Positions 1 through 64,000 of a DNA stretch of 64,000 nucleotides are shown here, piece after piece. Numbering within the stretch: the first letter of the stretch is position 1; each line of letters opens with the position of its first letter. The notes beneath the pieces are model-generated. The model worked only from the letters and a program-made list of their open reading frames with translations. It was not told the DNA's origin and did no database searches. Position numbers and translations under genes: made by a program. The stretch is from Methanosarcina sp. 2.H.T.1A.6. Lineage in GTDB: Archaea > Halobacteriota > Methanosarcinia > Methanosarcinales > Methanosarcinaceae. Where the stretch lies: positions 124,001 to 188,000 of the forward strand of contig NZ_JJOY01000049.1 in NCBI RefSeq assembly GCF_000979455.1, read 5' to 3'.

Positions 1-92
1 TTTCAGGGTGTAAACCTGTCTAAAAAACAGAAAACTGAATTAATTAAGAAAAATGAATAACGGAAAAAAAGGAAATAGAGGGAATCCGATAA

Positions 93-1337
93 TTAACTTG
101 TACAGGCAAGAATCTTCCCATAAGGGCTTTTCTCAAAGTAATTGACAAGTTGCCTGGTTTCCTCATTGGAATCCCTGGACTCCGAACCGAGAAGTAACCT
201 TGAAATGCTTGCCCTGTTCATATATACAACTCTTGGTTCACCCTGAATGCCTCCAAGTTCCGCAGCTTTATCAATTGCGTCATAGAGGTTTCCAAAGTCG
301 TCCACAAGCCCAAGTTCCTTTGCTCTGGATCCGGTATATACGCGTCCGTCGGCAAGGTCTTTTACTTCACCCCGGCTCATATTACGCCCTTCCGCGACCT
401 GAGTTACAAAGTTTTCATAACTCTCCATGACAACGGTATCAGCGTATTCTTTTTCGTCGTCCGTAAGCCCTCTCCAGGACCCTCCCATATCTTTGAACTC
501 TCCGGACTTTGAAATGTAATAATCTATACCTTCCTTTTCGTTGAAAGAAGACATATTCTCAAAGACCCAGATAACTCCTATGGATCCCGTACTTGTGGAG
601 GGATTTGCAAATATGTAATCTGCAGGCGCAGAGATATAATATGCAGCGCTGGCCGCAAGATCTCCCATGGAAACAATAACAGGGATGCCCTGTTCCTGAG
701 CTTTCTCAATCTCTATTGCAATCTCCTGGGCGGCTGCAGGAGACCCTCCAGGACTGTTTATCCTGAGCACGATTGCCCTGACGTTTTCATCTGCTACAGC
801 GGTGTGGATGTTTTCAGAAATCTCTTCTGAGGTTGCATAGCCGAACCCTGAGGGAACGTTTCCAGTGAGCATGGAGCCCTGTACATAAATTACCGCTATC
901 TTCTCGGAGGTCCCTAAATTTCCTCCGAAACCGAGGCCGTAGAATATAGCAGCCATACTGACTGCAATAACAGTAATCAGAGCCAGTAAGACCACAACAT
1001 AGGACGTACCGCTGCGTTTCTTTTTATGTACGGAAGGAGAAGAGCCTGAATTCATGCTTAAACTCTCATTTTTAATTATTTTTTTCTCAGGAATTTTCTT
1101 CTCAGGGTCCCGGGGAGGAAGTCCCTGATCATCCGTTTTTGCCGATCCCTGTTTTTCAGGAGCAGAATCGGAATCTGAGGAATTTTCCTTGATGGTAATA
1201 TCTGAAATATCCTCCTCAGGGATAATAGTCTCTTTTTTATTGAATGTACTACTTCCCGAAAGGTCGTCTCCGGATGCCTCTTCCGGATTCATGCTTTCTG
1301 AATCCGTACCTTCTGAGTTTACATTTTCATCATTCAT
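93..1337 (-). CDS. sppA: Signal peptide peptidase SppA (S49 serine protease)
   Basis: A 414-residue membrane-anchored protease that degrades cleaved signal peptides and other membrane fragments. A polar, Ser/Glu/Asp-rich cytoplasmic tail of about 105 residues comes first, then one membrane helix (about 111-137), then an S49 domain (about 145-400). The nucleophile is probably Ser230 in MGDLAASAAYY and the general base Lys282 in KSGEFKDMG, the Ser/Lys dyad of short SppA proteins. NSPGG at about 194 is the usual S49 glycine turn. The long charged N-terminus exceeds that of most archaeal SppA. It is divergently transcribed from metG across about 330 bases. The family is clear; the substrate is not visible. 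Confidence 0.93.
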   Translation of the reverse strand: MNDENVNSEGTDSESMNPEEASGDDLSGSSTFNKKETIIPEEDISDITIKENSSDSDSAPEKQGSAKTDDQGLPPRDPEKKIPEKKIIKNESLSMNSGSSPSVHKKKRSGTSYVVVLLALITVIAVSMAAIFYGLGFGGNLGTSEKIAVIYVQGSMLTGNVPSGFGYATSEEISENIHTAVADENVRAIVLRINSPGGSPAAAQEIAIEIEKAQEQGIPVIVSMGDLAASAAYYISAPADYIFANPSTSTGSIGVIWVFENMSSFNEKEGIDYYISKSGEFKDMGGSWRGLTDDEKEYADTVVMESYENFVTQVAEGRNMSRGEVKDLADGRVYTGSRAKELGLVDDFGNLYDAIDKAAELGGIQGEPRVVYMNRASISRLLLGSESRDSNEETRQLVNYFEKSPYGKILACTS

Positions 1338-1489
1338 ATCTGACAGGACCGCACTTCCTGGATTTGTTTCTTTAATTTCCGGTCTATGTTTATTTTCTGC
1401 TGAAAACTCCAGTTAAGGGGACAGGCAAATTCTCCTGGTAGGGGGAACTGCCAGAAACATCTTTTTCAAAAGCCCGCAAATAAAAGGGT

Positions 1490-1510
1490 CAATTCAACAG
1501 GTCTGAATTG
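1490..1510. promoter_or_regulatory. Inverted repeat in the sppA/metG divergent spacer
   Basis: CAATTCA (1490-1496) and TGAATTG (1504-1510) form a 7-bp dyad with a 7-base spacer between two divergent genes. It could be an operator or a hairpin; nothing else supports a role. The rest of the spacer (1338-1659) holds only AT-rich promoter-like sequence, including TTTATATA at 1551-1558. Confidence 0.25.
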
Positions 1511-1606
1511 TCAGAGCAACTATTTATGTTTCTCTGCGTTCCACCCCTCTTTTATATATGATTATCAACTATCCCTCAAATAAGTTCCCTTGTAAATACA
1601 ATAAGC

Positions 1607-1618
1607 GAAATATATTTC
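1607..1618 (+). promoter_or_regulatory. Probable TATA box of metG
   Basis: GAAATATATTTC lies 54-65 bases before the preferred metG start at 1672. That predicts transcription from about 1640 and a short leader carrying GGAG at 1662-1665. Identified by composition and spacing only. Confidence 0.4.
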
Positions 1619-1671
1619 AGAATTGCAGTCATCCAGAAGAGATACACTTATAAAAATATATGGAGATAAGA

Positions 1672-3807
1672 ATGTCAAAATCATCCAGTAAACCCGTACT
1701 TGTCACCTGTGGCTTACCTTATGCCAACGGCAAGGCACATGTCGGGCATCTCCGGACCTATGTGCCCGCTGATATTTTTGCCCGCTCCTTGCGGAAGGAA
1801 GGAAGGGAGGTTACCTTTGTTTGTGGTTCGGATACCCACGGTACCCCAATTGTCGTAAACGCCGAGGAGCTCGGAATCACCCCTAAAGAACTTGTAGAGG
1901 TCTATCATAAACACTTTGATGAAACTTTCAAGCAGCTTGGTGTTTACTTTGATGCTTTTGGGACAACCGATGACCCTGAAAATCATAACCGGACCCTTAA
2001 TATTGTAACCAGGCTGATTGAAAAGGGCTATGTGTACCCGAAAATCATAGAAATCGCTTACTGCCCAAAGTGCAATCGCTTCCTTCCTGACCGTTATGTG
2101 GAAGGAGCCTGCCCTCACTGTGGAGAAACAGCCAGAGGTGATGAATGTGATCAGGGCTGCGGAAAACACCTTGAGCCCGGGGAGCTTCAGGACCCTGTAT
2201 GTACTATCTGCGGAGGGCCTGCAGAGTACCGTCAGCAGGAACACTTCTTTTTCAAACTTTCCGAGTTTAGCGACTACCTGCTGAATTACCTCTCAAATGA
2301 CCTGGGAGGCACCACCAATGCTATCAATTACGCACTTGGCTGGGTAAAGCAGGGGCTTACGGACTGGTGTATCACAAGAAACCTTGAATGGGGAGTTAAA
2401 TTCCCGGGGCATGAAGATCTTGTGGTTTACGTCTGGGTGGATGCCCCCATAGGATACATGGCTTTCACCGAGGAATGGGCCGCAAAGACAGGGGATTCCT
2501 GGGAAAAATTCTGGAAAGAGGACGGGGAGATAGTCCACTTCATTGGAGGGGACATTACCTACCACCACTGCATTTTCTGGCCTGCCATGCTTAAAGGTGC
2601 AGACTATTCCGTGCCTACAGCTGTTGTAGCATCAGGCATGGTCAAAATAGAAGATAAAAAGTTTTCCAAGACCAGAGGTTATGTGGTCTGGGTAGGGGAA
2701 GATTATCTTGACCACGGCTTCCATCCAGACCTCCTCAGGTATTACCTTGCAAGCTACACTTCCCATACTAAGGAACTGAACTTCTCCTGGCGCGTGCTTC
2801 AGGAAAAGATCAATACCGAACTGGTGGCTGTATTAGGAAACTTCCTGTACAGGACCATGCTCTTTGCTTTCAAGAACTATGGAGAAGTCCCTGAAGGGAA
2901 ACTCGAACCTGAAGTAAGCGCAGAAATAGAAAAGGCTCTAAAAGAAATAAAAGCTGCAATGGCTGAGTACGAGTTCAAAAAAGCTGTCGATTCTGCCATG
3001 ACTCTTGCGTCTTTCGGGAACATTTACTTCCAGTCCCACGAGCCCTGGAAACTTCTTAAAGAAGATCGGGCCGCTTGCGGACAGGTCCTCTACAACTGCC
3101 TCCACCTGGCAAAAGCCCTGAGCATTATATTTGAACCCGTGCTCCCGCTGACCATGGAAACAGCCTGGAAAGGACTCGGACAGGAAAGCGATATACATGC
3201 CGTGCAGTATGAAGAAGCCCTCGTGCCCCTGAAGGCAGGCACAAAACTTGCAAAGCCTGAGCTCCTCTTTACCAAGCTCGAAGATGACAGGATAGTAGAG
3301 ATGGACGAGATTGCAAACCAGAGGGTAAAAGCTGCAGATGCAAAGAAAAACGCGGCAAAGGGGGGTGAAAAGGAGCCTGCCAAATCTGATGGAATGGGCC
3401 CTGTAGAAGAGGCAAAACCAGCCGAAAAAGCCGGAGATGCAGCAAAAACAGAAGAAACAGAGCAAATAGAAACCCTTCCCCAGATAGATTACGAGGACTT
3501 TGCAAAACTTGACATCAGGGTAGGAAAAGTTATCTTTGCTGAACCTGTAAAGAAGTCAAAAAAGCTCCTGCGGGTTGAAGTGGATATAGGAGAGGAAAAG
3601 CCAAGACAGCTTGTAGCAGGCCTATCTTCATATTATACTCCTGAAGAACTCACAGGTAAATCCGTAATTGTACTCGCCAACCTGAAACCCGCCAAACTCT
3701 GCGGAGTTGAGTCAAACGGCATGATACTTGCAGCCGATGACGGCGGAGCGATTGTATCAGCCCTTATGCCGGATAAAGATCTAAAGCCCGGCTCCAGAAT
3801 AAGGTAA
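1672..3807 (+). CDS. metG: Methionyl-tRNA synthetase
   Basis: Class I aminoacyl-tRNA synthetase charging tRNA-Met. The HIGH-type motif is HVGH near the N-terminus and the KMSKS-type loop is KFSKT in the middle. Between them is a Cys-rich zinc knuckle region (CPKC, CPHC, then two further Cys pairs), typical of the two-knuckle enzyme. A charged Ala/Lys/Glu linker leads to a C-terminal OB-fold tRNA-binding domain (from about residue 595, [16 protein letters not shown]) of the EMAP/Trbp111 type. An in-frame ATG at 1660 would add four residues, but GGAG at 1662-1665 sits at proper distance only from the ATG at 1672. Full length; assignment certain. Confidence 0.97.
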
Positions 3808-3903
3808 AAATAGAGTAAATTAAAATCGAAATTAAATCTAAATTAAATCAAAATTTGACAGTTGTTTTCATGTCCGTGCATGATGCGGGCATGAACAACT
3901 TAT

Positions 3904-3927
3904 TGAGCCAATCCCAGGGCTCATTTT
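3904..3927 (+). terminator. Possible terminator after metG
   Basis: TGAGCC (3904-3909) pairs with GGCTCA (3918-3923), followed by TTTT. It lies about 100 bases after the metG stop in an otherwise AT-rich spacer between convergent genes. Confidence 0.4.
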
Positions 3928-3976
3928 AGTATCAATAAAAAATAGTCGGGAAAATTATTGAAATTGAACCGGTAAA

Positions 3977-4510
3977 TTAATCATTGCTTTTATCCAGTAC
4001 CATTTCAAGGTAAGAAGTCCGAATAGAGTCTTTTTCCTCGGCGCCAAACTGTTTTAGCAACTCAAATAATTTTTTCCTTGAAATTTCAAGATCTTTTTCA
4101 TCTCCAGCTACGATTTCGACTTCCAGGAATTCTCCGAGCCCTTCGACTGCGTCAAGACAGACAGTTATCTCTCCTGCCCTGAAGACTTCCCTTTTTTTGC
4201 GGACGATTCCGGCTTCCGAGAATCCAAGGGCACGTAGTATTCCTGTGGTAGTGGCCTCATCCACAGAAGTTTCGAGCTCTTCTCTGGTTTTGGATACTTT
4301 ATCGAGTTTGGGACCTTTATAGGTCAGCACGGCTTGACCGTCCAGGGAACGAATCCTGAGCGCCTCGTCAGTTTTTGTAAAATCCCTATAAGGAGCTGCA
4401 AAATAGGTATCTGACTGATTCTCAACCCCGATTCTACTTGCCCCGATTTTCTCAAGGATAGGGCGGACCTTTGAATGATCCGCTCTGACCTTTACTTCCA
4501 CTTCAATCAT
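3977..4510 (-). CDS. CYTH-domain protein (class IV adenylate cyclase-like)
   Basis: A 177-residue triphosphate-tunnel metalloenzyme. The diagnostic ExExK signature is at residues 3-7 (EVEVK), followed by the expected alternating basic and acidic strand residues (ALRIRS, LTYKGPK, TREELE, CLDAVEGLGEFLEVE). The family binds triphosphates and metal in an eight-stranded barrel. Members are annotated as CyaB-type adenylate cyclase or thiamine-triphosphatase-like enzymes, and the archaeal substrate is usually unknown. Single gene, convergent with metG. The fold is sure; cyclase activity is only a family label. Confidence 0.85.
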   Translation of the reverse strand: MIEVEVKVRADHSKVRPILEKIGASRIGVENQSDTYFAAPYRDFTKTDEALRIRSLDGQAVLTYKGPKLDKVSKTREELETSVDEATTTGILRALGFSEAGIVRKKREVFRAGEITVCLDAVEGLGEFLEVEIVAGDEKDLEISRKKLFELLKQFGAEEKDSIRTSYLEMVLDKSND

Positions 4511-4600
4511 AGTTTAAAGACATCTCCAATTTGATCCGGGAGGCCCCGGAAAATCCTCACTTTAGAATCATTAACGGAATCCGGAAGAATCCGGATCCGA

Positions 4601-4999
4601 TCATGTATCTGCAGGGACGAATTTGGTACCGTAGTAGATCATACCGTGCTCGCCGTCTTCCCCGAGCTTCCTGAACACGGATTTAACCCGTGTTCCAATC
4701 TGGATTTTTTCAGGGTCTCCAATCACCTGGGAGGTTAGACGGGGCCCTTCATCCAGTTTAATAATTGCAAGGGTATAGGGAGTCTGGTTTTCAAAACCTT
4801 CCGCAGGCGTGTGAATCAATGTATAGCTTACGATTTCGCCGGTGCCTTTGAATTTGAATGATTCGAGCTCACCCATGCGCCTGCAGTTTACGCAAACATT
4901 GCGCGGGGGATAGAAATATTCCCCACATTCCTTGCAGCGGGTCCCTTCAAGGTTATACCTGCTGCCCAGGTTTCTCCAGAATCTTGGTACAGAAGACAT
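4601..4999 (-). CDS. DUF35 OB-fold/zinc-ribbon protein, partner of thiolase and HMG-CoA synthase
   Basis: A 132-residue protein with a short N-terminal helix, a zinc ribbon (Cys22, Cys25, Cys36, Cys39) and an OB-fold (about 50-125). In methanogens this protein is known to bridge acetoacetyl-CoA thiolase and HMG-CoA synthase in one complex with a shared CoA site, which pulls the unfavourable thiolase reaction forward. It is the last gene of the four-gene minus-strand operon and starts 6 bases after the thiolase stop. Function follows from family plus position. Confidence 0.9.
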   Translation of the reverse strand: MSSVPRFWRNLGSRYNLEGTRCKECGEYFYPPRNVCVNCRRMGELESFKFKGTGEIVSYTLIHTPAEGFENQTPYTLAIIKLDEGPRLTSQVIGDPEKIQIGTRVKSVFRKLGEDGEHGMIYYGTKFVPADT

Positions 5000-5005
5000 C
5001 GAATA

Positions 5006-6178
5006 TCACCTCTCCCTCGAGAAAATGTGTATTACTGCGGTCGCTCCTGACCCTCCTACGTTGTGGGTCATTCCATACTCGGCTCCTGCTACCTGACGCT
5101 TTCCTGCATCCCCGCGAAGCTGGGTTACAATTTCCACAGCCTGTTTTATGCCTGTTGCTCCAACTGGATGTCCGCAGGCTTTCAGGCCGCCGGAGGTGTT
5201 GACAGGGATCCTTCCGCCTATCGCAGTTTCCCCATTTGCTGTGACAATTCCGCCTTTCCCTTTTTCTGCAAATCCCAGGTCTTCAATTGCGCAGATCTCA
5301 GCAATGGTAAAGCAGTCATGTACCTCGACAAGGTCGATATCTTCAGGTTTCAATTTTGCCATGGAATATGCTCTCTTTGCAGCCATCACGGTTGCGTCCA
5401 GGGTTGTGATATCCCTTCTGTCATGCAGGGCAATTGTGTCACTTGCCTGGGCTGTTGCCTTAATGTAAATGGGCGTATCAGTATATTTGTGGGCAACGTC
5501 CGCAGGAGCCAGAACAAGTGCAGATGCCCCGTCTGTTATGGGGGAGCAGTCAAAGATATGTAACGGGTCGGCTACCATTATTGAATTCAGTACGTCGTCC
5601 ACGCTAATTTCATTCTTGTACTGGGCAATGGGGTTAAAACACCCGTTTTTGTGGTTTTTTACGGCTACTTCTGCAAGCTGTTCGCTTGTAGTTCCGTACC
5701 TGTGCATGTGCAGCTTTGCAATCATTGCATAAAGCCCGGGGAAGGTTGCTCCTGCCATGCCTTCCCATTCCCGGTCAGCAGCTGCTGCAAGAGCGGAAGA
5801 TGCCTCTTCAGACCCGACATCAGTCATCTTTTCTGCTCCTGCTGCTACTACGATGTCGCTGTAGCCTGAAGCCACAGACATTATAGCCTGGCGCAGGGCA
5901 AGCCCTCCGGATGCACAGGCAGCTTCTACTCTGGTAGCCGGGACATGAAGGTTTCTCGAAAGACCGGAATAGTCTGCGATAAGGGCACCTATGTGCTCCT
6001 GATCAATAAAGCGGCCTCCACTCATGTTTCCTATATACAGAGCGTCAATCTCTTTTCCACTTACGCCTGCGTCCTGGATTGCTCCGATCCCGGCTTCTAC
6101 GACGATGTCTCTCAGGGAACGCTCCCAGAGTTCCCCGAATTTTGTATTCTTTATTCCGATAATTGCTACGTCTCTCAT
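5006..6178 (-). CDS. Acetyl-CoA C-acetyltransferase (archaeal thiolase)
   Basis: A 390-residue thiolase condensing two acetyl-CoA to acetoacetyl-CoA, the first step of the mevalonate route to archaeal lipids. The nucleophilic Cys88 lies in EAACASGG, and the C-terminal His motif is [10 protein letters not shown] (about 335-345). The second-cysteine position of bacterial thiolases is replaced by THNVGGSG near the end, as in SCP2-type archaeal enzymes. It lies 15 bases after HMG-CoA synthase and directly before the DUF35 gene, so the three proteins of the known complex are co-transcribed. Confidence 0.95.
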
Positions 6179-6193
6179 GTATTCACCCCGTTT

Positions 6194-7243
6194 TCAGGCC
6201 AGACGGATTTTACCTTTATGTCTGGCATACTTTGCGTAGTCGATGTATATAGGATCCTTGATAAGTTCGGAAACCGTCGGAGCCAGGTTTCTGATTTCCT
6301 CAATCCTGTCAGTAACTGTTATGCTGAATGAATCGGACCCTGCTCCGGACCCGAAAGCGGTTGCAAAAATCCGGTCCCCGGGTTTTGCCTGGTCAAGGGT
6401 TGCGGCGATTCCCATAAGGCAGGACCCTGAATATGTATTCCCTATTTTTGGAACTACAAGTCCCGGAGTTATCTGGGCTTTTGTGAACCCCAGCATCTTT
6501 GCAGCTTTGGTAGGGAACTTCCCATTTGGCTGGTGGAAGACTGCATAATCATAATCTTCAGGCTTTGTCCCGAGTTTTTTAAGCAGACCTTTTGCGCCGT
6601 TTGTCACATGTTTGAAGTACCCCGGCTCTCCTGTAAAGCGGCCACCATGTTCGGGGTAAGGCATCCCTTCCCTTCTCCAGAAGTCAGGAGTATCTGTTGT
6701 AAAAGAGTAAGTATCTTCAATGATTGCTGCAAGTTCGGATTCTTTTCTCCCGATGAGGCAGGCGACTCCTCCTGCTGCGGCAGTGTACTCAAGGGCATCA
6801 CTGGGGGCTCCCTGGGAAACGTCTGCTCCTATAGCCATGCCAAGGTCAATCATTCCGGAACCCACCAGTCCCATACATGCCTGAACTGCAGCTGTTCCTG
6901 CCTTACATGCAAACTCAAAGTCTGCTGCAGTCATTTCAGGGGTTGCGCTGATAGCCTGAGCTACGATAGTGCTTGTTGGTTTTACAGCATAGGGATGACT
7001 TTCTGAACCTGTATATACCGCCCCAATTCTTGAGGGATCGACGCCGCTTCTTGCTATTGCGTATCTTGCCGCTTCAACTGCAATCGTTGCTGCGTCTTCA
7101 TCTACATCAGGTACGGATTTTTCGTACACCATGAGGCCATTTTTGAGAGCCTCTGCGTCATCACCCCAGAGCCGGGCGATTTCTTCAATTTTTATACGGT
7201 ATCTCGGAACATAAGCACCGTATGATACAATTCCAATAGTCAT
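6194..7243 (-). CDS. Hydroxymethylglutaryl-CoA synthase
   Basis: A 349-residue enzyme that condenses acetoacetyl-CoA with acetyl-CoA to HMG-CoA for isoprenoid lipid synthesis. Catalytic residues are recognisable: Glu81 in [12 protein letters not shown], Cys113 in [10 protein letters not shown] and the His of [10 protein letters not shown] (about 238). It has the short archaeal length and lacks the C-terminal extension of eukaryotic enzymes. Second gene of the operon, 42 bases after the regulator. Confidence 0.96.
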
Positions 7244-7285
7244 GTGTTCACCTGTTTTTGAGTGTTTAGGGCATCTTCCAGGGGG

Positions 7286-8026
7286 TCATTCCCTTGCATA
7301 GTATTGACTGTATTTTTTCAGTAACTGCACAATCTGGTCGAGGTCCATTGTAGTTGCGACCAGGGGTACACGGTCTACTTCCGCCATCTTGACTGCAACA
7401 GGTTCGACCTCTTCTTTACAGAGCCCGTGAAGCACAACGGCTCCGGGTTTCAGGTTGGTGACTCGGATAGCTACCATGGGGGATTTCCCGGTACTGACCT
7501 TTGTAAAGATCATGGCTCTGTCCGTACTCCAGCCGTAGAGCTTCTGGAATTCGTGGGAGGAAAGTTCCAGAACTGCCCGCTGGCTGTCGATGACAGAAAA
7601 ACCATATAGAGGTCTTTCAGCTCCTTTGTAGACAATCTCGCCTTCAATAAGGTTTACCAGTTTAGCAAGCTGTATCGGGATAGTATACTCGTATGTTGAG
7701 TAGATTGATTTTGAGCCACATTCGGCGTTAAGTATCGATTCGTAAGTGTGAATCTTTTTGCCTCCCCGCTCTATATCAACTTCAAGCAGGGATTCTACGA
7801 TCTTCCGGACGATCATTGTCCCTGGAGACTTTCGCCTCCCGCTTTCATAATCACTGATAACAGAGGGAGAAACCTTCAGGTAATTTGCAATATCGGTCTG
7901 GGATATCTCAAAGTTTAACCTCCACTTTTTCAGTGACTCTCCGGGTTTTTCTGAGAGTGTGATATCTCCAGCCATTTTTTCTGCAAGGCGGTTGCGCAGA
8001 TTTTCTGAGGAATCGTTGGATGTCAT
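7286..8026 (-). CDS. XRE-type transcriptional regulator heading the mevalonate operon
   Basis: A 246-residue DNA-binding protein. A helix-turn-helix of the Cro/XRE type spans about residues 36-70 (SQTDIANYLKVSPSVISDY), and the rest is an archaeal-specific domain that may sense a metabolite. It is first in the operon with HMG-CoA synthase, thiolase and the DUF35 protein, so it is a strong candidate for regulating mevalonate flux and itself. The ATG lies only about 30 bases from a TATA-like sequence, so the mRNA leader is very short. Ligand and target sites are not known from sequence. Confidence 0.88.
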   Translation of the reverse strand: MTSNDSSENLRNRLAEKMAGDITLSEKPGESLKKWRLNFEISQTDIANYLKVSPSVISDYESGRRKSPGTMIVRKIVESLLEVDIERGGKKIHTYESILNAECGSKSIYSTYEYTIPIQLAKLVNLIEGEIVYKGAERPLYGFSVIDSQRAVLELSSHEFQKLYGWSTDRAMIFTKVSTGKSPMVAIRVTNLKPGAVVLHGLCKEEVEPVAVKMAEVDRVPLVATTMDLDQIVQLLKKYSQYYARE

Positions 8027-8044
8027 GACTTACTTAATCTAAGA

Positions 8045-8066
8045 GGAAACGTTCCCTTATATATTT
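8045..8066 (-). promoter_or_regulatory. Mevalonate operon promoter with overlapping dyad
   Basis: On the minus strand AAATATATAA (about 8056-8065) is a TATA box. The near-palindrome GGAAACGTTCCC (8045-8056) lies between it and the start codon at 8026, where transcription should begin. A regulator bound there would block initiation, so it is a candidate autoregulatory operator. Confidence 0.4.
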
Positions 8067-8165
8067 AACGAATGCGAGTTCGGCAATCGTCGCAGAAGCT
8101 TAACTATCGTGTAAGGGCGAGATCTTATACAAAAAATTTATATCAATTGTAAGAGAAATTGTAAT

Positions 8166-8987
8166 GTGATGCCTGCAGATTCCCGGAATCCTGAGATAAG
8201 CGTTTCTGATCTTCTCCTATATATCAACTGCCCGCGGCGCGTATACTTTGTCAGCCGGGGTTTTGAACTGTTCCCGGAAATAAACGCTTCAAGGCTTGAA
8301 AGAATGCTCCTGAAAGAGTTTTCTCTGACTTTTCCTGAAATTGTGAGGGAATGTTCGTTAAACGCCGATAACTTGTGCAAAGAACTTGAAACTGCTTTTC
8401 TCCAGGCATGTGAAGATCTTCCTCTTATGTTTCCAACAGAATTCGCATGCATTGAAAAGGAAGTCCTTGAAGAAGGGCAGGCGCGGGCAAGAGCTAAAAT
8501 TCCGGAAATTGCCGCTAATCTTCTAAAAGGACTTGAAGAATTCGGAAAAGACCCTATGCTTGCGGCACTTACTCCTGTTAAAACCGAGCCATTTCTTTCA
8601 TCGGAAAAACTTAACCTGAAGGGTGTTCCGTCCAAGCTTGTCTGTTTCGAGGGCATGAATGTCCCCTCTATTCTAAAACCGGGAAACTGCCCTCTACAGG
8701 GCGTGTGGGCATCTGACCGGATGCACGCCGCATCACTTGCCCTTCTCCTTGAAGCCGAATCAGGAAAAGAGATCCCCTTTGCTTTTGTTGAATACGTAAG
8801 TTTTGGCCTGATTCGGAAAGTGGTTATCCGAAGCTCGGACCGCAGGGAGGTATTAAAAATCTGCAGGCGTGTGGAGAAAATAAAAGCTGGATTCATGCCC
8901 GAGAAAACGGAAGAAAAGTTCTGTCCGGAATGCACTTTTTCAGAGCACTGTGTTTCAAATTCGTCCCTGATGTCAAAGTTTTTTTGA
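8166..8987 (+). CDS. Cas4/RecB-like iron-sulfur protein with degenerate nuclease site
   Basis: A 273-residue stand-alone Cas4-family (DUF83) protein. Cysteines fit the Cas4 cluster: Cys22 in NCPRRVYF and Cys253, Cys256, Cys262 in CPECTFSEHC. The RecB nuclease residues are not where expected. The motif II Asp position reads GVPSK (Ser156), and the ExK position reads SILK (Ile169, Lys171). The Gln/Tyr motif is also poor. It therefore probably binds a cluster and perhaps DNA but does not cut. GTG 8166 or ATG 8169 can start it; a TATA-like AAATTTATATC about 25 bases upstream suggests a nearly leaderless mRNA. No cas genes or CRISPR are nearby. Confidence 0.75.
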   Translation: MMPADSRNPEISVSDLLLYINCPRRVYFVSRGFELFPEINASRLERMLLKEFSLTFPEIVRECSLNADNLCKELETAFLQACEDLPLMFPTEFACIEKEVLEEGQARARAKIPEIAANLLKGLEEFGKDPMLAALTPVKTEPFLSSEKLNLKGVPSKLVCFEGMNVPSILKPGNCPLQGVWASDRMHAASLALLLEAESGKEIPFAFVEYVSFGLIRKVVIRSSDRREVLKICRRVEKIKAGFMPEKTEEKFCPECTFSEHCVSNSSLMSKFF

Positions 8988-9138
8988 ATCGGGAATGGAC
9001 GGAAAAAGATTACAGCGCAATGAAAAAAGCAAGTTCGTACATTTCTTAAAAACAACGTCTCTCATTTATTAAGTTTAAGAAAGGACTTGCGTTGAGTATG
9101 AATATATAAGCGTTCTATCCAGAGTCTCTAACAATCCG

Positions 9139-9310
9139 TCTATTAAGTAATAATTCTGAAAAACAGAATCATAAATCAAATGTTCTTTCTGATTGTTTGA
9201 TACTCTGGACAGAAAAGTTATAAGGGGATAATTAAAAGGAGTTTGTGGAGTTCAAACGTACTTTCCAGATCACTCGAACTCCATAAAACATGCCCTAAGA
9301 GGCACGAGTT
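9139..9310 (+). promoter_or_regulatory. Leader element, copy 1 (promoter plus 5' hairpins, 3' half diverged)
   Basis: First of three related elements in this island. It shares with the others a TTTGATA...CTGG block, a TATA box (GTTATAAG, 9217-9224), a 9-bp hairpin GTGGAGTTC (9245-9253) with GAACTCCAT (9276-9284), and the small GCC-CTAAGA-GGC hairpin (9292-9303). Similarity to copy 2 begins near 9139 (TATTAAGTAAT). After 9304 it diverges, and the Shine-Dalgarno hairpin of copies 2 and 3 is missing. Confidence 0.6.
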
Positions 9311-9417
9311 ATCTCACTTTCCGCAGTAAATTTTCGCATATTCACAATTTTCTCTGCTATCGATTTTCAATAAAACGTGGATTTATTGGAATTTTATGCA
9401 GGAGGTAAAGTAACTAT

Positions 9418-9534
9418 ATGGCGTATCATAGAGACCAAAAAACGATATTATTCAATTTTCTCCAAGTTCCATTAAAAATCCAAATTAATTTGATTTGTTA
9501 TAAAAACGCTATCCGGAAAAAGATATATCTTTGA
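9418..9534 (+). CDS. Possible 38-residue ORF behind leader copy 1
   Basis: ATG at 9418 follows GGAGG (9401-9405), a strong ribosome-binding site at a slightly long spacing of 12 bases, and opens a 38-codon frame ending at 9534. The product would be basic, with Lys, Ile and Leu common (start MAYHRDQKTI), and resembles nothing I recognise. It may be a real small protein or chance; AT-rich codons give little support. Confidence 0.2.
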   Translation: MAYHRDQKTILFNFLQVPLKIQINLICYKNAIRKKIYL

Positions 9535-9587
9535 CAAAATACTGATAATGTAGGGTATATTGGATTGATTTTAATTAAGGGGTTAAA

Positions 9588-9998
9588 ATGCCAAGAAGAA
9601 AATTTCTTATCATATTTGTAGGTATATGCCTTTTGTTAGTAGGCATTGTCGTTTTACCTTATGTTATTAGGCATAACTCTCTCCCTGACAAAAAAGAAAA
9701 TAATACTTTGTTAATCATACATAATCAGGGAAATACAAGTCATGAAGTTACTGTGAAATTATTTGACTCAAAAAACAACTCTATATTTAATGAATCATAT
9801 ATTTTAGCTCCTGGGGAAGATATAAGAAGTCAATATCCAGTTGGATTGGTAACGGGGACATACATTGAAGTTACATTAAATAACAATATTACAAAGACCG
9901 AAACTGTTTCTCAAAATTTGAGCGATATAGCTATCTTATATATTAATATAGATGCGCATCCCGATGATCCATTGGATCTAAGCATTGCTGTTCCATGA
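9588..9998 (+). CDS. Small exported membrane-anchored protein, function unknown
   Basis: A 136-residue protein. A basic start (MPRRK) and one hydrophobic helix (about 6-27) would anchor it in the membrane with the rest outside. The ectodomain (about 35-136) is rich in beta-strand pattern and Asn, with many N-glycosylation-type Asn-X-Ser/Thr sites, and could be an Ig-like sandwich. GGGG just upstream (TAAGGGGTTAAA) is a fair ribosome-binding site. AT-rich codon use differs from the housekeeping genes and matches the rest of the island. Family not recognised. Confidence 0.65.
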   Translation: MPRRKFLIIFVGICLLLVGIVVLPYVIRHNSLPDKKENNTLLIIHNQGNTSHEVTVKLFDSKNNSIFNESYILAPGEDIRSQYPVGLVTGTYIEVTLNNNITKTETVSQNLSDIAILYINIDAHPDDPLDLSIAVP

Positions 9999-10205
9999 AT
10001 TTGATGGTATTAAACTGAACTAGGTTCTCTTAAATTCACTATTAAACTTGCCCAAATTTTTAAGATTTATTTTTATCTTATTTGATTTTGGTATAAAAAG
10101 ATGAAAATCCTTAACAAAAAATCATCTTTTAATTTTTATTAGAAGAGACGATTTGTAGCACATGCAGCTATATAAGTTTTCTAGCCAACTCATTAAACTA
10201 TTCGT

Positions 10206-10451
10206 CCTATTAAGTAATACTTCTGTAAAACGTAATCCTAAACTCAACATCCTTTCTGATTATTTGATAACCTGGCCGGAAAACTTATAAGGAGTTGACA
10301 ATGAGGAGTTTATGGAGTTCAAAAGTATTTCCCGTACCACACGAACTCCATAACATACGCCCTAAGAGGCAATAATTATGTTAGCTTTGTGTATATTTAA
10401 GCTTGCCTGATTTTGCCTCCTAGGGAAAAATAACTAGGAGTGAAACAAATG
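10206..10451 (+). promoter_or_regulatory. Leader element, copy 2 (complete, but leads into ATG-ATT-TAG)
   Basis: Complete element. TATA box CTTATAAG (10284-10291). A 10-bp hairpin TATGGAGTTC (10311-10320) with GAACTCCATA (10343-10352). GCC-CTAAGA-GGC (10359-10370). GAGGCAA (10366-10372) can pair with TTGCCTC (10413-10419). A 7-bp hairpin CTCCTAG (10417-10423) with CTAGGAG (10434-10440) buries the Shine-Dalgarno AGGAG. The ATG that follows (10449) is stopped after two codons, so the gene once served here appears lost. Confidence 0.65.
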
Positions 10452-10484
10452 ATTTAGTACTGTTTACATTAAGGAGCTATACCA

Positions 10485-11135
10485 ATGAACCGGATATCAA
10501 TAAGTCAGACAAAACTGTCACTATTTCTAATATCACTCACTTTTTTTGCTTGGTGGATAGAAGCCTTCGTTTGTATGTTTATTACATGGAATATGCCTAA
10601 TCCTCCTCTTATTAATCTCCTATCTTTATATCTCTTCTCACTGCTTCTTCCCGCAGTTGGACTTTTGATTTTTATGAAAAATACAAAAAAGACCTCATCC
10701 AGATGGTATTGGGGAATTCCATTTCTTATCGGACTTATATTATATACATTTATCAGGGACTTTTCATTTATGAGACCGTTGGAGCCAGGTGCTCTATTTC
10801 AATTCACTTATGGTCAGTCATTCATTGCCTCCTTTGACAAGTGGCATCTGTTAGAGGGCCGCTCTATAGCGACTGACCCTTTCATAAATTCCATTTCTAT
10901 CTTCTTTTCTCTAGCTTCTGCACTATTCTGTCTTTCTGTCCCGGAAGAAAAACGGAAGAAAATGATGTTACCATTAGGACTCTCTCTTGTCGCAGCACTT
11001 TCTAATATGATACTTTTTGTAGAATACTCGATGAAAAATCCCGGAGACGTTCCCATTTTTTTCTATATATATTCAATAGCTATTCTCATCCTTGGTTTAT
11101 CATTCATAAGAGTAGCTGTCATCTATGACAAGTAA
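10485..11135 (+). CDS. Multi-pass membrane protein, function unknown
   Basis: A 216-residue integral membrane protein with about six predicted helices (about 9-35, 43-63, 75-92, 134-151, 160-180, 188-210). A polar loop (about 93-133) separates the two halves. No family motif is recognised. It has its own AAGGAG at 10471-10476, 8 bases before ATG. It follows leader copy 2, and that leader's own start codon is dead, so this gene may or may not be expressed from it. AT-rich like its neighbours. Confidence 0.65.
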   Translation: MNRISISQTKLSLFLISLTFFAWWIEAFVCMFITWNMPNPPLINLLSLYLFSLLLPAVGLLIFMKNTKKTSSRWYWGIPFLIGLILYTFIRDFSFMRPLEPGALFQFTYGQSFIASFDKWHLLEGRSIATDPFINSISIFFSLASALFCLSVPEEKRKKMMLPLGLSLVAALSNMILFVEYSMKNPGDVPIFFYIYSIAILILGLSFIRVAVIYDK

Positions 11136-11260
11136 TAAGTCCATATTTTTGAAAAAAATAGGATTTTCATATTCCAATAGTAGTAATAAATTCTCGATGA
11201 TTAACTTACCAGTTTTGTGTGTGAAATTTCGTTCTAGAAGAAAACATTGATGATAGCCTT

Positions 11261-11833
11261 ATGATTGTTGATATCGGCAATCCTTCCTCTCTAATTTTAA
11301 AAGGGATTTGTGATGTTTGTGCTAGTGATGTTGAAGTTTCCGGGAATTATATCTATGCAATTAATGGTGTTAATGGTCTTGTTATTCTGAAAGCAAACCC
11401 AGAACAATCAGCGTTTATTGTTGCAGACTTCAGCAGCAATTCTACATCCGGTTACGCCCCTCTTTCGATCCAGTTTAATGACAGTTCTCAGAATGAAACC
11501 GTATGGAACTGGGACTTTGGAGACGGATTAAATTCAACGAATCAAAACCCGATCCATACTTACTCCTCAGCAGGAACTTATAATGTTGAACTGACAGTAA
11601 TAAATGGAAACAGAACAGCCTCAAAAGAGGCTACGATATTTGTGCTGGATGCAACTAGTTTCAGTGAAAAAAACAGCATCGGGGGCGAAGGAGAAGATAG
11701 TGCTGGCGTAATCATAACAAAAGATACAAGCATTCCTGCAAAAGGAAGCAAAAGAACTCCTGGATTTGAGATAGTTTACGGAATCATGAGCCTGATAGCT
11801 GCATTCTGGATAAAGGAGATTAATAAAAAGTAA
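11261..11833 (+). CDS. PKD-domain surface protein fragment with PGF-CTERM tail (probably 5'-truncated)
   Basis: The frame begins inside an LVIVD-type repeat (MIVDIGNPS...[16 protein letters not shown]), runs into one PKD domain (about 52-130, with WNWDFGDG and [12 protein letters not shown]), and ends in a Ser/Gly-rich spacer and TPGFEIV plus a hydrophobic stretch and Lys, the PGF-CTERM signal cut by archaeosortase. There is no ribosome-binding site and no signal peptide; an in-frame stop lies at 11222-11224. LVIVD proteins normally have a signal peptide and several repeats, so this is most likely the 3' remnant of a larger S-layer-associated protein. Confidence 0.6.
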
Positions 11834-11986
11834 GTAGAAAATTTTCCTGAAATTATTTAGTCTCGGGATTCGTTTCAATTTTTTCATACATTCATAATCC
11901 AAAAATCTTATTCGATTATGTAGTAAGTCCAAATTTCTCGATGATGGTACTAGCATGAAAGAAAAATGCCAGTTGAGGGATAAAAG

Positions 11987-13420
11987 ATGAAAAGTAACAC
12001 TATATCAACAACGCCAACTGTCACTTTTTCGATTTCACTTCCATCTGTGGCAATGTCTAATGAAGCACACATAGGATACGCCCTCACAAGAGCTTTGGGG
12101 ATAACAGCACTTGCGATTTTAATATTGGTGAGTTTAGCAGGTGCCGCTCCTTTTGCATATGTGACGAGTATAGGTATCGACACCGGCACTGTTTTTGTAA
12201 TTGACACAGCAACTAACAATCTTACAGCCGTGGTGCCTATAGAAGGCTGGGCTGGAGAAGCCGCAATCAACCCTGCAGGAACAAAGGTATATGTGACAGA
12301 CTCATCAGGATTCAGCACCAATGTTTTTGTAATTGACACCGCGACAAACACTGTTGATGCAGTAGTGGATGTGGGAATTTATCCCCGGAAAGTTGCAGTT
12401 AATCCCAAAGGGTCCAGGGTTTATGTGACGAATCGTTACAGTAGAGTGGACGATAACAGCAACAATGTCTCTGTAATTAACACAGTAATTGGCACATCCA
12501 CAAACACTGTAATGGACCCGGTTAATATGGGGCTAAGTACTTCTGACGTTGCATTCTCCCTGGATGGGAAAAAAATCTATGCTACCAACAGTCGCAACAA
12601 CACTACCTCTGTAATTGATGCGGCTACAAACAAAGTTACAGCTATTGTTCCTGTAGGAGATTATCCTACTGATATTGCGGTCAGTCCTGATGGAAATGAA
12701 GTGTATGTGATTAATTCAGGGAGCAACAATGTTTCTGTAATTGACACGGTTACAAACAATGTTACAGGAACTGTATCTGTAGGAGACAGCCCCGGTGATA
12801 TCGCAGTCACTCCTGATGGTAAAAAGGCATATGTGACAAACTCCGGTTCCTACAAAGATCCCGGCAACACTGTTTCTGTAATTGATACATCAACAAACAC
12901 CGTTACAGCTACAGTGTATGTAGGAACTGCTCCGAGGGGGATTGCAGTCACTCCAGATGGAAAAAAGGCATATGTAGTGATCTCTGATAGCTACTCCAGC
13001 GACTACAATAATAATGTCTCTGTAATTGACACAACCACAAACACTGTTACAGCGACTGTGAATACAGGAAAATATACTATGAACGGTCCTGCTGGAGTTG
13101 TCATTGGACCTTTTAGAAGTTCTGATATGACTGATCAAAGCATAAAGGCAACCTACAATGAAACTGGCCAGAGTACAATGGCGAATTTAAACGCAACTGA
13201 AGATATAGGAGTTGAAGAAACTAACTTATCATCGTCTGAAGACAAAAGTGCTGTTGAACTCAATAATTCAAACAATAGTAATGATACAAATAATTCTGAA
13301 TCTGATAACGGTAGTGTCTCAGGTGGAAATGAACCGAGCAAAAATAATTCTACTCCGGGTTTCGAATTATTGGGGAGCTTGACCTGTATTTATGGAGGAT
13401 GGATACTTCGGAAAAAGTAA
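11987..13420 (+). CDS. YVTN beta-propeller cell-surface protein with PGF-CTERM anchor
   Basis: A 477-residue exported protein. After about 35 residues comes a signal-like helix (ALGITALAILILVSLAGA). Then about seven repeats of roughly 42 residues follow (VIDTATN...V.VG..P..IAV.PDG...YVTN), the YVTN propeller of archaeal surface-layer proteins. A Ser/Asn-rich stalk (about 400-452) leads to TPGFELL, a hydrophobic segment and RKK, the PGF-CTERM signal. GAGGG at 11974-11978 supports the ATG at 11987; ATG 12053 is an alternative. The stalk and anchor DNA is nearly identical to that of the 16876 gene. Likely role: adhesion or envelope structure. Confidence 0.85.
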   Translation: MKSNTISTTPTVTFSISLPSVAMSNEAHIGYALTRALGITALAILILVSLAGAAPFAYVTSIGIDTGTVFVIDTATNNLTAVVPIEGWAGEAAINPAGTKVYVTDSSGFSTNVFVIDTATNTVDAVVDVGIYPRKVAVNPKGSRVYVTNRYSRVDDNSNNVSVINTVIGTSTNTVMDPVNMGLSTSDVAFSLDGKKIYATNSRNNTTSVIDAATNKVTAIVPVGDYPTDIAVSPDGNEVYVINSGSNNVSVIDTVTNNVTGTVSVGDSPGDIAVTPDGKKAYVTNSGSYKDPGNTVSVIDTSTNTVTATVYVGTAPRGIAVTPDGKKAYVVISDSYSSDYNNNVSVIDTTTNTVTATVNTGKYTMNGPAGVVIGPFRSSDMTDQSIKATYNETGQSTMANLNATEDIGVEETNLSSSEDKSAVELNNSNNSNDTNNSESDNGSVSGGNEPSKNNSTPGFELLGSLTCIYGGWILRKK

Positions 13421-13532
13421 TACAAGGTTTGGATTGAACATGTATTGCTGACGACTGATGATTCGTTCCTGTTGGATCTGGTAATAGAAAGCATAGAAAT
13501 GTGATGATCGAAGCTTCACGCATACTGTGAGG

Positions 13533-13554
13533 GATTAAAACCTTTAATCTTTTT
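13533..13554 (+). terminator. Hairpin plus T-run between the YVTN gene and UPF0228
   Basis: GATTAAA (13533-13539) pairs with TTTAATC (13543-13549), followed by five T. It ends 11 bases before the next start codon, so it may terminate the upstream gene or attenuate the UPF0228 gene. The same arrangement with different sequence occurs at 18158-18183. Confidence 0.5.
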
Positions 13555-13565
13555 GCGGTGTTGGT

Positions 13566-14162
13566 ATGGGTAAAATCAATACGGAGATCGCTATTTTTAT
13601 TGTATTTCTTATTCTCTTAGCTTTTTGGGGGCTATTTATTAGAGTTCCAGTTGAGGACACGCAAACGACAGCTGATGAGCTGAAGGTAAGTGGTATGTAT
13701 GTCCAGTTTGAAAACGGAACTTCCGATCATGAAGTTGCAACTATTCTTAAAAACTGCAACATGACTATGGACTACAGCATAAAGTACAATATTGATTCTA
13801 TGGCGAATGAGTACTACATTATGTTAGACAAAGATGAAAGGGATGTGAGACGCGAACTGAGCGAAGGGATGAAGGAAGATAATAAAGATTGGACGGTGTC
13901 TTCTCCGTCACATGTTATCAGGAGAGAAGATTATTACGTAATTATGGTATCTGAACAAGCTACCAATGATGAAACTTTTCTTGCGATACTGGATAAATAT
14001 GATATTCAGATGAAAAAATCTGTTTGGTGCTATATTCGCTTTGAAAAGCCGGATGGATCCAGGTATTGGATTCCAGAGGAAAATGCAATCAGAATAAAAA
14101 ATGAACTTGAAAGTAATGAAAGTATTTTTTCTGTACATATTGACTACATTTATGATCAATAA
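13566..14162 (+). CDS. UPF0228 family protein (copy 1)
   Basis: A 198-residue protein of a family I know from Methanosarcina, function unknown. One N-terminal helix (about 6-27) anchors or exports it; the rest (about 40-198) is alpha/beta. Two halves look like an internal repeat: strand, helix with ILKNCN, strand, then again strand, helix with ILDKYD, strand, ending [15 protein letters not shown] (13557-13560) precedes ATG 13566. Clearly a paralog of 18195-18731 (shared FENGT or [13 protein letters not shown]). It sits directly behind a PGF-CTERM surface protein, as the second copy does. Confidence 0.85.
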
Positions 14163-14451
14163 TTTATTCACGTTTTTGAGAAGATGTTCGAAGATTGTTA
14201 TGTATACACAAACATACAGATAACTATGGATTGACTTTATAGAATAATTTTATCACAATCCTGATTCTAATATTAATAAATCGTGACAGCAGACCGTCTT
14301 AAAATAACGTTAATTTGTCATTTGACTCCAGGAGTCTGAAAGGGCAGAAATTTTACTTATTAGTATGCTGGGATTGTTTTTCTCTCGGCTAATTAAGTAA
14401 GGTGCGTTTGTTTGGTGCATTATGGAATAAACCAGCGTTTTTGGAATTAAC
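14163..14451. other. Intergenic stretch, nothing recognised
   Basis: About 290 AT-rich bases after the first UPF0228 gene. I see no repeat, strong hairpin or convincing frame. Confidence 0.5.
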
Positions 14452-14637
14452 ATGAATGCAAAATCAGCTAACATAATATCACGTATATTAGCACTGATAG
14501 CTCTTATTATAGCACTATATAATGCATATCTTGGATGGTTAGACAAATCAAAAGACTCTTACTTATCAATTCTTATATTGATATTTGTTTTATTGTCATT
14601 ACTTACCGCAGAATATTCAAAAAAACAAAACCGCTAG
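14452..14637 (+). CDS. Small two-helix membrane protein
   Basis: A 61-residue protein, almost wholly two hydrophobic helices (about 8-27 and 36-52) joined by a short loop (GWLDKSKDSY) and closed by a basic tail (KKQNR). The positive C-terminus suggests a hairpin with both ends inside. The upstream sequence offers only weak GGAA as a ribosome-binding site. Small hydrophobic proteins like this are common in Methanosarcina but I cannot name a family. It could be a toxin-like or accessory peptide; no evidence for either. Confidence 0.5.
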   Translation: MNAKSANIISRILALIALIIALYNAYLGWLDKSKDSYLSILILIFVLLSLLTAEYSKKQNR

Positions 14638-15199
14638 GGATTATGTTATCAAAATCTATACAGAGTTATTCATTGCAGGTGCTTTTAATGTTTCTATTAT
14701 AGCAACGTCTATGGTATGCTATTTTCCTTCTTATCAGTCTTTTTAGTATAATTTCTTGCAGGCTCTTTGTATGGAACTAAGGTTCTTACTGTCGGGAGTA
14801 TGACAAATTTGTGCAGGCATTGCTAGAGCCTATCGTTTAATGATTACGAAATGAGGTACATGGAAAAGAAGCTTACTAAATGGGGATTCTGAAAAGATAA
14901 TTTCTCATTCATTTTCTGTGGAGTGATTCAGAGGCTCTTGGCTGGATGAGGGGATAGAATCACGGGGCAGACAAGATCTCTTTGCAATGAGGCTGCACGT
15001 AGCTAGAAAAGCTTATAATAGCACACAAGTCTACAATTAATTATGCATGACAGCACATAGAATTAGATTGCTCCACGTTGTGATACTTTTTCTTTGAAAT
15101 GAATGCCTGAATATGAGTTATGACAATGTCCTCATATATGTATCTTCTCTCCATACCATCAAACACTCAAAGGTTAAGGAAAGAATTCAGATTCAAAAC
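14638..15199. other. Long intergenic stretch before leader copy 3
   Basis: About 560 bases with stops in all frames and no recognisable gene. Some stretches (about 14880-15010) are less AT-rich and may be decayed coding sequence, but I could not match them to any protein. Confidence 0.4.
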
Positions 15200-15406
15200 G
15201 AGCACGAAAAACAGATTGTTTGATACTGTGGACAGAAAACTTATATAGAGATAATTAAAAGGAGTTTATGGAGTTCAAATAAACTTTCCAGATTCAGACG
15301 AACTCCATAACATACGCCCTAAGAGGCAATAATTAGGTTAGCTTTGCGTATATTTAAGCTTGCCTGATTTTGCCTCCTGGGTATAAGATACACAGGAGAT
15401 AAAATA
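15200..15406 (+). promoter_or_regulatory. Leader element, copy 3 (complete, directly upstream of the protease gene)
   Basis: TATA box CTTATATAG (15241-15249). A 10-bp hairpin TATGGAGTTC (15268-15277) with GAACTCCATA (15301-15310). GCC-CTAAGA-GGC (15317-15328). GAGGCAA (15324-15330) can pair with TTGCCTC (15371-15377). The last hairpin is CTCCTG (15375-15380) with CAGGAG (15394-15399), extended by GTAT (15382-15385) with ATAC (15389-15392). It hides the Shine-Dalgarno AGGAG, 7 bases before the protease ATG at 15407. TTGCCTC overlaps CTCCTG, so the two pairings exclude each other, as in a translational switch. Confidence 0.7.
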
Positions 15407-16489
15407 ATGAACCGTAATAAAATTGGAGCAGGTATACTTCTTTTGGCAGTACTACTTACTGGAGTAGTATTCGTAGCTTCCGCGTCTGACGACAATAGTC
15501 AAAATACACTACCAAAAGGCGAGATATTTGAATTTAACGAGTCAAATTCACAACGTGTAGAACTACCGGATTTCGGCCCTCATATTATGATTATCTGAGA
15601 AAAGACCTCAATGTTTTAGCAACAAAAGGTAAAATCCCACAGTATGATACTCAAGTAGAAAGGCAAAACTGGCTTGCTAAGCTTAATGATATTAGAGTTA
15701 TCGCACGAAATGAATTAAGTCCTTATGCGTATCCAAAAGGGCCAGTTTTAGCACATGGTTTTGACATAAATGGCACAATGAAAGTTTTTCTTTATGAGGG
15801 TATGAATGTTACGGACACTCAAATCAATGAAATATACAATGTAATAAATGCAATAGGAAATAAAAAGAATATACAGGACATTCCTGTTATATTCAAAAAA
15901 AGCGATTTCGTCAAAGATGCTGTTGCGAGTGGTTATGATACTAAGTATCGTAATCCATTAATTGGTGCAATACAGCTCACTGGTCAAACCGGCGCTAGGG
16001 GAACACTGGGTTTTTGTGCTAAAACGGGTAGTGGAACTGGATATGTTACTGCACAACATCTTGGAACTCATGTAGGTTATCAGATGTATCAGCCAACGAA
16101 AACATCACAAAATTCGTTAGGTACTGTTTCAATGATTAGCGGTCATCATGCAGATGCATGTTTCGTTCCATATGGTGATGTGTCTGCAAAAATTCATATC
16201 GGTAACGGAAACACTTTACCAGTAGTTACTTATATGTCGGCACAACCAAGCGATGAATGGTCTGGCCTGACAGTGTATAAGTCTGGGAAAGTATTATGAT
16301 TTAATTGAAACAGATGTTCATATTGAGAGTGGAGATAGTGGAGGTCCATTGTATACCATGCCAACAAGTGCCAATAAGTGTAATATTATAGGAATTGCAA
16401 AGGGTGTTATGGCTGGTAACTCTCTCTTCTCGTCAGTTTATGGAATTAAGTACGATTTAGCGGGTGTTGTTGTACCAATCACAACTTAA
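15407..16489 (+). pseudogene. Secreted trypsin-like (S1) protease with pro-domain, two frameshifts
   Basis: Frame 1 (15407-15598) gives a signal peptide (about 5-26). Near 15583-15590 the homologous reading moves to another frame (YDYLRKDL onward) and continues through a pro-domain (about 15650-15900) into a chymotrypsin-fold domain with TAQHL (His) and HHADACF (Asp). Near 16285-16300 it shifts back to the first frame to give SGDSGGP (Ser), ending at 16489. All three catalytic residues survive, so the gene decayed recently or contains sequence errors. Signal, pro-domain, protease order resembles streptogrisin/alpha-lytic-type enzymes. The pro-domain matches two domains of the 16876 protein. 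Expression would be under leader copy 3. Confidence 0.8.
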
Positions 16490-16875
16490 ATAGTATATAT
16501 AAAATAACCTTTATACTTAAGCTCATCCCATTACCAATTTTATTTTCACATCTTATGAGAGTTTTGTTTTATAGCCTGAATTCGACAGATTCATTTAGTT
16601 TGTGTAGTATGTACTTACAAAAAACGCATTGCTTCGGCACAACGAGTTTATAATATCTGAATTATGGCAAAAATCAATAAAAACACGATAAACTTTGAAT
16701 AGTATGAATAAAACAGATGCAGAAAGCTAATTTGTTTATTAGAAAAGGTATGCTTCTGTCAAATTAAGGTTACAAATGTTTTCATGCTCATAGGTTTGAT
16801 TGATTATTCTAAACTCAAGACAAAGGAAAGGTGGTTTTGGGATTGGCTCTTTTATAAATGCTTTGAGGAACTTGC
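16490..16875. other. Intergenic stretch, nothing recognised
   Basis: About 390 AT-rich bases between the protease pseudogene and the surface protein. GAGGA at about 16865 is the ribosome-binding site of the next gene; no other signal seen. Confidence 0.5.
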
Positions 16876-18051
16876 ATGGAAATACGAAAACTTCTCTTCA
16901 TATTTTCAATAGATATTCTTTTGATATTTGGTTTCACTACATGTGCGGTTTTCGGAATAAGTTCAAACGGTAATAAATCAGCTCAATCAGGTGATTACTT
17001 GAGCTATGAAGTCAGCAACGTAAATTTCGACAACTACAACTACTTTTTTGGTCTTAACTCATACGGGAATACTGTAATTACTATATACGGCAAACCCCCT
17101 GCACGGGATACTGAAGAACAAAAAGACCGATGGAATTCTACTCTTGAAGAGCTCAGTAGTAAAACAAAAGCTACTCTTGCTTCCAAATATATGTATCCTC
17201 ATGGAGAAGTAGTAACATGTGGGGCTAATACCAAGGGGTACTTTGTGATTTTATTTAAGTATGGCAATGTTGATGAATCGTTGATGAATGAAATATATGC
17301 TCAAATAGACAACTCTGCAAGAGAAATGAGCATATACGACATTCCAGTAGAATTCGGATATGGTACATATTATCGGCAGAAAATTCCACTGAGTGATGGA
17401 CTCAGAGAATATGAATTTGGAAGAAGCATAGAAAACCTTTCTGAATCTGATATACAGATTATCGAAGAGTATATGATGCAAAAACATGAATCAGTTTACA
17501 AAGGTGGAGATATTGCAAATTATGGAACTATTCCCTTACTGAAAGATAAGAACGAGCATGACGCATGGGTACATAAAATGATGTTGATTTTTCACCACAT
17601 TAGAGGAAAATTAGATTCGTATATGGATAAAGGTCAAATTAGCTCATATGCATACGGATCCACTAGATTGGAAGTCGGGATTCCCCAAAATTTGTCCTAT
17701 GAAGAAAAGACAGCTATTGCTAAAGAAAGTTATCAAGTAATTGATGGAGAAGCAAGAAAAGAAAATGTAACTGATGTTCCTGTTGCTTTTAAAAGTGTGG
17801 GGAACCTTTATAATGCAACCGAAACTGATGATTTAAGACCAATTGAAGAAACTAACTTATCATCGTCTGAAGACAAAAGTGCTGTTGAACTCAATAATTC
17901 AAACAATAATACTGATACTAATAATTCTGAATCTGATAATGGTAGTAGCTCAGGTGAAAATGAATCGAGCAAAAATAACGCTACTCCGGGCTTCGGATTA
18001 TTGGGAAGCCTAGCTTGCCTATATGGAGGGTGGAAACTCAGGAAAAAGTAA
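16876..18051 (+). CDS. PGF-CTERM surface protein with two protease-pro-domain-like repeats
   Basis: A 391-residue exported protein: signal helix (about 5-27), domain 1 (about 78-163), linker, domain 2 (about 222-308), Ser/Asn-rich stalk (about 322-366), then TPGFGLL, a hydrophobic segment and RKK (PGF-CTERM). Both domains share a pattern with the pro-region of the adjacent S1 protease: a Trp about 7 residues in, then a Tyr/Gly turn before a strand, then DIPVEF or DVPVAF at the end (protease: DIPVIF). The stalk DNA shares 66 identical bases with the YVTN gene. Possible roles are an anchored inhibitor, a folding helper or a decoy; none is shown. Confidence 0.75.
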   Translation: MEIRKLLFIFSIDILLIFGFTTCAVFGISSNGNKSAQSGDYLSYEVSNVNFDNYNYFFGLNSYGNTVITIYGKPPARDTEEQKDRWNSTLEELSSKTKATLASKYMYPHGEVVTCGANTKGYFVILFKYGNVDESLMNEIYAQIDNSAREMSIYDIPVEFGYGTYYRQKIPLSDGLREYEFGRSIENLSESDIQIIEEYMMQKHESVYKGGDIANYGTIPLLKDKNEHDAWVHKMMLIFHHIRGKLDSYMDKGQISSYAYGSTRLEVGIPQNLSYEEKTAIAKESYQVIDGEARKENVTDVPVAFKSVGNLYNATETDDLRPIEETNLSSSEDKSAVELNNSNNNTDTNNSESDNGSSSGENESSKNNATPGFGLLGSLACLYGGWKLRKK

Positions 18052-18157
18052 TGATGGATCTGGATAACCGGATCGCTGGCAATTGGTAATCTGTAGCCTG
18101 TTGGATCTGATATACAAACGGTTGAAGCCTCTGGTTCTTAAATTAAATGCATATAAT

Positions 18158-18183
18158 GAGGAGTTAAAACTCCTCCTTTTTTT
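18158..18183 (+). terminator. Strong hairpin plus T-run between surface protein and UPF0228
   Basis: GAGGAGTT (18158-18165) pairs with AACTCCTC (18168-18175), followed by C and seven T. It ends 11 bases before the next ATG. Same place and shape as the hairpin at 13533-13554, but a different stem sequence. Confidence 0.6.
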
Positions 18184-18194
18184 CGGTGATTTAT

Positions 18195-18731
18195 ATGAGT
18201 AAAATTAGCAAAGCAGTAGTTGTTTTTATTGTTTTTCTGATTTTCTTAGTACTGATGATGCAATCTCAAGAAGTTAAAGTAGCTGGTTTACTTATTCAAT
18301 TTGAAAATGAAACTACTGAGCCGGAAGTTAAAGCCATTCTTGAAAATTACAACATACCTGTGAATTATACCATAGACTACAATTCTAATATTGGGCGAGG
18401 AATGTATTACATAAAAGTAGATGAAGATAAAATAAATGAATTGAGGAAATATGAAAATTGGACTTCTTTAATTGAAATCAAAAAAGGAAGTTATAACATA
18501 ATTATGTTATCTGAAGAATTTGTTCCAAATGAGAATTTTCTTACAATGCTGGAAAAAAATAATCTTCAGCTGAAAAAGGCCGTCGTGTGTTATATCCATT
18601 TTGGAGATGGACCACATAATTGGGTCGTGGGGAAGAATTGTGTTCTGGAAAAGGATGCAATCAGGATAAAAAATGAGCTTGAAACAAATGAGAAAGTTTT
18701 GATTGTAGGCCTGGATGATATTGAAGGGTAA
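18195..18731 (+). CDS. UPF0228 family protein (copy 2)
   Basis: A 178-residue paralog of the 13566 gene: N-terminal membrane helix (about 4-22), then two similar alpha/beta halves (about 28-95 and 96-178). The first contains LIQFENETTEPEVKAILENY and the second MLSEEF...LTMLEKNN, each strand-helix-strand, with a closing [15 protein letters not shown] at 18186 is in frame, but GGTGA there is the ribosome-binding site for ATG 18195. Function of the family is unknown. It sits directly behind a PGF-CTERM gene, as copy 1 does. Confidence 0.85.
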   Translation: MSKISKAVVVFIVFLIFLVLMMQSQEVKVAGLLIQFENETTEPEVKAILENYNIPVNYTIDYNSNIGRGMYYIKVDEDKINELRKYENWTSLIEIKKGSYNIIMLSEEFVPNENFLTMLEKNNLQLKKAVVCYIHFGDGPHNWVVGKNCVLEKDAIRIKNELETNEKVLIVGLDDIEG

Positions 18732-18826
18732 AAACACTGCACTGAACTATCACTGCATAAATTATGATACATGAATCAAGAAAAGCCAAAGCCTTTTAAA
18801 GGTGAACCTCGCTCAATCTGCATGAC

Positions 18827-20731
18827 ATGTCCAAACCAGTATACCTTGGCAAAATGCTCCTGCACTGGTGCGATGCCTGCAATGTGCCTGTGCTCGGAAA
18901 ACAGTGTGGTTGCGGCAATAGAGCAAAAAAAGTTGAGGTCACTCCTCCCGGCGATATTCGTCCGGCTTTTGATTATGATATAAAACGCATAAATTCCGTT
19001 TCTGAAAAACAGTTCAATACCTCCCTTATCCCCGAAGGTCACCTTGTGGTGCTTAACAAAGCCCCTTATGAAGACCGGATGGATGAAATTATAGTGGACG
19101 GGGAAGTCCTTGCATCTATCAGGTTTGAAATCGAAAACTGCACATGGGTCCTGCTCCCCAGGCTTGAGGGAGCACGGCGGCTTTTTCAGGGCAGGGATAG
19201 GAAAGAGCTTAAAAAATGGGTTGTTATCGAGCCGGAAATTATGCCCTTTATCCTGAAAAAAGGGGCAAGTATTCTTGCTCCCGGAGTCCTTGATGCAGAC
19301 CCGGAAATCGAAAAAGAGGACGAGGTTGTTGTTCTCCTTCCTTCAGGAGAGGTAGTTTGCTGCGGGAGAGCCCGGCTGACAGGCAGGGAAATGATTGAAG
19401 AGAAGCGCGGGAATGCGGTAAAGCCGCGCTGGAGTGCAGAACCCGTGGCTGCAAAAATCCTCCCCCCGGAAAAGAGCTGGGATGATGCCGTAAAAGCTAA
19501 TGAGAAAATTCTTGACTCAATGATAGAGACTGCTCATTCTTTCATAAGAAACGTTTCCGGAAGTATGGACCTGAAAGTCAGCGTATCCTATTCCGGGGGC
19601 AAGGACAGCCTTGCAGTGCTGCAGCTTGTGGATGAAACTCTGGAAGATTATGAATTGATGTTTGCAGATACAGGGATTGAGTTTCCGGAAACCCTTGAAA
19701 ACGTCCGAAAGGTTTCAGAATATTATGGAAAAACCCTCCGGACAGCGAATTCAGGAGATTCTTTCTGGGAGTCTATCGGAGTTTTCGGGCCTCCTACAAT
19801 GGATACGCGCTGGTGCTGCAAGATCTGCAAACTGGGGCCCATTACCAGGGTTATTGACGAAAACTATGAGGGGGGCTGCTTGAGTTTCATAGGCCAGCGC
19901 CAGTACGAATCCCATGCTCGCTCCATCAGTAATAAGGTCTGGAAAAATCCCTGGGTTGGAAATCAGGTCGGAGCGTCTCCCATACAGGAATGGACAGCTC
20001 TGCATGTCTGGCTTTATCTCTTCAGGACAAAAGCTCCCTATAATCCGGCTTATGAGAAAGGGTATGACCGAATGGGATGCTGGCTCTGCCCTTCCTCCTC
20101 ACTATCCGACTTTTTCCAGCTTAAGGAAAGCCATCCCGAACTTGCACAAAAACTCAACTCCCACCTCCTGGCCTACGCTGAACGGATGGGGCTTTCCTCC
20201 GAATGGGTAAAATACGGCTTATGGCGCTACAAACGCTACCCAAAAGTCCTGCAGACACTTGCGGATAAAAAGGGAATTTCCCTGCTCCCTACTCAGGAAG
20301 CTCCCGGAGAGCTCCATTTTGAAGTTGCCACAGGATACAGGCCCTGCAAAGCAGGAGGGATTTCTGCGGATGGAAGTTTCGGACAGGCGATAGACATCGA
20401 AACTCTTAAAGAAAGCGGAATGCTTAACCCTGTAGGGAAAGTTTCCTTCATAGAAGGGGCTGCCTCTGTTGTTCTGGGGGAATCCAGAGCTCAGGTCTTT
20501 GCTTCTGGAAATGTAAACGGAAGAAGTGAAACCGAAAAAACACTGAAAAAGCTCATGCGAATGGTCGAGTTCTCGGTAAGAAGGGCTATTCTCTGCCAGG
20601 GCTGTGGAGTCTGTGTAGGACACTGTGAGCACAGCGCAATTGAAATGAAAGAAAAGAGAGCCTGGATCAAGGAGGGCTGCACTCACTGCGGAGCCTGTAT
20701 AGAGGTCTGCCCGCTTGTGAAATTCATGTAA
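18827..20731 (+). CDS. PAPS-reductase-like PP-loop protein fused to Zn ribbon, PUA and ferredoxin domains
   Basis: A 634-residue methanogen-type fusion. An N-terminal zinc ribbon (Cys15, Cys18, Cys27, Cys29) is followed by a PUA RNA-binding domain (about 130-205), a PP-loop ATPase/PAPS-reductase domain (about 248-480) with SGGKDS at 256-261, CCKIC and CWLCP cysteine pairs, and two [4Fe-4S] ferredoxin motifs at the end (CQGCGVCVGHC, CTHCGACIEVCP). Often annotated as phosphoadenosine phosphosulfate reductase, but the PUA domain and zinc ribbon point rather to RNA modification or sulfur transfer. The start is ATG 18827 because MSKPVYLGK fits the family N-terminus. A weak AGGTGA lies about 20 bases upstream. 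Confidence 0.88.
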   Translation: MSKPVYLGKMLLHWCDACNVPVLGKQCGCGNRAKKVEVTPPGDIRPAFDYDIKRINSVSEKQFNTSLIPEGHLVVLNKAPYEDRMDEIIVDGEVLASIRFEIENCTWVLLPRLEGARRLFQGRDRKELKKWVVIEPEIMPFILKKGASILAPGVLDADPEIEKEDEVVVLLPSGEVVCCGRARLTGREMIEEKRGNAVKPRWSAEPVAAKILPPEKSWDDAVKANEKILDSMIETAHSFIRNVSGSMDLKVSVSYSGGKDSLAVLQLVDETLEDYELMFADTGIEFPETLENVRKVSEYYGKTLRTANSGDSFWESIGVFGPPTMDTRWCCKICKLGPITRVIDENYEGGCLSFIGQRQYESHARSISNKVWKNPWVGNQVGASPIQEWTALHVWLYLFRTKAPYNPAYEKGYDRMGCWLCPSSSLSDFFQLKESHPELAQKLNSHLLAYAERMGLSSEWVKYGLWRYKRYPKVLQTLADKKGISLLPTQEAPGELHFEVATGYRPCKAGGISADGSFGQAIDIETLKESGMLNPVGKVSFIEGAASVVLGESRAQVFASGNVNGRSETEKTLKKLMRMVEFSVRRAILCQGCGVCVGHCEHSAIEMKEKRAWIKEGCTHCGACIEVCPLVKFM

Positions 20732-20744
20732 GTATTCTCCAGCG

Positions 20745-20909
20745 TTAAATGGTCAGGTTGTCCATAGTTAATCTCTTGACATTATTCCGGGCAGCCTGGC
20801 CGACATCTCCTATTTTTTCCTGTCCTGTACCTGTGCGGCTGGTTTCGTTTTTCTCTTCTGCATTGTGCAGAGCCGTAGCTGGCTCGCCATCCAGAGAACA
20901 AACGATCAT
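20745..20909 (-). CDS. Possible 54-residue protein of unknown function
   Basis: A minus-strand frame starting at ATG 20909 and ending 14 bases past the convergent gene. The product is polar (Glu, Lys, Asn, Thr-rich) with codon choice like real Methanosarcina genes, e.g. EEKNETSRTG and NNVKRLTMDN. No motif, signal or helix-rich region is recognised. Could be a true small protein or the end of a decayed gene; the frame is open only a few codons upstream of the ATG. Confidence 0.3.
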   Translation of the reverse strand: MIVCSLDGEPATALHNAEEKNETSRTGTGQEKIGDVGQAARNNVKRLTMDNLTI

Positions 20910-21079
20910 GAGAGGGCCTGCACTGTTGTTAAAAGAGGCCTGATCTCAAAATTCCTTCGCTAACCTCAACTAAGAGATGAACCATGGAAAACACGACTGA
21001 AGGACAAGGAAAATCTATCAGTATTTTTTTTAATTAGTCCTCCTGAGCAAAACTAACTGCTAAAACCCATAAATTAGAC

Positions 21080-21300
21080 ATGTTGGTCCTCTTGAGAGAA
21101 GCGAAAAGGACTGCGGGCTGTTGCGATTACATCGCAACTCCCTGGAAATCTCCGATTTCCTGTGATCCCGACTCGCAATTCGGGTGGCACAACCAGGGGA
21201 AAAAGCAGAAAAAAAGTAAAGTGAGCCCACGGCAAGGCAGGGCGGATGGACTTAAACCAGAGAAGGTGACCTTGCCAGGGCTCCAGGTCCCGTGACCTGT
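21080..21300. ncRNA. Hairpin-rich stretch, candidate structured RNA
   Basis: Five perfect short stems in about 220 bases: GTTGCGAT/ATCGCAAC (21120-21138, loop TAC), GGAAATC/GATTTCC (21144-21160, loop TCC), CCCGA/TCGGG (21167-21184), GGCAAGG/CCTTGCC (21231-21276) and CAGGTC/GACCTG (21284-21299, loop CCGT). GTCCT/AGGAC (21086-21111) may add a sixth. GC content is well above the surrounding spacer. No match to tRNA, SRP RNA or RNase P RNA signatures. Strand unknown; ORFs here in both strands look like by-products. It may also be a repeated element. Confidence 0.45.
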
Positions 21301-21308
21301 AAGAAGTA

Positions 21309-21563
21309 TTATTCGGCATCAATATTGATCTCAAAGCAACTTGCTATCTGGTTACCCCTCCGGTATGTGCCTGTTATCTTTTGACTTCCCTGGCAAGTTA
21401 CCTGAATGTCCCATACACGGTATCCCCCGCTGCCAGTCTCTTCTTCATCTTCAGGGACAAACCTGTCCCTCATTATCTGTAGGCCGTTACTGGTTGCGAT
21501 ATCCCAGCTGAAGCCGCTGACTGGATTTTCCGGAAACTGGATTGTAAACGGTTTTTTAATCAT
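21309..21563 (-). CDS. Chagasin-like cysteine protease inhibitor (I42), no signal peptide
   Basis: An 84-residue immunoglobulin-like inhibitor of papain-family (C1) cysteine proteases. The three inhibitory loops are recognisable: NPVSGFSW (loop of the NPTTGY type, about 13-20), GSGGYRVW (about 44-51) and YRRGN (about 68-72, in the place of the RPW loop). AGGAGAGG just upstream of ATG 21563 is a strong ribosome-binding site. There is no signal peptide, so the protein should act in the cytoplasm, unlike secreted members. No C1 protease is in the window. It is somewhat short for the family. Confidence 0.82.
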   Translation of the reverse strand: MIKKPFTIQFPENPVSGFSWDIATSNGLQIMRDRFVPEDEEETGSGGYRVWDIQVTCQGSQKITGTYRRGNQIASCFEINIDAE

Positions 21564-22078
21564 ATTGTCCCTCTCCTAACCGTCCTTATGCAGCCGTCCT
21601 TCCTTTCCCACTTTTAATATTTTTCGCCATTTTTTGTGAATTTCAGATAAAGTGCCGTTTTGAAGAAACCTACATGCAGAGGTGATCTTCATAAAAAATA
21701 GCCTCTTTCAAAAAATGGGGTAGGAATTCAGGTTATGGAAGCAATTTCAAAATGTTATCCTTATTATTATTGCATTTCTTGTTTGATAAATTTTATGAAA
21801 AAATTCTCTCCCGGGTTAACAATAAAGTGGTAATCACAATAAAATAATTCCAACTAAGGCAATGGTCATTTATATACTGGTGATGTATATAAATTATGTA
21901 GGTAGCTAGAATCCTGTACATCTATAATAGAGTAAACATAACTTTCATAGAGTAAACATAACTCTCGTAGAGTAAACATAAATCTCCTAACCTGTATAAA
22001 CGACCAGGCAAACATAAAATCTAAACATACACAAACAGTAAGGTAGACATACTCCCAAACACCTGCACAACACAGGAG
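21564..22078. other. Intergenic stretch with a degraded AT-rich repeat
   Basis: About 515 bases between the inhibitor and dinB. Apart from the 20-bp tandem repeat (21928-21987) and its decaying continuation (TAAACATA-like words to about 22045), nothing was seen. Confidence 0.5.
21928..21987. repeat. Three tandem 20-bp repeats
   Basis: Units start with TAGAGTAAACATAA at 21928, 21948 and 21968, differing only in the last six bases. Shorter GTAAACATA/TAAACATA words follow to about 22045. It lies 92 bases past the dinB stop and about 365 bases before the inhibitor start. Confidence 0.8.
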
Positions 22079-23176
22079 TCAATAATCAAAAAGGCTTTTC
22101 TGACCCTTTCTTTTCTGGAGCCCTTCTACTTTTATCCCCACGCGCCGGAGTTCAGTCCTGTTTTCCGAAAGGAACCCGCCCAGGATTTCCCGGGATACTT
22201 CAAGAAGTATTTCCTTTGAAGAGACCGCATGGTTGAGTGTGTGGCTCCGGGTGTACATCCTGAAATTTGAGTTTATGACCGTGACGGTTACAACCCTGAA
22301 GGAGAGTTCCCTTGAGTCCAGTTTTTCAATAACGTCTCCTGCTAGCCTATCCAGCAGCGGAAATATCAGTTCCGGGTCCAGAGTATCCTCTGGCAGGGTT
22401 GCAATCCTCCCGATCTGCTCTGAGCCGTCCCTTTCCTTAAGGGGGGAATCATCAATTCCTGCAGCAGCTTGTTTAAGCCACGTACCCCGGGATTTTCCAA
22501 AGGTGGAAATAAGTTTGATAACATCATACTCTGCAAGGTCCTTTACTGTAACTATGCCCATTTCCTGCAATTTTCTTGCAGTTATATCTCCGATTCCCCA
22601 GAGTTTGGACACCTTCAGTGGCCAGAGAAAAGCTTCCAGATCTTGCGGACTCGCGACCGTAATTCCATCAGGTTTTTTTGCGGAGGAAGCCATCTTGGCA
22701 ATAAGCTTATTTGGTCCGATTCCTATAGAGCAGGTCAGGTTCTCCTTTTCTTTGATTTCCTTTTTAATCTGCATCCCGATCTCAAAAGCAAGGTTAAAGT
22801 CTCCCCCCGTCCTGTCGGTAATATCAAGGAAAGCCTCATCAATACTTATCTGTTCAAAGGAATCCCCGTTTTCTCCGGGGTCTGCATAGTTGCGGAGAAT
22901 TTCCATGATCCTGTCTGAAACTGAAGTGTAAAACTCCTTCCTGACAGGCAGGAAAACGGCTTCAGGATTGAGTTTCTTAGCCCTTGAACAGGGCATCCCT
23001 GATCGGACTCCAAACTCTCGTGCAATGTAATTACATGTGCTTACAGATCCGCTGAGTTCGCTTCGCCCGGAGAGCATGCAGACTACAACTGCTTTTACGC
23101 GGAGTTCCGGCTTTTCCCGCTCCTCAATGGCTGCATAAAAATAGTCCATGTCTATGTGAAGAATGACCCGCTGCAT
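22079..23176 (-). CDS. dinB: Y-family DNA polymerase IV (DinB/Dbh)
   Basis: A 365-residue translesion polymerase that bypasses damaged template bases. Metal-binding motifs are HIDMDYFYA at the start and SIDEAFLD in the middle (about 104-111); the thumb helix-hairpin-helix (LWGIGDITARKLQEMGI) and the little finger domain follow. The extreme C-terminus QKSLFDY is a PCNA-interacting (PIP) box. Full length for the archaeal family. Starts at ATG 23176. It is alone, upstream of the cbiO gene on the other strand. Confidence 0.95.
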   Translation of the reverse strand: MQRVILHIDMDYFYAAIEEREKPELRVKAVVVCMLSGRSELSGSVSTCNYIAREFGVRSGMPCSRAKKLNPEAVFLPVRKEFYTSVSDRIMEILRNYADPGENGDSFEQISIDEAFLDITDRTGGDFNLAFEIGMQIKKEIKEKENLTCSIGIGPNKLIAKMASSAKKPDGITVASPQDLEAFLWPLKVSKLWGIGDITARKLQEMGIVTVKDLAEYDVIKLISTFGKSRGTWLKQAAAGIDDSPLKERDGSEQIGRIATLPEDTLDPELIFPLLDRLAGDVIEKLDSRELSFRVVTVTVINSNFRMYTRSHTLNHAVSSKEILLEVSREILGGFLSENRTELRRVGIKVEGLQKRKGQKSLFDY

Positions 23177-23443
23177 TACAATAAAAGATGCGGGGAAGAT
23201 TTGTATAATTATCTCTCAATCTTTGGGACCGGAAATATGACAATGGAGCACAAACTTAGAAAAAATCACAAAAATAAAGCACAAGCAACAAAATGAAATC
23301 AGGACTAATTTACATAAAATCGAAAAAATATAAAATAAAAACCATAACACATAAAATAGATAACTTCATTTGATGTAACACGATTTTTGAAAAAATTATT
23401 TTTCAGCAGTTAAACACGATCTTCATACAGGACGTTTTCAAGT

Positions 23444-24427
23444 ATGAGTATATCGAATCTCCCACACATCTCAGAAGAATCAACATCTATTCCGAAAGAA
23501 ATCGCAGGCAGGAGGAATCTTAATACAGGGGTCAGCTTTGAAAAAGCAGACCGGGCCTCTGAAAGAAGCGGTATTCCTATCCTTGAAGTCAAAGACCTCT
23601 GCCATAGATACCCTCACCTTGATTCAAACGCCCTGGATAATATCAACCTGAAAGTATTCAAAGGGGAAAGGGTTGCAGTGCTTGGGGCTAATGGGGCAGG
23701 AAAATCAACTCTTTTTAAGCACCTCAATGGGATCCTTCGTCCTCTTTCCGGAGAAGTTCTGGTAAAAGGAGAAACTGTTACTAAAAAAAATGTCCGTATG
23801 TGCAGGGAGGCAGTGGGGATAGTTTTTCAGGACCCTGATGACCAGGTGCTTGCTCCAAGTGTTGAAGAAGATATAGCTTTTGGGCCGATCAATATGGGCC
23901 TGTCCAGAGAAGAGGTCGAAACCAGAGTTAAAGAAGCCCTTGAAATGGTGGGCCTTACAGGTTTTGAAGATAGAGCGCCGCACCATCTGAGCGGAGGGCA
24001 GAAGAAACTTGTGGCAATTGCAGGCATCCTTGCCATGCGTCCGGAAGTTATTGTGCTTGACGAACCCACAGCAGGGCTTGACCCTTTGAGTTCAGCTCGC
24101 ATCCTGGAACTCATCATGAAAATGAACCGGGAGCTTGGAATTACCCTGCTTCTTTCAACCCATGATGTGGATGTTGTCCCTTATTTTGCTGAAAGGGTTT
24201 TTGTCCTCCATCACGGGAGACTTGAGGCTGACGGAAGTCCGGAGGGGATATTCAATGACCCCGAACTCCTGAAGAAAGCTCACCTTAGACTTCCGAGAGT
24301 AGCTGAAGTATTCGAAATGCTCCGGCAAGAAGGACTCGATGTAAACATACAGATTACAGCCGAAGCGGCCAGAGATGAAATACTGCGGCTCATAAACTCT
24401 GGACAGCAAAACTCGGGGAATGAGTGA
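23444..24427 (+). CDS. cbiO: ECF cobalt/nickel transporter ATPase (CbiO)
   Basis: A 327-residue ABC ATPase that energises an ECF-type divalent metal importer. Walker A is GANGAGKST (about 80), Q-loop FQDPDDQV, signature LSGGQKKLV, Walker B VIVLDEPTAGLD and the H-loop STHDVD. An extension of about 45 residues precedes the usual start (ILEVKDL), with no internal Met, so it seems genuine. It runs into cbiQ 36 bases later. The matching membrane parts CbiM and the small subunit are 3.5 kb downstream, on the same strand. Co versus Ni cannot be told from sequence. Confidence 0.93.
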   Translation: MSISNLPHISEESTSIPKEIAGRRNLNTGVSFEKADRASERSGIPILEVKDLCHRYPHLDSNALDNINLKVFKGERVAVLGANGAGKSTLFKHLNGILRPLSGEVLVKGETVTKKNVRMCREAVGIVFQDPDDQVLAPSVEEDIAFGPINMGLSREEVETRVKEALEMVGLTGFEDRAPHHLSGGQKKLVAIAGILAMRPEVIVLDEPTAGLDPLSSARILELIMKMNRELGITLLLSTHDVDVVPYFAERVFVLHHGRLEADGSPEGIFNDPELLKKAHLRLPRVAEVFEMLRQEGLDVNIQITAEAARDEILRLINSGQQNSGNE

Positions 24428-24463
24428 AAGCCGGAAAGAAGGCTCCTTACAGGAGATTATATT

Positions 24464-25270
24464 ATGGTAACTCTCACGGATATCGAACGCGAATCCTATA
24501 AAAACAGTCCCATACACAGGCTTGACCCCCGGGTCAAATTACTCTTTGCGCTCGCGATAATCATTTATGTAGTTAGCCTGCCCCGGATTCACGAAAAAAA
24601 CATGATTCACCTTTTTGCCATAGAAGTTTATTTGCTGCTTCTTGTGCTTGTTTCCGGGCTGGATTTAAGATATTTTTTCCTTCGCATTGTTGCGATTTTA
24701 CCTTTCGGACTCGGAATTGCCCTTATCCAGCCTTTCCTGAGACCTTCCTTCATTGAAAATTATACTCTTTACCCATTTGACCTGCCTTTAGGGCTAAGTA
24801 TAACATACGAGGGACTTGCTTTTGGGAGTACATTGCTTGCGAAATTTCTGGTCTGTATAACAGCCATCGTCCTGCTATCTTCCACTACACGGCTGAGAGA
24901 CATGGTTTCAGCAGCAGATCGGATGGGCATTCCAAGGGAATTTACTTTGCTCCTGAGCATGATGGTGCGTTATCTCTTTCTGTTCTGGGCCGTCCTCAAA
25001 AGGATAAGAATCGCACAGCAGACTAGGCTCTTTGATATCTGGAACAAAGATGTACCGAGGAGATGGGCCATCGAGCAGGTAGGTAACAGTATGAGCGCAA
25101 TTTTCATACGCTCCTACGAGCAGGGAGAAAGGACCTATATCAGTATGCTTTGCAGAGGCTATGGAAGAGGGTATGAAAAAGCATATTATCGGACAAAAAT
25201 AAGGATTCCGGATATCTTTTTTTTGCTCCTGAGCGCATGTTGCATATTATATATCCATCTTTATATCTGA
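24464..25270 (+). CDS. cbiQ: ECF cobalt/nickel transporter T-component (CbiQ)
   Basis: A 268-residue membrane protein that couples the ATPase to the metal-binding subunit. It has several hydrophobic helices (about 31-52, 60-80, 85-105, 130-150, 245-268) and the conserved RG motif region near the end (MLCRGYGRGYEK) used to contact CbiO. AGGAG at about 24450 precedes ATG. Second gene of the cbiOQ unit. It is convergent with the NAS-like pair. Confidence 0.9.
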   Translation: MVTLTDIERESYKNSPIHRLDPRVKLLFALAIIIYVVSLPRIHEKNMIHLFAIEVYLLLLVLVSGLDLRYFFLRIVAILPFGLGIALIQPFLRPSFIENYTLYPFDLPLGLSITYEGLAFGSTLLAKFLVCITAIVLLSSTTRLRDMVSAADRMGIPREFTLLLSMMVRYLFLFWAVLKRIRIAQQTRLFDIWNKDVPRRWAIEQVGNSMSAIFIRSYEQGERTYISMLCRGYGRGYEKAYYRTKIRIPDIFFLLLSACCILYIHLYI

Positions 25271-25344
25271 AAGATCTGCTGCCTGAAAAGAGGCTAGAGT
25301 TGTATCGTTTTTGAAACTCTTTTTCTGCAGATCTCCAGAGGTTT

Positions 25345-26166
25345 TCATCTTTTTTTCAGAAATACAACCGTATTATTAACTGGAGGTTCCGGCTGAACCC
25401 TGAGATATTCTTCAAATCCTGAAGGCAGCTCGAAGAGGGAACTATCGTCCAGAACTCTCCGAAGACCCTTTTCGTAGAGGCGGTAGGAGACTTTGCTCCC
25501 CTCTGGAATGACTTTTGCAAGGTGTTCGAATACCTCATTTTTGGGTTCAGCCTGGGCAGCGATCATGTAAAGGTTGCAGCTGATTTTAAGGGGCAGGATG
25601 AAGTGGTTTCCTTCTATTATCTTGATGCGTTCGGAAAGACCGAGGCGGGCAATTACCTCTCGGGAGAGGTTTGCCCTTTTTCCATCCTGCTCAATTCCTA
25701 TTCCGGAAAGGCCGTATTCGCTGCAGAGCACTATTAGACTCAGGGGGAGAGGGCCGCTGCCAAGAAAAAGAACACAGTCTTTGGGTTCCAGGCAGGAACC
25801 TGTATATTCGGTCCTGGCAAGTTGCAGGTAGTTCGGGTAAAATGTAAAATTCCGGAGAGTTTTCCACGGATTAGGGCTCTCAAGAAGGCTTTTTGCTTTT
25901 TCAATCTCAAGTTTCAGGTTATATAAAAACCGAAATCGAGATATCGCATCCATCAGATCATCAAAATCCGGGCTTTTAAGGATTGCATCAGTAGACTTTT
26001 CATTTACATTTAGGGCTGCAAGTTCATCCAGCCTTATAAATATGGAATGCAGTTCTTCAGAGGAGCTTTCCAGAATCTCTTTCTCTCCAAGATCATTTAC
26101 CATAACCGAAATCTGCCAAAGTTCGGCAATTAAGGGTGCGGCATCGATTTTCGGGATGTTATTCAC
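25345..26166 (-). CDS. Nicotianamine synthase-like protein (copy B)
   Basis: A 273-residue protein of the nicotianamine synthase (NAS) family, which makes nicotianamine-type chelators from S-adenosylmethionine. The SAM-binding motif is LGSGPLPLSLIVL (about 134-146), followed by the acidic GIGIEQD. The C-terminus has the NAS pattern YRLYEKGLRRVLDD...PSGFEEYLRVQP...VNNTVVFLKK. It overlaps the end of the upstream NAS-like gene by 8 bases, so the two are translationally coupled. Whether it makes nicotianamine, thermonicotianamine or a related product is not visible. The partner is only moderately similar, so the pair may have split roles. Confidence 0.8.
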   Translation of the reverse strand: MNNIPKIDAAPLIAELWQISVMVNDLGEKEILESSSEELHSIFIRLDELAALNVNEKSTDAILKSPDFDDLMDAISRFRFLYNLKLEIEKAKSLLESPNPWKTLRNFTFYPNYLQLARTEYTGSCLEPKDCVLFLGSGPLPLSLIVLCSEYGLSGIGIEQDGKRANLSREVIARLGLSERIKIIEGNHFILPLKISCNLYMIAAQAEPKNEVFEHLAKVIPEGSKVSYRLYEKGLRRVLDDSSLFELPSGFEEYLRVQPEPPVNNTVVFLKKR

Positions 26167-27061
26167 ACTCCATGAAGACCAGGGTGTTGTTTACCTTGCC
26201 AGAAGGGTAGATTTCAGTTATTTTTCGAAAACCAGTGGTCTGGTCCGGTTGGACTGGCCAGTAGAGCAACTGCCTCATTCCGCTATAGTTACGGTAGCAC
26301 ACCGAGGTTGGATTTTCAGGTTCTGACTTTCGATTTTTTATAATCGAGTGGAGGTTCCTAAAGATACGCTGTTTGGGTTCAGCGAGCCCTGCTACAAGCA
26401 CAGAGTCCCAGTCGAGTTCTGCAAGTGTATTTTCATCTCCCTCGACAATACTGATTTCTTTTTCGAGGCCAAAGTGCTTTACACAACTTTTTGCCAGTAC
26501 CACTGCGTTGGGATCCTTATCTACGCCGATGCAGCGGATGCCGTATAGTTTACTCAAAATTAGCAGGGTAACAGGAAGGGGGCCGCAGCCTATAAAAGCT
26601 AGCACTTCAATTTTGGGGGAATTCTGGACATGGGTTTTAATCATATCTTCGTATCTGGAATACAGGGGAAAAGACTTCAGCATTTCCCAGGGTTCTTTGC
26701 AGTCCAGAATTTTTCGTGCAAGATGGGTCTCGTGCAGGCTGAAAAAATGGGTGTAACTGGTGTAGACAGCAGGAAGTAAGGATCTGATCAACGGGTCCCT
26801 GAGTAAGGCCTGACAGAGATCTTCAGCAACATCCCGATGCCCAAGTTCATCCAGTTCGGAGAAGATTTCATAAAGGTCGGGAAGATTCGCCTCTGCCTTT
26901 GTACTTAAATCCAGATCTTTAATATTGCTGTAAAAATGCAATATGTGAGACCTTATGTCGTATAATTGAGGCTCATATTCCTGAAATTGGAATGGAAAAT
27001 TCCTGTCTTCAGCACTCAGTAAGCTGTTCATGAGATTAGATCCCTCGTTATTTCTCTTCAA
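26159..27061 (-). CDS. Nicotianamine synthase-like protein (copy A)
   Basis: A 300-residue NAS-family protein. SAM site IGCGPLPVTLLILSKLYG (about 157-174) with IGVDKDPNAVVLAK. The C-terminal NAS pattern is present (VCYRNYSGMRQLLYWPV...TTGFRKITEIYP...VNNTLVFMECE). The archaeal NAS of Methanothermobacter, which makes thermonicotianamine, is the best studied relative. It is the first gene of the minus-strand pair and lies between the cbiOQ and cbiM halves of a Co/Ni transporter. A separate promoter is likely, since 270 AT-rich bases precede it. Confidence 0.8.
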   Translation of the reverse strand: MKRNNEGSNLMNSLLSAEDRNFPFQFQEYEPQLYDIRSHILHFYSNIKDLDLSTKAEANLPDLYEIFSELDELGHRDVAEDLCQALLRDPLIRSLLPAVYTSYTHFFSLHETHLARKILDCKEPWEMLKSFPLYSRYEDMIKTHVQNSPKIEVLAFIGCGPLPVTLLILSKLYGIRCIGVDKDPNAVVLAKSCVKHFGLEKEISIVEGDENTLAELDWDSVLVAGLAEPKQRIFRNLHSIIKNRKSEPENPTSVCYRNYSGMRQLLYWPVQPDQTTGFRKITEIYPSGKVNNTLVFMECE

Positions 27062-27334
27062 TGAATTACAAAAAATATTATATGTATCTGTTTTATAGGC
27101 AGTTTTTGAGATTCACATATAAAGTTTTCTATAATTTTCGACAAGTAAGTATGATAAATAGTTTTATTGTATTATGTATAAAATATGAGGAAAACTGTAA
27201 GAAATCTTAATAAAATCTATTAATATAATATGAAAATAAAAAAAAAGAGATTGTTAATGGGGTGACAATAAAAATGTTGGGGCATTTTAGGGAAATTTTT
27301 GACTAAAAAATGCCGGGGCCAGAGAGGCTTAACC

Positions 27335-28101
27335 TCACGTTTTCTGCCCTGATATCAAAAAAATGGAGTTATCCCCCAGAAGCCTCTGCGAGAATGAGTA
27401 CCTATTTTTTTGAAACTCCTGAACCTCCCGGAGAGGATTGATTGTAGTGTTCACAAATCCGGTTTCTGAAAAGAGAAGGGAAGCATTTTCCGGACTCATT
27501 TTCTCATAGAGGGGAAGGGAATTCCTTATTGGACCGTAACAGTCCTTGAAAATAAGATTGTACTGGTTCTTTTTTGCAAACCTTGCAGCAAACTCGGAAA
27601 GCATTCTTTTGATACATTTGTCTGGTCGGGGATCAAACCAGTTGCCATCGATGGCAAAAATCATGCCTTCCGGTTTAAGGACTCTTTTCCATTCGCGAAT
27701 CGCACAGGAAGGTTCCGGGAGGGTCCAGAGCAGGTATTTACTCACAACCAGGTCGAAATGACCGTCCTCAAAAGGCAGATTTTCTGCATCTCCATGGAAT
27801 AAATCAATTTCAAGACCCATGTTATCTGAATTACTCCTCGCTTTCTCTAACATGCCTGCGGAAATATCTATGCCTGTTACCTCATGCCCCATCTCGGCAA
27901 AAAGGAGTGCGAGAAAACCAGTACCTGTCCCCACATCCAATACTTTTAAACGCTTGCCGGAAACCAGGGAATTTTCAAATATTTGTTTCCAGACAGTGCG
28001 TTCTTCTTCATCAAAGCCATTTACCCCATTTTTGTAAGTGGAAGACCTGAAATTCCAGTAATTGGCAATAACTTTCTTGCAGTCTATAAATACTCCTCCA
28101 T
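27335..28101 (-). CDS. SAM-dependent methyltransferase, 5' end apparently frameshifted
   Basis: A class I (UbiE-type) methyltransferase: VLDVGTGTGF (SAM motif I), GIDIS (motif II) and LVVSKYLLW. The conserved body reads through to YWNFRSSTYKNGV about 60 residues upstream of a possible TTG start at 27940. Upstream of that the frame stays open to a TAG at 28124-28126 with no ATG, GTG or TTG. An ATG at 28101 in another frame opens MEEYL and then stops, as if one base were lost. So the true start is unresolved. The substrate is unknown; neighbours are the NAS-like genes and cbiM. Confidence 0.7.
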
Positions 28102-28753
28102 ATAATACAAATCTGGCAATATACTAATGTACTTTTTTTTCACAACAATTATTACTAAAGATTTAAATCTGATGAGTATATATTACTTAATACCTTAAAA
28201 AAGCTATCCTGCAAGAATCAAAATATGTTGAAAATGGGGGCTATGTAAAATTAACACCAACTTTTCTTCTGCGAATATATATTCGACTTGGTGAGTGATA
28301 TGGGGGTATTTAATTTGATTAAAAAATAAAAACGCAGGTATTGAAGATGACTTCCATATATAATTATCGAAAAAAATAATACCAAAATGTATATATGTAA
28401 TACTGAATTATCTAAGATATACGGAAAATCTTTAAAGAATTTATTCCAAAATGAATAACGGCAACAGTAATAATAGATTAATAAACTGATATTTATTCAC
28501 ATTAAATAATTCTACAAATTTTGTTTTATGGGATTTTTATCCTCATCTGAAAAATATTCTTAAAAATATTTTTTGGATGTACGCCGTGAACAAGGAGGAG
28601 CCTTTGTAATCTCTTCTGAGTTTTTGATCTATTACGGTCACAAGATACTGAAAACAAATCTAAATTTTGATGATTCCTGAATATTTTATAAAGTCTCTCA
28701 AAAGTCTCAAACGGATAAATTAAAATCTAAAATATAGAAAGAGGAAATGAAAA
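28102..28753. other. Long AT-rich spacer upstream of cbiM
   Basis: About 650 bases. It contains the perfect palindrome CGAATATATATTCG (28272-28285) and a TATA-like ATTTTATAAAG (about 28684-28694). I saw no cobalamin-riboswitch signature and no convincing frame. Confidence 0.5.
28272..28285. promoter_or_regulatory. Perfect 14-bp palindrome upstream of cbiM
   Basis: CGAATATATATTCG reads the same on both strands, in a low-complexity AT-rich background. It could be the operator of a metal-responsive or other repressor, but it is far (about 470 bases) from cbiM and about 170 bases from the divergent methyltransferase. Confidence 0.3.
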
Positions 28754-29419
28754 ATGCATATACCTGATTCATTTATACCTTTAGGCCAGGCAGTTATTTA
28801 CTGGGTTATTGCTCTTCCTTTCATTATAATGTCAATGAGATGGGCACGAAAAGAGCTTGACGAGATGAAAGTACCGATTCTCGCTGCCCTTGCAGCAGGA
28901 ATCTTTGCTATCCAGGCAATGAATATCCCTATAGGAATGGGGACTAGCGGACACATGGTAGGAGCAGCCCTTGTGGCAATTGTTTTCGGAAGCCCCTGGG
29001 CAGGAGTTCTCGTACTAACGCTTGTGCTGCTCGTGCAGGGTTTTGCCTTTGGTGACGGTGGGATCACCACAATGGGTGCAAACATCCTGAATATGGGCGT
29101 TGTTTCCGGGTTTGTAGGGTATTATACTTATGCTGCCCTTCGCAAGAGTGTGGGCACAAGTATCGCAGCCTTCGGGGGCGCCTGGCTCGGGCTCTTTATC
29201 TCGGCAATGGTCTGTGCTGTTCAGATGTGGCTTGCGGGCACCTTCCCCCTGGTTCCGGGACTTATGGCAATGGGTACCTATCACCTGATAATTGGTTTTA
29301 TTGGTGAGGGACTGATCACTGCAGTTGTAATCACCGCGATTGCAAAATCCCGCCCTGATCTCCTTGAGGATAGTTTCACTGTCAAATCGGATACGTCTAA
29401 GAAGGAGGTTCACGCATGA
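28754..29419 (+). CDS. cbiM: ECF cobalt/nickel transporter substrate-binding subunit (CbiM)
   Basis: A 221-residue membrane protein that captures Co2+ or Ni2+. The N-terminus MHIPDSFI carries the metal-binding His2 that must follow Met, as known for CbiM/NikM. About seven hydrophobic helices follow, with conserved [14 protein letters not shown] and [20 protein letters not shown] upstream (about 28741) supports the ATG. It overlaps the next gene by 4 bases (ATGA). The cbiO/cbiQ partners are 3.5 kb upstream. Confidence 0.93.
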
Positions 29420-29721
29420 GCGGAAACTCTAACCTGAAATTCTTTTATGCTGGAATTGCAATTGCGCTTTTGCTTTCGGTTCTGGCCCCCTTCCTCGCAT
29501 CTCCAGATCCCGATGGGCTTGAAAGTGCAGCAGGTGGCGTTATTGAGGAATCAAAGATGTCTCAACTTGAAGAAATGGAACCTGCAGTAAGTTCTCCAAT
29601 GCCTGACTATTCAATTGAAGGTATGGGAAAAAGTGGAGAAGTTATGGCGATTGCCATAGGGACTATAGCAGTACTGGCAATCAGTTTCGGGTTTGGAAAA
29701 GTGTTCAATAGAAAAGCCTGA
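29416..29721 (+). CDS. Small transporter subunit with PDGLE motif (CbiN/NikN-like)
   Basis: A 101-residue protein with two membrane helices (about 8-27 and 75-95) and a loop that starts SPDPDGLE, the PDGLE signature of small accessory subunits of archaeal Co/Ni ECF transporters. PDGLE proteins are often called nickel-type (NikN-like) rather than true CbiN, which bears on the metal. It overlaps cbiM by ATGA. Confidence 0.85.
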
Positions 29722-29744
29722 GCAAAAAATCGTTATCCTTTTTG

Positions 29745-29778
29745 AAAAGCCGCCCTTCTTTCGGGGAGAGGCGGTTTT
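29745..29778 (+). terminator. Probable terminator of the cbiM operon
   Basis: CCGCC (29750-29754) pairs with GGCGG (29770-29774), extended by AAAA/TTTT, with T-rich sequence after. It ends the cbiM/PDGLE unit. Confidence 0.5.
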
Positions 29779-29876
29779 CATTGTAGTTTTTCATAAGTCC
29801 TGTATTTCAGCAGGCTTCTTTCCATATTCTCTTCAATCAATATATTTTTGTGTCCCATGAACAAAACTTCCACTGG

Positions 29877-30584
29877 TTACTCATCAATAAATATTATACT
29901 GGAAGGACACAGCTCTTTTACAACACAAACATGGCATCTGGGTTTTCTTGCCTGGCACACTTTCCTCCCGTGATAAATAAAGGTCATGGAAATTGAATCA
30001 AGATCTTCTTTTCGGGCAAGTGATATAAGGTCCTGTTCAATTTTTACCGGGTCTGAGTGCCTGGTAAAGCCCAGCCTCCCTGATACTCTTTTTACGTGGG
30101 TATCGACGGCAATCCCTTCTATTACCCCAAAAGCCCTGGCAAGCACTATATTTGCGGTTTTTCTTCCAACACCGGGAAGGGTTACCAGTTCTTCCATGGT
30201 CTCCGGGACTTCTCCACCGTAGCGTTCGACAATCAATTGCGCAGTAGCTTTGATATTTTTTGCTTTGTTTTTGTAAAATCCTGTAGAATAAATGTCAATT
30301 TCAAGTTCCCTTATGTCTGCGCTGGCATAGTCTTCGGCAGTTCTGTATTTTTTGAACAATTTTTCAGTTACCCTGTTAATCTGGACATCCGTTGACTGAG
30401 CAGAGAGCACGGTTGCTATAAGAAGTTCCAGCGGGTTGCTGTAGTTAAGAGAAGGTTTTGCATCCGGGTACTCTTCCTTTAAATGCGCCCATATCCGGTC
30501 AAAATTATGTCTGTTGTCAGGAATATCATATTCCTGCAAGGGCTCATTAGGTGTCAATTTCTTCGGTTTTTTCTCCGGCATCAA
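29877..30584 (-). CDS. nth: Endonuclease III
   Basis: A 235-residue base-excision DNA glycosylase/AP lyase for oxidised pyrimidines. The helix-hairpin-helix LPGVGRKTANIVL is followed by the catalytic Lys/Asp region (GIAVDTHVKR), and the [4Fe-4S] cluster ligands are the four Cys in CQARKPRCHVCVVKELC. Full length and standard. Single gene. Confidence 0.96.
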   Translation of the reverse strand: MMPEKKPKKLTPNEPLQEYDIPDNRHNFDRIWAHLKEEYPDAKPSLNYSNPLELLIATVLSAQSTDVQINRVTEKLFKKYRTAEDYASADIRELEIDIYSTGFYKNKAKNIKATAQLIVERYGGEVPETMEELVTLPGVGRKTANIVLARAFGVIEGIAVDTHVKRVSGRLGFTRHSDPVKIEQDLISLARKEDLDSISMTFIYHGRKVCQARKPRCHVCVVKELCPSSIIFIDE

Positions 30585-30986
30585 AGAACTCCATTACCGT
30601 GTTTATTTTCCCGGCCTTAACCACAAGAACAGGTTTCTTAAAGGCATCTGGATCTCTTTTTATTTGACCTTTTCCGGGTCATGACTCTGTACCCCTATCC
30701 CCCTATACCACTTATTCTTTCTATTTCCAGGCAATAAGAATTTCATCTGAACTTTTCCTGAAAGAAGTTCCTGATGGTAGAGGGGCAGAAAAGATAGTTC
30801 CAAAATACCAACAACTTAAAGAACTAGAACCTCAAGAGATTCATGATTAAATGTTAACCGAAATGTTGTATTTGAGGAATTAAACTCTGATTTTTTTCAA
30901 TAAAAAAAGTTTCTTATTAATAAAATAATATGTAAACCATAAGTTTTATAGCTAATAATTTTTAAACCAAATATATTGGTGATTTT
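30585..30986. other. Intergenic stretch upstream of purH
   Basis: About 400 bases with stops in all frames. Contains the purH promoter region (AT-rich near 30900-30975); otherwise nothing recognised. Confidence 0.5.
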
Positions 30987-32603
30987 TTGGTAAAAAGGGC
31001 ATTGCTCAGCGTTTCAGACAAGACAGGAATTACGGAATTTGCACGCGGGCTTGAAGCACTCGGCGTGAAGATCATCTCAACAGGCGGAACTGCGAAAATT
31101 CTTCGTGATTCCGGTATCGAGGTTACTGATGTCGCGGAAGTCACAGGCTATCCGGAGATGATGGGGGGAAGAGTCAAAACTCTCCATCCGAGAATTCATG
31201 GTGGGCTCTTATGCCTGCGGGACAGCAAAGAACAGATGGCGGAGGCCGCAAAAGAAGACATTTCCCTCCTCGATCTGGTGGCCGTAAACCTGTACCCCTT
31301 TGAAGTAACGGTTTCCAAAGAGGGTGTGGAACTTGAAGAAGCCATCGAAAACATAGACATCGGGGGTCCTACCCTTCTCCGCTCGGCAGCCAAGAACTAT
31401 CGCTCGGTAACGGTGATATCTGACCCTTCGGACTACGGGCATGTCCTTACGGAACTGCGTTCAAGCGGAATTATCTCCGATAAAACCCGTGCTGATCTTG
31501 CGGTTAAAGCTTTCAGGCATACGGCTGATTATGATGCAGCCATTGATACTTACCTGAGCAGGACCCTGCTTGGAGAAGATGTACTGCGCCTGAAATATAC
31601 CAATGGCGTAAAACTTCGCTATGGGGAGAACTGGCATCAGGAAGCCTCTTTTTATAAAGACCCTAAAATTGAGGGTCCGAGTCTGGCAAAAGCTGTCCAG
31701 CTGCACGGGAAAGAACTTTCCTACAACAACTATGTAGACGCCGACAATGCTCTTCAGACGGTCAAAGAACTGGGAAACACTTCTCCTGCTGTGGTAATTG
31801 TTAAACACAATAACCCATGCGGACTTGCTACTGGAGGTACACTCTTGCAGGCTCTGCAGGCTGCCTGGGACGGAGACCCGATTTCGGCTTACGGAAGTAT
31901 AATCTGTACAAACGAGATTTTTGATCTTGAAGCTGCAACTTTTCTGAATGGGAAATTCGTAGAAATCATCCTCGCTCCTGACTTCAAGCCTGATGCCCTG
32001 GAATACCTGAAAAATAAAAGTGAAAATCTGAGGCTCCTGAAACTTCCGGAACTCAGAGAGGTTTTCGGGACTGAATACACCTATAAATATGTAATCGGGG
32101 GTATGCTTAAGCAGAGCCGTGATATAGGGATCTACGAAAAATGGGAGTATGTTACTGAAATCCCCTATCCTGAGGACAAACGTGCCCTCTCGGAGTTCTG
32201 CCTTAAAGCCTGCAAAGCTACAAAATCCAATGCTGTGACCCTTGCTCACGAATATGAACCTGGATACTTCATGGCACTGGGTATGGGAGCAGGGCAGCCT
32301 AACAGGGTGGACTCGATCCGCAAACTGGCAGCTACAAAGGCAGTTGAAAATCTAAAGGTGATCTATGAACGTGAGCAGCCTGCTGCACCCTTCGAAGAGT
32401 ACTGCCAGAAGATTATGTTAGAATGTGTAATGGCATCAGACGCTTTCTTCCCCTTTGATGATAGCGTAGTCTATGCAGCAGAAAATAACATCCGCTATAT
32501 TGTTTCCCCCGGCGGGTCGATCAGGGACAATGAGGTTATTGCTACTGCAAACCGACTTGGAGTTTCCCTGGTCTTTACAGGCATGCGGCATTTCCTTCAT
32601 TGA
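30987..32603 (+). CDS. purH: Bifunctional AICAR transformylase/IMP cyclohydrolase (PurH)
   Basis: A 538-residue two-domain enzyme closing purine synthesis. The N-terminal MGS-like IMP cyclohydrolase (about 1-200, with STGGTAKIL and GRVKTLHPRIHGG) is followed by the AICAR transformylase (about 200-538, with VKHNNPCG). It starts with TTG at 30987, with GGTGA (30979-30983) before it. Many archaea use PurO and PurP instead of this bacterial-type enzyme; its formyl donor is normally 10-formyl-tetrahydrofolate, while Methanosarcina carries C1 units mainly on tetrahydrosarcinapterin. Confidence 0.95.
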   Translation: MVKRALLSVSDKTGITEFARGLEALGVKIISTGGTAKILRDSGIEVTDVAEVTGYPEMMGGRVKTLHPRIHGGLLCLRDSKEQMAEAAKEDISLLDLVAVNLYPFEVTVSKEGVELEEAIENIDIGGPTLLRSAAKNYRSVTVISDPSDYGHVLTELRSSGIISDKTRADLAVKAFRHTADYDAAIDTYLSRTLLGEDVLRLKYTNGVKLRYGENWHQEASFYKDPKIEGPSLAKAVQLHGKELSYNNYVDADNALQTVKELGNTSPAVVIVKHNNPCGLATGGTLLQALQAAWDGDPISAYGSIICTNEIFDLEAATFLNGKFVEIILAPDFKPDALEYLKNKSENLRLLKLPELREVFGTEYTYKYVIGGMLKQSRDIGIYEKWEYVTEIPYPEDKRALSEFCLKACKATKSNAVTLAHEYEPGYFMALGMGAGQPNRVDSIRKLAATKAVENLKVIYEREQPAAPFEEYCQKIMLECVMASDAFFPFDDSVVYAAENNIRYIVSPGGSIRDNEVIATANRLGVSLVFTGMRHFLH

Positions 32604-32664
32604 AAAATCAGTACAGACAAAGAAAAACTCAAGGTATACACTTGAGCTCAATGTAAAAACTCGA

Positions 32665-32695
32665 GTACCCTGCATTTAAGGGCAGGGTACATTCT
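32665..32695 (+). terminator. Terminator after purH
   Basis: GTACCCTGC (32665-32673) pairs perfectly over 9 bp with GCAGGGTAC (32682-32690), with an 8-base loop, and is followed by a T-rich run. Confidence 0.6.
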
Positions 32696-32698
32696 CAT

Positions 32699-32745
32699 TT
32701 TAAGCTTATTTTTCAGAACCGCAGTTTAAGCTTATTTTTCAGAAC
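32699..32745. repeat. Direct repeat of 21 bp after purH
   Basis: TTTAAGCTTATTTTTCAGAA with a final C occurs at 32699-32719 and 32725-32745, spaced by 5 bases. It looks like a small local duplication. Confidence 0.7.
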
Positions 32746-33348
32746 AGCATGGTTTGAAAGATAATAGCTTTGCCGAAGTTGAAGCTTTTGTCTATTCTTA
32801 CTTAAGTGTGCTTTATATGAGGGTTTAATTAACCAATTACTTTATTAATTAATTAATACATTTGCGTACGCATTTACTTCACTGCTGGATCTGCGTACTT
32901 TCATTAATAATTCCTCGAAAGGCTACATCAAATATCAATTTTTTATCCATGATTTTCAGCCCGCTGGCTGAATATGTAGCTTTAATCCGTATATTCGTAG
33001 AATCATTTTATATCATTATCACACGAATATTTTTTGTAAAGTATTAAATATTTCCCAACTGGATATCTTACGTTTTCGAAAGACCGGTACATATAACCTC
33101 TAAATACCATAAAAAATTATTAAGAATCAAGTCTACTCTTGAAAAAGATAATATATCTTGAATTCGTATACCATTCTAGCAATATTATATCACCCTGATA
33201 TAACTGCCACCTTAATTCAATATAAAAGATGATAAAAATTAAAAAAATCAAATTACCTTCGTTTCAAATCAAAGTCGGAGAACTTATTTTTCCATAATAA
33301 CTCTCCAATTTCTCTAAATACATTATAAAAAATCACGGGCTGATATGT
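32746..33348. other. Long AT-rich intergenic stretch
   Basis: About 600 bases with no convincing gene. It holds a TGCGTACGCA palindrome (32863-32872) next to repeated TTAATTAA words (about 32842-32856). Function unknown. Confidence 0.4.
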
Positions 33349-34134
33349 GTGAAATCAACTGGACTTTTAAGCATCCTAACCTTTTCTGAAAAACGAAAAG
33401 ATATTTTATTTTTACTTCAGGCGAGCCCAAAAACCCTTTCGGAGATCAGGGACTACTTCGATGTAAAATCACCGGAGATTCTACCTCGCCTGAAGGAAAT
33501 GGAAACCGCGAATTTAATTGTCAGACAGGAAGGACTGTATCAGCTGACTTCTCTGGGGAAAGTTGCAGCTATATATTACAAACCTTTCCTTGACACTCTG
33601 ACAGCTATAGAAGCAAACGAAGACTTCTGGAGAGAACATGATCTTATAGCAGTTCCTGATATGTTGCTAAATAGAATTCAAGAGCTAAAGGAGTGCAGAG
33701 TTATAAAGGACGAACATGAACATATTTATGATTCCCATAAGGGGTTCATGGAAAATGTCCTGACTTCCGGTCGTTTTATGGGGTTTGCATCCATTTTTCT
33801 TCCCAGCTTTCCATCGATGTTTCTTGAGATGGCCCGCAGGAACATCCCGATCTCCATAATTGTTACACCAAATGTCTTTTTTAAAATAAAAAGCGAGCAT
33901 AACGCTGAAATTGAAGAGTTTCTTAAGTACAAACACACAAGTTTCCATGTCTACGACAGCGCAAAGGTAGCTTTTGTCGTAACAGACAGGTTTATGTCGC
34001 TCTCACTGTTTTTCAAAAATGGAACCTTTGACCCGAGAAGTGACCTTGTGGGTTTTGACTCTTTATCACTTAAATGGGGAGAAGACCTTTTTAAACATTA
34101 CAAAGAGAGTGCAGTCGAGATAAAGAGTCTGTAA
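33349..34134 (+). CDS. Winged-helix transcriptional regulator (DUF1724 type)
   Basis: A 261-residue regulator common in Methanosarcina. The N-terminal winged helix (about 8-75: RKDILFLLQASPKTLSEIRDYF, PRLKEMETANLIV) is ArsR-like; the remaining 170 residues match the DUF1724 effector domain. The start is GTG 33349 with no clear ribosome-binding site, so the mRNA may be leaderless. Target genes are unknown; neighbours are unrelated. Confidence 0.85.
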   Translation: MKSTGLLSILTFSEKRKDILFLLQASPKTLSEIRDYFDVKSPEILPRLKEMETANLIVRQEGLYQLTSLGKVAAIYYKPFLDTLTAIEANEDFWREHDLIAVPDMLLNRIQELKECRVIKDEHEHIYDSHKGFMENVLTSGRFMGFASIFLPSFPSMFLEMARRNIPISIIVTPNVFFKIKSEHNAEIEEFLKYKHTSFHVYDSAKVAFVVTDRFMSLSLFFKNGTFDPRSDLVGFDSLSLKWGEDLFKHYKESAVEIKSL

Positions 34135-34337
34135 ACTGAAAGGTTGTAATGTCCTGAGGTAACAGATCTTCCGATAGTCTAAAAGGAAAATGCTGAAAAA
34201 CAGAATTGGAAGTATGGCTGAAGACGCTCGATCTTCAGTCTAACCTGTTTAAAGCCTATTTAAACAGGCTTTCGACAGATCTCTTTTACTAATACTTTTT
34301 GTAAAAGTTTTAATATTACATCAGGCTCCAGATGTAT
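34135..34337. other. Spacer between convergent genes, no gene seen
   Basis: About 200 bases between the DUF1724 regulator and the repeat array. The AT-rich inverted segment CTGTTTAAA...TTTAAACAG (about 34248-34270) could form a terminator-like hairpin. Confidence 0.4.
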
Positions 34338-34433
34338 TCTCAGATCAAGTCTCAGATCAAGTTTCAGATCAAGTCTCAGATCGAGTATCAGATCAAGTCT
34401 CAGATCGAGTATCAGATCAAGTCTCAGATCGAG
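34338..34433. repeat. Eight tandem 12-bp repeats carrying GATC
   Basis: Units TCTCAGATCAAG, with variants TATCAGATCAAG, TTTCAGATCAAG and TCTCAGATCGAG, run without gaps for 96 bases. The last units alternate as pairs (24-bp order). Each unit carries one GATC. It lies 46 bases past the stop of the UbiA-like gene, between convergent genes. Confidence 0.9.
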
Positions 34434-34479
34434 TCTTTTATCATAGTTTTTTTATTAAAATCTTTTGTACAGTCAGGTC

Positions 34480-35403
34480 TTATGCAATCAGAGCGCTTGC
34501 AATCATCCTGAGTCCAAGAATCGAAGTTGATTCTCCGTCCACAAGAAAAGTCCTTTCAAGTTTTCTGGAAGAAAGTTTCTCATCCTCAGAATTTGTAAAG
34601 TTCTGGATGCATATCAGTCCGCAAATGAAACTGTAGAGAATTATAAGGGGTTCGAAAGCAAGGACTCCATGGATAAGGGCAATCCCGAGTGCTAGGTGGG
34701 AGAGAAGGTGCATGGCAGTAAGAAGATTGCGGGTTTTCTGTGTTCCGAGGCTCACGGGAAGGGTCTTGATACCTGCAAGAGTGTCTCCTTTAATGTCCTT
34801 GAAATCATAGATGGCAGAGTTAATAAAGAGTTTGACTCCGAAGAAAATAAAAACCAGAACAATAGGAACCAGATTTCCACACCCACTGCCTGCAAGTCCT
34901 GCAATAAAAATACCCCATGTAAGCCCCACAACAATATTCTTAATTCCAAGTCCTCCTTTGAGTTTCAAAGCGAACTTGCCGATTTTTATGCCTTTACTGT
35001 AAAGATAGCCAGTTATGAAGGGTATGAACGCAAGTGTAAGAATTCCTTCTTTTGCCAGTATATAAGTTCCTATAATAAAAGCCAGTAGTGAAACCGCGAG
35101 TCCAACTTTTTTATTCGAGCCATTCAGTTCCTTCCGGTTTACAGTGTCTTCCTCGGCTCCCAAAGCTCTGTCAAGTGTGTATACAGTATAAATTATTAGA
35201 CCACCTGCAATACAGGTTAGTATACTTGATTGAATGTGAAGTAGTAAAAATGCGAGGTGTATTCGTAGTGCACCAGAGAATGCAACTAAAATCGAACTTT
35301 TGAGAAGTTCGGCAGTGGCATTTTCCTTTCTACATTCATGGTTATTCGTTCTACAGTGCTTGAAAATCTGTCTTAAACTTCCAGAAAATTCATTGGAGCT
35401 CAT
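34480..35403 (-). CDS. UbiA-family prenyltransferase
   Basis: A 307-residue integral membrane prenyltransferase. Several hydrophobic helices (about 50-65, 105-120, 125-145, 165-195, 230-260, 285-307) enclose the two acidic, Mg-prenyl-diphosphate-binding regions: YTLDRALGAEED (about 76-87) and YDFKDIKGDTLAGIKTLP (about 208-225). Family members attach isoprenoid chains to aromatic rings or lipids; this one could serve a quinone-like carrier, haem or archaeal lipid. Substrate not known. Confidence 0.9.
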   Translation of the reverse strand: MSSNEFSGSLRQIFKHCRTNNHECRKENATAELLKSSILVAFSGALRIHLAFLLLHIQSSILTCIAGGLIIYTVYTLDRALGAEEDTVNRKELNGSNKKVGLAVSLLAFIIGTYILAKEGILTLAFIPFITGYLYSKGIKIGKFALKLKGGLGIKNIVVGLTWGIFIAGLAGSGCGNLVPIVLVFIFFGVKLFINSAIYDFKDIKGDTLAGIKTLPVSLGTQKTRNLLTAMHLLSHLALGIALIHGVLAFEPLIILYSFICGLICIQNFTNSEDEKLSSRKLERTFLVDGESTSILGLRMIASALIA

Positions 35404-35701
35404 GAAACTAATACAGTTTGACTTTTAAATATAATTATTTCACTATAATATAGAAAGACCCGTATAATGGATAATTCATTAAACAATTTGTATCTCATTG
35501 AACTAACTATTGTGTGGATAAACTATCAATTATATTTATACAGATAAATTATCCTATCAGAACTTTTTAAAAAAAGCAACGGGATACGTTGTTCTAAAAA
35601 CTTGAACGCGCAAAAAAACGTGTAATTCTACAGGATCAACCCCGTACTCTGAGTATCGACGGCAAATTTAGAACGAATATTTTTTCTTCGTGAAAACAAA
35701 A
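35404..35701. other. Intergenic stretch
   Basis: AT-rich spacer of about 300 bases with no gene. A small CAACG/CGTTG hairpin near 35579-35593 is the only feature noticed. Confidence 0.4.
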
Positions 35702-35842
35702 ATGACCCAAAATGAGTTTGTCACCGGGTTGACAACTTTCCTAACGACAACATACATAATTTTTGTGAAACATCATATCCTGAGTAGCACGGGAATGGAT
35801 TTCGGGATCTTTATGGTTGCGCTTTGTATCTCATCTCTTTGA
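35702..35842 (+). pseudogene. Remnant of an AzgA-like purine permease
   Basis: A 46-codon frame reading LTTFLTTTYIIFVK then ILSSTGMDFGIFMVALCISS. This matches the first membrane segment of NCS2/AzgA adenine/guanine permeases (family pattern GLTTFLTMAYIIFVNP...GMD). The rest, about 350 or more residues, is missing: a stop ends it and no further homology follows. It is a deleted permease gene. Confidence 0.7.
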
Positions 35843-35900
35843 GCAAGCGTCAGAGTTCGGGAAAAAATACAGGCAAAAATATACAAAAACACAAGCAAAA

Positions 35901-35955
35901 GAGGGCATGATAACTTTGCCCTCCCTTTTTTTATGGAGGGCAAAAAGACCTTGTC
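35901..35955. terminator. Hairpin after the permease remnant
   Basis: GAGGGC (35901-35906) can pair with GCCCTC (35918-35923), followed by eight T's after a C. TTGCCCTCC (35916-35924) can instead pair with GGAGGGCAA (35935-35943). It is probably the old terminator of the lost permease, or serves the convergent methyltransferase. Confidence 0.4.
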
Positions 35956-36103
35956 TAAACCTTATATGTGGAAGTTTTCACGGAGGGCGCACGTGAAAGA
36001 CTACTATATCTCAGTTTCGTAAACTATTTCTATCAGTAATATTCACATATATATTTTATACCACAAGGGACATTTGAATTATTGTACTCAAAATCTTTTT
36101 CTT

Positions 36104-36943
36104 TTAAAAGGCAGAGACTTTCCACCACATCTTCACCCTTGTACTCCAGCCCTTCTGTATGAGTGCCCCATTCTCTTCCTCAAGCACTTCCTGAAGGTAA
36201 GACCTGAGAATTTCTTCCTGCTCAGACGAAAATGCGGCATATTGAGGCTTAAAGTGTTCAAGAGCTTCTTTGAGGTTTTCAAAGCGGTTTTTGTGCTCAA
36301 AAGGAAAGACCTCCACATCTGGATAGATTCCCATATCGTAGAGTACGTTGTAAAGGACGTCTGCCTTTGGGCCCTGCCTGTACTCATACCCGTGCAGGAT
36401 GGGCCAGAGATTTTGAGAGTGTATGTCCCAGGATGTATCTCCTGCAAACCAGTAAAGGTAAACATATCCCGAAGATACATCAACCATTTTTTGTATTGAG
36501 GCCCGGATATCTTTCATGCCCAGAGAGTAAGATGCAAACACGACGTCATAGGGGGGGCAGAGGTCAGACCCTGCATCAACAGTTTCCCAGTCTTTATAGA
36601 CGCAGTCAATATTCCTGACCTCATAAGTCTCGATATTTTGTTTCAGAATCTCCATCATCCCTTCTGCAGGCTCTACTGCTGTTACATGAGCAACTCTCTC
36701 AGCAAGAGGAATTGCCAGGCTTCCGGGTCCGGCTCCAATGTCAAGGACTCTGGATTCCGGAGTAAGAACCATGCCGTCCAGGGTTTTTTCAATCCTGTCC
36801 TTGTTTTCCAGAGACATTTCCCAGAAACGTTTTGCGTTCTCTTTCCTTTTCCACATGTTTGTGCAATCGGTATTCCTCTGCGTTTTACTCTGCAACTCCA
36901 TTCTTTCTTTCCAGAGTTCATTCCAGTCGATTTTTATATCCAT
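36104..36943 (-). CDS. SAM-dependent methyltransferase, substrate unknown
   Basis: A 279-residue class I methyltransferase. Motif I is VLDIGAGPGSLAIPLA (about 67-82), with AVEPAEGMM as motif II and DVVFASYSLGM as motif IV. A long alpha-helical C-terminal part (about 190-279) is likely for substrate binding. No operon partner: the permease remnant lies on one side, aceP on the other. The family occurs in Methanosarcina near transport and corrinoid genes, but the target is not known. Confidence 0.88.
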   Translation of the reverse strand: MDIKIDWNELWKERMELQSKTQRNTDCTNMWKRKENAKRFWEMSLENKDRIEKTLDGMVLTPESRVLDIGAGPGSLAIPLAERVAHVTAVEPAEGMMEILKQNIETYEVRNIDCVYKDWETVDAGSDLCPPYDVVFASYSLGMKDIRASIQKMVDVSSGYVYLYWFAGDTSWDIHSQNLWPILHGYEYRQGPKADVLYNVLYDMGIYPDVEVFPFEHKNRFENLKEALEHFKPQYAAFSSEQEEILRSYLQEVLEEENGALIQKGWSTRVKMWWKVSAF

Positions 36944-37230
36944 CTTGCTTCCTCGTTAATTTGCCTGGTTTTGATACAGGTAATATGAAAACACAGATGC
37001 GTATTAATAAATAAGTATTTTTCGAATAAATCATCTAACTATGTGAAACCGAATACTATGTCAAAAAGCGATCCGAACTAAATGACAGCGATAAAAATGG
37101 GCAAAAAATATACACAAAAAATAAGCGATAAAACAGCTAATAAATAGATATAGTCAAAAAAATAAGTCCACTAAAAATAGCTGATAAAATAGATAATGGA
37201 GAATTAATGAGTATGAAAGTTTAATATAAA
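36944..37230. other. AT-rich spacer between the methyltransferase and aceP
   Basis: About 290 bases between two minus-strand genes with no gene. Short AT-rich words (for example AGCTAATAAATAGATA and AGCTGATAAAATAGATA near 37135-37195) repeat imperfectly. Confidence 0.4.
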
Positions 37231-37255
37231 AAAAATCCGGGCTTAAGAGCCCGCA
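37231..37255 (-). terminator. Terminator of aceP
   Basis: On the minus strand CGGGCT (37250-37255) pairs with AGCCCG (37240-37245), with a 4-base loop, followed by GATTTTTTT. It lies 30 bases past the aceP stop. Confidence 0.7.
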
Positions 37256-37284
37256 AAAATATTCCTTAACCTTCACACGCTTTT

Positions 37285-37896
37285 TCAGAGAGGAACCATC
37301 TTTTTCCCGTACGCCTCGTTCAGTACCTGGCCCATGGCAGTGTAAATGGCTGAAAGTCCTGTAAGGATTCCTTCATAACCGGCGATTTTGAGTATTGCTG
37401 CACTGCCAAGGTAGTTTCCTGCGGCCAGCAAGAAGAACAGGATTGTAAGAGTCAGGAAAACAACAGAGAGCGCCCTTGAGCCTTTTAGTGTGCCTATGAA
37501 CATGAAAAGGGTGAAAACTCCCCACATGAAGAGGTATGCGGCAAATGGGAACGCCTCAGTAGCAAACATTGAATAGCCTTCAGACTTAGGGATTAAAACA
37601 AGGCCCACAAGAGAAAGCCAGAAAAGCCCATATGATGTAAAAGCCGTGGCTCCGAACGTATTGCCTTTTTTCCATTCCTCAATCCCTGCAATGACCTGAG
37701 CTAATCCACCATAGAAAATGCCCATAGATAGGATCATCGAATTCATCGGATAGAAGCCTGCATTGTGTATATTCAAAAGCACAGTTGTCATTCCGAAACC
37801 CATCAAACCCAGAGGAGCAGGGTTTGCGGTTAAATCCGCTATCTTTACATTACTAATATTTGTAATATCTTTGACGCTTTGACTCATAAAATCCAA
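37285..37896 (-). CDS. aceP: Acetate transporter of the AceTr/GPR1-FUN34-YaaH family (AceP)
   Basis: A 203-residue membrane protein with six helices. It has the family signature [14 protein letters not shown] (about 25-38) and a matched second half ([12 protein letters not shown]). The homolog in Methanosarcina mazei, AceP, is linked to acetate uptake for aceticlastic methanogenesis. A strong terminator follows. Likely supplies acetate; ammonium or succinate are other substrates known in the family. Confidence 0.9.
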
Positions 37897-38102
37897 TCCT
37901 CCTTCCCGTTAATCGGAGATTTCGCCTGAACTTCCTATAAAAACTACATAGAGACACTCTGCCGTTTTTGATGTCTCTTTTTACCTTTTAATTTAGTATG
38001 TAATTATTAATACTTATATTTGCGGACAGTATATAAATTTTTAATACATCATAAATATATAACACATAATTTTATGTGCAGCTATTTGAAAACCTTATAA
38101 CA
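37897..38102. other. Divergent promoter region of aceP and gpmI
   Basis: About 200 AT-rich bases between aceP (minus) and gpmI (plus). TATA-like runs are present on both strands near 37990-38060. No other gene-like feature. Confidence 0.4.
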
Positions 38103-38178
38103 GGATATCATGGAGTTTCATAAGCAGCTATTAGATACTCTCATGACCGGATATTATGGAGTTTCATAACAAGCTATT
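38103..38178. repeat. Two 30-bp direct repeats upstream of gpmI
   Basis: Two 30-bp copies, 38103-38132 and 38149-38178, start GGATAT, share the core ATGGAGTTTCATAA and end AGCTATT. The period is 46 bases; few mismatches. They end about 10 bases before the GTG start of gpmI, so they may be a duplicated regulatory site. Confidence 0.7.
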
Positions 38179-38187
38179 TATGAACAT

Positions 38188-39753
38188 GTGTGGAATTCCC
38201 TTCATATGACTCAGGCAAGAAGACCTCTTATGCTTATGATCCTTGATGGCTGGGGCTACAGGGAAGCCGAAGAAGGAAATGCTATTCTGGCAGCCAGAAC
38301 TCCAAACCTCAACCGCCTGCTGAAAGAATACCCATGGTGCTTTTTAGAATGCTCAGGGGAAGCCGTAGGTCTGCCAGAAGGTCAGATGGGTAACTCTGAA
38401 GTCGGCCATCTGAATATAGGGGCAGGAAGAGTTGTTTACCAGGACCTTACAAGAATAAACCTCTCTGTCAGGAACGGAGACTTTTTCAAAAACTCTGTTT
38501 TGCTGAATGCAATTTCAAACGCAAAGCGCAATGATTCAAGCCTGCACCTCATGGGGCTTGTCTCTTACGGAGGTGTTCACAGTTATATGACTCACCTTCA
38601 TGCCCTTATTAAACTTGCACAGGAAAAAGGGCTAAAAAAAGTATACATACATGCTTTTCTGGATGGGAGGGACGTACCCCCTAAAGCTGCTCTTGCAGAT
38701 ATCAGGGAACTTGATGCGTTTTGTAAGAAAAGCGGGAGTGCCAGGATCGCAACAGTATCAGGGCGCTACTACGCAATGGACCGGGATACGCGCTGGGAGA
38801 GGACAAAACTTGCTTATGATGCCCTTACTCGTGGGGTAGCCCCGCATACAGCCATTAATGCTGAAACTGCAGTTTCTGAAGCCTATGATCGGGGAGAAAC
38901 TGACGAATTTGTAAAACCCACTATAGTCACTGACCCTGAAGGGAATCCTGAGGCAGTCATACAGGACAATGATTCAATAATCTTCTTCAATTTCAGGCCT
39001 GATCGGGCACGTCAGCTTACCTGGGCTTTTGTAAAAGATGATTTTGAAGGTTTCGTCAGGGAAAAACACCCGAAGGTTCACTATGTCTGCATGGCACAGT
39101 ATGATGAAACTCTGGATTTGCCTATTGCCTTTCCACCTGAAAAACTGGAAAATGTGCTTGGAGAAGTACTTAGCAAGCAAGGGCTTGTCCAGCTTCGAAT
39201 TGCAGAAACCGAGAAATACGCCCATGTGACCTTTTTCCTTAACGGTGGACAGGAAAAATGCTATGAGGGGGAAGATCGCTGCCTGATTCCCTCGCCGAAG
39301 ATTGCCACCTATGACCTCAAGCCCGAGATGAGTGCATATGAAGTTGCGGATGAGGTGATCAGGAGAATTCAGTCAGGAACGTATGATGTAATTATACTCA
39401 ATTTCGCAAATATGGATATGGTCGGGCACACCGGAATTTTTGAAGCCGCTGTACAGGCAGTAGAAACTGTGGATAACTGCGTGGGCAGGATTACTGAGGC
39501 TCTGGAAAAGGTAGGGGGTGTAGCACTTATAACTGCAGACCACGGAAACGCTGAACAGATGGAAAATTCACACACAGGAGAGCCGCATACAGCTCATACG
39601 TCAAATAATGTCAGATGCATTTACGCAGGAAACGGCGAAGTAAAAGCCCTTGAGAACGGGAAACTGTCTGACCTTGCTCCCACTCTCCTGGATCTTCTCG
39701 GGGTTCCTAAACCCGAAGATATGAAAGGCAAATCGTTAGTTGTAAAAGAGTGA
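38188..39753 (+). CDS. gpmI: 2,3-bisphosphoglycerate-independent phosphoglycerate mutase
   Basis: A cofactor-independent phosphoglycerate mutase interconverting 3- and 2-phosphoglycerate for glycolysis and gluconeogenesis. The nucleophile Ser70 lies in [15 protein letters not shown], and metal ligands are in [24 protein letters not shown] and TADHGNAE. At 521 residues it is the bacterial/iPGM length, longer than the archaeal-type ApgM. GTG 38188 and ATG 38206 are both possible starts; neither has a clear ribosome-binding site. Confidence 0.96.
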
Positions 39754-40516
39754 CGGTAAAGATAAAGTTAAGGGCAATAGTAAGGAAAGGAAGCAGTAAC
39801 GAAAAAAACCAGTGCTTTTTATTTTCATTTAATTTTCTTTTTGCTTCTTTTCACTCTCTCTTTTTCTCTTTAGATTTCAGTTCTCATTTTCTTTTCTTCC
39901 TGTTTGCACCCTTAAGTTTTTTCTGCGGTTTTTAATATTTGCCTTTTTTCGGTTTAATTCTATTTTTTTCCTGTTGGGGGTGGTTCCTGATTAATTGGTT
40001 GATCTATTCCGGAATCCAGGAAGGAATCTTTTAGTTTTCTCTCCCTGTGCCGTAAGGGGCTGGGGCCGGCCTGTCAGCCAGATAGATACTTTCCTTAACC
40101 CCGGTGTTTTTCAATTCAGGTTAATATAAGCACCTCCGCCAGAGCTGACGTTGTTTCTTTTGTACTCAAAAACATCAACCAGGTAACAATGGATGACCTG
40201 TTGTTTTCTTACCGGTTTTTTCTGTCGCTCTTCGAATTCTTCTCACTCTCTTCCCTAACTCATTATATCTATTCATATTGAGTGGGGTTTCGTTAATACT
40301 TTTTATTACTGATTTTATTTCATTTGGGTTTCTGCCCGGTTCTTTTCTCATAAACTCATTTTTTTAAAGAGTTCCCTGCATCGGTTTTTATAATCAATAC
40401 TGACTTTCCAGGCAGGATTTTTTTAAAAAGATTAAATATCAGCAGCTACAATAGAAAGTAAATATCGTGAACATATTATAAAAACCACAAATGTCCTCTT
40501 TGGGGTTGTACTACAC
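39754..40516. other. Long pyrimidine-rich intergenic stretch
   Basis: About 760 bases between gpmI and the RFAP synthase gene. The first part (about 39815-39965) is T/C-rich on the plus strand, typical of an archaeal poly-U termination zone. Later parts have stops in all frames. No recognisable RNA or gene. Confidence 0.5.
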
Positions 40517-41473
40517 ATGATCAAAATAACTACTCCCAGTCGGCTTCACATAACCCTTATCGATATGAATGGTGAGATCGGGAGGGTGGATGGGGGAGCA
40601 GGGCTGACCCTTTCATCCCCTAACGTAAAAGTTACTGCAGCAGAAGCTGATGAAATCCGGATAGAAGGGTTGCAGGGATTTGCCGACCGCATGAGAAAAG
40701 CCGCAGAAGCCCTGCTTCCAGAAGGAAAAGGGGTCAGAATTCATGTAGAAGAACTGATTCCTGCTCATGTGGGCTTTGGATCAGGTACCCAGTCTGCCCT
40801 GGCTGCGGCAGCAGCTGTGAATGAACTGTACGGGCTTGGAAAAAGCGTTAGAGAACTTGCATTTGCAGTAAAAAGGGGAGGAACCTCGGGTATAGGAGTA
40901 ACTGCTTTTGAGAAGGGGGGATTCATAGTTGATGGAGGGCACAGGTTCAAAGACAAAGGAGCTTTTATGCCTTCGGCCGCCAGCAGGGTGCCGCCCGGGC
41001 CTGTACTTTTCAGAGAAGATTTCCCTGATTGGGATATAGTTATTGCAGTTCCCAATGAGAAAGGCATGTATGACCAGCAAGAGATCAATGTGTTTCAGGA
41101 ATTCTGCCCCCTCCCGATAGAGGAGGTCAGGGAGGTTGCACATATGGTACTCATGAAGATGATGCCTGCAGTAATAGAGGGGGACATTGAAAACTTCGGG
41201 GCTGCGGTAAACCATGTCCAGACAGTAGGTTTTAACAAAAGGGAGAGCCTTATCTGGCCCGACTTCGTAAAGAACATTGCCTCTTTTATGCGCAGCCGGA
41301 GTTACGGAGCCGGAGTAAGCTCTTTTGGACCTGTAGTTTATGCCTTTGTGGATAACAGGGAAGAAGGCAGGCAACTTCAGGCAGAAGTCCAGAAAATGCT
41401 TGATGAATCGGTAGGTGGAATCACAATGATGACTCGAGCAAAGAACAGCGGGGCAGAGGTCTCTAAAGTCTGA
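40517..41473 (+). CDS. mptG: Beta-ribofuranosylaminobenzene 5'-phosphate synthase (RFAP synthase)
   Basis: A 318-residue GHMP-family enzyme joining 4-aminobenzoate (or hydroxybenzoate) and phosphoribosyl diphosphate, the first committed step to methanopterin/sarcinapterin, the C1 carrier of methanogenesis. Starts TPSRLHITLIDM; the ATP/phosphate loop is PAHVGFGSGTQSALA (about 82-96); a further GHMP motif near 265-280 (YGAGVSSFGPVVY). Single gene. Confidence 0.92.
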   Translation: MIKITTPSRLHITLIDMNGEIGRVDGGAGLTLSSPNVKVTAAEADEIRIEGLQGFADRMRKAAEALLPEGKGVRIHVEELIPAHVGFGSGTQSALAAAAAVNELYGLGKSVRELAFAVKRGGTSGIGVTAFEKGGFIVDGGHRFKDKGAFMPSAASRVPPGPVLFREDFPDWDIVIAVPNEKGMYDQQEINVFQEFCPLPIEEVREVAHMVLMKMMPAVIEGDIENFGAAVNHVQTVGFNKRESLIWPDFVKNIASFMRSRSYGAGVSSFGPVVYAFVDNREEGRQLQAEVQKMLDESVGGITMMTRAKNSGAEVSKV

Positions 41474-41556
41474 TATTTAAGTCTGATATTTAAAGTCTGA
41501 GCTAAATTCCGGGTTAAAGAATTTTGATGTCTTTTAAAGTCCGGAATACTCCAGGT

Positions 41557-42558
41557 TCAGTGAGAATTAGCAGGTGGAATATCGGGGTCATGTCCCGGAA
41601 TGTGATGAAAGGCCTCTCCGGACGCTCCCAGAGGATCTACGTGTACAACTGCGTTTGACAGGTAATTCAGACCATGAAGCATCCTGTGCCTCACGTTTAC
41701 CGCGATTTCATGCCCTTCCTTAACAGAGAGTCCGGATTCTACTGCGATGTTAACTTCAGCATAAAGCCTGTGCCCTAACCAGCGCACTCTTATCTCTGTA
41801 ATATCCCTCACATCTTTTACCTGGCTGACCACCTGCCGGATATCATCAACAATCCGAGGGTCAACCCCATCCAGCATGCGGGAAAATACGGATTTGCCTG
41901 CTTCCCATACTATGCGGAGGATTGCAACTGTGATCAGTAGTCCGATTATAGGGTCTGCGAGAGGATACCCCAGCCAGACGCCCAGGGCTCCGAAAAGCAC
42001 GGCAAGGCTGGTAAAACCGTCTGCTCGGGCATGATATCCGTCGGCAACAAGGGCAGCGCTTCCAATTTCTTTTCCTACCCTGATCCTGAACTTTGCCACA
42101 AGTTCATTTCCCAGAAAACCAATAATTGAAGCTGCAGCCACAGCCCATAGATAATCAACAGGCTGTGGGGAGAGAAGCCGGTGAACCGATTCATAAGCTG
42201 CAACTGCAGCACTGAGAAAGACAAGGAAAACAATTAACAGACCTGCGAGGTCTTCTGCCCTGCCGTAGCCGTAAGTAAAACTTTTGTTGGGCTTTTTTCT
42301 GGAGAGCAGGAAGGCAAACCCCAGGGGGATTGCAGTTGCGGCATCCCCGAAGTTATGAATGGTATCTGCAAGAAGGGCTACACTTCCCGAAACCCATACT
42401 ACAAGAATTTGAAAGAGCGCAGTTAGCATCAAGCCGGCAAAGGACCATTTGACAGCAAAGAGCCCCCTATCCGTGGAAAGAAGTTCGGGGTCCACAACTC
42501 CGTGGGCATGGGAATATGAGTGTTCTTCTCCTGAATGCTCCGGTTCAGATTTTGTCAA
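41557..42558 (-). CDS. Cation efflux (CDF family) transporter
   Basis: A 333-residue divalent-metal/proton antiporter, probably exporting Zn2+ or related metals. A His-rich N-terminus (EEHSYSHAHG) precedes six helices. The transport site residues are DTIHNFGD (about 65-72) in helix 2 and DGYHARADG (about 172-180) in helix 5. A cytoplasmic domain follows (about 210-300). Full length. Metal specificity is not clear from the sequence. Confidence 0.9.
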   Translation of the reverse strand: MTKSEPEHSGEEHSYSHAHGVVDPELLSTDRGLFAVKWSFAGLMLTALFQILVVWVSGSVALLADTIHNFGDAATAIPLGFAFLLSRKKPNKSFTYGYGRAEDLAGLLIVFLVFLSAAVAAYESVHRLLSPQPVDYLWAVAAASIIGFLGNELVAKFRIRVGKEIGSAALVADGYHARADGFTSLAVLFGALGVWLGYPLADPIIGLLITVAILRIVWEAGKSVFSRMLDGVDPRIVDDIRQVVSQVKDVRDITEIRVRWLGHRLYAEVNIAVESGLSVKEGHEIAVNVRHRMLHGLNYLSNAVVHVDPLGASGEAFHHIPGHDPDIPPANSH

Positions 42559-42698
42559 TCTCAGACCACCCTGCCTGCATATCTCTGACGACGAGATTTT
42601 CTGACGACGAGACTTTCACAAGTAATGGATTCAATGTAATGAAAATGTAAAGAAGGGATCTGTGGGGGTGGGAATACCTCTTGAGCCCTTAAAACTCT

Positions 42699-43715
42699 TT
42701 AGAACCATTGGTCAAGGGTTTTCTGCCTGGCCCCTGAAGCCGCTTTAAGGCGTTCTACAGCTTTTTCTATCCTGTCTACGGAGAAGTCATTATCCTCGCA
42801 GAGGAATTTGATGAGTTTTTCGGAATCAGGCTTGCCCCATTTAATTTCATAGTCGTCCGTAACATCAGGATGAGTAAAGAGTTCTTTTATATTGTCCAGC
42901 CCTTCGATTTCCACCCCTTTTTCCCGGAGCACGGCGTGGATATCTCCATGCTTTTTAATCAGTTTAAGGGCTGTTTTAGGACCCACTTTTTCCAGTCCTT
43001 TGTTATAATCCGTACCCACACAGATTGCAATATCGATAAGCTGGTCCCTGTTGACCCCCAGAGCCTCGAGGGTTTCATCGAGTTCAATCATTTCAAGTCC
43101 GACATCAACATATACATTCTTTCCAGGGAGCTTGCGTTTTCCGGTGACAGCCATGTTGCGGACGACGCTCGGTGCTCCGAAAAGGAAGGAATCGTAGTCC
43201 TGGGAAGCAACACAATCCGCATCCTTTTTAAGGACCATATAGGCAGCCTGTGCTTCCCCTTCACAGGGGGCCTGTATCCATGGAATGCCCATTATACCGA
43301 GGAGGTATTTTGAATCTTCAACGATGTCCTGGTCAACCTTTGAAGAAGCCTGAGCATACTTATAAGCAGCTTCAAGGTCCCCTTCTGCCTTTGCATTTTC
43401 CCACTTCTCCCGTGAAGATTCTCTAACTTCTTTCCTTCGGTCCAGGGTCCCGGATTTCAGGTCAGGGGGTTTACCATCAAAAATGAAAATAGGTTTGATA
43501 CCAGCTTCAACAAGGCTTGCTGTCCTGTAGAGCAGGCCGGAGAGGTGCGAGGTCACTTTCCCGCTTGAATTAACCAGGGGACTTCCGTCTCTCTGGCGGA
43601 TAATGCTCAAAAACTGGTGAAGGGTGTTAAATGCATCAACTGCAACCACCCGGTTTGAGAGGTCAGAAAGCTCTATTTTTCTTTTCTGAAGCAGATCTCC
43701 TATATCCGTGCCCAT
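42699..43715 (-). CDS. fen: Flap endonuclease FEN-1
   Basis: A 338-residue structure-specific nuclease that removes 5' flaps during lagging-strand synthesis and repair. N-domain acidic residues: [16 protein letters not shown]-domain: [46 protein letters not shown] (with helix-hairpin-helix). The C-terminal QKTLDQWF is a PCNA-interacting (PIP) box. Typical archaeal length. Confidence 0.97.
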
Positions 43716-44048
43716 ATTTTTTTCCTCTGGTGTATGAAACTCTTTTTTAGCCTCAGGCTTCTTTACTTTTACTCTTTATCTCTAACTCTTTTACTGCCTC
43801 CGGGCAGTTACTATCCTCAGGCGGGTTTAATCCGGTGATACCTGTTGCTTTCGACTTCTCGCTCCCAGTATCTTGCTATCAGTATCTTGCTATCAGTATC
43901 TTGTTATCAGTATCTCCATTTACTGGACAATAGGCTTTACGTGTACTGAAGTTTTATGTCTGTTGCCAGATTAACGGCCTTTTAAGATAGAGGAAAATTA
44001 AAAAGGGGATTTTCAGGAAATTATTCAAGGGGATGGATTTTCAGGAAA
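43716..44048. other. Spacer upstream of fen
   Basis: About 330 bases with no gene; contains the 14-bp tandem repeat below and a partial duplication of the 3' end of the C11 peptidase gene (TTTCAGGAAATTATTC near 44010 and 44038). Confidence 0.5.
43867..43908. repeat. Three tandem 14-bp repeats
   Basis: AGTATCTTGCTATC at 43867, 43881 and (one change) 43895, with a partial fourth unit. It lies about 150 bases before the fen start codon. Confidence 0.85.
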
Positions 44049-45974
44049 TTATTCCCGGATAATCTCCACAGGTTCGCTCATATTGAAGTTCAGGCGGTAA
44101 TCTTCTGCATAAAGTGCGGTATAATAAGTTCCTGCAGGCAGAAAGTCATAGACAAAAGCCGTATTTTCATCCATCTTAAGCCTGCCAAGTGTTGTCCAGT
44201 CCTTAATATCGGATTCTCCGTAGACTGGGGCGTATGTAGTAATAATATCTCCTGGTTCCGGTACAAGCACTTCTTTTGAGAACAGGATGTTTCCGTCATC
44301 CAGGGCCTCATAGGGATTCATGTAAGCTCTGACAGTCCCGTTGAGGGTGTCCAGGTAAAGCTGGGCAAGACAGGATCTGAACTCTCCATCTCTTTGAAGC
44401 CCCAGTTCGGTAGTAAGTATCCTGTTTCCATTTTCGCTTTCTCCTCCACAGGCTGCATAAATAAGAGAGCTTTTTCCTGTTTTGGAGTCCTCTATAAAGA
44501 TCCATTCCCCTCCCCAGGCAGGGAGGCTGTAGTTCGTGCCCCCTGAACAGGTGAGGGGCATTCTTCCTATGAGGACCGGGCCTTCCGGAGAGGCTATGAA
44601 GTAAACCTGGTCTACCGAAGCCAGCCCGGAATCGTCTTTTACTGAAAAGGAATCTCCGGATTTTGAGATGCCGGGTTCTGTAAAGTCCGCACAGGTTCTC
44701 ACAGAATAGCCATCAAGAAATTCCGACCATGCTTCGGAAATGGAAACCCTGCCGTAATATTTAGAGTAATTGTCCTGAGTCTGGGGAGAATATACGGAGA
44801 CTCCATATGCACCAGGCATTGTGCCGTCCTGCCTTGAGTAAATAACAAAATCTTCAAGCGATTTTATGAGAGCTTCAGACCTGCCTGCAAGTTCCGGCAT
44901 TTCCTCTCCGATTCTCAGGGCAAAACTCTTCAGGTCCATTGAGATTTCAGATCCTTTCTTTGGTTCTACCCCGAACTTCCGGGCTTTCGTAAGAGATGCC
45001 CCAAGTCCACAATACCCTTCCGGGTTTGAAACGCTTGTACCCATATCATCTGCAAGCCTATCGATATTCTGCAGTACTTCATCGGTTTTTGAGAGGTCAA
45101 GGAGAGAAAGGGTTCTGGGGGGCACATGAGAGGAATTCTCCAGATAGCTGTCAATGATAACCCTTCCTATTTCTTCTGTAGGGGCTCTGGGGTTTTCTGA
45201 GACATAACCTATGAAAGCAACATAGTCCCAGCCATGGGTAGGTTCGATTGATTCGGAGGCGAGCATGTAATCTGCAGAAGGCTTAACCGCGCTTGCAAGC
45301 TCAAGGCTGGACATGAGGCAGGCATCAAAACCAATAAGGTCAAAATGCATTCCGGAGGCTTTAAGAGTGTCACTCAGTTCAGGAAGTTCCAGCCTGTCAT
45401 AACCATGATTCTCGTCAAAGCAAACCCCCCTGTAAGCATCTCCGTGGTCCCAGAAAATAAGCAGGGTCCTTTCACTCTCATAGTTTTCTCGAATATATGA
45501 AAGAAAGGTTTCAAGCCCTGCGGCATCTCCCATGTTTGCGTGGGGATATGTCTCTCTGTTAATGTCCCCCTTGCCTATGGTCCCGTCCTCTCCGTCCTTT
45601 CTGAGATCCTCAAGCTCTGCGATTGTCATGCCCTCCCATCCCTCTGCGGAAGCCCCTCCATAAGCTACAAGAATTTCAGTATCTTCCCCGTTCAGCGTGG
45701 AGGCACCATCAATAATTTCGAGGATATCCTTGCTGGCATATTTGTTTGAAGACTCAAGGTCACTTCCAACCATATAGACAGCAACAACAGTAGATAGCTG
45801 GTGTTTCTGAATATCTGCCTCAGGTCCTGCAGAATCTCTGCTTTCGATTTCAGCCTCACCGCCGGGCTTTTTAAAATCTGTGCCTTCTTTTAGACAGCCG
45901 CTGCTCAGCAGCAAAAAAAGAATTATAATAAAAATAATTACAGTAAACCCTGCTTCCTGGAATTTCCATCCCAA
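44049..45974 (-). CDS. Clostripain-like (C11) cysteine protease, lipoprotein-type
   Basis: A 641-residue extracellular or envelope protease. N-terminal membrane helix (about 10-26) ends in a lipobox LLLSSGC (Cys27), so it is likely lipid-anchored or signal-cleaved. The catalytic domain (about 60-400) has IFWDHG (His177) and GFDACLMSS (Cys219), the clostripain dyad for cleavage after Arg. The C-terminal half (about 410-641) is beta-rich. It is not a chagasin target by known family rules. Single gene. Confidence 0.9.
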   Translation of the reverse strand: MGWKFQEAGFTVIIFIIILFLLLSSGCLKEGTDFKKPGGEAEIESRDSAGPEADIQKHQLSTVVAVYMVGSDLESSNKYASKDILEIIDGASTLNGEDTEILVAYGGASAEGWEGMTIAELEDLRKDGEDGTIGKGDINRETYPHANMGDAAGLETFLSYIRENYESERTLLIFWDHGDAYRGVCFDENHGYDRLELPELSDTLKASGMHFDLIGFDACLMSSLELASAVKPSADYMLASESIEPTHGWDYVAFIGYVSENPRAPTEEIGRVIIDSYLENSSHVPPRTLSLLDLSKTDEVLQNIDRLADDMGTSVSNPEGYCGLGASLTKARKFGVEPKKGSEISMDLKSFALRIGEEMPELAGRSEALIKSLEDFVIYSRQDGTMPGAYGVSVYSPQTQDNYSKYYGRVSISEAWSEFLDGYSVRTCADFTEPGISKSGDSFSVKDDSGLASVDQVYFIASPEGPVLIGRMPLTCSGGTNYSLPAWGGEWIFIEDSKTGKSSLIYAACGGESENGNRILTTELGLQRDGEFRSCLAQLYLDTLNGTVRAYMNPYEALDDGNILFSKEVLVPEPGDIITTYAPVYGESDIKDWTTLGRLKMDENTAFVYDFLPAGTYYTALYAEDYRLNFNMSEPVEIIRE

Positions 45975-46072
45975 ATTCAGCTCTCCATGAATGCCATCCA
46001 GGCTATCCCGGAGAAAAGGGAAACGTCCAGGAATCTCTGATTTTTATCGGCATATGTCGAAGTAGAAGGGTG

Positions 46073-46375
46073 TCAGGCGGTAAGATCAAGTCGGACGTCA
46101 ATTACGGAATCTTCATTTGCCTCTATTTTGGATATTGTTAACAGATTTCCTTTTCTTTCCAGAAGCGTCGCCTTCGTGACCTGGACCTGGTGACCATCTA
46201 TTTGTTTTTTGCTATTATTTTTATGGATAACCAGAAGCTTCTGGCCCATTTCGGCTCCTTCTCCTATTTTGGACACTATATTTCGTATGACCTGCTCAAA
46301 ATCAGAATAAATCAAAATCTCCGACTTATTTGCAACCTTTTTGATAATGCCAATCGGTTCCAGATTGAGGTGCAT
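46073..46375 (-). CDS. Reduced TrmO-like beta-barrel protein
   Basis: A 100-residue protein whose ends match the tRNA methyltransferase TrmO (YaeB) barrel: LEPIGIIKK at the start, and VTKATLLERKGNLLTISKI then SVIDVRLDL at the end (TrmO: VELLERDGN...LDALDGTPVLDI). The middle SEILIYSDF corresponds to a TrmO strand. The catalytic and SAM-binding stretch (RSPDRPNP type) is absent. It may be a non-enzymatic relative; assignment is by eye. Confidence 0.6.
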   Translation of the reverse strand: MHLNLEPIGIIKKVANKSEILIYSDFEQVIRNIVSKIGEGAEMGQKLLVIHKNNSKKQIDGHQVQVTKATLLERKGNLLTISKIEANEDSVIDVRLDLTA

Positions 46376-47073
46376 ATTAGCTTTCCTTCTTTACCTGTTT
46401 ACACAAGTAATCAATATACTAACTCTGAGTAATAATAACTTACGATACACTATATCAATTTGAATATATTTATAACTGTCTGGATTCCAGATATTCCTCT
46501 CTACTACAGGACATCCAATATATATACTTTGCTAAATCGTGGGGCTTGCGCCTGAAAATACTGGGCAGGATAACAATTCAGTATCAATAAATAACATAAA
46601 TTATCATATATGCAAATGCTCGTATTAACAAATCAAATTAATCAAAAATGTAAAGTAGATTCTCTTTTACAAATCCTGTATATTAACTTTTCCTCTTATT
46701 TGTATCTGTTTGTGCCGGTATTTACTCCATAGAGCAATTCAATTACACGAATTTTACATATTGTCCAGCCTGAAGAGATATTCAAAAATGAAAATATTTG
46801 GAAGTTTTCTAAAAAATCGTTGATTAACGATAAAATCCGTTTAAAAACCGTCCTATAAAATAAAAGGAGTAAATGGAAAGAAAGACAGTTTAAAGGTTAG
46901 ATTAAGAACGAATTAAGAGTGTCTGAAAAAAGGCAAAGAAAACACTGTGAAAAGAAAAAACAGGATACGAAAATAAAATACATCTAACAGGGGGACGAAA
47001 ATTGAAGAGAATCTAATTAGAAGAAACCTGGCCGTATTTACTCTTTCAGGAAAAATAAGATTGTGAGCAGAAA
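46376..47073. other. Long AT-rich intergenic stretch
   Basis: About 700 bases with stops in all frames. A GTTGATTAACGAT-like dyad near 46820 is the only structure noticed. No gene or RNA is recognised. Confidence 0.5.
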
Positions 47074-47409
47074 TCAGTGATATTTTCTGCGGTTGAATTC
47101 ATATACTGCATTATCAACTTTACTTGAGAGCTCATTCATACTTTCTTCAATTTTTGTTTCCGAACTTTCCATATTAACCCTGAGGGCGCGGTCCTTTGCT
47201 TCCATCTTGTCTTCAAAACTCTGAAGCTTGTCATTAATAGAGATAAGCATGAGAGATAATGTTCCGGCCAGAATCATAATCGATAAAATAATTAAAGGGT
47301 CAATGAAAGGATTTGTGGGCTTGTATGTAAACCTTCTAAGCCATTCGAAGGATAGAAGGAATGATGACAGAACCATCACAACAAGGAATACTGTATCTCT
47401 GGTCTCCAT
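47074..47409 (-). CDS. Small membrane protein with coiled-coil tail
   Basis: A 111-residue protein: two hydrophobic helices (about 6-22 and 38-57), then about 50 residues of charged heptad pattern (LQSFEDKMEAKDRALRVNM and onward) likely to form a coiled coil. Family not recognised. It could be a membrane-tethered oligomeriser or a phage-type holin relative; no evidence for either. Confidence 0.55.
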   Translation of the reverse strand: METRDTVFLVVMVLSSFLLSFEWLRRFTYKPTNPFIDPLIILSIMILAGTLSLMLISINDKLQSFEDKMEAKDRALRVNMESSETKIEESMNELSSKVDNAVYEFNRRKYH

Positions 47410-47930
47410 TGTATACCTCTAACGTACTTATGGAATTTCTCCTTATGCAATCATAAACTTCGTGTAAAACCACAAATTCCTCATACCGGGCTGAAAATTA
47501 TTAGGTGGAGATAATTTCCATTAAAGTATTTACTGTTTTTCTATTTTTTCCGCATTTCCATATTTATTATTTTTCTATCTTTACTTGTTTTTTATACAGT
47601 GATTCTATATAATTTTTTGCATAAACTATTTATGTATCTTTTATCCCGAATTTATTTTTTTCCTGATCCCCTCAATAAACCAAACAATATCTTAAAGTGA
47701 ATTGCCGGGACTTCTATCGAGTAAACTAACAGGAGCGGGAAACTTCTCACAAAATGAAAACGCCTGATAAATTGTGAATCTATACTAATATCGCAGAACA
47801 AATACGGGGAAGGCAGATAATTGGCAAAATTGATTATTTATTAAGGGACATAAAAATTAAAGACAGAGGATAGAGTAAATATATAAAGGAATAGAAAAGG
47901 CATAGTGTCAAGAAATAAGGAGTTTAGTAC
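47410..47930. other. Long AT-rich intergenic stretch
   Basis: About 520 bases; no gene, no repeat. The last 25 bases carry AAGGAG (47917-47922), the ribosome-binding site for the next gene. Confidence 0.5.
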
Positions 47931-48824
47931 TTGAGTTCCAGCGAAAATTCACTTAAAGATTATTTGCCGATTCTTTCCATGGCAGGGTTAATCCTGATAG
48001 TGCAGGTTCTCGCCCTTCTTTTATCAACGCCAATGGAAGTTAATGACATGCAGGCTTTTGAAGATCCGACACAGGTTTCCAATTCGATTTATTATATCGT
48101 GATGATCCTGGTTTTTACGCTTCTTGTCCTGGTAGCGATAAAGAAAAACATGAAATGGATTATCAGCCTACTCATATACTTCGCCATAGTCAGTACTCTC
48201 TACTATGTCTTTTTCGCACTGTTCACCCTGATTCCTTCCTTCGCAGGCTTTGAAAATCTCGCTTCACTCCTGATTTCTACAGGGTTGACAGTATTACTTT
48301 ACAAATATCCTGAGTGGTATGTAATCGATATTCTGGGGATCTGCATAGCAGGTGGAGTCAGTGCCCTGTTAGGAATCTCCCTTTCCATTATCCCTGTAGT
48401 TGTCCTTCTGATATTGCTTGCAGTCTATGATGCCATCTCGGTATATAAGACAAAACATATGATAACCATGGCTGAAGGTGTAATGGACCTTAAACTTCCT
48501 CTTCTTTTCATAATCCCAAAGAACTCGAACTATTCATTCATTAAGGAAAGTTTTAAAGAAGGGGAAAAACGTGAAGCCTTTTTCATGGGCCTTGGAGACG
48601 CAGTCATGCCCACCTTGCTGGTAGTTTCCGCAAATGTATTTCTCGAAAACGGAGGATTCTCATACCCTGTGCTCGGGGCAATGCTGGGAACTCTTGTAGG
48701 GCATGTATTTTTGTCCATCCTGGTAATGAAGGGAAAACCTCAGGCAGGGCTGCCCTTCCTGAATTCCGGAGTAATTCTCGGGTTTTTTGCCGGAGTCCTG
48801 CTTTCGGGAGCCTCAATCCTGTAA
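47931..48824 (+). CDS. Presenilin-like intramembrane aspartyl protease
   Basis: A 297-residue archaeal presenilin/signal peptide peptidase homolog (A22-type). About nine helices. Catalytic Asp residues are in YDAISVY (about 169-175) and the GxGD motif GLGDAVMPT (about 224-232); GLPFLNSG (about 275-282) stands for the PAL motif. The start is TTG 47931 with AAGGAG at 47917-47922. It probably cleaves membrane-embedded peptides; substrates unknown. Confidence 0.9.
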   Translation: MSSSENSLKDYLPILSMAGLILIVQVLALLLSTPMEVNDMQAFEDPTQVSNSIYYIVMILVFTLLVLVAIKKNMKWIISLLIYFAIVSTLYYVFFALFTLIPSFAGFENLASLLISTGLTVLLYKYPEWYVIDILGICIAGGVSALLGISLSIIPVVVLLILLAVYDAISVYKTKHMITMAEGVMDLKLPLLFIIPKNSNYSFIKESFKEGEKREAFFMGLGDAVMPTLLVVSANVFLENGGFSYPVLGAMLGTLVGHVFLSILVMKGKPQAGLPFLNSGVILGFFAGVLLSGASIL

Positions 48825-48945
48825 GAGAAAATGTAAATAGGAGTTTTACTTTTCTACTTCATTTATTTTTATAAATTTCAGTTTCCCATCTACTTTTCCG
48901 GGGCTTTCACAAAGATTTTTTTATTTTATAGATTAATCAATTGAC

Positions 48946-49746
48946 ATGGCCAAACGAATCGCAGTGGTCTTTGACAGTGCCGGAACTCTTCTCCGCATGT
49001 ACAGAGTTGCAAAAGAATCCAGCACCGGGAATATCCTTGAAAACATAGAGAGCACTGCCATTGTCGCGAAGAAAAACGGTTGCGGCCTTGTAGCTCTTAA
49101 TACCGAGAACGAAATAATCCTGCACTCAAGAAGGGATATGTTTTTATTTGAGTTTATAAAGGAGTATGGAGTTTCAATAGGTATCAGCTGTTCAAAAGGA
49201 AAGTTTACCCCGGACGTTGCCTGTGAGATCATAAGAGGGACTTCTCTCATGATGGGGGATGTTCATGACGTGCTTAAGGCAGTTACATCCCTCTGCCCTG
49301 ACAGCATTTATCTTGCGGCAGGTCTGATTGTGGACTCAGAGGCAAGAAAAATACCCTATGTGCTCAGCACGGGAGGGCAGGTATTCGGTAAGACGTTGCA
49401 GACCATCCAGTCGCTCTATGCTATGGAAGTGGATATGTACATAGCATCCGGGGACAGAATGTCAGCTCTTGTGCAACTTGCAGAGTTAGTAAATATCCCG
49501 CAAGAAAGAGTCTTTGCTTTTGCAGATCCCATTATGAAGGAGAAAGTGGTGCTTGAACTTAAAACCAGGTACGAGAAAGTAGTTATGGTAGGGGACGGAA
49601 TTAACGATATCCTGGCTCTCAGGGCAGCAGATGTGGGTATAATGACGACCCAGCAGGGAGACGAAAGACCAGAAGAGCTCCGGGCAGCAGCAGATGTGGT
49701 GCTCGACGATATAATCAAAGTTGTGGATGTGGTAAAAGGATTATAA
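48946..49746 (+). CDS. HAD-superfamily protein resembling the P-domain of P-type ATPases
   Basis: A 266-residue soluble HAD protein. The first motif reads VFDSAGTLL: the nucleophile Asp is present, but the usual second Asp/Thr is Ser/Ala. The fourth motif, VMVGDGINDILALRAADVGI, is P-type-ATPase-like. A middle region (about 70-150) forms a cap. It precedes the Mcr activation cluster, on the same strand after a 180-base spacer. May be a phosphatase or a regulatory protein; substrate unknown. Confidence 0.85.
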   Translation: MAKRIAVVFDSAGTLLRMYRVAKESSTGNILENIESTAIVAKKNGCGLVALNTENEIILHSRRDMFLFEFIKEYGVSIGISCSKGKFTPDVACEIIRGTSLMMGDVHDVLKAVTSLCPDSIYLAAGLIVDSEARKIPYVLSTGGQVFGKTLQTIQSLYAMEVDMYIASGDRMSALVQLAELVNIPQERVFAFADPIMKEKVVLELKTRYEKVVMVGDGINDILALRAADVGIMTTQQGDERPEELRAAADVVLDDIIKVVDVVKGL

Positions 49747-49990
49747 AGAGCAAAAATCCCTCAAATTCACCAACTGATATTGATTCTAGATGTTAACAGT
49801 GACATAATAATGCGTTATGTTTATGTAATGTTTACTCTTATCTAATTGTTGCCCATATGTGTGAAATTTATTGATTCTGTTAATGCGATATTCACTTTAA
49901 AGTAATTACTTTTCACTCTTGAGCGATACGTCCAGGCAGGAGAAAGCCACCAGGACTTATTTGCAACTCATAATTTGCGGAGGAAAATAC

Positions 49991-51625
49991 ATGCCAGTAT
50001 TTATTGAAGTAAAAAATCTAACCGTAGATTTCGATGGTCTTAAGGCACTGAAAAACGTAAGTTTAAGCATCAACGAAGGGGAAGTCGTTGGGATTCTGGG
50101 AAAAAGCGGATCCGGGAAAACAATCCTTATGCATGTGTTGCGTGGGACCGAATCTTTTGAGAATATCTCGGGCGAAGTAATTTATCATCTGGCCCGCTGT
50201 GAGAAATGCGGATATATAGAACGTCCAAGCAAAATAGGCCAGAAATGCCCGGTCTGCGGCGAGAGTCTTGAGGCATTCAAAGCTGATTTTATAAAACTTT
50301 CACTTTACGACCCTATAAGAAAGGATATCACCAAGCGCATTGCAATAATGCTCCAGAGAACCTTTGCCCTTTATGGGGATGAAAGAGTTCTGGTAAACGT
50401 CATAAACTCCCTGAATGAAATCGGGTATAAGGGAGAAGACGCCATGAAAAAGGCAGTTGAACTCCTCGAGGAGGTAAACCTGAGCCACCGTATGATGCAC
50501 GTGGCGAGGGAACTTTCCGGGGGGGAAAAACAGCGGGTTGTGCTTGCAAGACAGCTTGTAAGAAATCCATTTCTCCTATTAGCCGACGAGCCTACAGGTA
50601 CCCTTGACCCCATGACTGCAAAGCTGGTTCACGAAGCCATTATAAAGGCTGTTAAGAGCTACAATATGAGCATGGTCCTTACATCCCACTGGCCCGAAGT
50701 AATCGAGAAACTGGCAGATAAGGCAATTCTGCTTGAAAATGGGGAAGTAGTCCAGGAAGGAGACCCACTTGAGGTTTCTGCGATCTTTATGCAAAGTGCA
50801 TCCATGGTCAGGCAGGAAAAGAACGCTCTGGTAGGAGAGCCTATTATCCGCGTAAGGGATCTGACAAAGCGTTATATCTCAGTAGACCGGGGTGTGGTAA
50901 GAGCTGTGGACAAAATCTCTTTTGACGTGATGGAAGGAGAGATTTTCGGCCTTGTCGGGGTAAGCGGAGCAGGCAAGACCACAACCTCGAAAATCCTTAT
51001 GGGAATTTTACCACCAACCTCAGGAGAAGTTGAAGTCCGCGTCGGGGATGGATGGGTGGACATGACAAAATTAGGGGTTGAAAACAAAGGCAGGGCAACG
51101 AAATACATGGGATTCCTGCACCAGGAATATGGGCTTTATACCCACAGCTCCGTAATAGACAATCTTACAGAATCCATTAGCCTGGACCTTCCATTCGAAC
51201 TTGGGGTTCGAAAAGCCATAATTACTCTCAAGGCTGCAGGTTTTGAAGAAAATAAGGCAAAAGCTGTTTTGTCCAAAATGACCAATGAAATGAGTGAAGG
51301 AGAGCGACATAGAATTGCACTTGCGCAGGTCCTTATCAAGGAGCCAAGAATCGTCATTATGGATGAACCAACCGGGACAATGGACCCTATTACCAAGGTA
51401 TCAGTGACAAACTCCATCCTTAAAGCCAGAGAAGAGATTGGAGAAACCTTTGTTGTTGTCTCTCACGACATGGACTTTGTGAATGAGATCTGCGACCGTG
51501 TTGCACTCATGCGCGATGGAAAGATCGTAGCTATAGGGAAACCGGAGAACGTACTCTCCCATCTCACTGAAGAAGAAAGGTTCAAAGCTACAGAAGAAGG
51601 GCTCAAAGCTACAGAAGAAATATAA
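49991..51625 (+). CDS. atwA: Methyl-coenzyme M reductase activation protein A2 (AtwA)
   Basis: A 544-residue tandem ABC ATPase, component A2 of the ATP-dependent activation of MCR, which brings the F430 nickel to Ni(I). Two nucleotide-binding domains: Walker A GKSGSGKT and GVSGAGKT; signatures LSGGEKQRV and MSEGERHRI. The first domain holds a zinc-ribbon insertion (CEKCGY...KCPVCGE, about 58-80). GGAGG (49979-49983) supports ATG 49991 over the longer in-frame ORF. First gene of the mmp cluster. Confidence 0.96.
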   Translation: MPVFIEVKNLTVDFDGLKALKNVSLSINEGEVVGILGKSGSGKTILMHVLRGTESFENISGEVIYHLARCEKCGYIERPSKIGQKCPVCGESLEAFKADFIKLSLYDPIRKDITKRIAIMLQRTFALYGDERVLVNVINSLNEIGYKGEDAMKKAVELLEEVNLSHRMMHVARELSGGEKQRVVLARQLVRNPFLLLADEPTGTLDPMTAKLVHEAIIKAVKSYNMSMVLTSHWPEVIEKLADKAILLENGEVVQEGDPLEVSAIFMQSASMVRQEKNALVGEPIIRVRDLTKRYISVDRGVVRAVDKISFDVMEGEIFGLVGVSGAGKTTTSKILMGILPPTSGEVEVRVGDGWVDMTKLGVENKGRATKYMGFLHQEYGLYTHSSVIDNLTESISLDLPFELGVRKAIITLKAAGFEENKAKAVLSKMTNEMSEGERHRIALAQVLIKEPRIVIMDEPTGTMDPITKVSVTNSILKAREEIGETFVVVSHDMDFVNEICDRVALMRDGKIVAIGKPENVLSHLTEEERFKATEEGLKATEEI

Positions 51626-51666
51626 ATATGCCGCCACCTCTTAACATAGAAAAATACTAAAATGAG

Positions 51667-53244
51667 GTGCCGATTACGAGTAATGAGATCAGCGTAGAGG
51701 TGAACGGGCAAAAATACACTTTGCCTGCAGGCTCTACCCTTGGAGACGCTCTTAAAGTTTCCCGAGCCCCCTATATAGCCGGTACAGCGGTTGGAATTCT
51801 TAAAAAAGCCGCTGAGAAGAGGACGGAGAATGTCACCGAATACGCTATCAAGACACCCAGAGGGGAGCTAAGGATAGAACTCAAAGATCCGGAATCATCC
51901 TCTGGAAAACTATGGGCTGAACATTATAAAGAGTATGAAGGTAAAACCATCCACTGGGCAAGTCCTGAAGCTCTGGCTTTCGGACCTTTTGAAGCCGACA
52001 TAAAGCCTTTGCGTGAGACCGGGAGCTTTGAAGCGTTTGATGTTGTATTCGGGGCAGGAGGATTTGACTCCCGTAATACTCATCTGATCCTGTCAAGAAA
52101 AAGGCATGCCGCTGAGTATGGATCTCCCGAAGATGGCGTTTTTGCAACAATTGTAACCGGGAGAAATCTTATTTTCAGGCTTTCGAGAGAAGACTCCATC
52201 CTGAGCATAGAGCCTATTATAGAATGGGAACAACTTGCAGAAAAAACCTGTACTACCGATCTTTCTACCCTTCTTGAAAATCATGACAGTGTATTTACTT
52301 ATTTTGAGGTCGAGCTTTCCAGAAACTCCCCTAAGGGAGCTGAACACTTCTATGCCCTGACCCGCGAGGGAACTCTTAACGTAGATGTGATAACCAGCTC
52401 ATTTATCTCAGATGATAGCCTGAAAGAAGAACCTGTTCCTTATGAAAATTTTGAGCCGAGAAGAGAAGGTGCCATCTCTGTCAGGACAGTCGGATACGGG
52501 GCCGGTAGGATATATATTTCCAGAGAGGAACGGCCTTCAAGCCTTGTGCATTCGGTCGTCGGGCAGGTAACAAAAGGCCTTGAGCTTATCAAACTCGCAG
52601 AAAAGGGACAGAAGCTGTCAGTAGAAAGCCTTCCTCCCCAGATAGTCCTGTTGGGACACAGCTTTGAAGAGGTCGAGCCCGTACTTTCCTCTATAGGGGT
52701 GGAACTGGTAAAAGATGGGTACACAGGAAAGGACGCAGTAATTGTCAGGCAGGACCCGCCAACAACTCTGGAAATTTTCGGAGAAGCGAAAGTGACTGCT
52801 TATGCGGTATCCAGGGAAAAACTCATTGAAGTTGAGCTTTACCCGGAGATAGCCCCAAAATCGGTAGACTTTTTCCGTCATTCTCTTGAACTCAAGACAA
52901 AAACCGTCGGAAAACTTCCTGTTTATATGGTCTATGAGAACACTTACCTTTTCAAAACAGAAAAGGAAGTGGTGAAATACAAAGAAATCCTTCCTGAAAA
53001 CACGCCAAGTGGCAGGGTACTGGCCGGGGAAATTGGAATCACAAATCAGGCCGCAAAAAGGATGGGGACCATAGGAGCGAGACTTGTAGATGATGATCTC
53101 TTCGGTCCTACCGGAGAAAAGTTTTCCTCAACGAATATTATCGGTCGGATAGTCGAGCCTGAGAGACTTAAGGGCATCGAAGAAGGAGATGCGATATATA
53201 TAATTGAAGCTGCACGCAGGAGAACTGATGATAAGGGGAACTGA
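51667..53244 (+). CDS. mmp3: Methanogenesis marker protein 3 (Mmp3)
   Basis: A 525-residue methanogen-only protein (UPF0288/marker 3). The first about 50 residues (ISVEVNGQKYTLPAGSTLGDAL) look like a beta-grasp fold. Later parts include a cyclophilin-like region, for example IEVELYPEIAPKSVDFF (about 385-401). In the ATP-driven MCR activation complex described from Methanococcus, Mmp3 is one reported part. The GTG start at 51667 follows atwA by 41 bases. The role is inferred from family and neighbours. Confidence 0.93.
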   Translation: MPITSNEISVEVNGQKYTLPAGSTLGDALKVSRAPYIAGTAVGILKKAAEKRTENVTEYAIKTPRGELRIELKDPESSSGKLWAEHYKEYEGKTIHWASPEALAFGPFEADIKPLRETGSFEAFDVVFGAGGFDSRNTHLILSRKRHAAEYGSPEDGVFATIVTGRNLIFRLSREDSILSIEPIIEWEQLAEKTCTTDLSTLLENHDSVFTYFEVELSRNSPKGAEHFYALTREGTLNVDVITSSFISDDSLKEEPVPYENFEPRREGAISVRTVGYGAGRIYISREERPSSLVHSVVGQVTKGLELIKLAEKGQKLSVESLPPQIVLLGHSFEEVEPVLSSIGVELVKDGYTGKDAVIVRQDPPTTLEIFGEAKVTAYAVSREKLIEVELYPEIAPKSVDFFRHSLELKTKTVGKLPVYMVYENTYLFKTEKEVVKYKEILPENTPSGRVLAGEIGITNQAAKRMGTIGARLVDDDLFGPTGEKFSSTNIIGRIVEPERLKGIEEGDAIYIIEAARRRTDDKGN

Positions 53245-53409
53245 GAATCCTAATTATTGATAATTATTCAATTATATAAGTTGTATTTAATTAATTAAAT
53301 AATGCATAATAAACTATTACATAACCGAAAATAATGTTGATACTTGAGCGGATTCACATGTTTGGATTTATCGCAGGTGAAGTCTCCCGAAGTTGAGGAG
53401 AGACAGAAG

Positions 53410-53853
53410 ATGACAGAAATAAAACAAAATGAGATTACAAAGTACATTGTAATCAGTTCGGATAAAGTGCTGCCTGCGGATGCAGCCATGAAGATTTATG
53501 AATCAGAGTTTCCGGTTACGGTAAAGGAGACCTGCTTTGGGCTTATTGTAACAGGATCAAAGGAGGATGTCCTTTCAGTGGTAGAAAAGATTCAGCAGAT
53601 GGATAAAAACCACATTTTTATAAAAGATAGGGGATTTCCTGCAGGTGATGAGAGGCGCTGTCGGGCAAGCCGGGGCGGAGGCCCGAGGCCTGGATTCCAT
53701 TTCCTGAGGGAAGAAGTGAAGATGCTCCCTGCCATAGGGGCTGCACTTGATGAACTGGAAGCAAAAGAGTCCGTAAAAGAAAAACACAAAGAGAAAAGCA
53801 GGCTTAAAGTTTCTGATTTGGAAAAAATTATTGAAGAGGAGCTTGCGAGGTGA
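53410..53853 (+). CDS. mmp6: Methanogenesis marker protein 6 (Mmp6)
   Basis: A 147-residue methanogen marker protein. A compact N-terminal alpha/beta part (about 8-75) is followed by a basic, Gly-rich loop (RGFPAGDERRCRASRGGGPR) and a Lys/Glu-rich helical tail. An upstream TTG at 53344 extends the frame, but GAGGAGAG (53395-53402) points to ATG 53410 and the family is about this length. Precedes mmp5. Function beyond its place in the cluster is unknown. Confidence 0.9.
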   Translation: MTEIKQNEITKYIVISSDKVLPADAAMKIYESEFPVTVKETCFGLIVTGSKEDVLSVVEKIQQMDKNHIFIKDRGFPAGDERRCRASRGGGPRPGFHFLREEVKMLPAIGAALDELEAKESVKEKHKEKSRLKVSDLEKIIEEELAR

Positions 53854-53859
53854 ATTTTT

Positions 53860-54363
53860 TTGGCAAAGGTTTTCATTTACCCTGTAAACAGTCTTATTTT
53901 ATCTGACCTGGTTGAGCGCTTCGAGCATAAACCCCTTACAATGATGAACCAGGTAAGAGAGAAAGTTACAAACATCAGCCTGGATTCTCCCCCTATTAAT
54001 ATTACTCCCGAAGATCCTAAAATCGGGCTTCGATATGCTGCGGTTGAAGTGCCGGCTGGAGTAAGGGGAAGAATGTCTCTAATAGGTCCCCTTATAGAAG
54101 AAACAGAAGCTGCAATCATAGTTGAAAACCCCCCTGCAAACTTTGGCTGCGTGGGCTGTAACCGCACAAACGAACTGATGAAATATCTGGTGCGCGATAA
54201 AGGGGTCCCTGTTCTGGAAGTAAAATATCCGGAATCCGACGAGGATGCCCGCGATTTCGTGAACAAAATCGCAGCATTTCTGGAGTCATTGCCTGAAGAA
54301 AAGCCGGACGAAGATGAAAAGCCAGTAGATGAAGAACCGGCAGAAAAGGAGGCAGAGGAATGA
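53860..54363 (+). CDS. mmp5: Methanogenesis marker protein 5 (Mmp5)
   Basis: A 167-residue methanogen marker protein. Central motif [20 protein letters not shown] (CVGC pair) suits metal or cluster binding. The tail (about 145-167) is a strongly acidic Glu/Asp/Pro run. It starts with TTG at 53860, with GAGGTGA at 53846-53852 before it, and overlaps mmp15 by 4 bases. The function is not known. Confidence 0.9.
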
Positions 54364-55607
54364 GTGCCGAAGAATCCGGACTTGTAAAGATTGCTCTGGT
54401 TTCCTGCGGCTCTGAGTATGCCGGGGTTCAGCCCGAATTTGAAGCTGCCGCAGCCAGAGTAGATGCAAAATTCATTTATCCCGAAATTGACATTGCATCC
54501 ATAGATACCATAGGCAAAGATTTCGGGCTTGAAGTTGCAAGCGGAGACCTCAGGCTCATGATGGCACGGGCAAAGGCCGTTGTTGAAGGTACAACAAAAG
54601 TAGATGGGGTCTTTATTACTACCTGCTTCCGCTGTGCAGAAGGAGCTATTGTTCGAAACGAGGTCAGAAGGTACATCCATAAGCACTCCGAGATCCCTGT
54701 AATCAGCTATTCATTTACCGAACGAACAAGTGCAGGCACCCTGCTCACCCGTCTTGAAGCCCTGACCACAATTGCCAGGCGCAGGCATCTCCTTGCCAGG
54801 GAAGTCCAGACCGGGCTGACTGCGGGAATTGATTCGGGATCGACAACCACAAAAGCTGTGGTTATGAGAGATAACAAGATCATAGGTAAAGGCTGGGTGC
54901 CTACAACAAAAGTCCTTGAAAGTGCTGACGAAGCATACTCCCAGGCCCTTAAAGAAGCCGGAGTTGCCAGAGAAGAAGTCCAGGCTCTGGGCACTACAGG
55001 ATACGGACGTTTTCTTATAGGGAACCATTTTAACGCCCAGCTGATCCAGGAAGAAATTACCGTCAACTCAAAGGGAGCTGTCTACCTTGCAGGCAGGCAA
55101 AAGGGCTCTGCGACGGTCATTGATATCGGAGGTATGGACAACAAGGCGATCTCTGTTGAAGACGGAATCCCTGGCATGTTCACAATGGGGGGGATCTGCG
55201 CAGGAGCTTCGGGACGTTTCTTTGAAATGATCTCCAAGCGTCTCGGTGTGGAGATTACGGAACTCGGGGCACTTGCAGTCAAGGGTATGCAGGAAAATGT
55301 AAACATGAACAGCTACTGCATAGTTTTCGGGATACAGTCCCTTGTAAACTCCCTTGCCAAAGGAGCTACTCCTGAAGATGTCGCAGCTGCAGCCTGCTAC
55401 AGTGTGGTAGAACAGATCTACGAGCAGCAACTGCAGGAAGTGGACGTAAAAGAGCCATTGATCCTTGTAGGAGGTTCTTCCCTTATCGAAGGAGTCCCGA
55501 AAGCTCTCGGAGACCTTCTCAAGATTGAGGTTCTTGTACCGGAAAACTCCCACATGATAGGGGCAGTAGGGGCAGCACTTCTTGCTTCCGGCTATGTGGA
55601 GGAGTGA
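54360..55607 (+). CDS. mmp15: Methanogenesis marker protein 15 (BadF/HgdC-type ATPase)
   Basis: A 415-residue protein. The first part (about 5-130, ending [15 protein letters not shown]) resembles the HgdB-type two-iron-sulfur dehydratase subunits, the rest (about 157-415: [35 protein letters not shown]) is an ASKHA ATPase of the activator type (BadF/BcrA/HgdC). Those activators transfer low-potential electrons with ATP, so an electron-feeding role in MCR activation is attractive but inferred. Overlaps mmp5 (ATGA). Confidence 0.93.
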
Positions 55608-55614
55608 GGTCAAA

Positions 55615-56214
55615 ATGGATTCGCTTGAGATCTTTGTTGTCGAGTCAGCAATTGATTCGGAGCAGGAGTTTTACAGGAAGATTATCGAGGACAACCTTGC
55701 AAGTCTCAAGCTTGCTCCTGCAATAGGACGGATCAAGGTAGTGCTAAGACCTGAAGATTCTCTCTTCCAGATGGCAATCATTCTCAGGGATGTTGGCACC
55801 AGGGTTACGACAATCGATATTGCTGATGTGGAAGCAAAACCTGTCGCCGGAGAAGTAATGATTTCTATCAAAAAAGAGCAGTACATTCCGGAACTGCTCG
55901 GGAAACTCTGGGAGCGCTACGGAAAAGCGAACATCAGCCAGCCGGACCGCTGGACTGTAGCCATAACCACGGATAAACCCGCTGAAGAGGCAGCTTTTAT
56001 TAAAGAAATGATGGTTGCAGACCCCAGGCACAGGCTTCACGAAAATCTCGTGGATTTCGCGGTCCGCGCCACTCCTGAGGGTTTCAGGGTTCGCTACCAT
56101 CTATATAAAGGCAATCGATTTGTTTTTGTGGCATCTGAGGAAGCATTGAAACATGAGTGGATCGAAGAAGCAGGAGCAATGCTCGAAGAACTGACGGAAG
56201 GAGGGAAAAAGTAA
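55615..56214 (+). CDS. mmp17: Methanogenesis marker protein 17 (Mmp17)
   Basis: A 199-residue methanogen-only protein, starting at ATG 55615 after GGAGGAGTGAGG. Parts include DVGTRVTTIDIADVEAKP and LHENLVDFAVRATPEGFRVRY. No enzymatic motif is recognised. Reported as a part of the MCR activation complex; its neighbours mmp15 and mmp7 agree. Start of mmp7 follows at once. Confidence 0.93.
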   Translation: MDSLEIFVVESAIDSEQEFYRKIIEDNLASLKLAPAIGRIKVVLRPEDSLFQMAIILRDVGTRVTTIDIADVEAKPVAGEVMISIKKEQYIPELLGKLWERYGKANISQPDRWTVAITTDKPAEEAAFIKEMMVADPRHRLHENLVDFAVRATPEGFRVRYHLYKGNRFVFVASEEALKHEWIEEAGAMLEELTEGGKK

Positions 56215-56215
56215 G

Positions 56216-57151
56216 ATGGTTGTACTCCTACCCTATCTTTACACCGGCGGAGTCCATAAACACGGGCTTTTAATTGAACTGATGGAAGATCTCGGAGGCT
56301 ACATAATTCAGAAAGTAGTTACCGGGACCGAAGTCAATCTTATAATGCTTATCCCTGAAAAAGATATTGATATTGTAAAAAAGCTCTCGCATGAACTGCT
56401 TGGAGTCCTGATGGAAGCTCCTCTTACAGGGGTAGAGATTGCAGTTGTCTCCCCTACACTTGCCTCACACCACCTGCCACATTCGGCCTGCGATATAGCA
56501 GAATACCTTCGCCATCCCGGAGCTAATACAAATATGATAGGGCTTGCAAGGGGAATGGGGCGCAGGGTCTCCCTGTCCATGGACTATGAACGAAAGCTCA
56601 TCAACGAGCACGATATTGCGGTTTTCACCTTCGGATCTTTCAGTGACTGTATTACGAAAAAGAAGCCGAAACTCTTTGAAGGCATTGAGATACCTATTGT
56701 GGTTACCGGAGGGCCTGCTGAACTGAAAACCGAAGATGTCCCCGGAGCAGACCTCTACATTGGAAATATAGGAAGGGTTTCTCACAGGTTAAGAAGAACA
56801 GAGGAGATTAATGCCCTCGACAATCTGAACGAAGGGGTTTCAAAGATTGCTTCTGAGATTCGCCAGCAGCAGGCAAAAGACCCGCTTGCGGTACTTCCTG
56901 CGCGAGTCATGAAGGAGATCGAAAACCAGGTTCCGGAAATCCGCAGGGTGCTCTCTCCTGCTCCTCTCACCCTTCAGCTTGACGGACTCAGGGTCAAACT
57001 TCCATACGATGAATTCCATGAGAAAATTGAAAAGCTGGAGTTTGATGAAGGAGTCGTCCTTTCCGAGCTTGCAAATATTTCCAGGTCAAAAATGAAAAAT
57101 TATATATTGATAAAAATCAAATCTAAGTCTGACGTTGGTTTTGCAATTTGA
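56216..57151 (+). CDS. mmp7: Methanogenesis marker protein 7 (Mmp7)
   Basis: A 311-residue methanogen-only protein. Conserved parts include GGVHKHGLLIELMEDLGGY at the start, and IGLARGMGRRVSLSMDYE and FTFGSFSDCI in the middle. It is one of the marker proteins reported in the MCR activation complex, where large iron-sulfur clusters were seen. Last gene of the mmp block, beginning 1 base after mmp17 ends. Confidence 0.93.
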   Translation: MVVLLPYLYTGGVHKHGLLIELMEDLGGYIIQKVVTGTEVNLIMLIPEKDIDIVKKLSHELLGVLMEAPLTGVEIAVVSPTLASHHLPHSACDIAEYLRHPGANTNMIGLARGMGRRVSLSMDYERKLINEHDIAVFTFGSFSDCITKKKPKLFEGIEIPIVVTGGPAELKTEDVPGADLYIGNIGRVSHRLRRTEEINALDNLNEGVSKIASEIRQQQAKDPLAVLPARVMKEIENQVPEIRRVLSPAPLTLQLDGLRVKLPYDEFHEKIEKLEFDEGVVLSELANISRSKMKNYILIKIKSKSDVGFAI

Positions 57152-57293
57152 CCCGGATTCTGTTGGGTTAAACTTTATCCTTTACATTTTTACTGGGTTT
57201 GTGGCTTTTCACTTATCCTTTAAACTGTAAAGTCCTACCAGAAAAATGGCGTCCAATCCTGTTTTCCACGTTAATGTGCGCTGGTGGTTTCTT

Positions 57294-57785
57294 ATGGAAC
57301 TTGAGGATATTGTGGAAATTTTGAAAAGTGACCCCGAGAAAGTCATCCCGGAGCTTCTCGATGATGTCCGGAAACAGTATGGAGAAGTTCCTTACATTAT
57401 GAATTTTATGAAAGATCTCCCTGAGATCTTCATCCCAAAAACTCTTTATGATAATTCTATCATGCGAGAGTTCAAAAATCTCGACCCGGAAACCGTGGAG
57501 CTTATTTCCATAGGTGTAGCTTCTGCCCTTCGCTGCGACCATTGCCTTAAAATGCATATCAGAATCGCAAAAAGAAAAGGAATCACAAAAGAAAAAATAT
57601 TTTATGCAATAATGATAGGAGCATCCCTGGCCAACGCCGCAGTACTTGCAGGAAGTACAAGGGCGCTTGCATCCGAATTCCCTGGTGACGAAGAGGGATC
57701 TAAAGAAGAGGAAAGTGACGAAAAAGAACAATGCTGTGATCCTGATTGCGAAGTATGCAATATCTCCGGAGCAAACATTAAGTAA
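57294..57785 (+). CDS. AhpD/carboxymuconolactone decarboxylase-family protein
   Basis: A 163-residue AhpD-like protein, with redox motif CDHC followed by KMH (CxxCxxxH), known in AhpD as the thiol pair reducing partner proteins. A Cys-rich tail (CCDPDCEVCN) is unusual for the family. ATG 57246 would add 16 residues (VNVRWWFL); the shorter start follows GGTGG. It lies about 140 bases after mmp7 on the same strand, so it may belong to the MCR activation block as a thiol redox protein (inference). Confidence 0.85.
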   Translation: MELEDIVEILKSDPEKVIPELLDDVRKQYGEVPYIMNFMKDLPEIFIPKTLYDNSIMREFKNLDPETVELISIGVASALRCDHCLKMHIRIAKRKGITKEKIFYAIMIGASLANAAVLAGSTRALASEFPGDEEGSKEEESDEKEQCCDPDCEVCNISGANIK

Positions 57786-58074
57786 ACAGTCAGCAAAATC
57801 CCCGAAATTTAACTTTTTCAGGCTCACTTATTGGAAGTTCAATTTTAGATTTTATTTTAAAAAACAATTTTTGAAGATCGTTTTAATTAAAAATCGGTTT
57901 ACAGACCAAATTCTGGTTCAATTTTTGCAATAACATTTCTAAGTTAAGTTCTTATAATCTTAATGCTTATTTTTTTACAGATCTTTTCGGTATTTAATTA
58001 ACACAATCCATAAACTTATTGAGATCAATTGAGAACTCACAAATTATGTCTGTAAAACAGGTTTACCTGATTTA
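57786..58074. other. AT-rich spacer
   Basis: About 290 bases of low-complexity AT-rich sequence before the AAT-type repeat. No gene is seen. Confidence 0.4.
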
Positions 58075-58182
58075 TACTAATTCTAATAATCATACTAATA
58101 ATAATCATACTAATAATAATCATACTAATAATAATTCTAATAATCATACTAATAATAATATTAATAATCTTAATAATAATTG
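58075..58182. repeat. Degenerate AATAAT/CATACT tandem array
   Basis: About 100 bases of AATAAT and CATACT words repeating with a period of about 15, e.g. TAATAATAATCATAC three times. It ends about 15 bases before the next start codon (58195), so it is likely part of that gene's promoter/leader and could change length by slippage. Confidence 0.85.
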
Positions 58183-58194
58183 GAAGTAAATTAA

Positions 58195-58923
58195 TTGCCG
58201 ATACGGAGGCTCATTTACATTAATCAAAACAATATTCATGGAATCATTTTCTCCTTTGTCTTATTGCTGATGGTATTATTCTTACCTGCTGTTTTCCCGG
58301 CATCCGGGGCAAGTTCAGAGAAGATTCTCGATAATCCCTGGAGTCATTCTCCTATTACAGTGTACATCGACGGCAAAAATATCCCGCTCCATTACAGCCC
58401 CACCTACTATGAACAGATAGAAAAGGCTCTTGAATACTGGGAAGACGGGGGAAACGGTAACCTCGAGTACAGCCCTGTTTTTGAGATTGTCGACTCCGAA
58501 GAAGCGGACATACGAATAATGTGGGTGGAAAACCTGGAGAGCGTTGAAGGCGCTCCTTCGGGTGTAGCAGGCTATGCAAAACCCAGTATCTCCGGAGATC
58601 GTTTCGTTGGAGTGGATATAGTCCTTGAGGTTGGAAACTATCAGGGTAGGGGCTGGAGGCAGTATGGAGACGCAACCATGCTTACCATTGCAAAGCATGA
58701 GCTCGGGCATGCTCTTGGTCTCGGGCACAGCAATGATCGGGGAGATATAATGTATCCTGAGTACGAACTCAGGGATAATGTGAACCCCATTCTGCTGAAC
58801 AAATATGGAACTCTGTTGCGTGTAGCAGGTTTTATAGCTCTTGCAATTCTCCTGCTCCTTGGTGTAAGCTGGCAGTACAGCCGGAAAAAAAGAAAAAAAC
58901 TTGAAGATGAGTACTTCAAATGA
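58195..58923 (+). CDS. Matrixin-like secreted zinc metalloprotease (M10-type)
   Basis: A 242-residue protease: signal helix (about 15-39), catalytic domain (about 45-195) with zinc motif HELGHALGLGH (His168, Glu169, His172, His178) and Met-turn IMYP (about 185-188), then a C-terminal membrane helix (about 205-232) and a basic tail. So the enzyme faces outside but is anchored. The start is TTG 58195 with GGAAG upstream. No pro-domain with a cysteine switch is seen. Confidence 0.88.
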   Translation: MPIRRLIYINQNNIHGIIFSFVLLLMVLFLPAVFPASGASSEKILDNPWSHSPITVYIDGKNIPLHYSPTYYEQIEKALEYWEDGGNGNLEYSPVFEIVDSEEADIRIMWVENLESVEGAPSGVAGYAKPSISGDRFVGVDIVLEVGNYQGRGWRQYGDATMLTIAKHELGHALGLGHSNDRGDIMYPEYELRDNVNPILLNKYGTLLRVAGFIALAILLLLGVSWQYSRKKRKKLEDEYFK

Positions 58924-58961
58924 ATGATATCAAATGAATGATAAATAGGCAGATTTCCGGA

Positions 58962-59399
58962 TCACACAGGAGGCTCGTAAGGTTTTTTGTTTTCGAGGGC
59001 AAACCTTTTGAAAAAGTCTCTGAAATAAGCAGGAAGTGTCTCCATTTCGAGAATACGTTCAAGGGAAATCCAGGCGTATTCAATATGCTCCGAACTCAAT
59101 TTAACCTCAGCTATAACATATCCCCCATTATATAGAACAGCAATAACCTTTTTTTTCGGGAGCTCAAAGTTTACTTCTCCTGCAATTTCCCCCGGATAAA
59201 TTGAAATTCCGGTTTCCTCCCAGACCTCACGCACAACTGCTTCTTTAAGAGTCTCCTCCAGGTTCACCTTCCCACCCGGCAGGTCCCATTTTCCAGGATT
59301 GGTGCGGGAGTTTTCCGAACGCCTGAGTAGCAGAAATTCTCCTTTCTCATTCCGGACAAGGGCGTATACAGATATGATATACGGTTTCTCCAGATTCAT
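58962..59399 (-). CDS. Nudix hydrolase
   Basis: A 145-residue Nudix protein that hydrolyses nucleoside diphosphate derivatives. The Nudix box is GGKVNLEETLKEAVVREV with WEETG (about 42-64). Short sanitising-type (MutT-like) member, substrate unknown. Single gene on the minus strand. Confidence 0.93.
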   Translation of the reverse strand: MNLEKPYIISVYALVRNEKGEFLLLRRSENSRTNPGKWDLPGGKVNLEETLKEAVVREVWEETGISIYPGEIAGEVNFELPKKKVIAVLYNGGYVIAEVKLSSEHIEYAWISLERILEMETLPAYFRDFFKRFALENKKPYEPPV

Positions 59400-59681
59400 G
59401 TAATATTATCTCAGATTTCTCTGTCTTAAAGGCTGGCTCTTTTAAGATCTTCACATTACAGGTCCTGATTAAAAATTATCTCTCAATAGGAAGGCTTTAA
59501 GGCAAATATTTCTATAGAGTGGTTACAAGACTTAAAGGAAAAGGGCAGAATCCGGAATTAATGAATGAAAATGAATCGAAAAAGAATCGAAAAAGGAATT
59601 CTAATTTGAAATCCGGTTGAAAATACATCAGAACCACGTCACAATAAGTAGAACTAAAAGAGTCATGAAAAAGGGATTGAT
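59400..59681. other. AT-rich spacer
   Basis: About 280 AT-rich bases between the Nudix gene and AOR. No gene or repeat beyond short GAATCGAAAAAG words near 59575. Confidence 0.4.
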
Positions 59682-61400
59682 ATGGCTGGCTGGAAAGGAA
59701 AAACAGTATATGTAGACCTTAGCTCCGAAGCAGTTACCGTCACCGGTACCGATGAAAAATTAATCCGTATGTACCTGGGAGGCAGGGGACTTGGAATAAA
59801 GTTACTTTCCGAGCTTGCAGATCCTGATATTAACCCTCTTAGCCCTGAAAACCCCCTGATTTTCACTGCCGGGCCGCTTACAGGCCTTGCTCCGATGGCT
59901 TCAGGGGCAGTTCTTACATCGAAGTCACCTCTAACAGGCACAATATTTAGCTGGAACATGGGTGGGGGCTTCGGGAGAGAACTTAAAAAAGCCGGGATTG
60001 ATGCTCTGGTCATTACCGGAAAGGCAAAAAAACCTTCCTTTGTGGAGGTAAGGGGGGAAGATATCAAAATTGTGCAGGCAGACCATCTTTGGGGGAAAAA
60101 TATCGAAGCATGCACCGAGGCCCTGAAGAATAAAGGAAGCGTCGCCTGCATAGGTCGGGCAGGTGAAAAAGGAGTTCTGATTTCTTCTTTTGTCATTGAT
60201 TCCGTACACAGCGGAAGGGGGGGTCTGGGGGCGGTTGCAGGCTCAAAGCTGCTGAAGGCAATGGTTGTAAAAGGGGAAAAAGAACGTTTGCCAGCCAGTC
60301 CTGAAAAGTTCAAAGACCTTGAAACAAAGATGCTAAAGCTTTTTGAAGCAAACCCCGTACTCTCCAAAGGGCTTGCAAACTACGGCACGCCTTCACTTGT
60401 AAAGCTTCTGGATTATATGGATCTCATCCCCTGCAAAAACTTTTCCGGAAGAGGAACTACTTTTGCGGATCTGTTCTCAGGGGAGTATATCAAAACCAGC
60501 TTCGAGCTTGAGAAAGAAAGCTGCCCTGCCTGTCCTCTGGGCTGTAAACGAAGGATAATAAAAACCGGGCAGATCCTTCCTGATTACGATTCCCTGTGGG
60601 CTTTCGGGTTCAACCTTGAAAACCCGGATTTTAACTCCGTGCTCCGGGCAGACAGAATCTGTAAGGATTACGGGCTTGACCCTATCTCTGCAGGTTCCGT
60701 ACTCGGCGCCTGTGCGGAACTCAAATCCGGGAAAATAGATCTCAGGGAACTTGAAACTCTTCTTGAAGCAATCGGGGGAGGGAGTGAACCCGGAAATGGA
60801 GCTAGAAAGTATTTCTCAGCCCGGAAGAGAGAATATCTTAGTATGGATGTAAAGGGTCTCGAACTCGGGGGTTTTGATCCCCGGGGAATCCGAGGGCAGG
60901 CCCTTGCTTACGCTACCTCCTGCCATGGGGGAGATTACTTTACAGCCTTTATGGTCGGACCCGAAGTTCTTGGAAAGCCTCTACTCCTTGATCGCTTCAG
61001 CCTCAAAGGAAAAGCTGGAATTCTGCAGGTCTTTGAAAACCTGACTGCTGTGCTGGATTCCCTTGTGCTCTGTCCGTTTTCGATTTTTGCCATTAATGAA
61101 GAACTCTGTTCAGCCCTTCTGCATTCGGGGGTTGGGATGGAAGTATCTCCTGCGGAACTCTTGAAATCAGGAGAAAGAATCTGGAATCTGGAGAAAATTT
61201 ATAACCTGAGAGCGGGTTTTACACGGAAAGATGATGCCCTTCCTGAAAGGTTTTTCGAAGCCGGCAGCGATGAAAGAGGAGATGAAATTCCCAGGCAGGA
61301 GTTTGAAGTTGCTCTTCAGGAGTATTACCGTTATCGTGGCTGGGATACGGAGGGAGTTCCCTCTCAGGGAAAACTGAGAGAACTTGGACTCGGATGTTAA
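59682..61400 (+). CDS. Aldehyde:ferredoxin oxidoreductase (tungsten pterin enzyme)
   Basis: A 572-residue AOR-family enzyme, oxidising aldehydes to acids with ferredoxin. The first domain (GGRGLGIKLL, TAGPLTGL, SGAVLTSKSPLTG) binds the W-bispterin. The [4Fe-4S] ligands are Cys in CPACPLGC (about 285-292) and the later Cys in LVLCPFSIF (about 464-472). Slightly shorter than the family norm of about 600. Aldehyde detoxification or a reductive role is possible. Confidence 0.92.
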   Translation: MAGWKGKTVYVDLSSEAVTVTGTDEKLIRMYLGGRGLGIKLLSELADPDINPLSPENPLIFTAGPLTGLAPMASGAVLTSKSPLTGTIFSWNMGGGFGRELKKAGIDALVITGKAKKPSFVEVRGEDIKIVQADHLWGKNIEACTEALKNKGSVACIGRAGEKGVLISSFVIDSVHSGRGGLGAVAGSKLLKAMVVKGEKERLPASPEKFKDLETKMLKLFEANPVLSKGLANYGTPSLVKLLDYMDLIPCKNFSGRGTTFADLFSGEYIKTSFELEKESCPACPLGCKRRIIKTGQILPDYDSLWAFGFNLENPDFNSVLRADRICKDYGLDPISAGSVLGACAELKSGKIDLRELETLLEAIGGGSEPGNGARKYFSARKREYLSMDVKGLELGGFDPRGIRGQALAYATSCHGGDYFTAFMVGPEVLGKPLLLDRFSLKGKAGILQVFENLTAVLDSLVLCPFSIFAINEELCSALLHSGVGMEVSPAELLKSGERIWNLEKIYNLRAGFTRKDDALPERFFEAGSDERGDEIPRQEFEVALQEYYRYRGWDTEGVPSQGKLRELGLGC

Positions 61401-61758
61401 AGAAAAACTGAAAAAGGCTACGGACTTTTGCATGTATTGCAAATTCCGCAGGAACAGGGTTCATCCGGAGTTCATAACACCTCCGCAGGAAACCCGTTAC
61501 ATCTTTAGATTTAGCGGGTAATTGACTTGAACAGTCAAATTTTACTTATTATCTCAAAGATTCCGTTCAAATTAATGGAATTATCCAGTTATTTCGAAAG
61601 TTTTCTCTGAAATTACTCCCGGAAAAACAAAATCTCGCATAAGCGTTATATACTCTAGGATAATTAATCGTATTAGTTCTCTACCTGTGAGATTGTACAT
61701 GTATTCAGGTAGTAATTACTTTCCAGTTTTTCTATACAGAGCAAGTAAGCAAAGTATG
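61401..61758. other. Intergenic stretch upstream of the aIF5A repeat
   Basis: About 360 bases with no gene. A TATA-like GTTATATACT (about 61646) occurs well upstream of aIF5A. Confidence 0.4.
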
Positions 61759-61980
61759 GATAAAAGGGTAGACAGGCTTAAAAATTAGAACAGCCATCTT
61801 ATACCACTTCACCGGAATTGGCACTGGAAAAATTTCCCTCAAATCCGGTATGGCGCTTACAACTTATTGAGATAAAAGGGTAGACAGGCTTAAAAATTAG
61901 ATAAGCCTTTTTATACCACTTCGCCGGAATTGGCACTGGTAAATTTGCCCGCAAATCCGGTATGGCGCTTACAACTTATT
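61759..61980 (+). repeat. Tandem duplication of a 110-bp unit upstream of aIF5A
   Basis: Two near-identical 110-bp units, 61759-61868 and 61871-61980, each starting GATAAAAGGGTAGACAGGC and ending ACAACTTATT. In each, CCGGAATTG can pair with CAAATCCGG (one mismatch) to form a hairpin, and a TATAcc word lies 13-17 bases before that. The second copy ends 34 bases before the aIF5A start. It may be a duplicated promoter/leader or a pair of small RNA genes. Confidence 0.8.
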
Positions 61981-62014
61981 GATATACATATCTAAAACGT
62001 AAGGGAGAATTGTT

Positions 62015-62401
62015 ATGAAACAGCAGGTTGAAGTTAAGGAGCTCAAAGAAGGGAAGTACGTAATCGTTGACGACGAAGCATGTATCATAAAGAGCATTAC
62101 AAAATCCAAACCCGGGAAACATGGGGCCGCAAAGGCAAGAATCGAGACAATTGGTCTTTTTGACGGTCAGAAGCGCTCCTACATTGGTTCAGTTGCAAAC
62201 AAAGTCTATGTTCCGATTGTAGAACGAAAAAGTGCACAGGTAATCTCAATCGTTGGCGAAATCGCCCAGCTCATGGATCTGGGAGACTTTTCGACCTTTG
62301 AGATTGTAATCCCTGAGGAATACAAGGAAAAGGTAAAAGAGGGCGAAGAGATTTCTTATATCACAGCCCTCGGAAAGGTCAAACTCGATATAAGGACATA
62401 A
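62015..62401 (+). CDS. eif5A: Translation initiation factor aIF5A
   Basis: A 128-residue aIF5A that helps ribosomes make peptide bonds at hard motifs. The hypusine site is Lys35 in KPGKHGAAK. A ribosome-binding site GGGAG lies just before ATG. Full length, with SH3-like and OB domains. It is followed by a strong terminator and then agmatinase, whose product feeds spermidine/hypusine synthesis. Confidence 0.96.
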   Translation: MKQQVEVKELKEGKYVIVDDEACIIKSITKSKPGKHGAAKARIETIGLFDGQKRSYIGSVANKVYVPIVERKSAQVISIVGEIAQLMDLGDFSTFEIVIPEEYKEKVKEGEEISYITALGKVKLDIRT

Positions 62402-62421
62402 GTCTCTGAAAAGCAGGTGAA

Positions 62422-62452
62422 AACTCAGGTTAATAACCTGAGTTTCTTTTTT
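62422..62452 (+). terminator. Terminator between aIF5A and speB
   Basis: AACTCAGGTT (62422-62431) pairs perfectly with AACCTGAGTT (62435-62444), followed by TCTTTTTT. This is a 10-bp stem with a 3-base loop. Confidence 0.75.
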
Positions 62453-62480
62453 AAGTAAACAATTTACATCAGGTAAGAGT

Positions 62481-63356
62481 ATGTTTTTGCCCAATTCCTT
62501 TATAGATGCTCTTGCAGACTATGAGTCTGCACGTTATGTTATTTTCGGCGTACCCTTTGACAATACCTCCTCGTACCGCGCAGGCAGCCGCTGGGCTCCG
62601 GATGCGATGAGGCAGGTTTCTGCAAATTTTGAGAGTTATAACCCGACATTTGACATCGATCTTGTGGACCTTCCGATTTATGATGCAGGAAACCTGGAAA
62701 CATCAGCCCTGGTTGACGAGACCCTGCGGGATCTTTACGAAGATGTAAAGGGTTTACTGAATGATGGAAAGCTTCCAATAATGCTTGGTGGAGAACATTC
62801 CCTTACTTATTCGACGGTTAAGGCGTGTGCCGAGTTCGCAGGAGATGATTTCGGAGTCCTTATCCTTGATGCTCACTTTGACCTCAGGGAGGAGTACAGG
62901 GGATTCAAGAATAATCATGCGTGTGTATCCCGGAATATTCTCGATCAGGTCACGAAGAATCTTGTTTCTATAGGTATAAGGAGCGGCCCGGAAGAAGAAT
63001 GGGTTTTTGCCAGGGAAAATAACCTGAAATACTACACGGCAGATGATGTTGAATCCATAGGCATGGTCGAAGTCCTCAAAGAAGTAATTGAATGTCTGGA
63101 CTGTAGCCAGCTCTATCTTTCTCTTGATATGGATGCAATAGATCCGTCTTACGCCCCGGGTCTCGGTACACCTGAGCCTTTTGGCCTCAGTGCCAGGGAC
63201 GTCAGAACTGCAATAAGGACTCTTGCTCCTTACTCAATGGCTTTCGATGTAGTTGAAATTGCCCCTGAATATGATTCCGGACAGACAGCCATGCTCGGAG
63301 CAAAACTCATGAGAGAGTTCATTGCCTCCCATGCAAAAAGCTGTATCAAAATATAA
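62481..63356 (+). CDS. speB: Agmatinase (SpeB, arginase family)
   Basis: A 291-residue binuclear manganese enzyme hydrolysing agmatine to putrescine and urea. Metal motifs: GGEHSLTY, DAHFDLRE and SLDMDAIDP, all arginase-family. It lies just after the aIF5A terminator, with AGGT at about 62471. Its product putrescine leads through spermidine to the deoxyhypusine modification of aIF5A, so the neighbourhood makes sense. Confidence 0.95.
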   Translation: MFLPNSFIDALADYESARYVIFGVPFDNTSSYRAGSRWAPDAMRQVSANFESYNPTFDIDLVDLPIYDAGNLETSALVDETLRDLYEDVKGLLNDGKLPIMLGGEHSLTYSTVKACAEFAGDDFGVLILDAHFDLREEYRGFKNNHACVSRNILDQVTKNLVSIGIRSGPEEEWVFARENNLKYYTADDVESIGMVEVLKEVIECLDCSQLYLSLDMDAIDPSYAPGLGTPEPFGLSARDVRTAIRTLAPYSMAFDVVEIAPEYDSGQTAMLGAKLMREFIASHAKSCIKI

Positions 63357-63500
63357 GCTGCAAAGAACATATGGGCTTTTTGTAAAAAAGTGATGAAAGG
63401 ATGAAGTATCCCATTTCGGGACTTCTCCAATTCAATATATTTTTATTTGACAGCTCTTTATTTAAAAAAATCTGACTCGATCACACTCTTTTATCCTTTA

Positions 63501-63677
63501 TTACGCGCGCCAGATAGCTATGATCTTATCAATTGCTATGTGCGTGTATCTTCCGTCTTTTCCAAGAGTGAGTACATTGTCTGCGCAGGCTTCCACTTTT
63601 CCGTTAAAAATATCAGGCTCCCCGCAGTAGATGTCTACAATTTCTCCGAGATGGTGTTCCACTATAAAAGACTGCAT
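63501..63677 (-). CDS. Small Sm-like protein (paralog 1)
   Basis: A 58-residue protein with the pattern of a small beta-barrel: FNGKVEACADNVLTL, then YTHIAIDKIIAIW, close to an Sm/LSm fold. GAGGTG lies before ATG 63677; an in-frame GTG at 63686 overlaps that site. A clear paralog follows at the window edge (VEACADNVLTL and THIAIDKIIA shared). Function unknown; RNA binding is a guess from fold. Confidence 0.7.
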   Translation of the reverse strand: MQSFIVEHHLGEIVDIYCGEPDIFNGKVEACADNVLTLGKDGRYTHIAIDKIIAIWRA

Positions 63678-63893
63678 TTTTTGCACCTCAGGGTATTTCC
63701 CACGTATCTAATTTTGGTCCTGCTGGATAAGGAGCAGCTTTCATCCTCTATATGAAGAATAAAAAGCTTAAGTTCCTCCATCAGTCCAAAGAATTATCTA
63801 GCTGTAAAAGGGTTTAGAAAAAGATCAATAATGCCCTTTTTCTTCCCCTGTCATTTCCAATAATATAACGGTTTTAAAATATAAAGTTGTTAG

Positions 63894-64000
63894 ATTATTG
63901 AGCCCACATAGCTATAATCTTATCAATGGCTATGTGTGTAAGTTTTCCATCATTATTGAGCGTAAGGACATTATCAGCACAGGCTTCTACAGTTCCCCTG
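63894..64000 (-). CDS. Small Sm-like protein (paralog 2), cut by the window edge
   Basis: The C-terminal 34 codons of a second copy of the 63501 gene. The visible frame reads VEACADNVLTLNNDGKLTH and ends in IAMWAQ followed by a stop codon at 63894-63896. The start lies beyond the window. The pair is a recent tandem duplication, with the gap 63678-63893 empty. Confidence 0.7.

Follow-up and report, generated by a model that had tools for sequence, protein, structure and literature searches.

Methanogen surface proteins built from the pro-domain of a neighboring S1 protease: candidate tethered propeptide-like inhibitors

The window, that is, the whole 64,000-nucleotide stretch of Methanosarcina DNA analyzed here, contains on its forward strand a gene (positions 16876 to 18051) for a 391-residue surface protein that carries two copies of a protease pro-domain and no catalytic domain. 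This gene begins 386 bp downstream of an S1 protease gene (15407 to 16489) on the same strand. Its frame is intact, and dN/dS values of 0.24 to 0.34 against four relatives show that the protein is under purifying selection. At the C terminus lies a PGF-CTERM-like anchor (17983 to 18048, forward strand) composed of TPGF, a hydrophobic stretch, and a basic end, which was assigned from the sequence and from similar tails elsewhere in the genome. The PGF motif is visible, the hydrophobicity of the tail is modest (1.23), and no CTERM model reaches its cutoff; the same genome has an archaeosortase A-type gene (TIGR04125, E = 3.5e-76, above the cutoff). The first-pass annotation had called the protein cell wall anchored. 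However, the organism is an archaeon, and the tail is therefore taken to be a membrane or S-layer anchor.

A YVTN beta-propeller protein encoded at 11987 to 13420 has a Ser/Asn-rich linker and PGF tail nearly identical to those of the surface protein (65% over the last 103 residues), and this segment looks like a copied cassette. UPF0228 genes flank the protease/surface protein pair on both sides, at 13566 to 14162 (PF05727, E = 2e-49) and 18186 to 18731 (PF05727, E = 2.1e-44), both on the forward strand, and UPF0228-like open reading frames (ORFs) were seen in the vicinity of other pro-domain proteins (G005:C2:2909776, G008:C1:637647 and 638416, G001:C1:5147301, and G000:C44:202189). UPF0228 was considered as another pro-domain-like inhibitor, and the idea was set aside when a search of the PDB with a UPF0228 profile returned no relative.

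The protease gene itself is broken. Compared with intact relatives by tblastn, it has two frame changes and no single readable frame; the relatives match three forward-strand pieces in frames 2, 1, and 2. Piece 1 (15407 to 15580, frame 2) encodes the signal peptide and the start of the pro-region, as judged from tblastn with intact relatives and from the translation. Piece 2 (15577 to 16287, frame 1; 54 to 56% identity to intact relatives) encodes the pro-domain and the catalytic His and Asp, whose codons were read from the DNA at 16057 to 16059 and 16153 to 16155. Piece 3 (16286 to 16489, frame 2, from tblastn) contains GDSGGP, with the catalytic Ser codon at 16337 to 16339, and runs to the stop; approximately 21 to 23 codons of the intact relatives are missing ahead of it. 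One slip could be explained by an error in the draft assembly, but two slips together with the lost codons look like decay. A scan of the whole genome with a catalytic-domain profile found no second match, so that the broken copy is the only one and the genome offers the surface protein no intact S1 protease as a target.

The pro-domain of the remnant (15610 to 15921, forward strand) is uninterrupted in frame 1, as supported by alignment and profile comparisons. When the frame 1 translation of 15601 to 15924 was compared with the 391-residue protein by BLASTP, as a one-sequence search without composition correction or low-complexity filtering, it gave two nonoverlapping matches, the first at residues 67 to 170 (30% identity, E = 3e-13) and the second at residues 213 to 306 (26% identity, E = 2e-7). 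These correspond to copy 1 (17059 to 17370) and copy 2 (17503 to 17799), both on the forward strand. In a genome-wide single-sequence search, the first link was clear (E = 1.4e-8) and the second weak (E = 0.006). Profile-profile comparison, which had been suggested along with structure prediction when the similarity was first pointed out, was significant for every pair of domains: 2.1e-23 for pro-domains against first domains, 3.5e-17 for pro-domains against second domains, and 1.3e-10 for first against second domains, using three separate alignments, each restricted to rows of a single context; the domain borders had been set with a search model for which the three window copies together served as seeds. 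AlphaFold2 predicted the order strand-helix-strand-strand-helix-strand in all three copies, with the pro-domain modeled on an intact relative (elements at residues 71 to 75, 84 to 100, 115 to 121, 125 to 131, 138 to 154, and 162 to 167) and copies 1 and 2 modeled on the window protein; confidence was moderate, with mean pLDDT values of 65.5 and 75.2 and pTM values of 0.47 and 0.54, and the models are therefore read only for the order of elements inside each domain. Neither of the outcomes named beforehand as refuting the similarity, differing predicted folds or an insignificant profile comparison, was obtained. The precatalytic region of the protease and the two stretches of the surface protein thus form one domain family. 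The similarity reported by the first-pass annotation is borne out, with two corrections to its placement: the DRWN and DAWV motifs, put at residues 78 and 222, start at 84 and 229, and the homology begins earlier than the stretches that had been marked.

The catalytic domain of the neighboring protease is of the alpha-lytic/streptogrisin type, with a His-Asp-Ser triad and a chymotrypsin-type double barrel. The catalytic His and Asp and the GDSG motif are invariant in 23 relatives, the catalytic-domain profile matched 2sfa (E = 1.7e-14) and alpha-lytic protease (E = 4.6e-13) in the PDB, and a protease model aligned with 2sfa by VIA with a Z score of 18.5 (root mean square deviation [rmsd], 2.9; 179 residues aligned). 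Rice NAL1, a full-length Foldseek match of the protease, was discarded after its VIA alignment proved to be confined to the catalytic part. The list of matches to the protease model was taken up by this catalytic part. Catalytic relatives were also sought in a plasmid collection, as a possible source of classical PF02983 pro-domains for comparison, with no match.

The alpha-lytic pro region (PF02983; 3PRO/4PRO) precedes the same kind of protease as the methanogen domain and is known only in cis. The methanogen domain differs from it by profile: PF02983 matched neither the window proteins nor any of four intact proteases that were scanned, and a search of the window's own genome at an E-value threshold of 0.1 was likewise negative. 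A model of the window protein aligned weakly with the alpha-lytic pro region in 4pro_C, over the C-terminal half of that region (Z score, 5.9; rmsd, 2.8; 70 residues aligned), and with the prodomain-like protein 4hlb (Z score, 6.0; rmsd, 3.0; 80 residues aligned), scores tied with those of unrelated metal-transporter domains (MamM/MamB, up to a Z score of 7.2). A Foldseek search with the two-domain model returned nothing at an E value of 0.001, and its best rows were ribosomal. Scans of the window proteins and their relatives found no matching Pfam or NCBIfam model for the domain, and the PDB searched with the domain sequence profile gave chance-level matches only (best E value, 0.72).

The pairing of the two genes was assessed in 237 genomes of the class. 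Proteases were collected by the catalytic-domain profile alone, and the surrounding DNA was read afterwards, which avoids selection by neighbor. The first set comprised 49 intact pro-domain proteases, of which 44, from 31 genomes, had a same-strand, catalysis-free gene with one or two copies of the domain downstream, at a gap of 11 to 437 bp (median, 112 bp). The remaining places formed a second set in which none of four intact pro-domain proteases had such a partner, these four being paralogues in one genome (G117). The pairing of protease and pro-domain protein that had been noticed in the window is therefore conserved for 44 of the 53 intact proteases of the class; among the other five that are partnerless, one lies 252 bp from a contig end. 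In G117 (1.7 Mb, 79% complete), loci L185 to L191 hold ten catalytic matches, including the four partnerless intact copies. Catalytic relatives that have no pro-domain had no partner in any of six cases (two in the first set, four in the second), a difference from the pro-domain proteases with a Fisher P value of 1.1e-4 when kinship is ignored. A hydrophobic N-terminal stretch was found in all 44 partners and a hydrophobic C-terminal tail in 40, compared with 2 of the 44 proteases for such a tail. A literature search of titles and abstract openings, with subscription papers largely outside it, yielded no description of this pairing.

These counts depend on which ORFs were admitted. From the first set, 10 catalytic ORFs were omitted as broken, truncated, or duplicate, among them the two window pieces, and each of the 10 is followed within 650 bp by a pro-domain gene. 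Four first-set ORFs without a same-frame pro-domain were set aside; two of these four, G066 (at a contig edge) and G127 (cut or broken), have a partner and are outside the group of six pro-less relatives. The second set omitted the fragments or partial matches L191, L195, L196, L197, and L199 (the last of these with a partner), as well as three ORFs in which the pro-domain is cut short or lies in an overlapping frame (two in L185 and one in L190). In the rest of the phylum, 3 of 11 proteases had a partner and 8 did not, a count that leaves out L177, L180, and L181 (in which no pro-domain was found) and fragments in L183 and L184. Two of the three partners there have a hydrophobic N terminus and no C-terminal anchor; at L170:3128-3685 and L171:3234-3806 (reverse), a partner of this form lies 4 bp from or overlaps the protease frame. 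A pattern scan of a collection of named records gave 10 loci, all with the partner behind the protease, in Methanosarcina, Methanohalophilus, Methanococcoides, Methanolobus, and one Clostridiales-titled record; these are mostly the same genomes as in the main set rather than a second sample, and the protease of the Clostridiales-titled record duplicates L130.

A gene order of enzyme followed by tethered helper is reminiscent of the lipase-specific foldases Lif/LipH, which are encoded beside their lipases in that order. Lif is not known to derive from a lipase pro-domain, and the lipase is not known to have one of its own; Lif is membrane anchored and acts on a secreted enzyme. It is possible to imagine that the partner is a membrane-tethered steric chaperone of the same kind that aids folding of the protease during or after export, and the order of the genes speaks for this. 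However, all 53 counted proteases retain a pro-domain in cis (a property by which the set was defined), 9 of these 53 and 8 of the 11 elsewhere in the phylum have no partner, which does not resemble an enzyme that always occurs with its helper, and partners are still found in genomes whose protease is broken or missing. Because many proteases lack a partner and partners outlive proteases, a foldase role becomes less likely, and we regard it as quite improbable.

Partner domains were closer to the pro-domain of their own protease than expected by chance (10,000 permutations, P = 1e-4), in a test that used 43 of the 44 pairs and still contains the shared ancestry of close species. Of the 43 pairs, only 6 had the protease's own pro-domain as best match, and one-to-one specificity is accordingly not claimed: the resemblance is above chance on average, not pair by pair. 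The domain tree tells of repeated conversion between pro-domain and partner contexts. It contains eight changes of context, at least six of them forced by well-supported branches, and none of 200 bootstrap trees had just one change, in an alignment with few columns for many rows and some long branches. Two partners are recent copies of the pre-pro half of the protease beside them. The G182 partner, of 181 residues, is 85% identical to that half over 155 residues and ends in a short hydrophobic tail in place of the catalytic domain; in G090 the identity is 75% over 173 residues. The dN/dS values between pro-domain and partner in these two pairs, 0.28 and 0.27, indicate that the copy is retained in the manner of a pro-domain.

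Recent copies such as these demonstrate that duplication in place does occur, and the partners might on that account be a side product of local duplication with no shared function. We consider this very unlikely, given that the pairing is kept in 44 of 53 cases across 31 genomes, that 40 of 44 partners have anchor tails, and that dN/dS is 0.17 to 0.34 among the partner orthologues compared.

The domain is more widespread than the protease. Its profile matched 26 of the 30 genomes in the genus, 81 of 237 in the class, and 83 of the 392 sampled in the phylum. Copies per genome are numerous, and 42 of the 81 domain-bearing genomes of the class had no match to the catalytic-domain profile. In the regions fetched, it was found ahead of S1 proteases, singly or doubled in proteins with an anchor tail, and behind HEAT repeats; at L086:4013-5200 and L089:9618-10913, the gene for the HEAT-repeat protein lies immediately downstream of one for a pro-domain protease. 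Six fetched proteins of 558 to 598 residues have the double domain behind a region of approximately 200 residues, which elsewhere is the N-terminal part of proteins ending in Peptidase_C39_2 (E = 2e-10, 3e-8, and 4e-17 in the three scanned). These anchored, catalysis-free proteins thus join the pro-regions of two unrelated protease families. The combination of a C39-like cysteine peptidase pro-region with two S1 pro-domains and an anchor was seen at L033:9767-11509, at L042:2898-4574 (reverse), and in relatives.

With copies on HEAT-repeat and other proteins and with 42 of 81 genomes having no protease, the domain may do more than cap the S1 protease. It could be a generic envelope-binding or self-associating module that targets the protease to the surface, the partner being another surface protein with the same module and perhaps a docking site; its presence on HEAT-repeat proteins, in protease-less genomes, and in many copies per genome would all suit such a module. 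However, its position directly before the mature protease strand and the reuse of a C39-like peptidase pro-region in the same proteins fit a pro-domain better, as do the absence of partners beside the pro-less relatives and the copying of a whole pre-pro half in G182. We view the generic module as unlikely.

The surface protein consists of homologues of a protease pro-domain without a catalytic domain, which is the makeup of a propeptide-like inhibitor. The literature offers precedents. The alpha-lytic pro region both aids folding and inhibits the mature enzyme (PMC2605481). Closest is Plasmodium SUB1-ProM, a stand-alone propeptide-like protein that is encoded beside subtilisin genes, has no catalytic part, and potently inhibits SUB1 (PMC6993865); it differs in belonging to the subtilisin family and being soluble in the vacuole, whereas the methanogen protein is archaeal, anchored, related to an alpha-lytic-type protease, and built of one or two copies. 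Propeptide-like proteins of the I29 type (crammer, CTLA-2alpha, and BCPI) inhibit cysteine proteases (PMC4089206), and they too differ, being papain-family pro-domains that are soluble and eukaryotic; no Pfam match to Inhibitor_I9 or Inhibitor_I29 was obtained in P0001 or the relatives scanned.

We therefore lean, with some confidence, toward the interpretation that the family of the 16876 to 18051 protein comprises surface-tethered propeptide-like inhibitors copied from the pro-domain of an alpha-lytic/streptogrisin-like S1 protease. That the surface protein traps or silences the protease, as was proposed at the outset, is plausible and is the leading idea for its function. The protease would be secreted as a zymogen and would cleave off its own pro-domain; from its position and by comparison with the alpha-lytic family, we infer that the N-terminal domain is the part removed. 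The tail of the neighboring protein would anchor it in the membrane or S-layer, and its tethered, uncleavable pro-domains would capture the mature enzyme and keep it blocked in the vicinity of the producer. By analogy with the alpha-lytic pro region and SUB1-ProM, the most likely role of the tethered copies is to cap the mature protease close to the envelope of the producing cell. The outcome may be that this envelope is protected or that the site at which the enzyme is active is set. The many orphan copies of the domain and the decayed protease of the window are the main caveats to this capping role. In the window genome, the tethered protein would have survived the decay of its protease, possibly to guard against related proteases of neighbors.

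A broader and more tentative hypothesis, which we hold to be possible but doubtful, is that Methanosarcinia have a form of surface immunity against proteolysis, in which tethered pro-domains, copied repeatedly from at least two unrelated families of secreted proteases (the alpha-lytic type and a C39-like type), would shield the cell from its own and its neighbors' proteases; in genomes that have lost the protease, the shield would persist as orphan immunity. Pro-domains that act as detached inhibitors are known from a small number of subtilisin and papain cases in eukaryotes. If the inhibitor interpretation is correct, these methanogens would represent a natural evolution experiment in which an intramolecular chaperone and inhibitor became a separate inhibitor, for a chymotrypsin-fold protease and within an archaeal class, and a testable function could be assigned to a large family of methanogen surface proteins that so far has no name.

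Follow-up and report, generated by a model that had tools for sequence, protein, structure and literature searches.

A nicotianamine synthase-family gene pair within a nickel-type ECF importer locus of Methanosarcina suggests a small-molecule nickel-handling pathway

The thermonicotianamine synthase of Methanothermobacter (MtNAS, PDB 3fpe) is reportedly a single enzyme acting on glutamate, with two aminobutyrate transfers. Staphylopine and pseudopaline are exported, bind metal outside the cell and are recaptured. The nickel demand of methanogens and anaerobic methanotrophs is high, owing to F430, CODH and hydrogenases, yet their habitats are often ones in which sulfides lock the metal away (PMC10617489). 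Glu81 and Tyr107 are catalytic in MtNAS (PMC10491745). NikKLMQO has been identified as a nickel transporter (PMC5904137), and NikKMLQO was not detected in archaea in a 2009 survey (PMC2667541). A survey of opine-like zincophores was seeded on the dehydrogenase CntM and so, by its own statement, systems lacking CntM were invisible to it (PMC7438024), while a paper on Methanobrevibacter recorded only the presence of a NAS gene and suggested metal uptake. We found no description of a gene set joining NAS and nickel genes in the open literature, a scope outside which the 2020 NAS review (doi 10.1039/D0MT00150C) falls. Searches for NAS together with Methanosarcina or ANME found nothing, and no description of an intracellular nickel route to CfbA was found in the literature searched.

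The window (the whole stretch of DNA analysed, 64,000 nucleotides from Methanosarcina sp. 2.H.T.1A.6, contig NZ_JJOY01000049.1) contains, at positions 23444-29721, an ECF metal importer split into O-Q and M-PDGLE parts around two NAS-family genes, here named nasA and nasB, and a methyltransferase gene (MT). All of the genes reported in the preliminary description, namely cbiOQ and cbiM-PDGLE flanking two overlapping NAS genes and a methyltransferase, were recovered at the same positions. The features of interest are as follows.

23444..24427, plus strand: cbiO/nikO, ATPase of the ECF importer (PF00005 and the cbiO subfamily TIGR01166, both above cut-off)
24464..25270, plus strand: cbiQ/nikQ, T component of the ECF importer (PF02361; TIGR02454, 139 bits against a cut-off of 111.8)
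25345..26166, minus strand: nasB, NAS family, B clade, GTG start (PF03059, fold match to 3fpe, tree)
26159..27031, minus strand: nasA, NAS family, A clade, probable ATG start (PF03059, fold match to 3fpe, tree, length of orthologues)
27268..27288, minus strand: conserved element AAAATGCCNNRACATTTTTAT upstream of nasA, candidate regulatory site (kept in most Methanosarcina pairs)
27335..28087, minus strand: MT, class I SAM methyltransferase, apparent ATA start (PF08241, 98.7 bits; start codon comparison)
28380..28409, plus strand: conserved element TACCAAAATGTATATATGTAATACT upstream of cbiM, candidate operator (alignment of cbiM upstream regions)
28754..29419, plus strand: cbiM/nikM, metal-binding S component of the ECF importer (PF01891, 191 bits; nearest PDB chains 4m58/4m5b rather than 5x3x)
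29416..29721, plus strand: PDGLE small subunit, NikN-like and not CbiN (PF13190, 65.7 bits; the sole genomic CbiN lies elsewhere)
49919..57151, plus strand: methyl-CoM reductase activation cluster (A2, mmp3, mmp6, mmp5, mmp15, mmp17, mmp7), outside the operon (NCBIfam)

The two NAS genes overlap by 8 bp on the minus strand. The start of nasA is most likely the ATG at 27031 rather than the TTG at 27061, since its orthologues are 290 aa long. The MT frame (28087-27335) exceeds the ORF call limited to ATG, GTG and TTG starts, and appears to start at ATA. A TGTAAYAC element is conserved before both cbiO and cbiM and a different element precedes nasA, with a single perfect match to AAAATGCCNNRACATTTTTAT in the window and in the whole genome. 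No common operator was found among the conserved upstream elements, so shared regulation of the importer and the nas genes is not claimed. A scan of the window against Rfam found no riboswitch or other RNA. In a comparison of shared neighbours, parts of the methyl-CoM reductase activation cluster were found adjoining NAS at two ANME loci (L054 and L062).

The PF03059 profile matched NasB at 110.3 bits and NasA at 71.6 bits, against a curated cut-off of 27.1. Among the aligned sequences, MtNAS Glu81 was kept in 84 of 85 and Tyr107 in all 86, and NasA and NasB have both. MtNAS was also the best structural match of each predicted single-chain fold, followed by CntL, with TM scores to 3fpe of 0.79 and 0.84 for the two proteins. 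Matches to the CntL model NF033601 were 32.0 and 30.4 bits against a cut-off of 350, below CntL-level homology. Both genes are under purifying selection, with dN/dS against other Methanosarcina of 0.18-0.25 for nasA and 0.22-0.32 for nasB. This low dN/dS, together with the PDB sequence matches to MtNAS (E = 7.5e-41 for NasA and 2.9e-31 for NasB), argues that the NAS identity is not due to chance. Some Methanosarcina carry damaged pairs: at one locus (L050) transposase-like frames separate nasA from nasB, and at another (L102) the nasA frame has breaks. The pathway is therefore dispensable.

In 37 archaeal genomes, 49 NAS loci were found, and 21 of these have CbiM/NikM no more than 10 kb away against an expectation of 0.63, though the loci are not phylogenetically independent. 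An unbiased count of the neighbours of 104 loci, likewise not phylogenetically independent, recovered NikQ (30), NikM (28), MT (22), NikL (17), NikK (15) and CfbA (6). The NAS-linked importer of Methanosarcina is M-PDGLE-Q-O; another ECF set lies at two loci (L043 and L049), and a different importer, NikKLMQO, adjoins NAS in ANME-1, ANME-2, Methanococcoides and Methanolobus. The nasA-nasB pair is also widespread in sulfate reducers (Desulfobacterota), and in Desulfospira joergensenii it lies directly behind the importer in the order nikMLQO-nasA-nasB (L145). The linkage to nickel genes is thus repeated in unrelated arrangements. An archaeal metal-handling pathway with NAS, an ECF importer as partner and no opine dehydrogenase had been proposed, with clustering of NAS and metal genes elsewhere as its test. 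The clustering was borne out in other genera, with non-orthologous Ni/Co importers and with other nickel genes, and the pathway is supported as far as gene content can support it. The arrangement is not limited to archaea.

In some ANME, and not in Methanosarcina, NAS is found beside CfbA. In these cases the adjacent gene is a second genomic copy of cfbA; the two NAS-linked copies scanned passed the F430_CfbA equivalog cut-off and keep both active-site histidines. The NAS-linked proteins share 68-74% identity with their own paralogues and 37-38% across ANME-1 and ANME-2. These values and the tree indicate that the second CfbA arose independently in ANME-1 and ANME-2, beside NAS both times, and rule out a single inherited event.

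The methyltransferase probably belongs to the NAS system. It is not a strict partner, as homologues occur without NAS in the Nik-type ABC operons (NikA-like/NikBCDE) of Methanosarcinaceae and in the CbiOQ-MT-CbiM arrangement of L182, and MT is missing from the nas locus in several Methanosarcina (L045, L046 and L048). Its PDB matches were to generic methyltransferases only, and hence no substrate could be assigned to it.

With somewhat more confidence than doubt, we propose that NasA and NasB synthesise a nickel ligand resembling nicotianamine, which may be methylated, for the supply of nickel to F430. The two proteins would act as 3-amino-3-carboxypropyl (aminobutyrate) transferases that build the chelator from SAM, and the neighbouring MT may methylate it. 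NasB alone seems sufficient in ANME, and NasA may therefore supply a further or alternative aminobutyrate step. We infer that Ni2+ would enter via the NikMNQO-type ECF importer and be the main metal bound, that the ligand would buffer it in the cytoplasm rather than being secreted, and that nickel would then go on to its users, chiefly CfbA in F430 synthesis. More tentatively, and with doubt outweighing belief, this may be a dehydrogenase-free NAS-family pathway common to methanogens, anaerobic methanotrophs and sulfate reducers, with a dedicated nickel carrier that hands nickel to CfbA.

By analogy with staphylopine and pseudopaline, the NAS product might instead be a secreted nickelophore that picks up extracellular nickel and is then retrieved, with the importer or extracellular NikK/NikL taking up or stripping the complex. 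TonB receptors beside the pair in sulfate reducers (L143 and L155 by Pfam, L179 by sequence) and the SBP_bac_5 importer that also adjoins the pair at L143 point to secretion there, and the MT homologues in NikA-like/NikBCDE operons fit such a role. However, the Methanosarcina locus includes no exporter and no binding protein, and NAS is repeatedly linked to the cytoplasmic CfbA and to ECF importers, whose M component binds bare ions via an N-terminal Met-His. The presumed cargo of ECF importers is the free ion, and so this linkage alone is silent on where the chelator acts. Taken together, we consider secretion rather unlikely.

Methanosarcina also needs cobalt in quantity for corrinoids, and the chelator could serve cobalt uptake. 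A cobQ-like B12 gene lies near NAS in ANME-1 (L117, L121 and L124), the NCBIfam names of the M and PDGLE subunits include the word cobalt, and cobalt is another metal that CfbA is able to insert (PMC11301274). Against this, the small subunit in the window matches PF13190 only, and the single CbiN of the genome sits elsewhere (C51), beside its other CbiM. As CbiN is Co-specific whereas NikN and NikKL are Ni-specific (PMC2667541), this arrangement favours nickel. With the NikK/NikL-type importers at NAS loci elsewhere and the CfbA duplications, the genomic data support nickel better than cobalt; of the two metals originally suggested for the locus, nickel is retained, and a cobalt role appears improbable. 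It is more improbable still that the NAS proteins are unrelated to metals (catalysing, for example, another aminobutyrate transfer from SAM) in a neighbourhood that is purely historical; the third, separate NAS of Methanosarcina, with CbiM nearby in none of seven cases and other neighbours, would fit this, but the linkage is seen repeatedly, in both archaea and bacteria, with importers of different kinds and with CfbA copies that were duplicated independently.

The presence of NAS genes beside nickel importers, and sometimes CfbA, suggests an undescribed small-molecule pathway for handling nickel. If confirmed, a nickel carrier to CfbA would, as far as is known, be the first case of a small-molecule nickel chaperone in methane metabolism, and nicotianamine-type chelators would be known from a wider range. 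With chelator synthesis, the import of nickel and a duplicated nickel chelatase linked by a conserved gene set, the question can be addressed by experiment in Methanosarcina, which is genetically tractable.

NasA and NasB share the family, the fold and both catalytic residues of MtNAS. The locus has two diverged paralogues in place of a single enzyme, encoded by genes that overlap head to tail next to a nickel-type importer, and the C-terminal GMR...PSGKVNNT motif of MtNAS is common to NasA, whereas NasB has PEPPVNNT. The staphylopine and pseudopaline systems (CntKLM and CntABCDF) are similar in that a NAS-like aminobutyrate transferase adjoins metal transport genes, and the sulfate reducers add to this likeness with a fold-III PLP amino-acid enzyme at their NAS loci and, at one locus, TonB and a peptide/nickel-type importer. 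They differ in that an ECF importer replaces CntABCDF in the window, and only the bacterial locus L143 has a CntABCDF-type importer. No CntM-type dehydrogenase or CntK-type racemase was seen at the NAS loci read, and the Staph_opine_DH profile (PF10100) had no match in 14 genomes, with no control genome matched either. The nickel ECF importers NikMNQO and NikKMLQO likewise consist of M, Q and O components with small subunits, and the importer in the window, which has the NikMNQO-type core, is here joined to genes for chelator synthesis. Finally, CfbA is known as the sirohydrochlorin nickelochelatase of F430 synthesis, and the NAS-linked ANME copies are second, independently duplicated versions of it that lie beside NAS genes.

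All of the genes named in a preliminary description of this locus, which had proposed a pair resembling nicotianamine synthase (NAS) inside a split Co/Ni ECF transporter locus as a metal-handling pathway, were found. They are listed here together with a methyl-CoM reductase activation cluster.

23444-24427, forward strand, cbiO
24464-25270, forward strand, cbiQ
25345-26166, reverse strand, nasB
26159-27031, reverse strand, nasA
27335-28087, reverse strand, methyltransferase (MT)
28754-29419, forward strand, cbiM
29416-29721, forward strand, PDGLE subunit
49919-57151, methyl-CoM reductase activation cluster (A2, mmp3, 6, 5, 15, 17, 7)

The nasA and nasB genes overlap by 8 bp. The dN/dS values against other Methanosarcina were 0.18-0.25 for nasA, 0.22-0.32 for nasB, 0.12-0.16 for MT and 0.07-0.09 for cbiM, and the coding regions of the locus are under purifying selection. 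The reading we favour, with moderate confidence, is that NasA and NasB would make a nicotianamine-like nickel ligand, possibly methylated, that would buffer and deliver nickel brought in by the ECF importer, with F430 as the main sink. Nearby, a small gene for a chagasin-family (Inhibitor_I42) protease inhibitor (21309-21563, reverse strand) is kept in several Methanosarcina, and the window also contains short tandem repeat arrays at 34338-34436 and 58083-58180 (12/24-bp and 12/15/24-bp units).

In a scan of named genomes the A-B pair (nasA with nasB) turned up in Candidatus Tritonobacter, in Methanotrichaceae and in many Desulfobacterota; among the last are the cultured Desulfospira joergensenii, strain NaphS2 and Desulfonema magnum. 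Almost all of the bacterial pairs overlap by 4 bp. The order in D. joergensenii is nikM-nikL-nikQ-nikO-nasA-nasB-PLP enzyme, on the same strand with short gaps; the PLP enzyme matches Ala_racemase_N and D-ser_dehydrat, its nearest structures are D-threonine aldolase, and it may provide a D-amino acid or act on one. Elsewhere, the pair is adjoined by a TonB receptor and an SBP_bac_5 peptide/nickel-type importer (L143), a TonB receptor is found with NikL (L155), and a receptor at a further locus (L179) resembles the TonB type, judged from sequence only. These bacterial TonB and binding-protein contexts beside NAS favour the chief rival, a secreted nickelophore, which we consider possible but doubtful. 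A search of 14 genomes for opine dehydrogenase (PF10100), run with no positive control, gave no match.

That the metal is cobalt appears distinctly unlikely. Comparative genomics has assigned CbiN to cobalt, and NikN or NikK/NikL to nickel (PMC2667541). The PDGLE subunit gave no match to the CbiN profile (PF02553), and the single CbiN of this genome (C51:64976) adjoins a second CbiM (C51:65263), CbiN being found beside the other CbiM in other Methanosarcina as well. The nearest PDB chains to the window M protein were 4m58 and 4m5b, which we take to be the nickel S component NikM2, followed by the CbiM 5x3x. For these reasons the window importer probably carries nickel.

The A-B pair was present in nine further Methanosarcina genomes, mostly adjoining one or both orthologous ECF halves; at two loci (L043 and L049) it adjoins a different, paralogous ECF set. 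In G101, one of the comparison genomes, the ancestral site (L181) retains the ECF halves without NAS and only a broken MT remains (L181:9594-10280), and an intact MT-nasA-nasB set, apparently relocated or replaced, lies beside another ECF importer (L043:11250-12152). In another genome (G147), two short frames resembling an insertion-element transposase split nasA from nasB (L050:9533-10629). Methanococcoides, Methanolobus, ANME-2 and ANME-1 carry one to three B-type NAS genes, often beside a NikK-NikL-NikM-NikQ-NikO operon. CbiM/NikM lay within 10 kb of NAS at 21 of 49 loci (37 genomes), against 0.63 expected from genome density, a count that takes no account of shared ancestry and misses some neighbours lost beyond contig ends. 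When the genes within 8 kb of 104 non-redundant NAS loci were clustered in an unbiased way, ECF components came out on top (NikQ 30, NikM 28 and ATPase 40, the last possibly taking in other ABC ATPases), followed by MT (22, median 149 bp), NikL (17), NikK (15), the bacterial fold-III PLP enzyme (13, median 21 bp) and CfbA, the sirohydrochlorin nickelochelatase of F430 synthesis (6, median 79 bp). Neutral linkage of NAS to these genes is, in our view, very improbable. Many Methanosarcina have an additional lone B-clade NAS in a separate context (L082-L098, e.g. L092:9659-10516), with a MerR/GyrI-like regulator nearby, a MauG-type cytochrome c peroxidase in some, and no metal importer nearby.

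Homologues of MT (METHYLTRANSFERASE) adjoining NAS in Methanosarcina, Methanococcoides, ANME-2 and ANME-1 share 39-83% identity with it. Close homologues without NAS were found in other Methanosarcinaceae between a NikA-like binding protein and NikB-type permeases (L183-L187; L186:7772-13674), and the permeases of L185 and L186 scored 379 and 360 against the NCBIfam nickel-permease cut-off of 350. Since MT homologues occur inside Nik-type ABC operons that lack NAS, MT is, by gene context, tied more broadly to nickel or metallophore transport than to NAS. The window MT seems to start at an ATA codon (28085-28087, reverse strand) behind a GGAGG site; the corresponding codon of orthologues is ATG, ATA or ATC, and in G133, a complete Methanosarcina genome (5,751,492 bp), an in-frame stop lies just upstream of the ATC.

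The proposed link to F430 brings in further neighbours. Some ANME-2 and ANME-1 genomes encode a CbiX-type protein between their NAS genes or next to them, and the two that were scanned scored 130.5 and 152.5 bits against the F430_CfbA equivalog cut-off of 120. Where the NAS-linked CfbA is intact, the genome carries another CfbA at a separate site, and the other tested genomes have one above the cut-off. The NAS-linked copies are 68-70% (ANME-2) and 70-74% (ANME-1) identical to the CfbA of their own genome but only 37-38% identical between ANME-1 and ANME-2, and the tree groups each with its own lineage (100/100). CfbA therefore underwent two separate duplications, and each time a copy settled next to NAS. 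Both histidines of the active site, His9 and His75 in the Methanocaldococcus jannaschii enzyme (PMC11301274), are retained. The activation cluster lies about 23 kb from nasAB in the window, and at ANME loci L054 and L062 parts of this cluster adjoin NAS; the F430-activating complex includes Mmp7, Mmp17, Mmp3 and A2 (PMC12176620). This neighbourhood is a weak but consistent fit to a connection between NAS, nickel and F430. Many comparison loci are from metagenome bins, in which contigs of ANME and of sulfate reducers could have been assigned to the wrong bin; isolates represent Methanosarcina, Methanococcoides, Methanolobus and a number of sulfate reducers, and the ANME/CfbA case lies outside these. 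ANME labels follow the titles of matching named loci and group codes rather than a tree of our own. Separately, G133 contains a giant open frame of >3,800 aa (L203:2-11560, reverse strand; G133:C1:4284000-4298500) with repeated CbiX chelatase-like domains alternating with GLUG motifs.

NasA and NasB both exceeded the Pfam NAS cut-off, and the top PDB match by sequence for each was the Methanothermobacter thermonicotianamine synthase (MtNAS, PDB 3fpe). This was also the first structural match of the predicted folds (pLDDT 89.8 and 90.8; TM 0.79 and 0.84, respectively). The proposed catalytic pair is Glu81 and Tyr107 of MtNAS (PMC10491745), and these were conserved in 84 of 85 and 86 of 86 sequences, respectively, in an alignment of 86 relatives. 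The NAS tree, a quick search with some long branches, has an A clade of 30 rows (SH-aLRT 95) and a separate B clade of 73 rows (SH-aLRT 100). The NasA alignment consensus, mostly from bacterial members, includes an N-terminal His/Cys-rich stretch, HDFLGCCKDC (e.g. L145), that is absent from the window NasA and possibly binds metal. The MtNAS residues GMR and PSGKVNNT are retained in NasA, whereas NasB differs in having KGLRR and PEPPVNNT, which suggests that the two differ in acceptor specificity.
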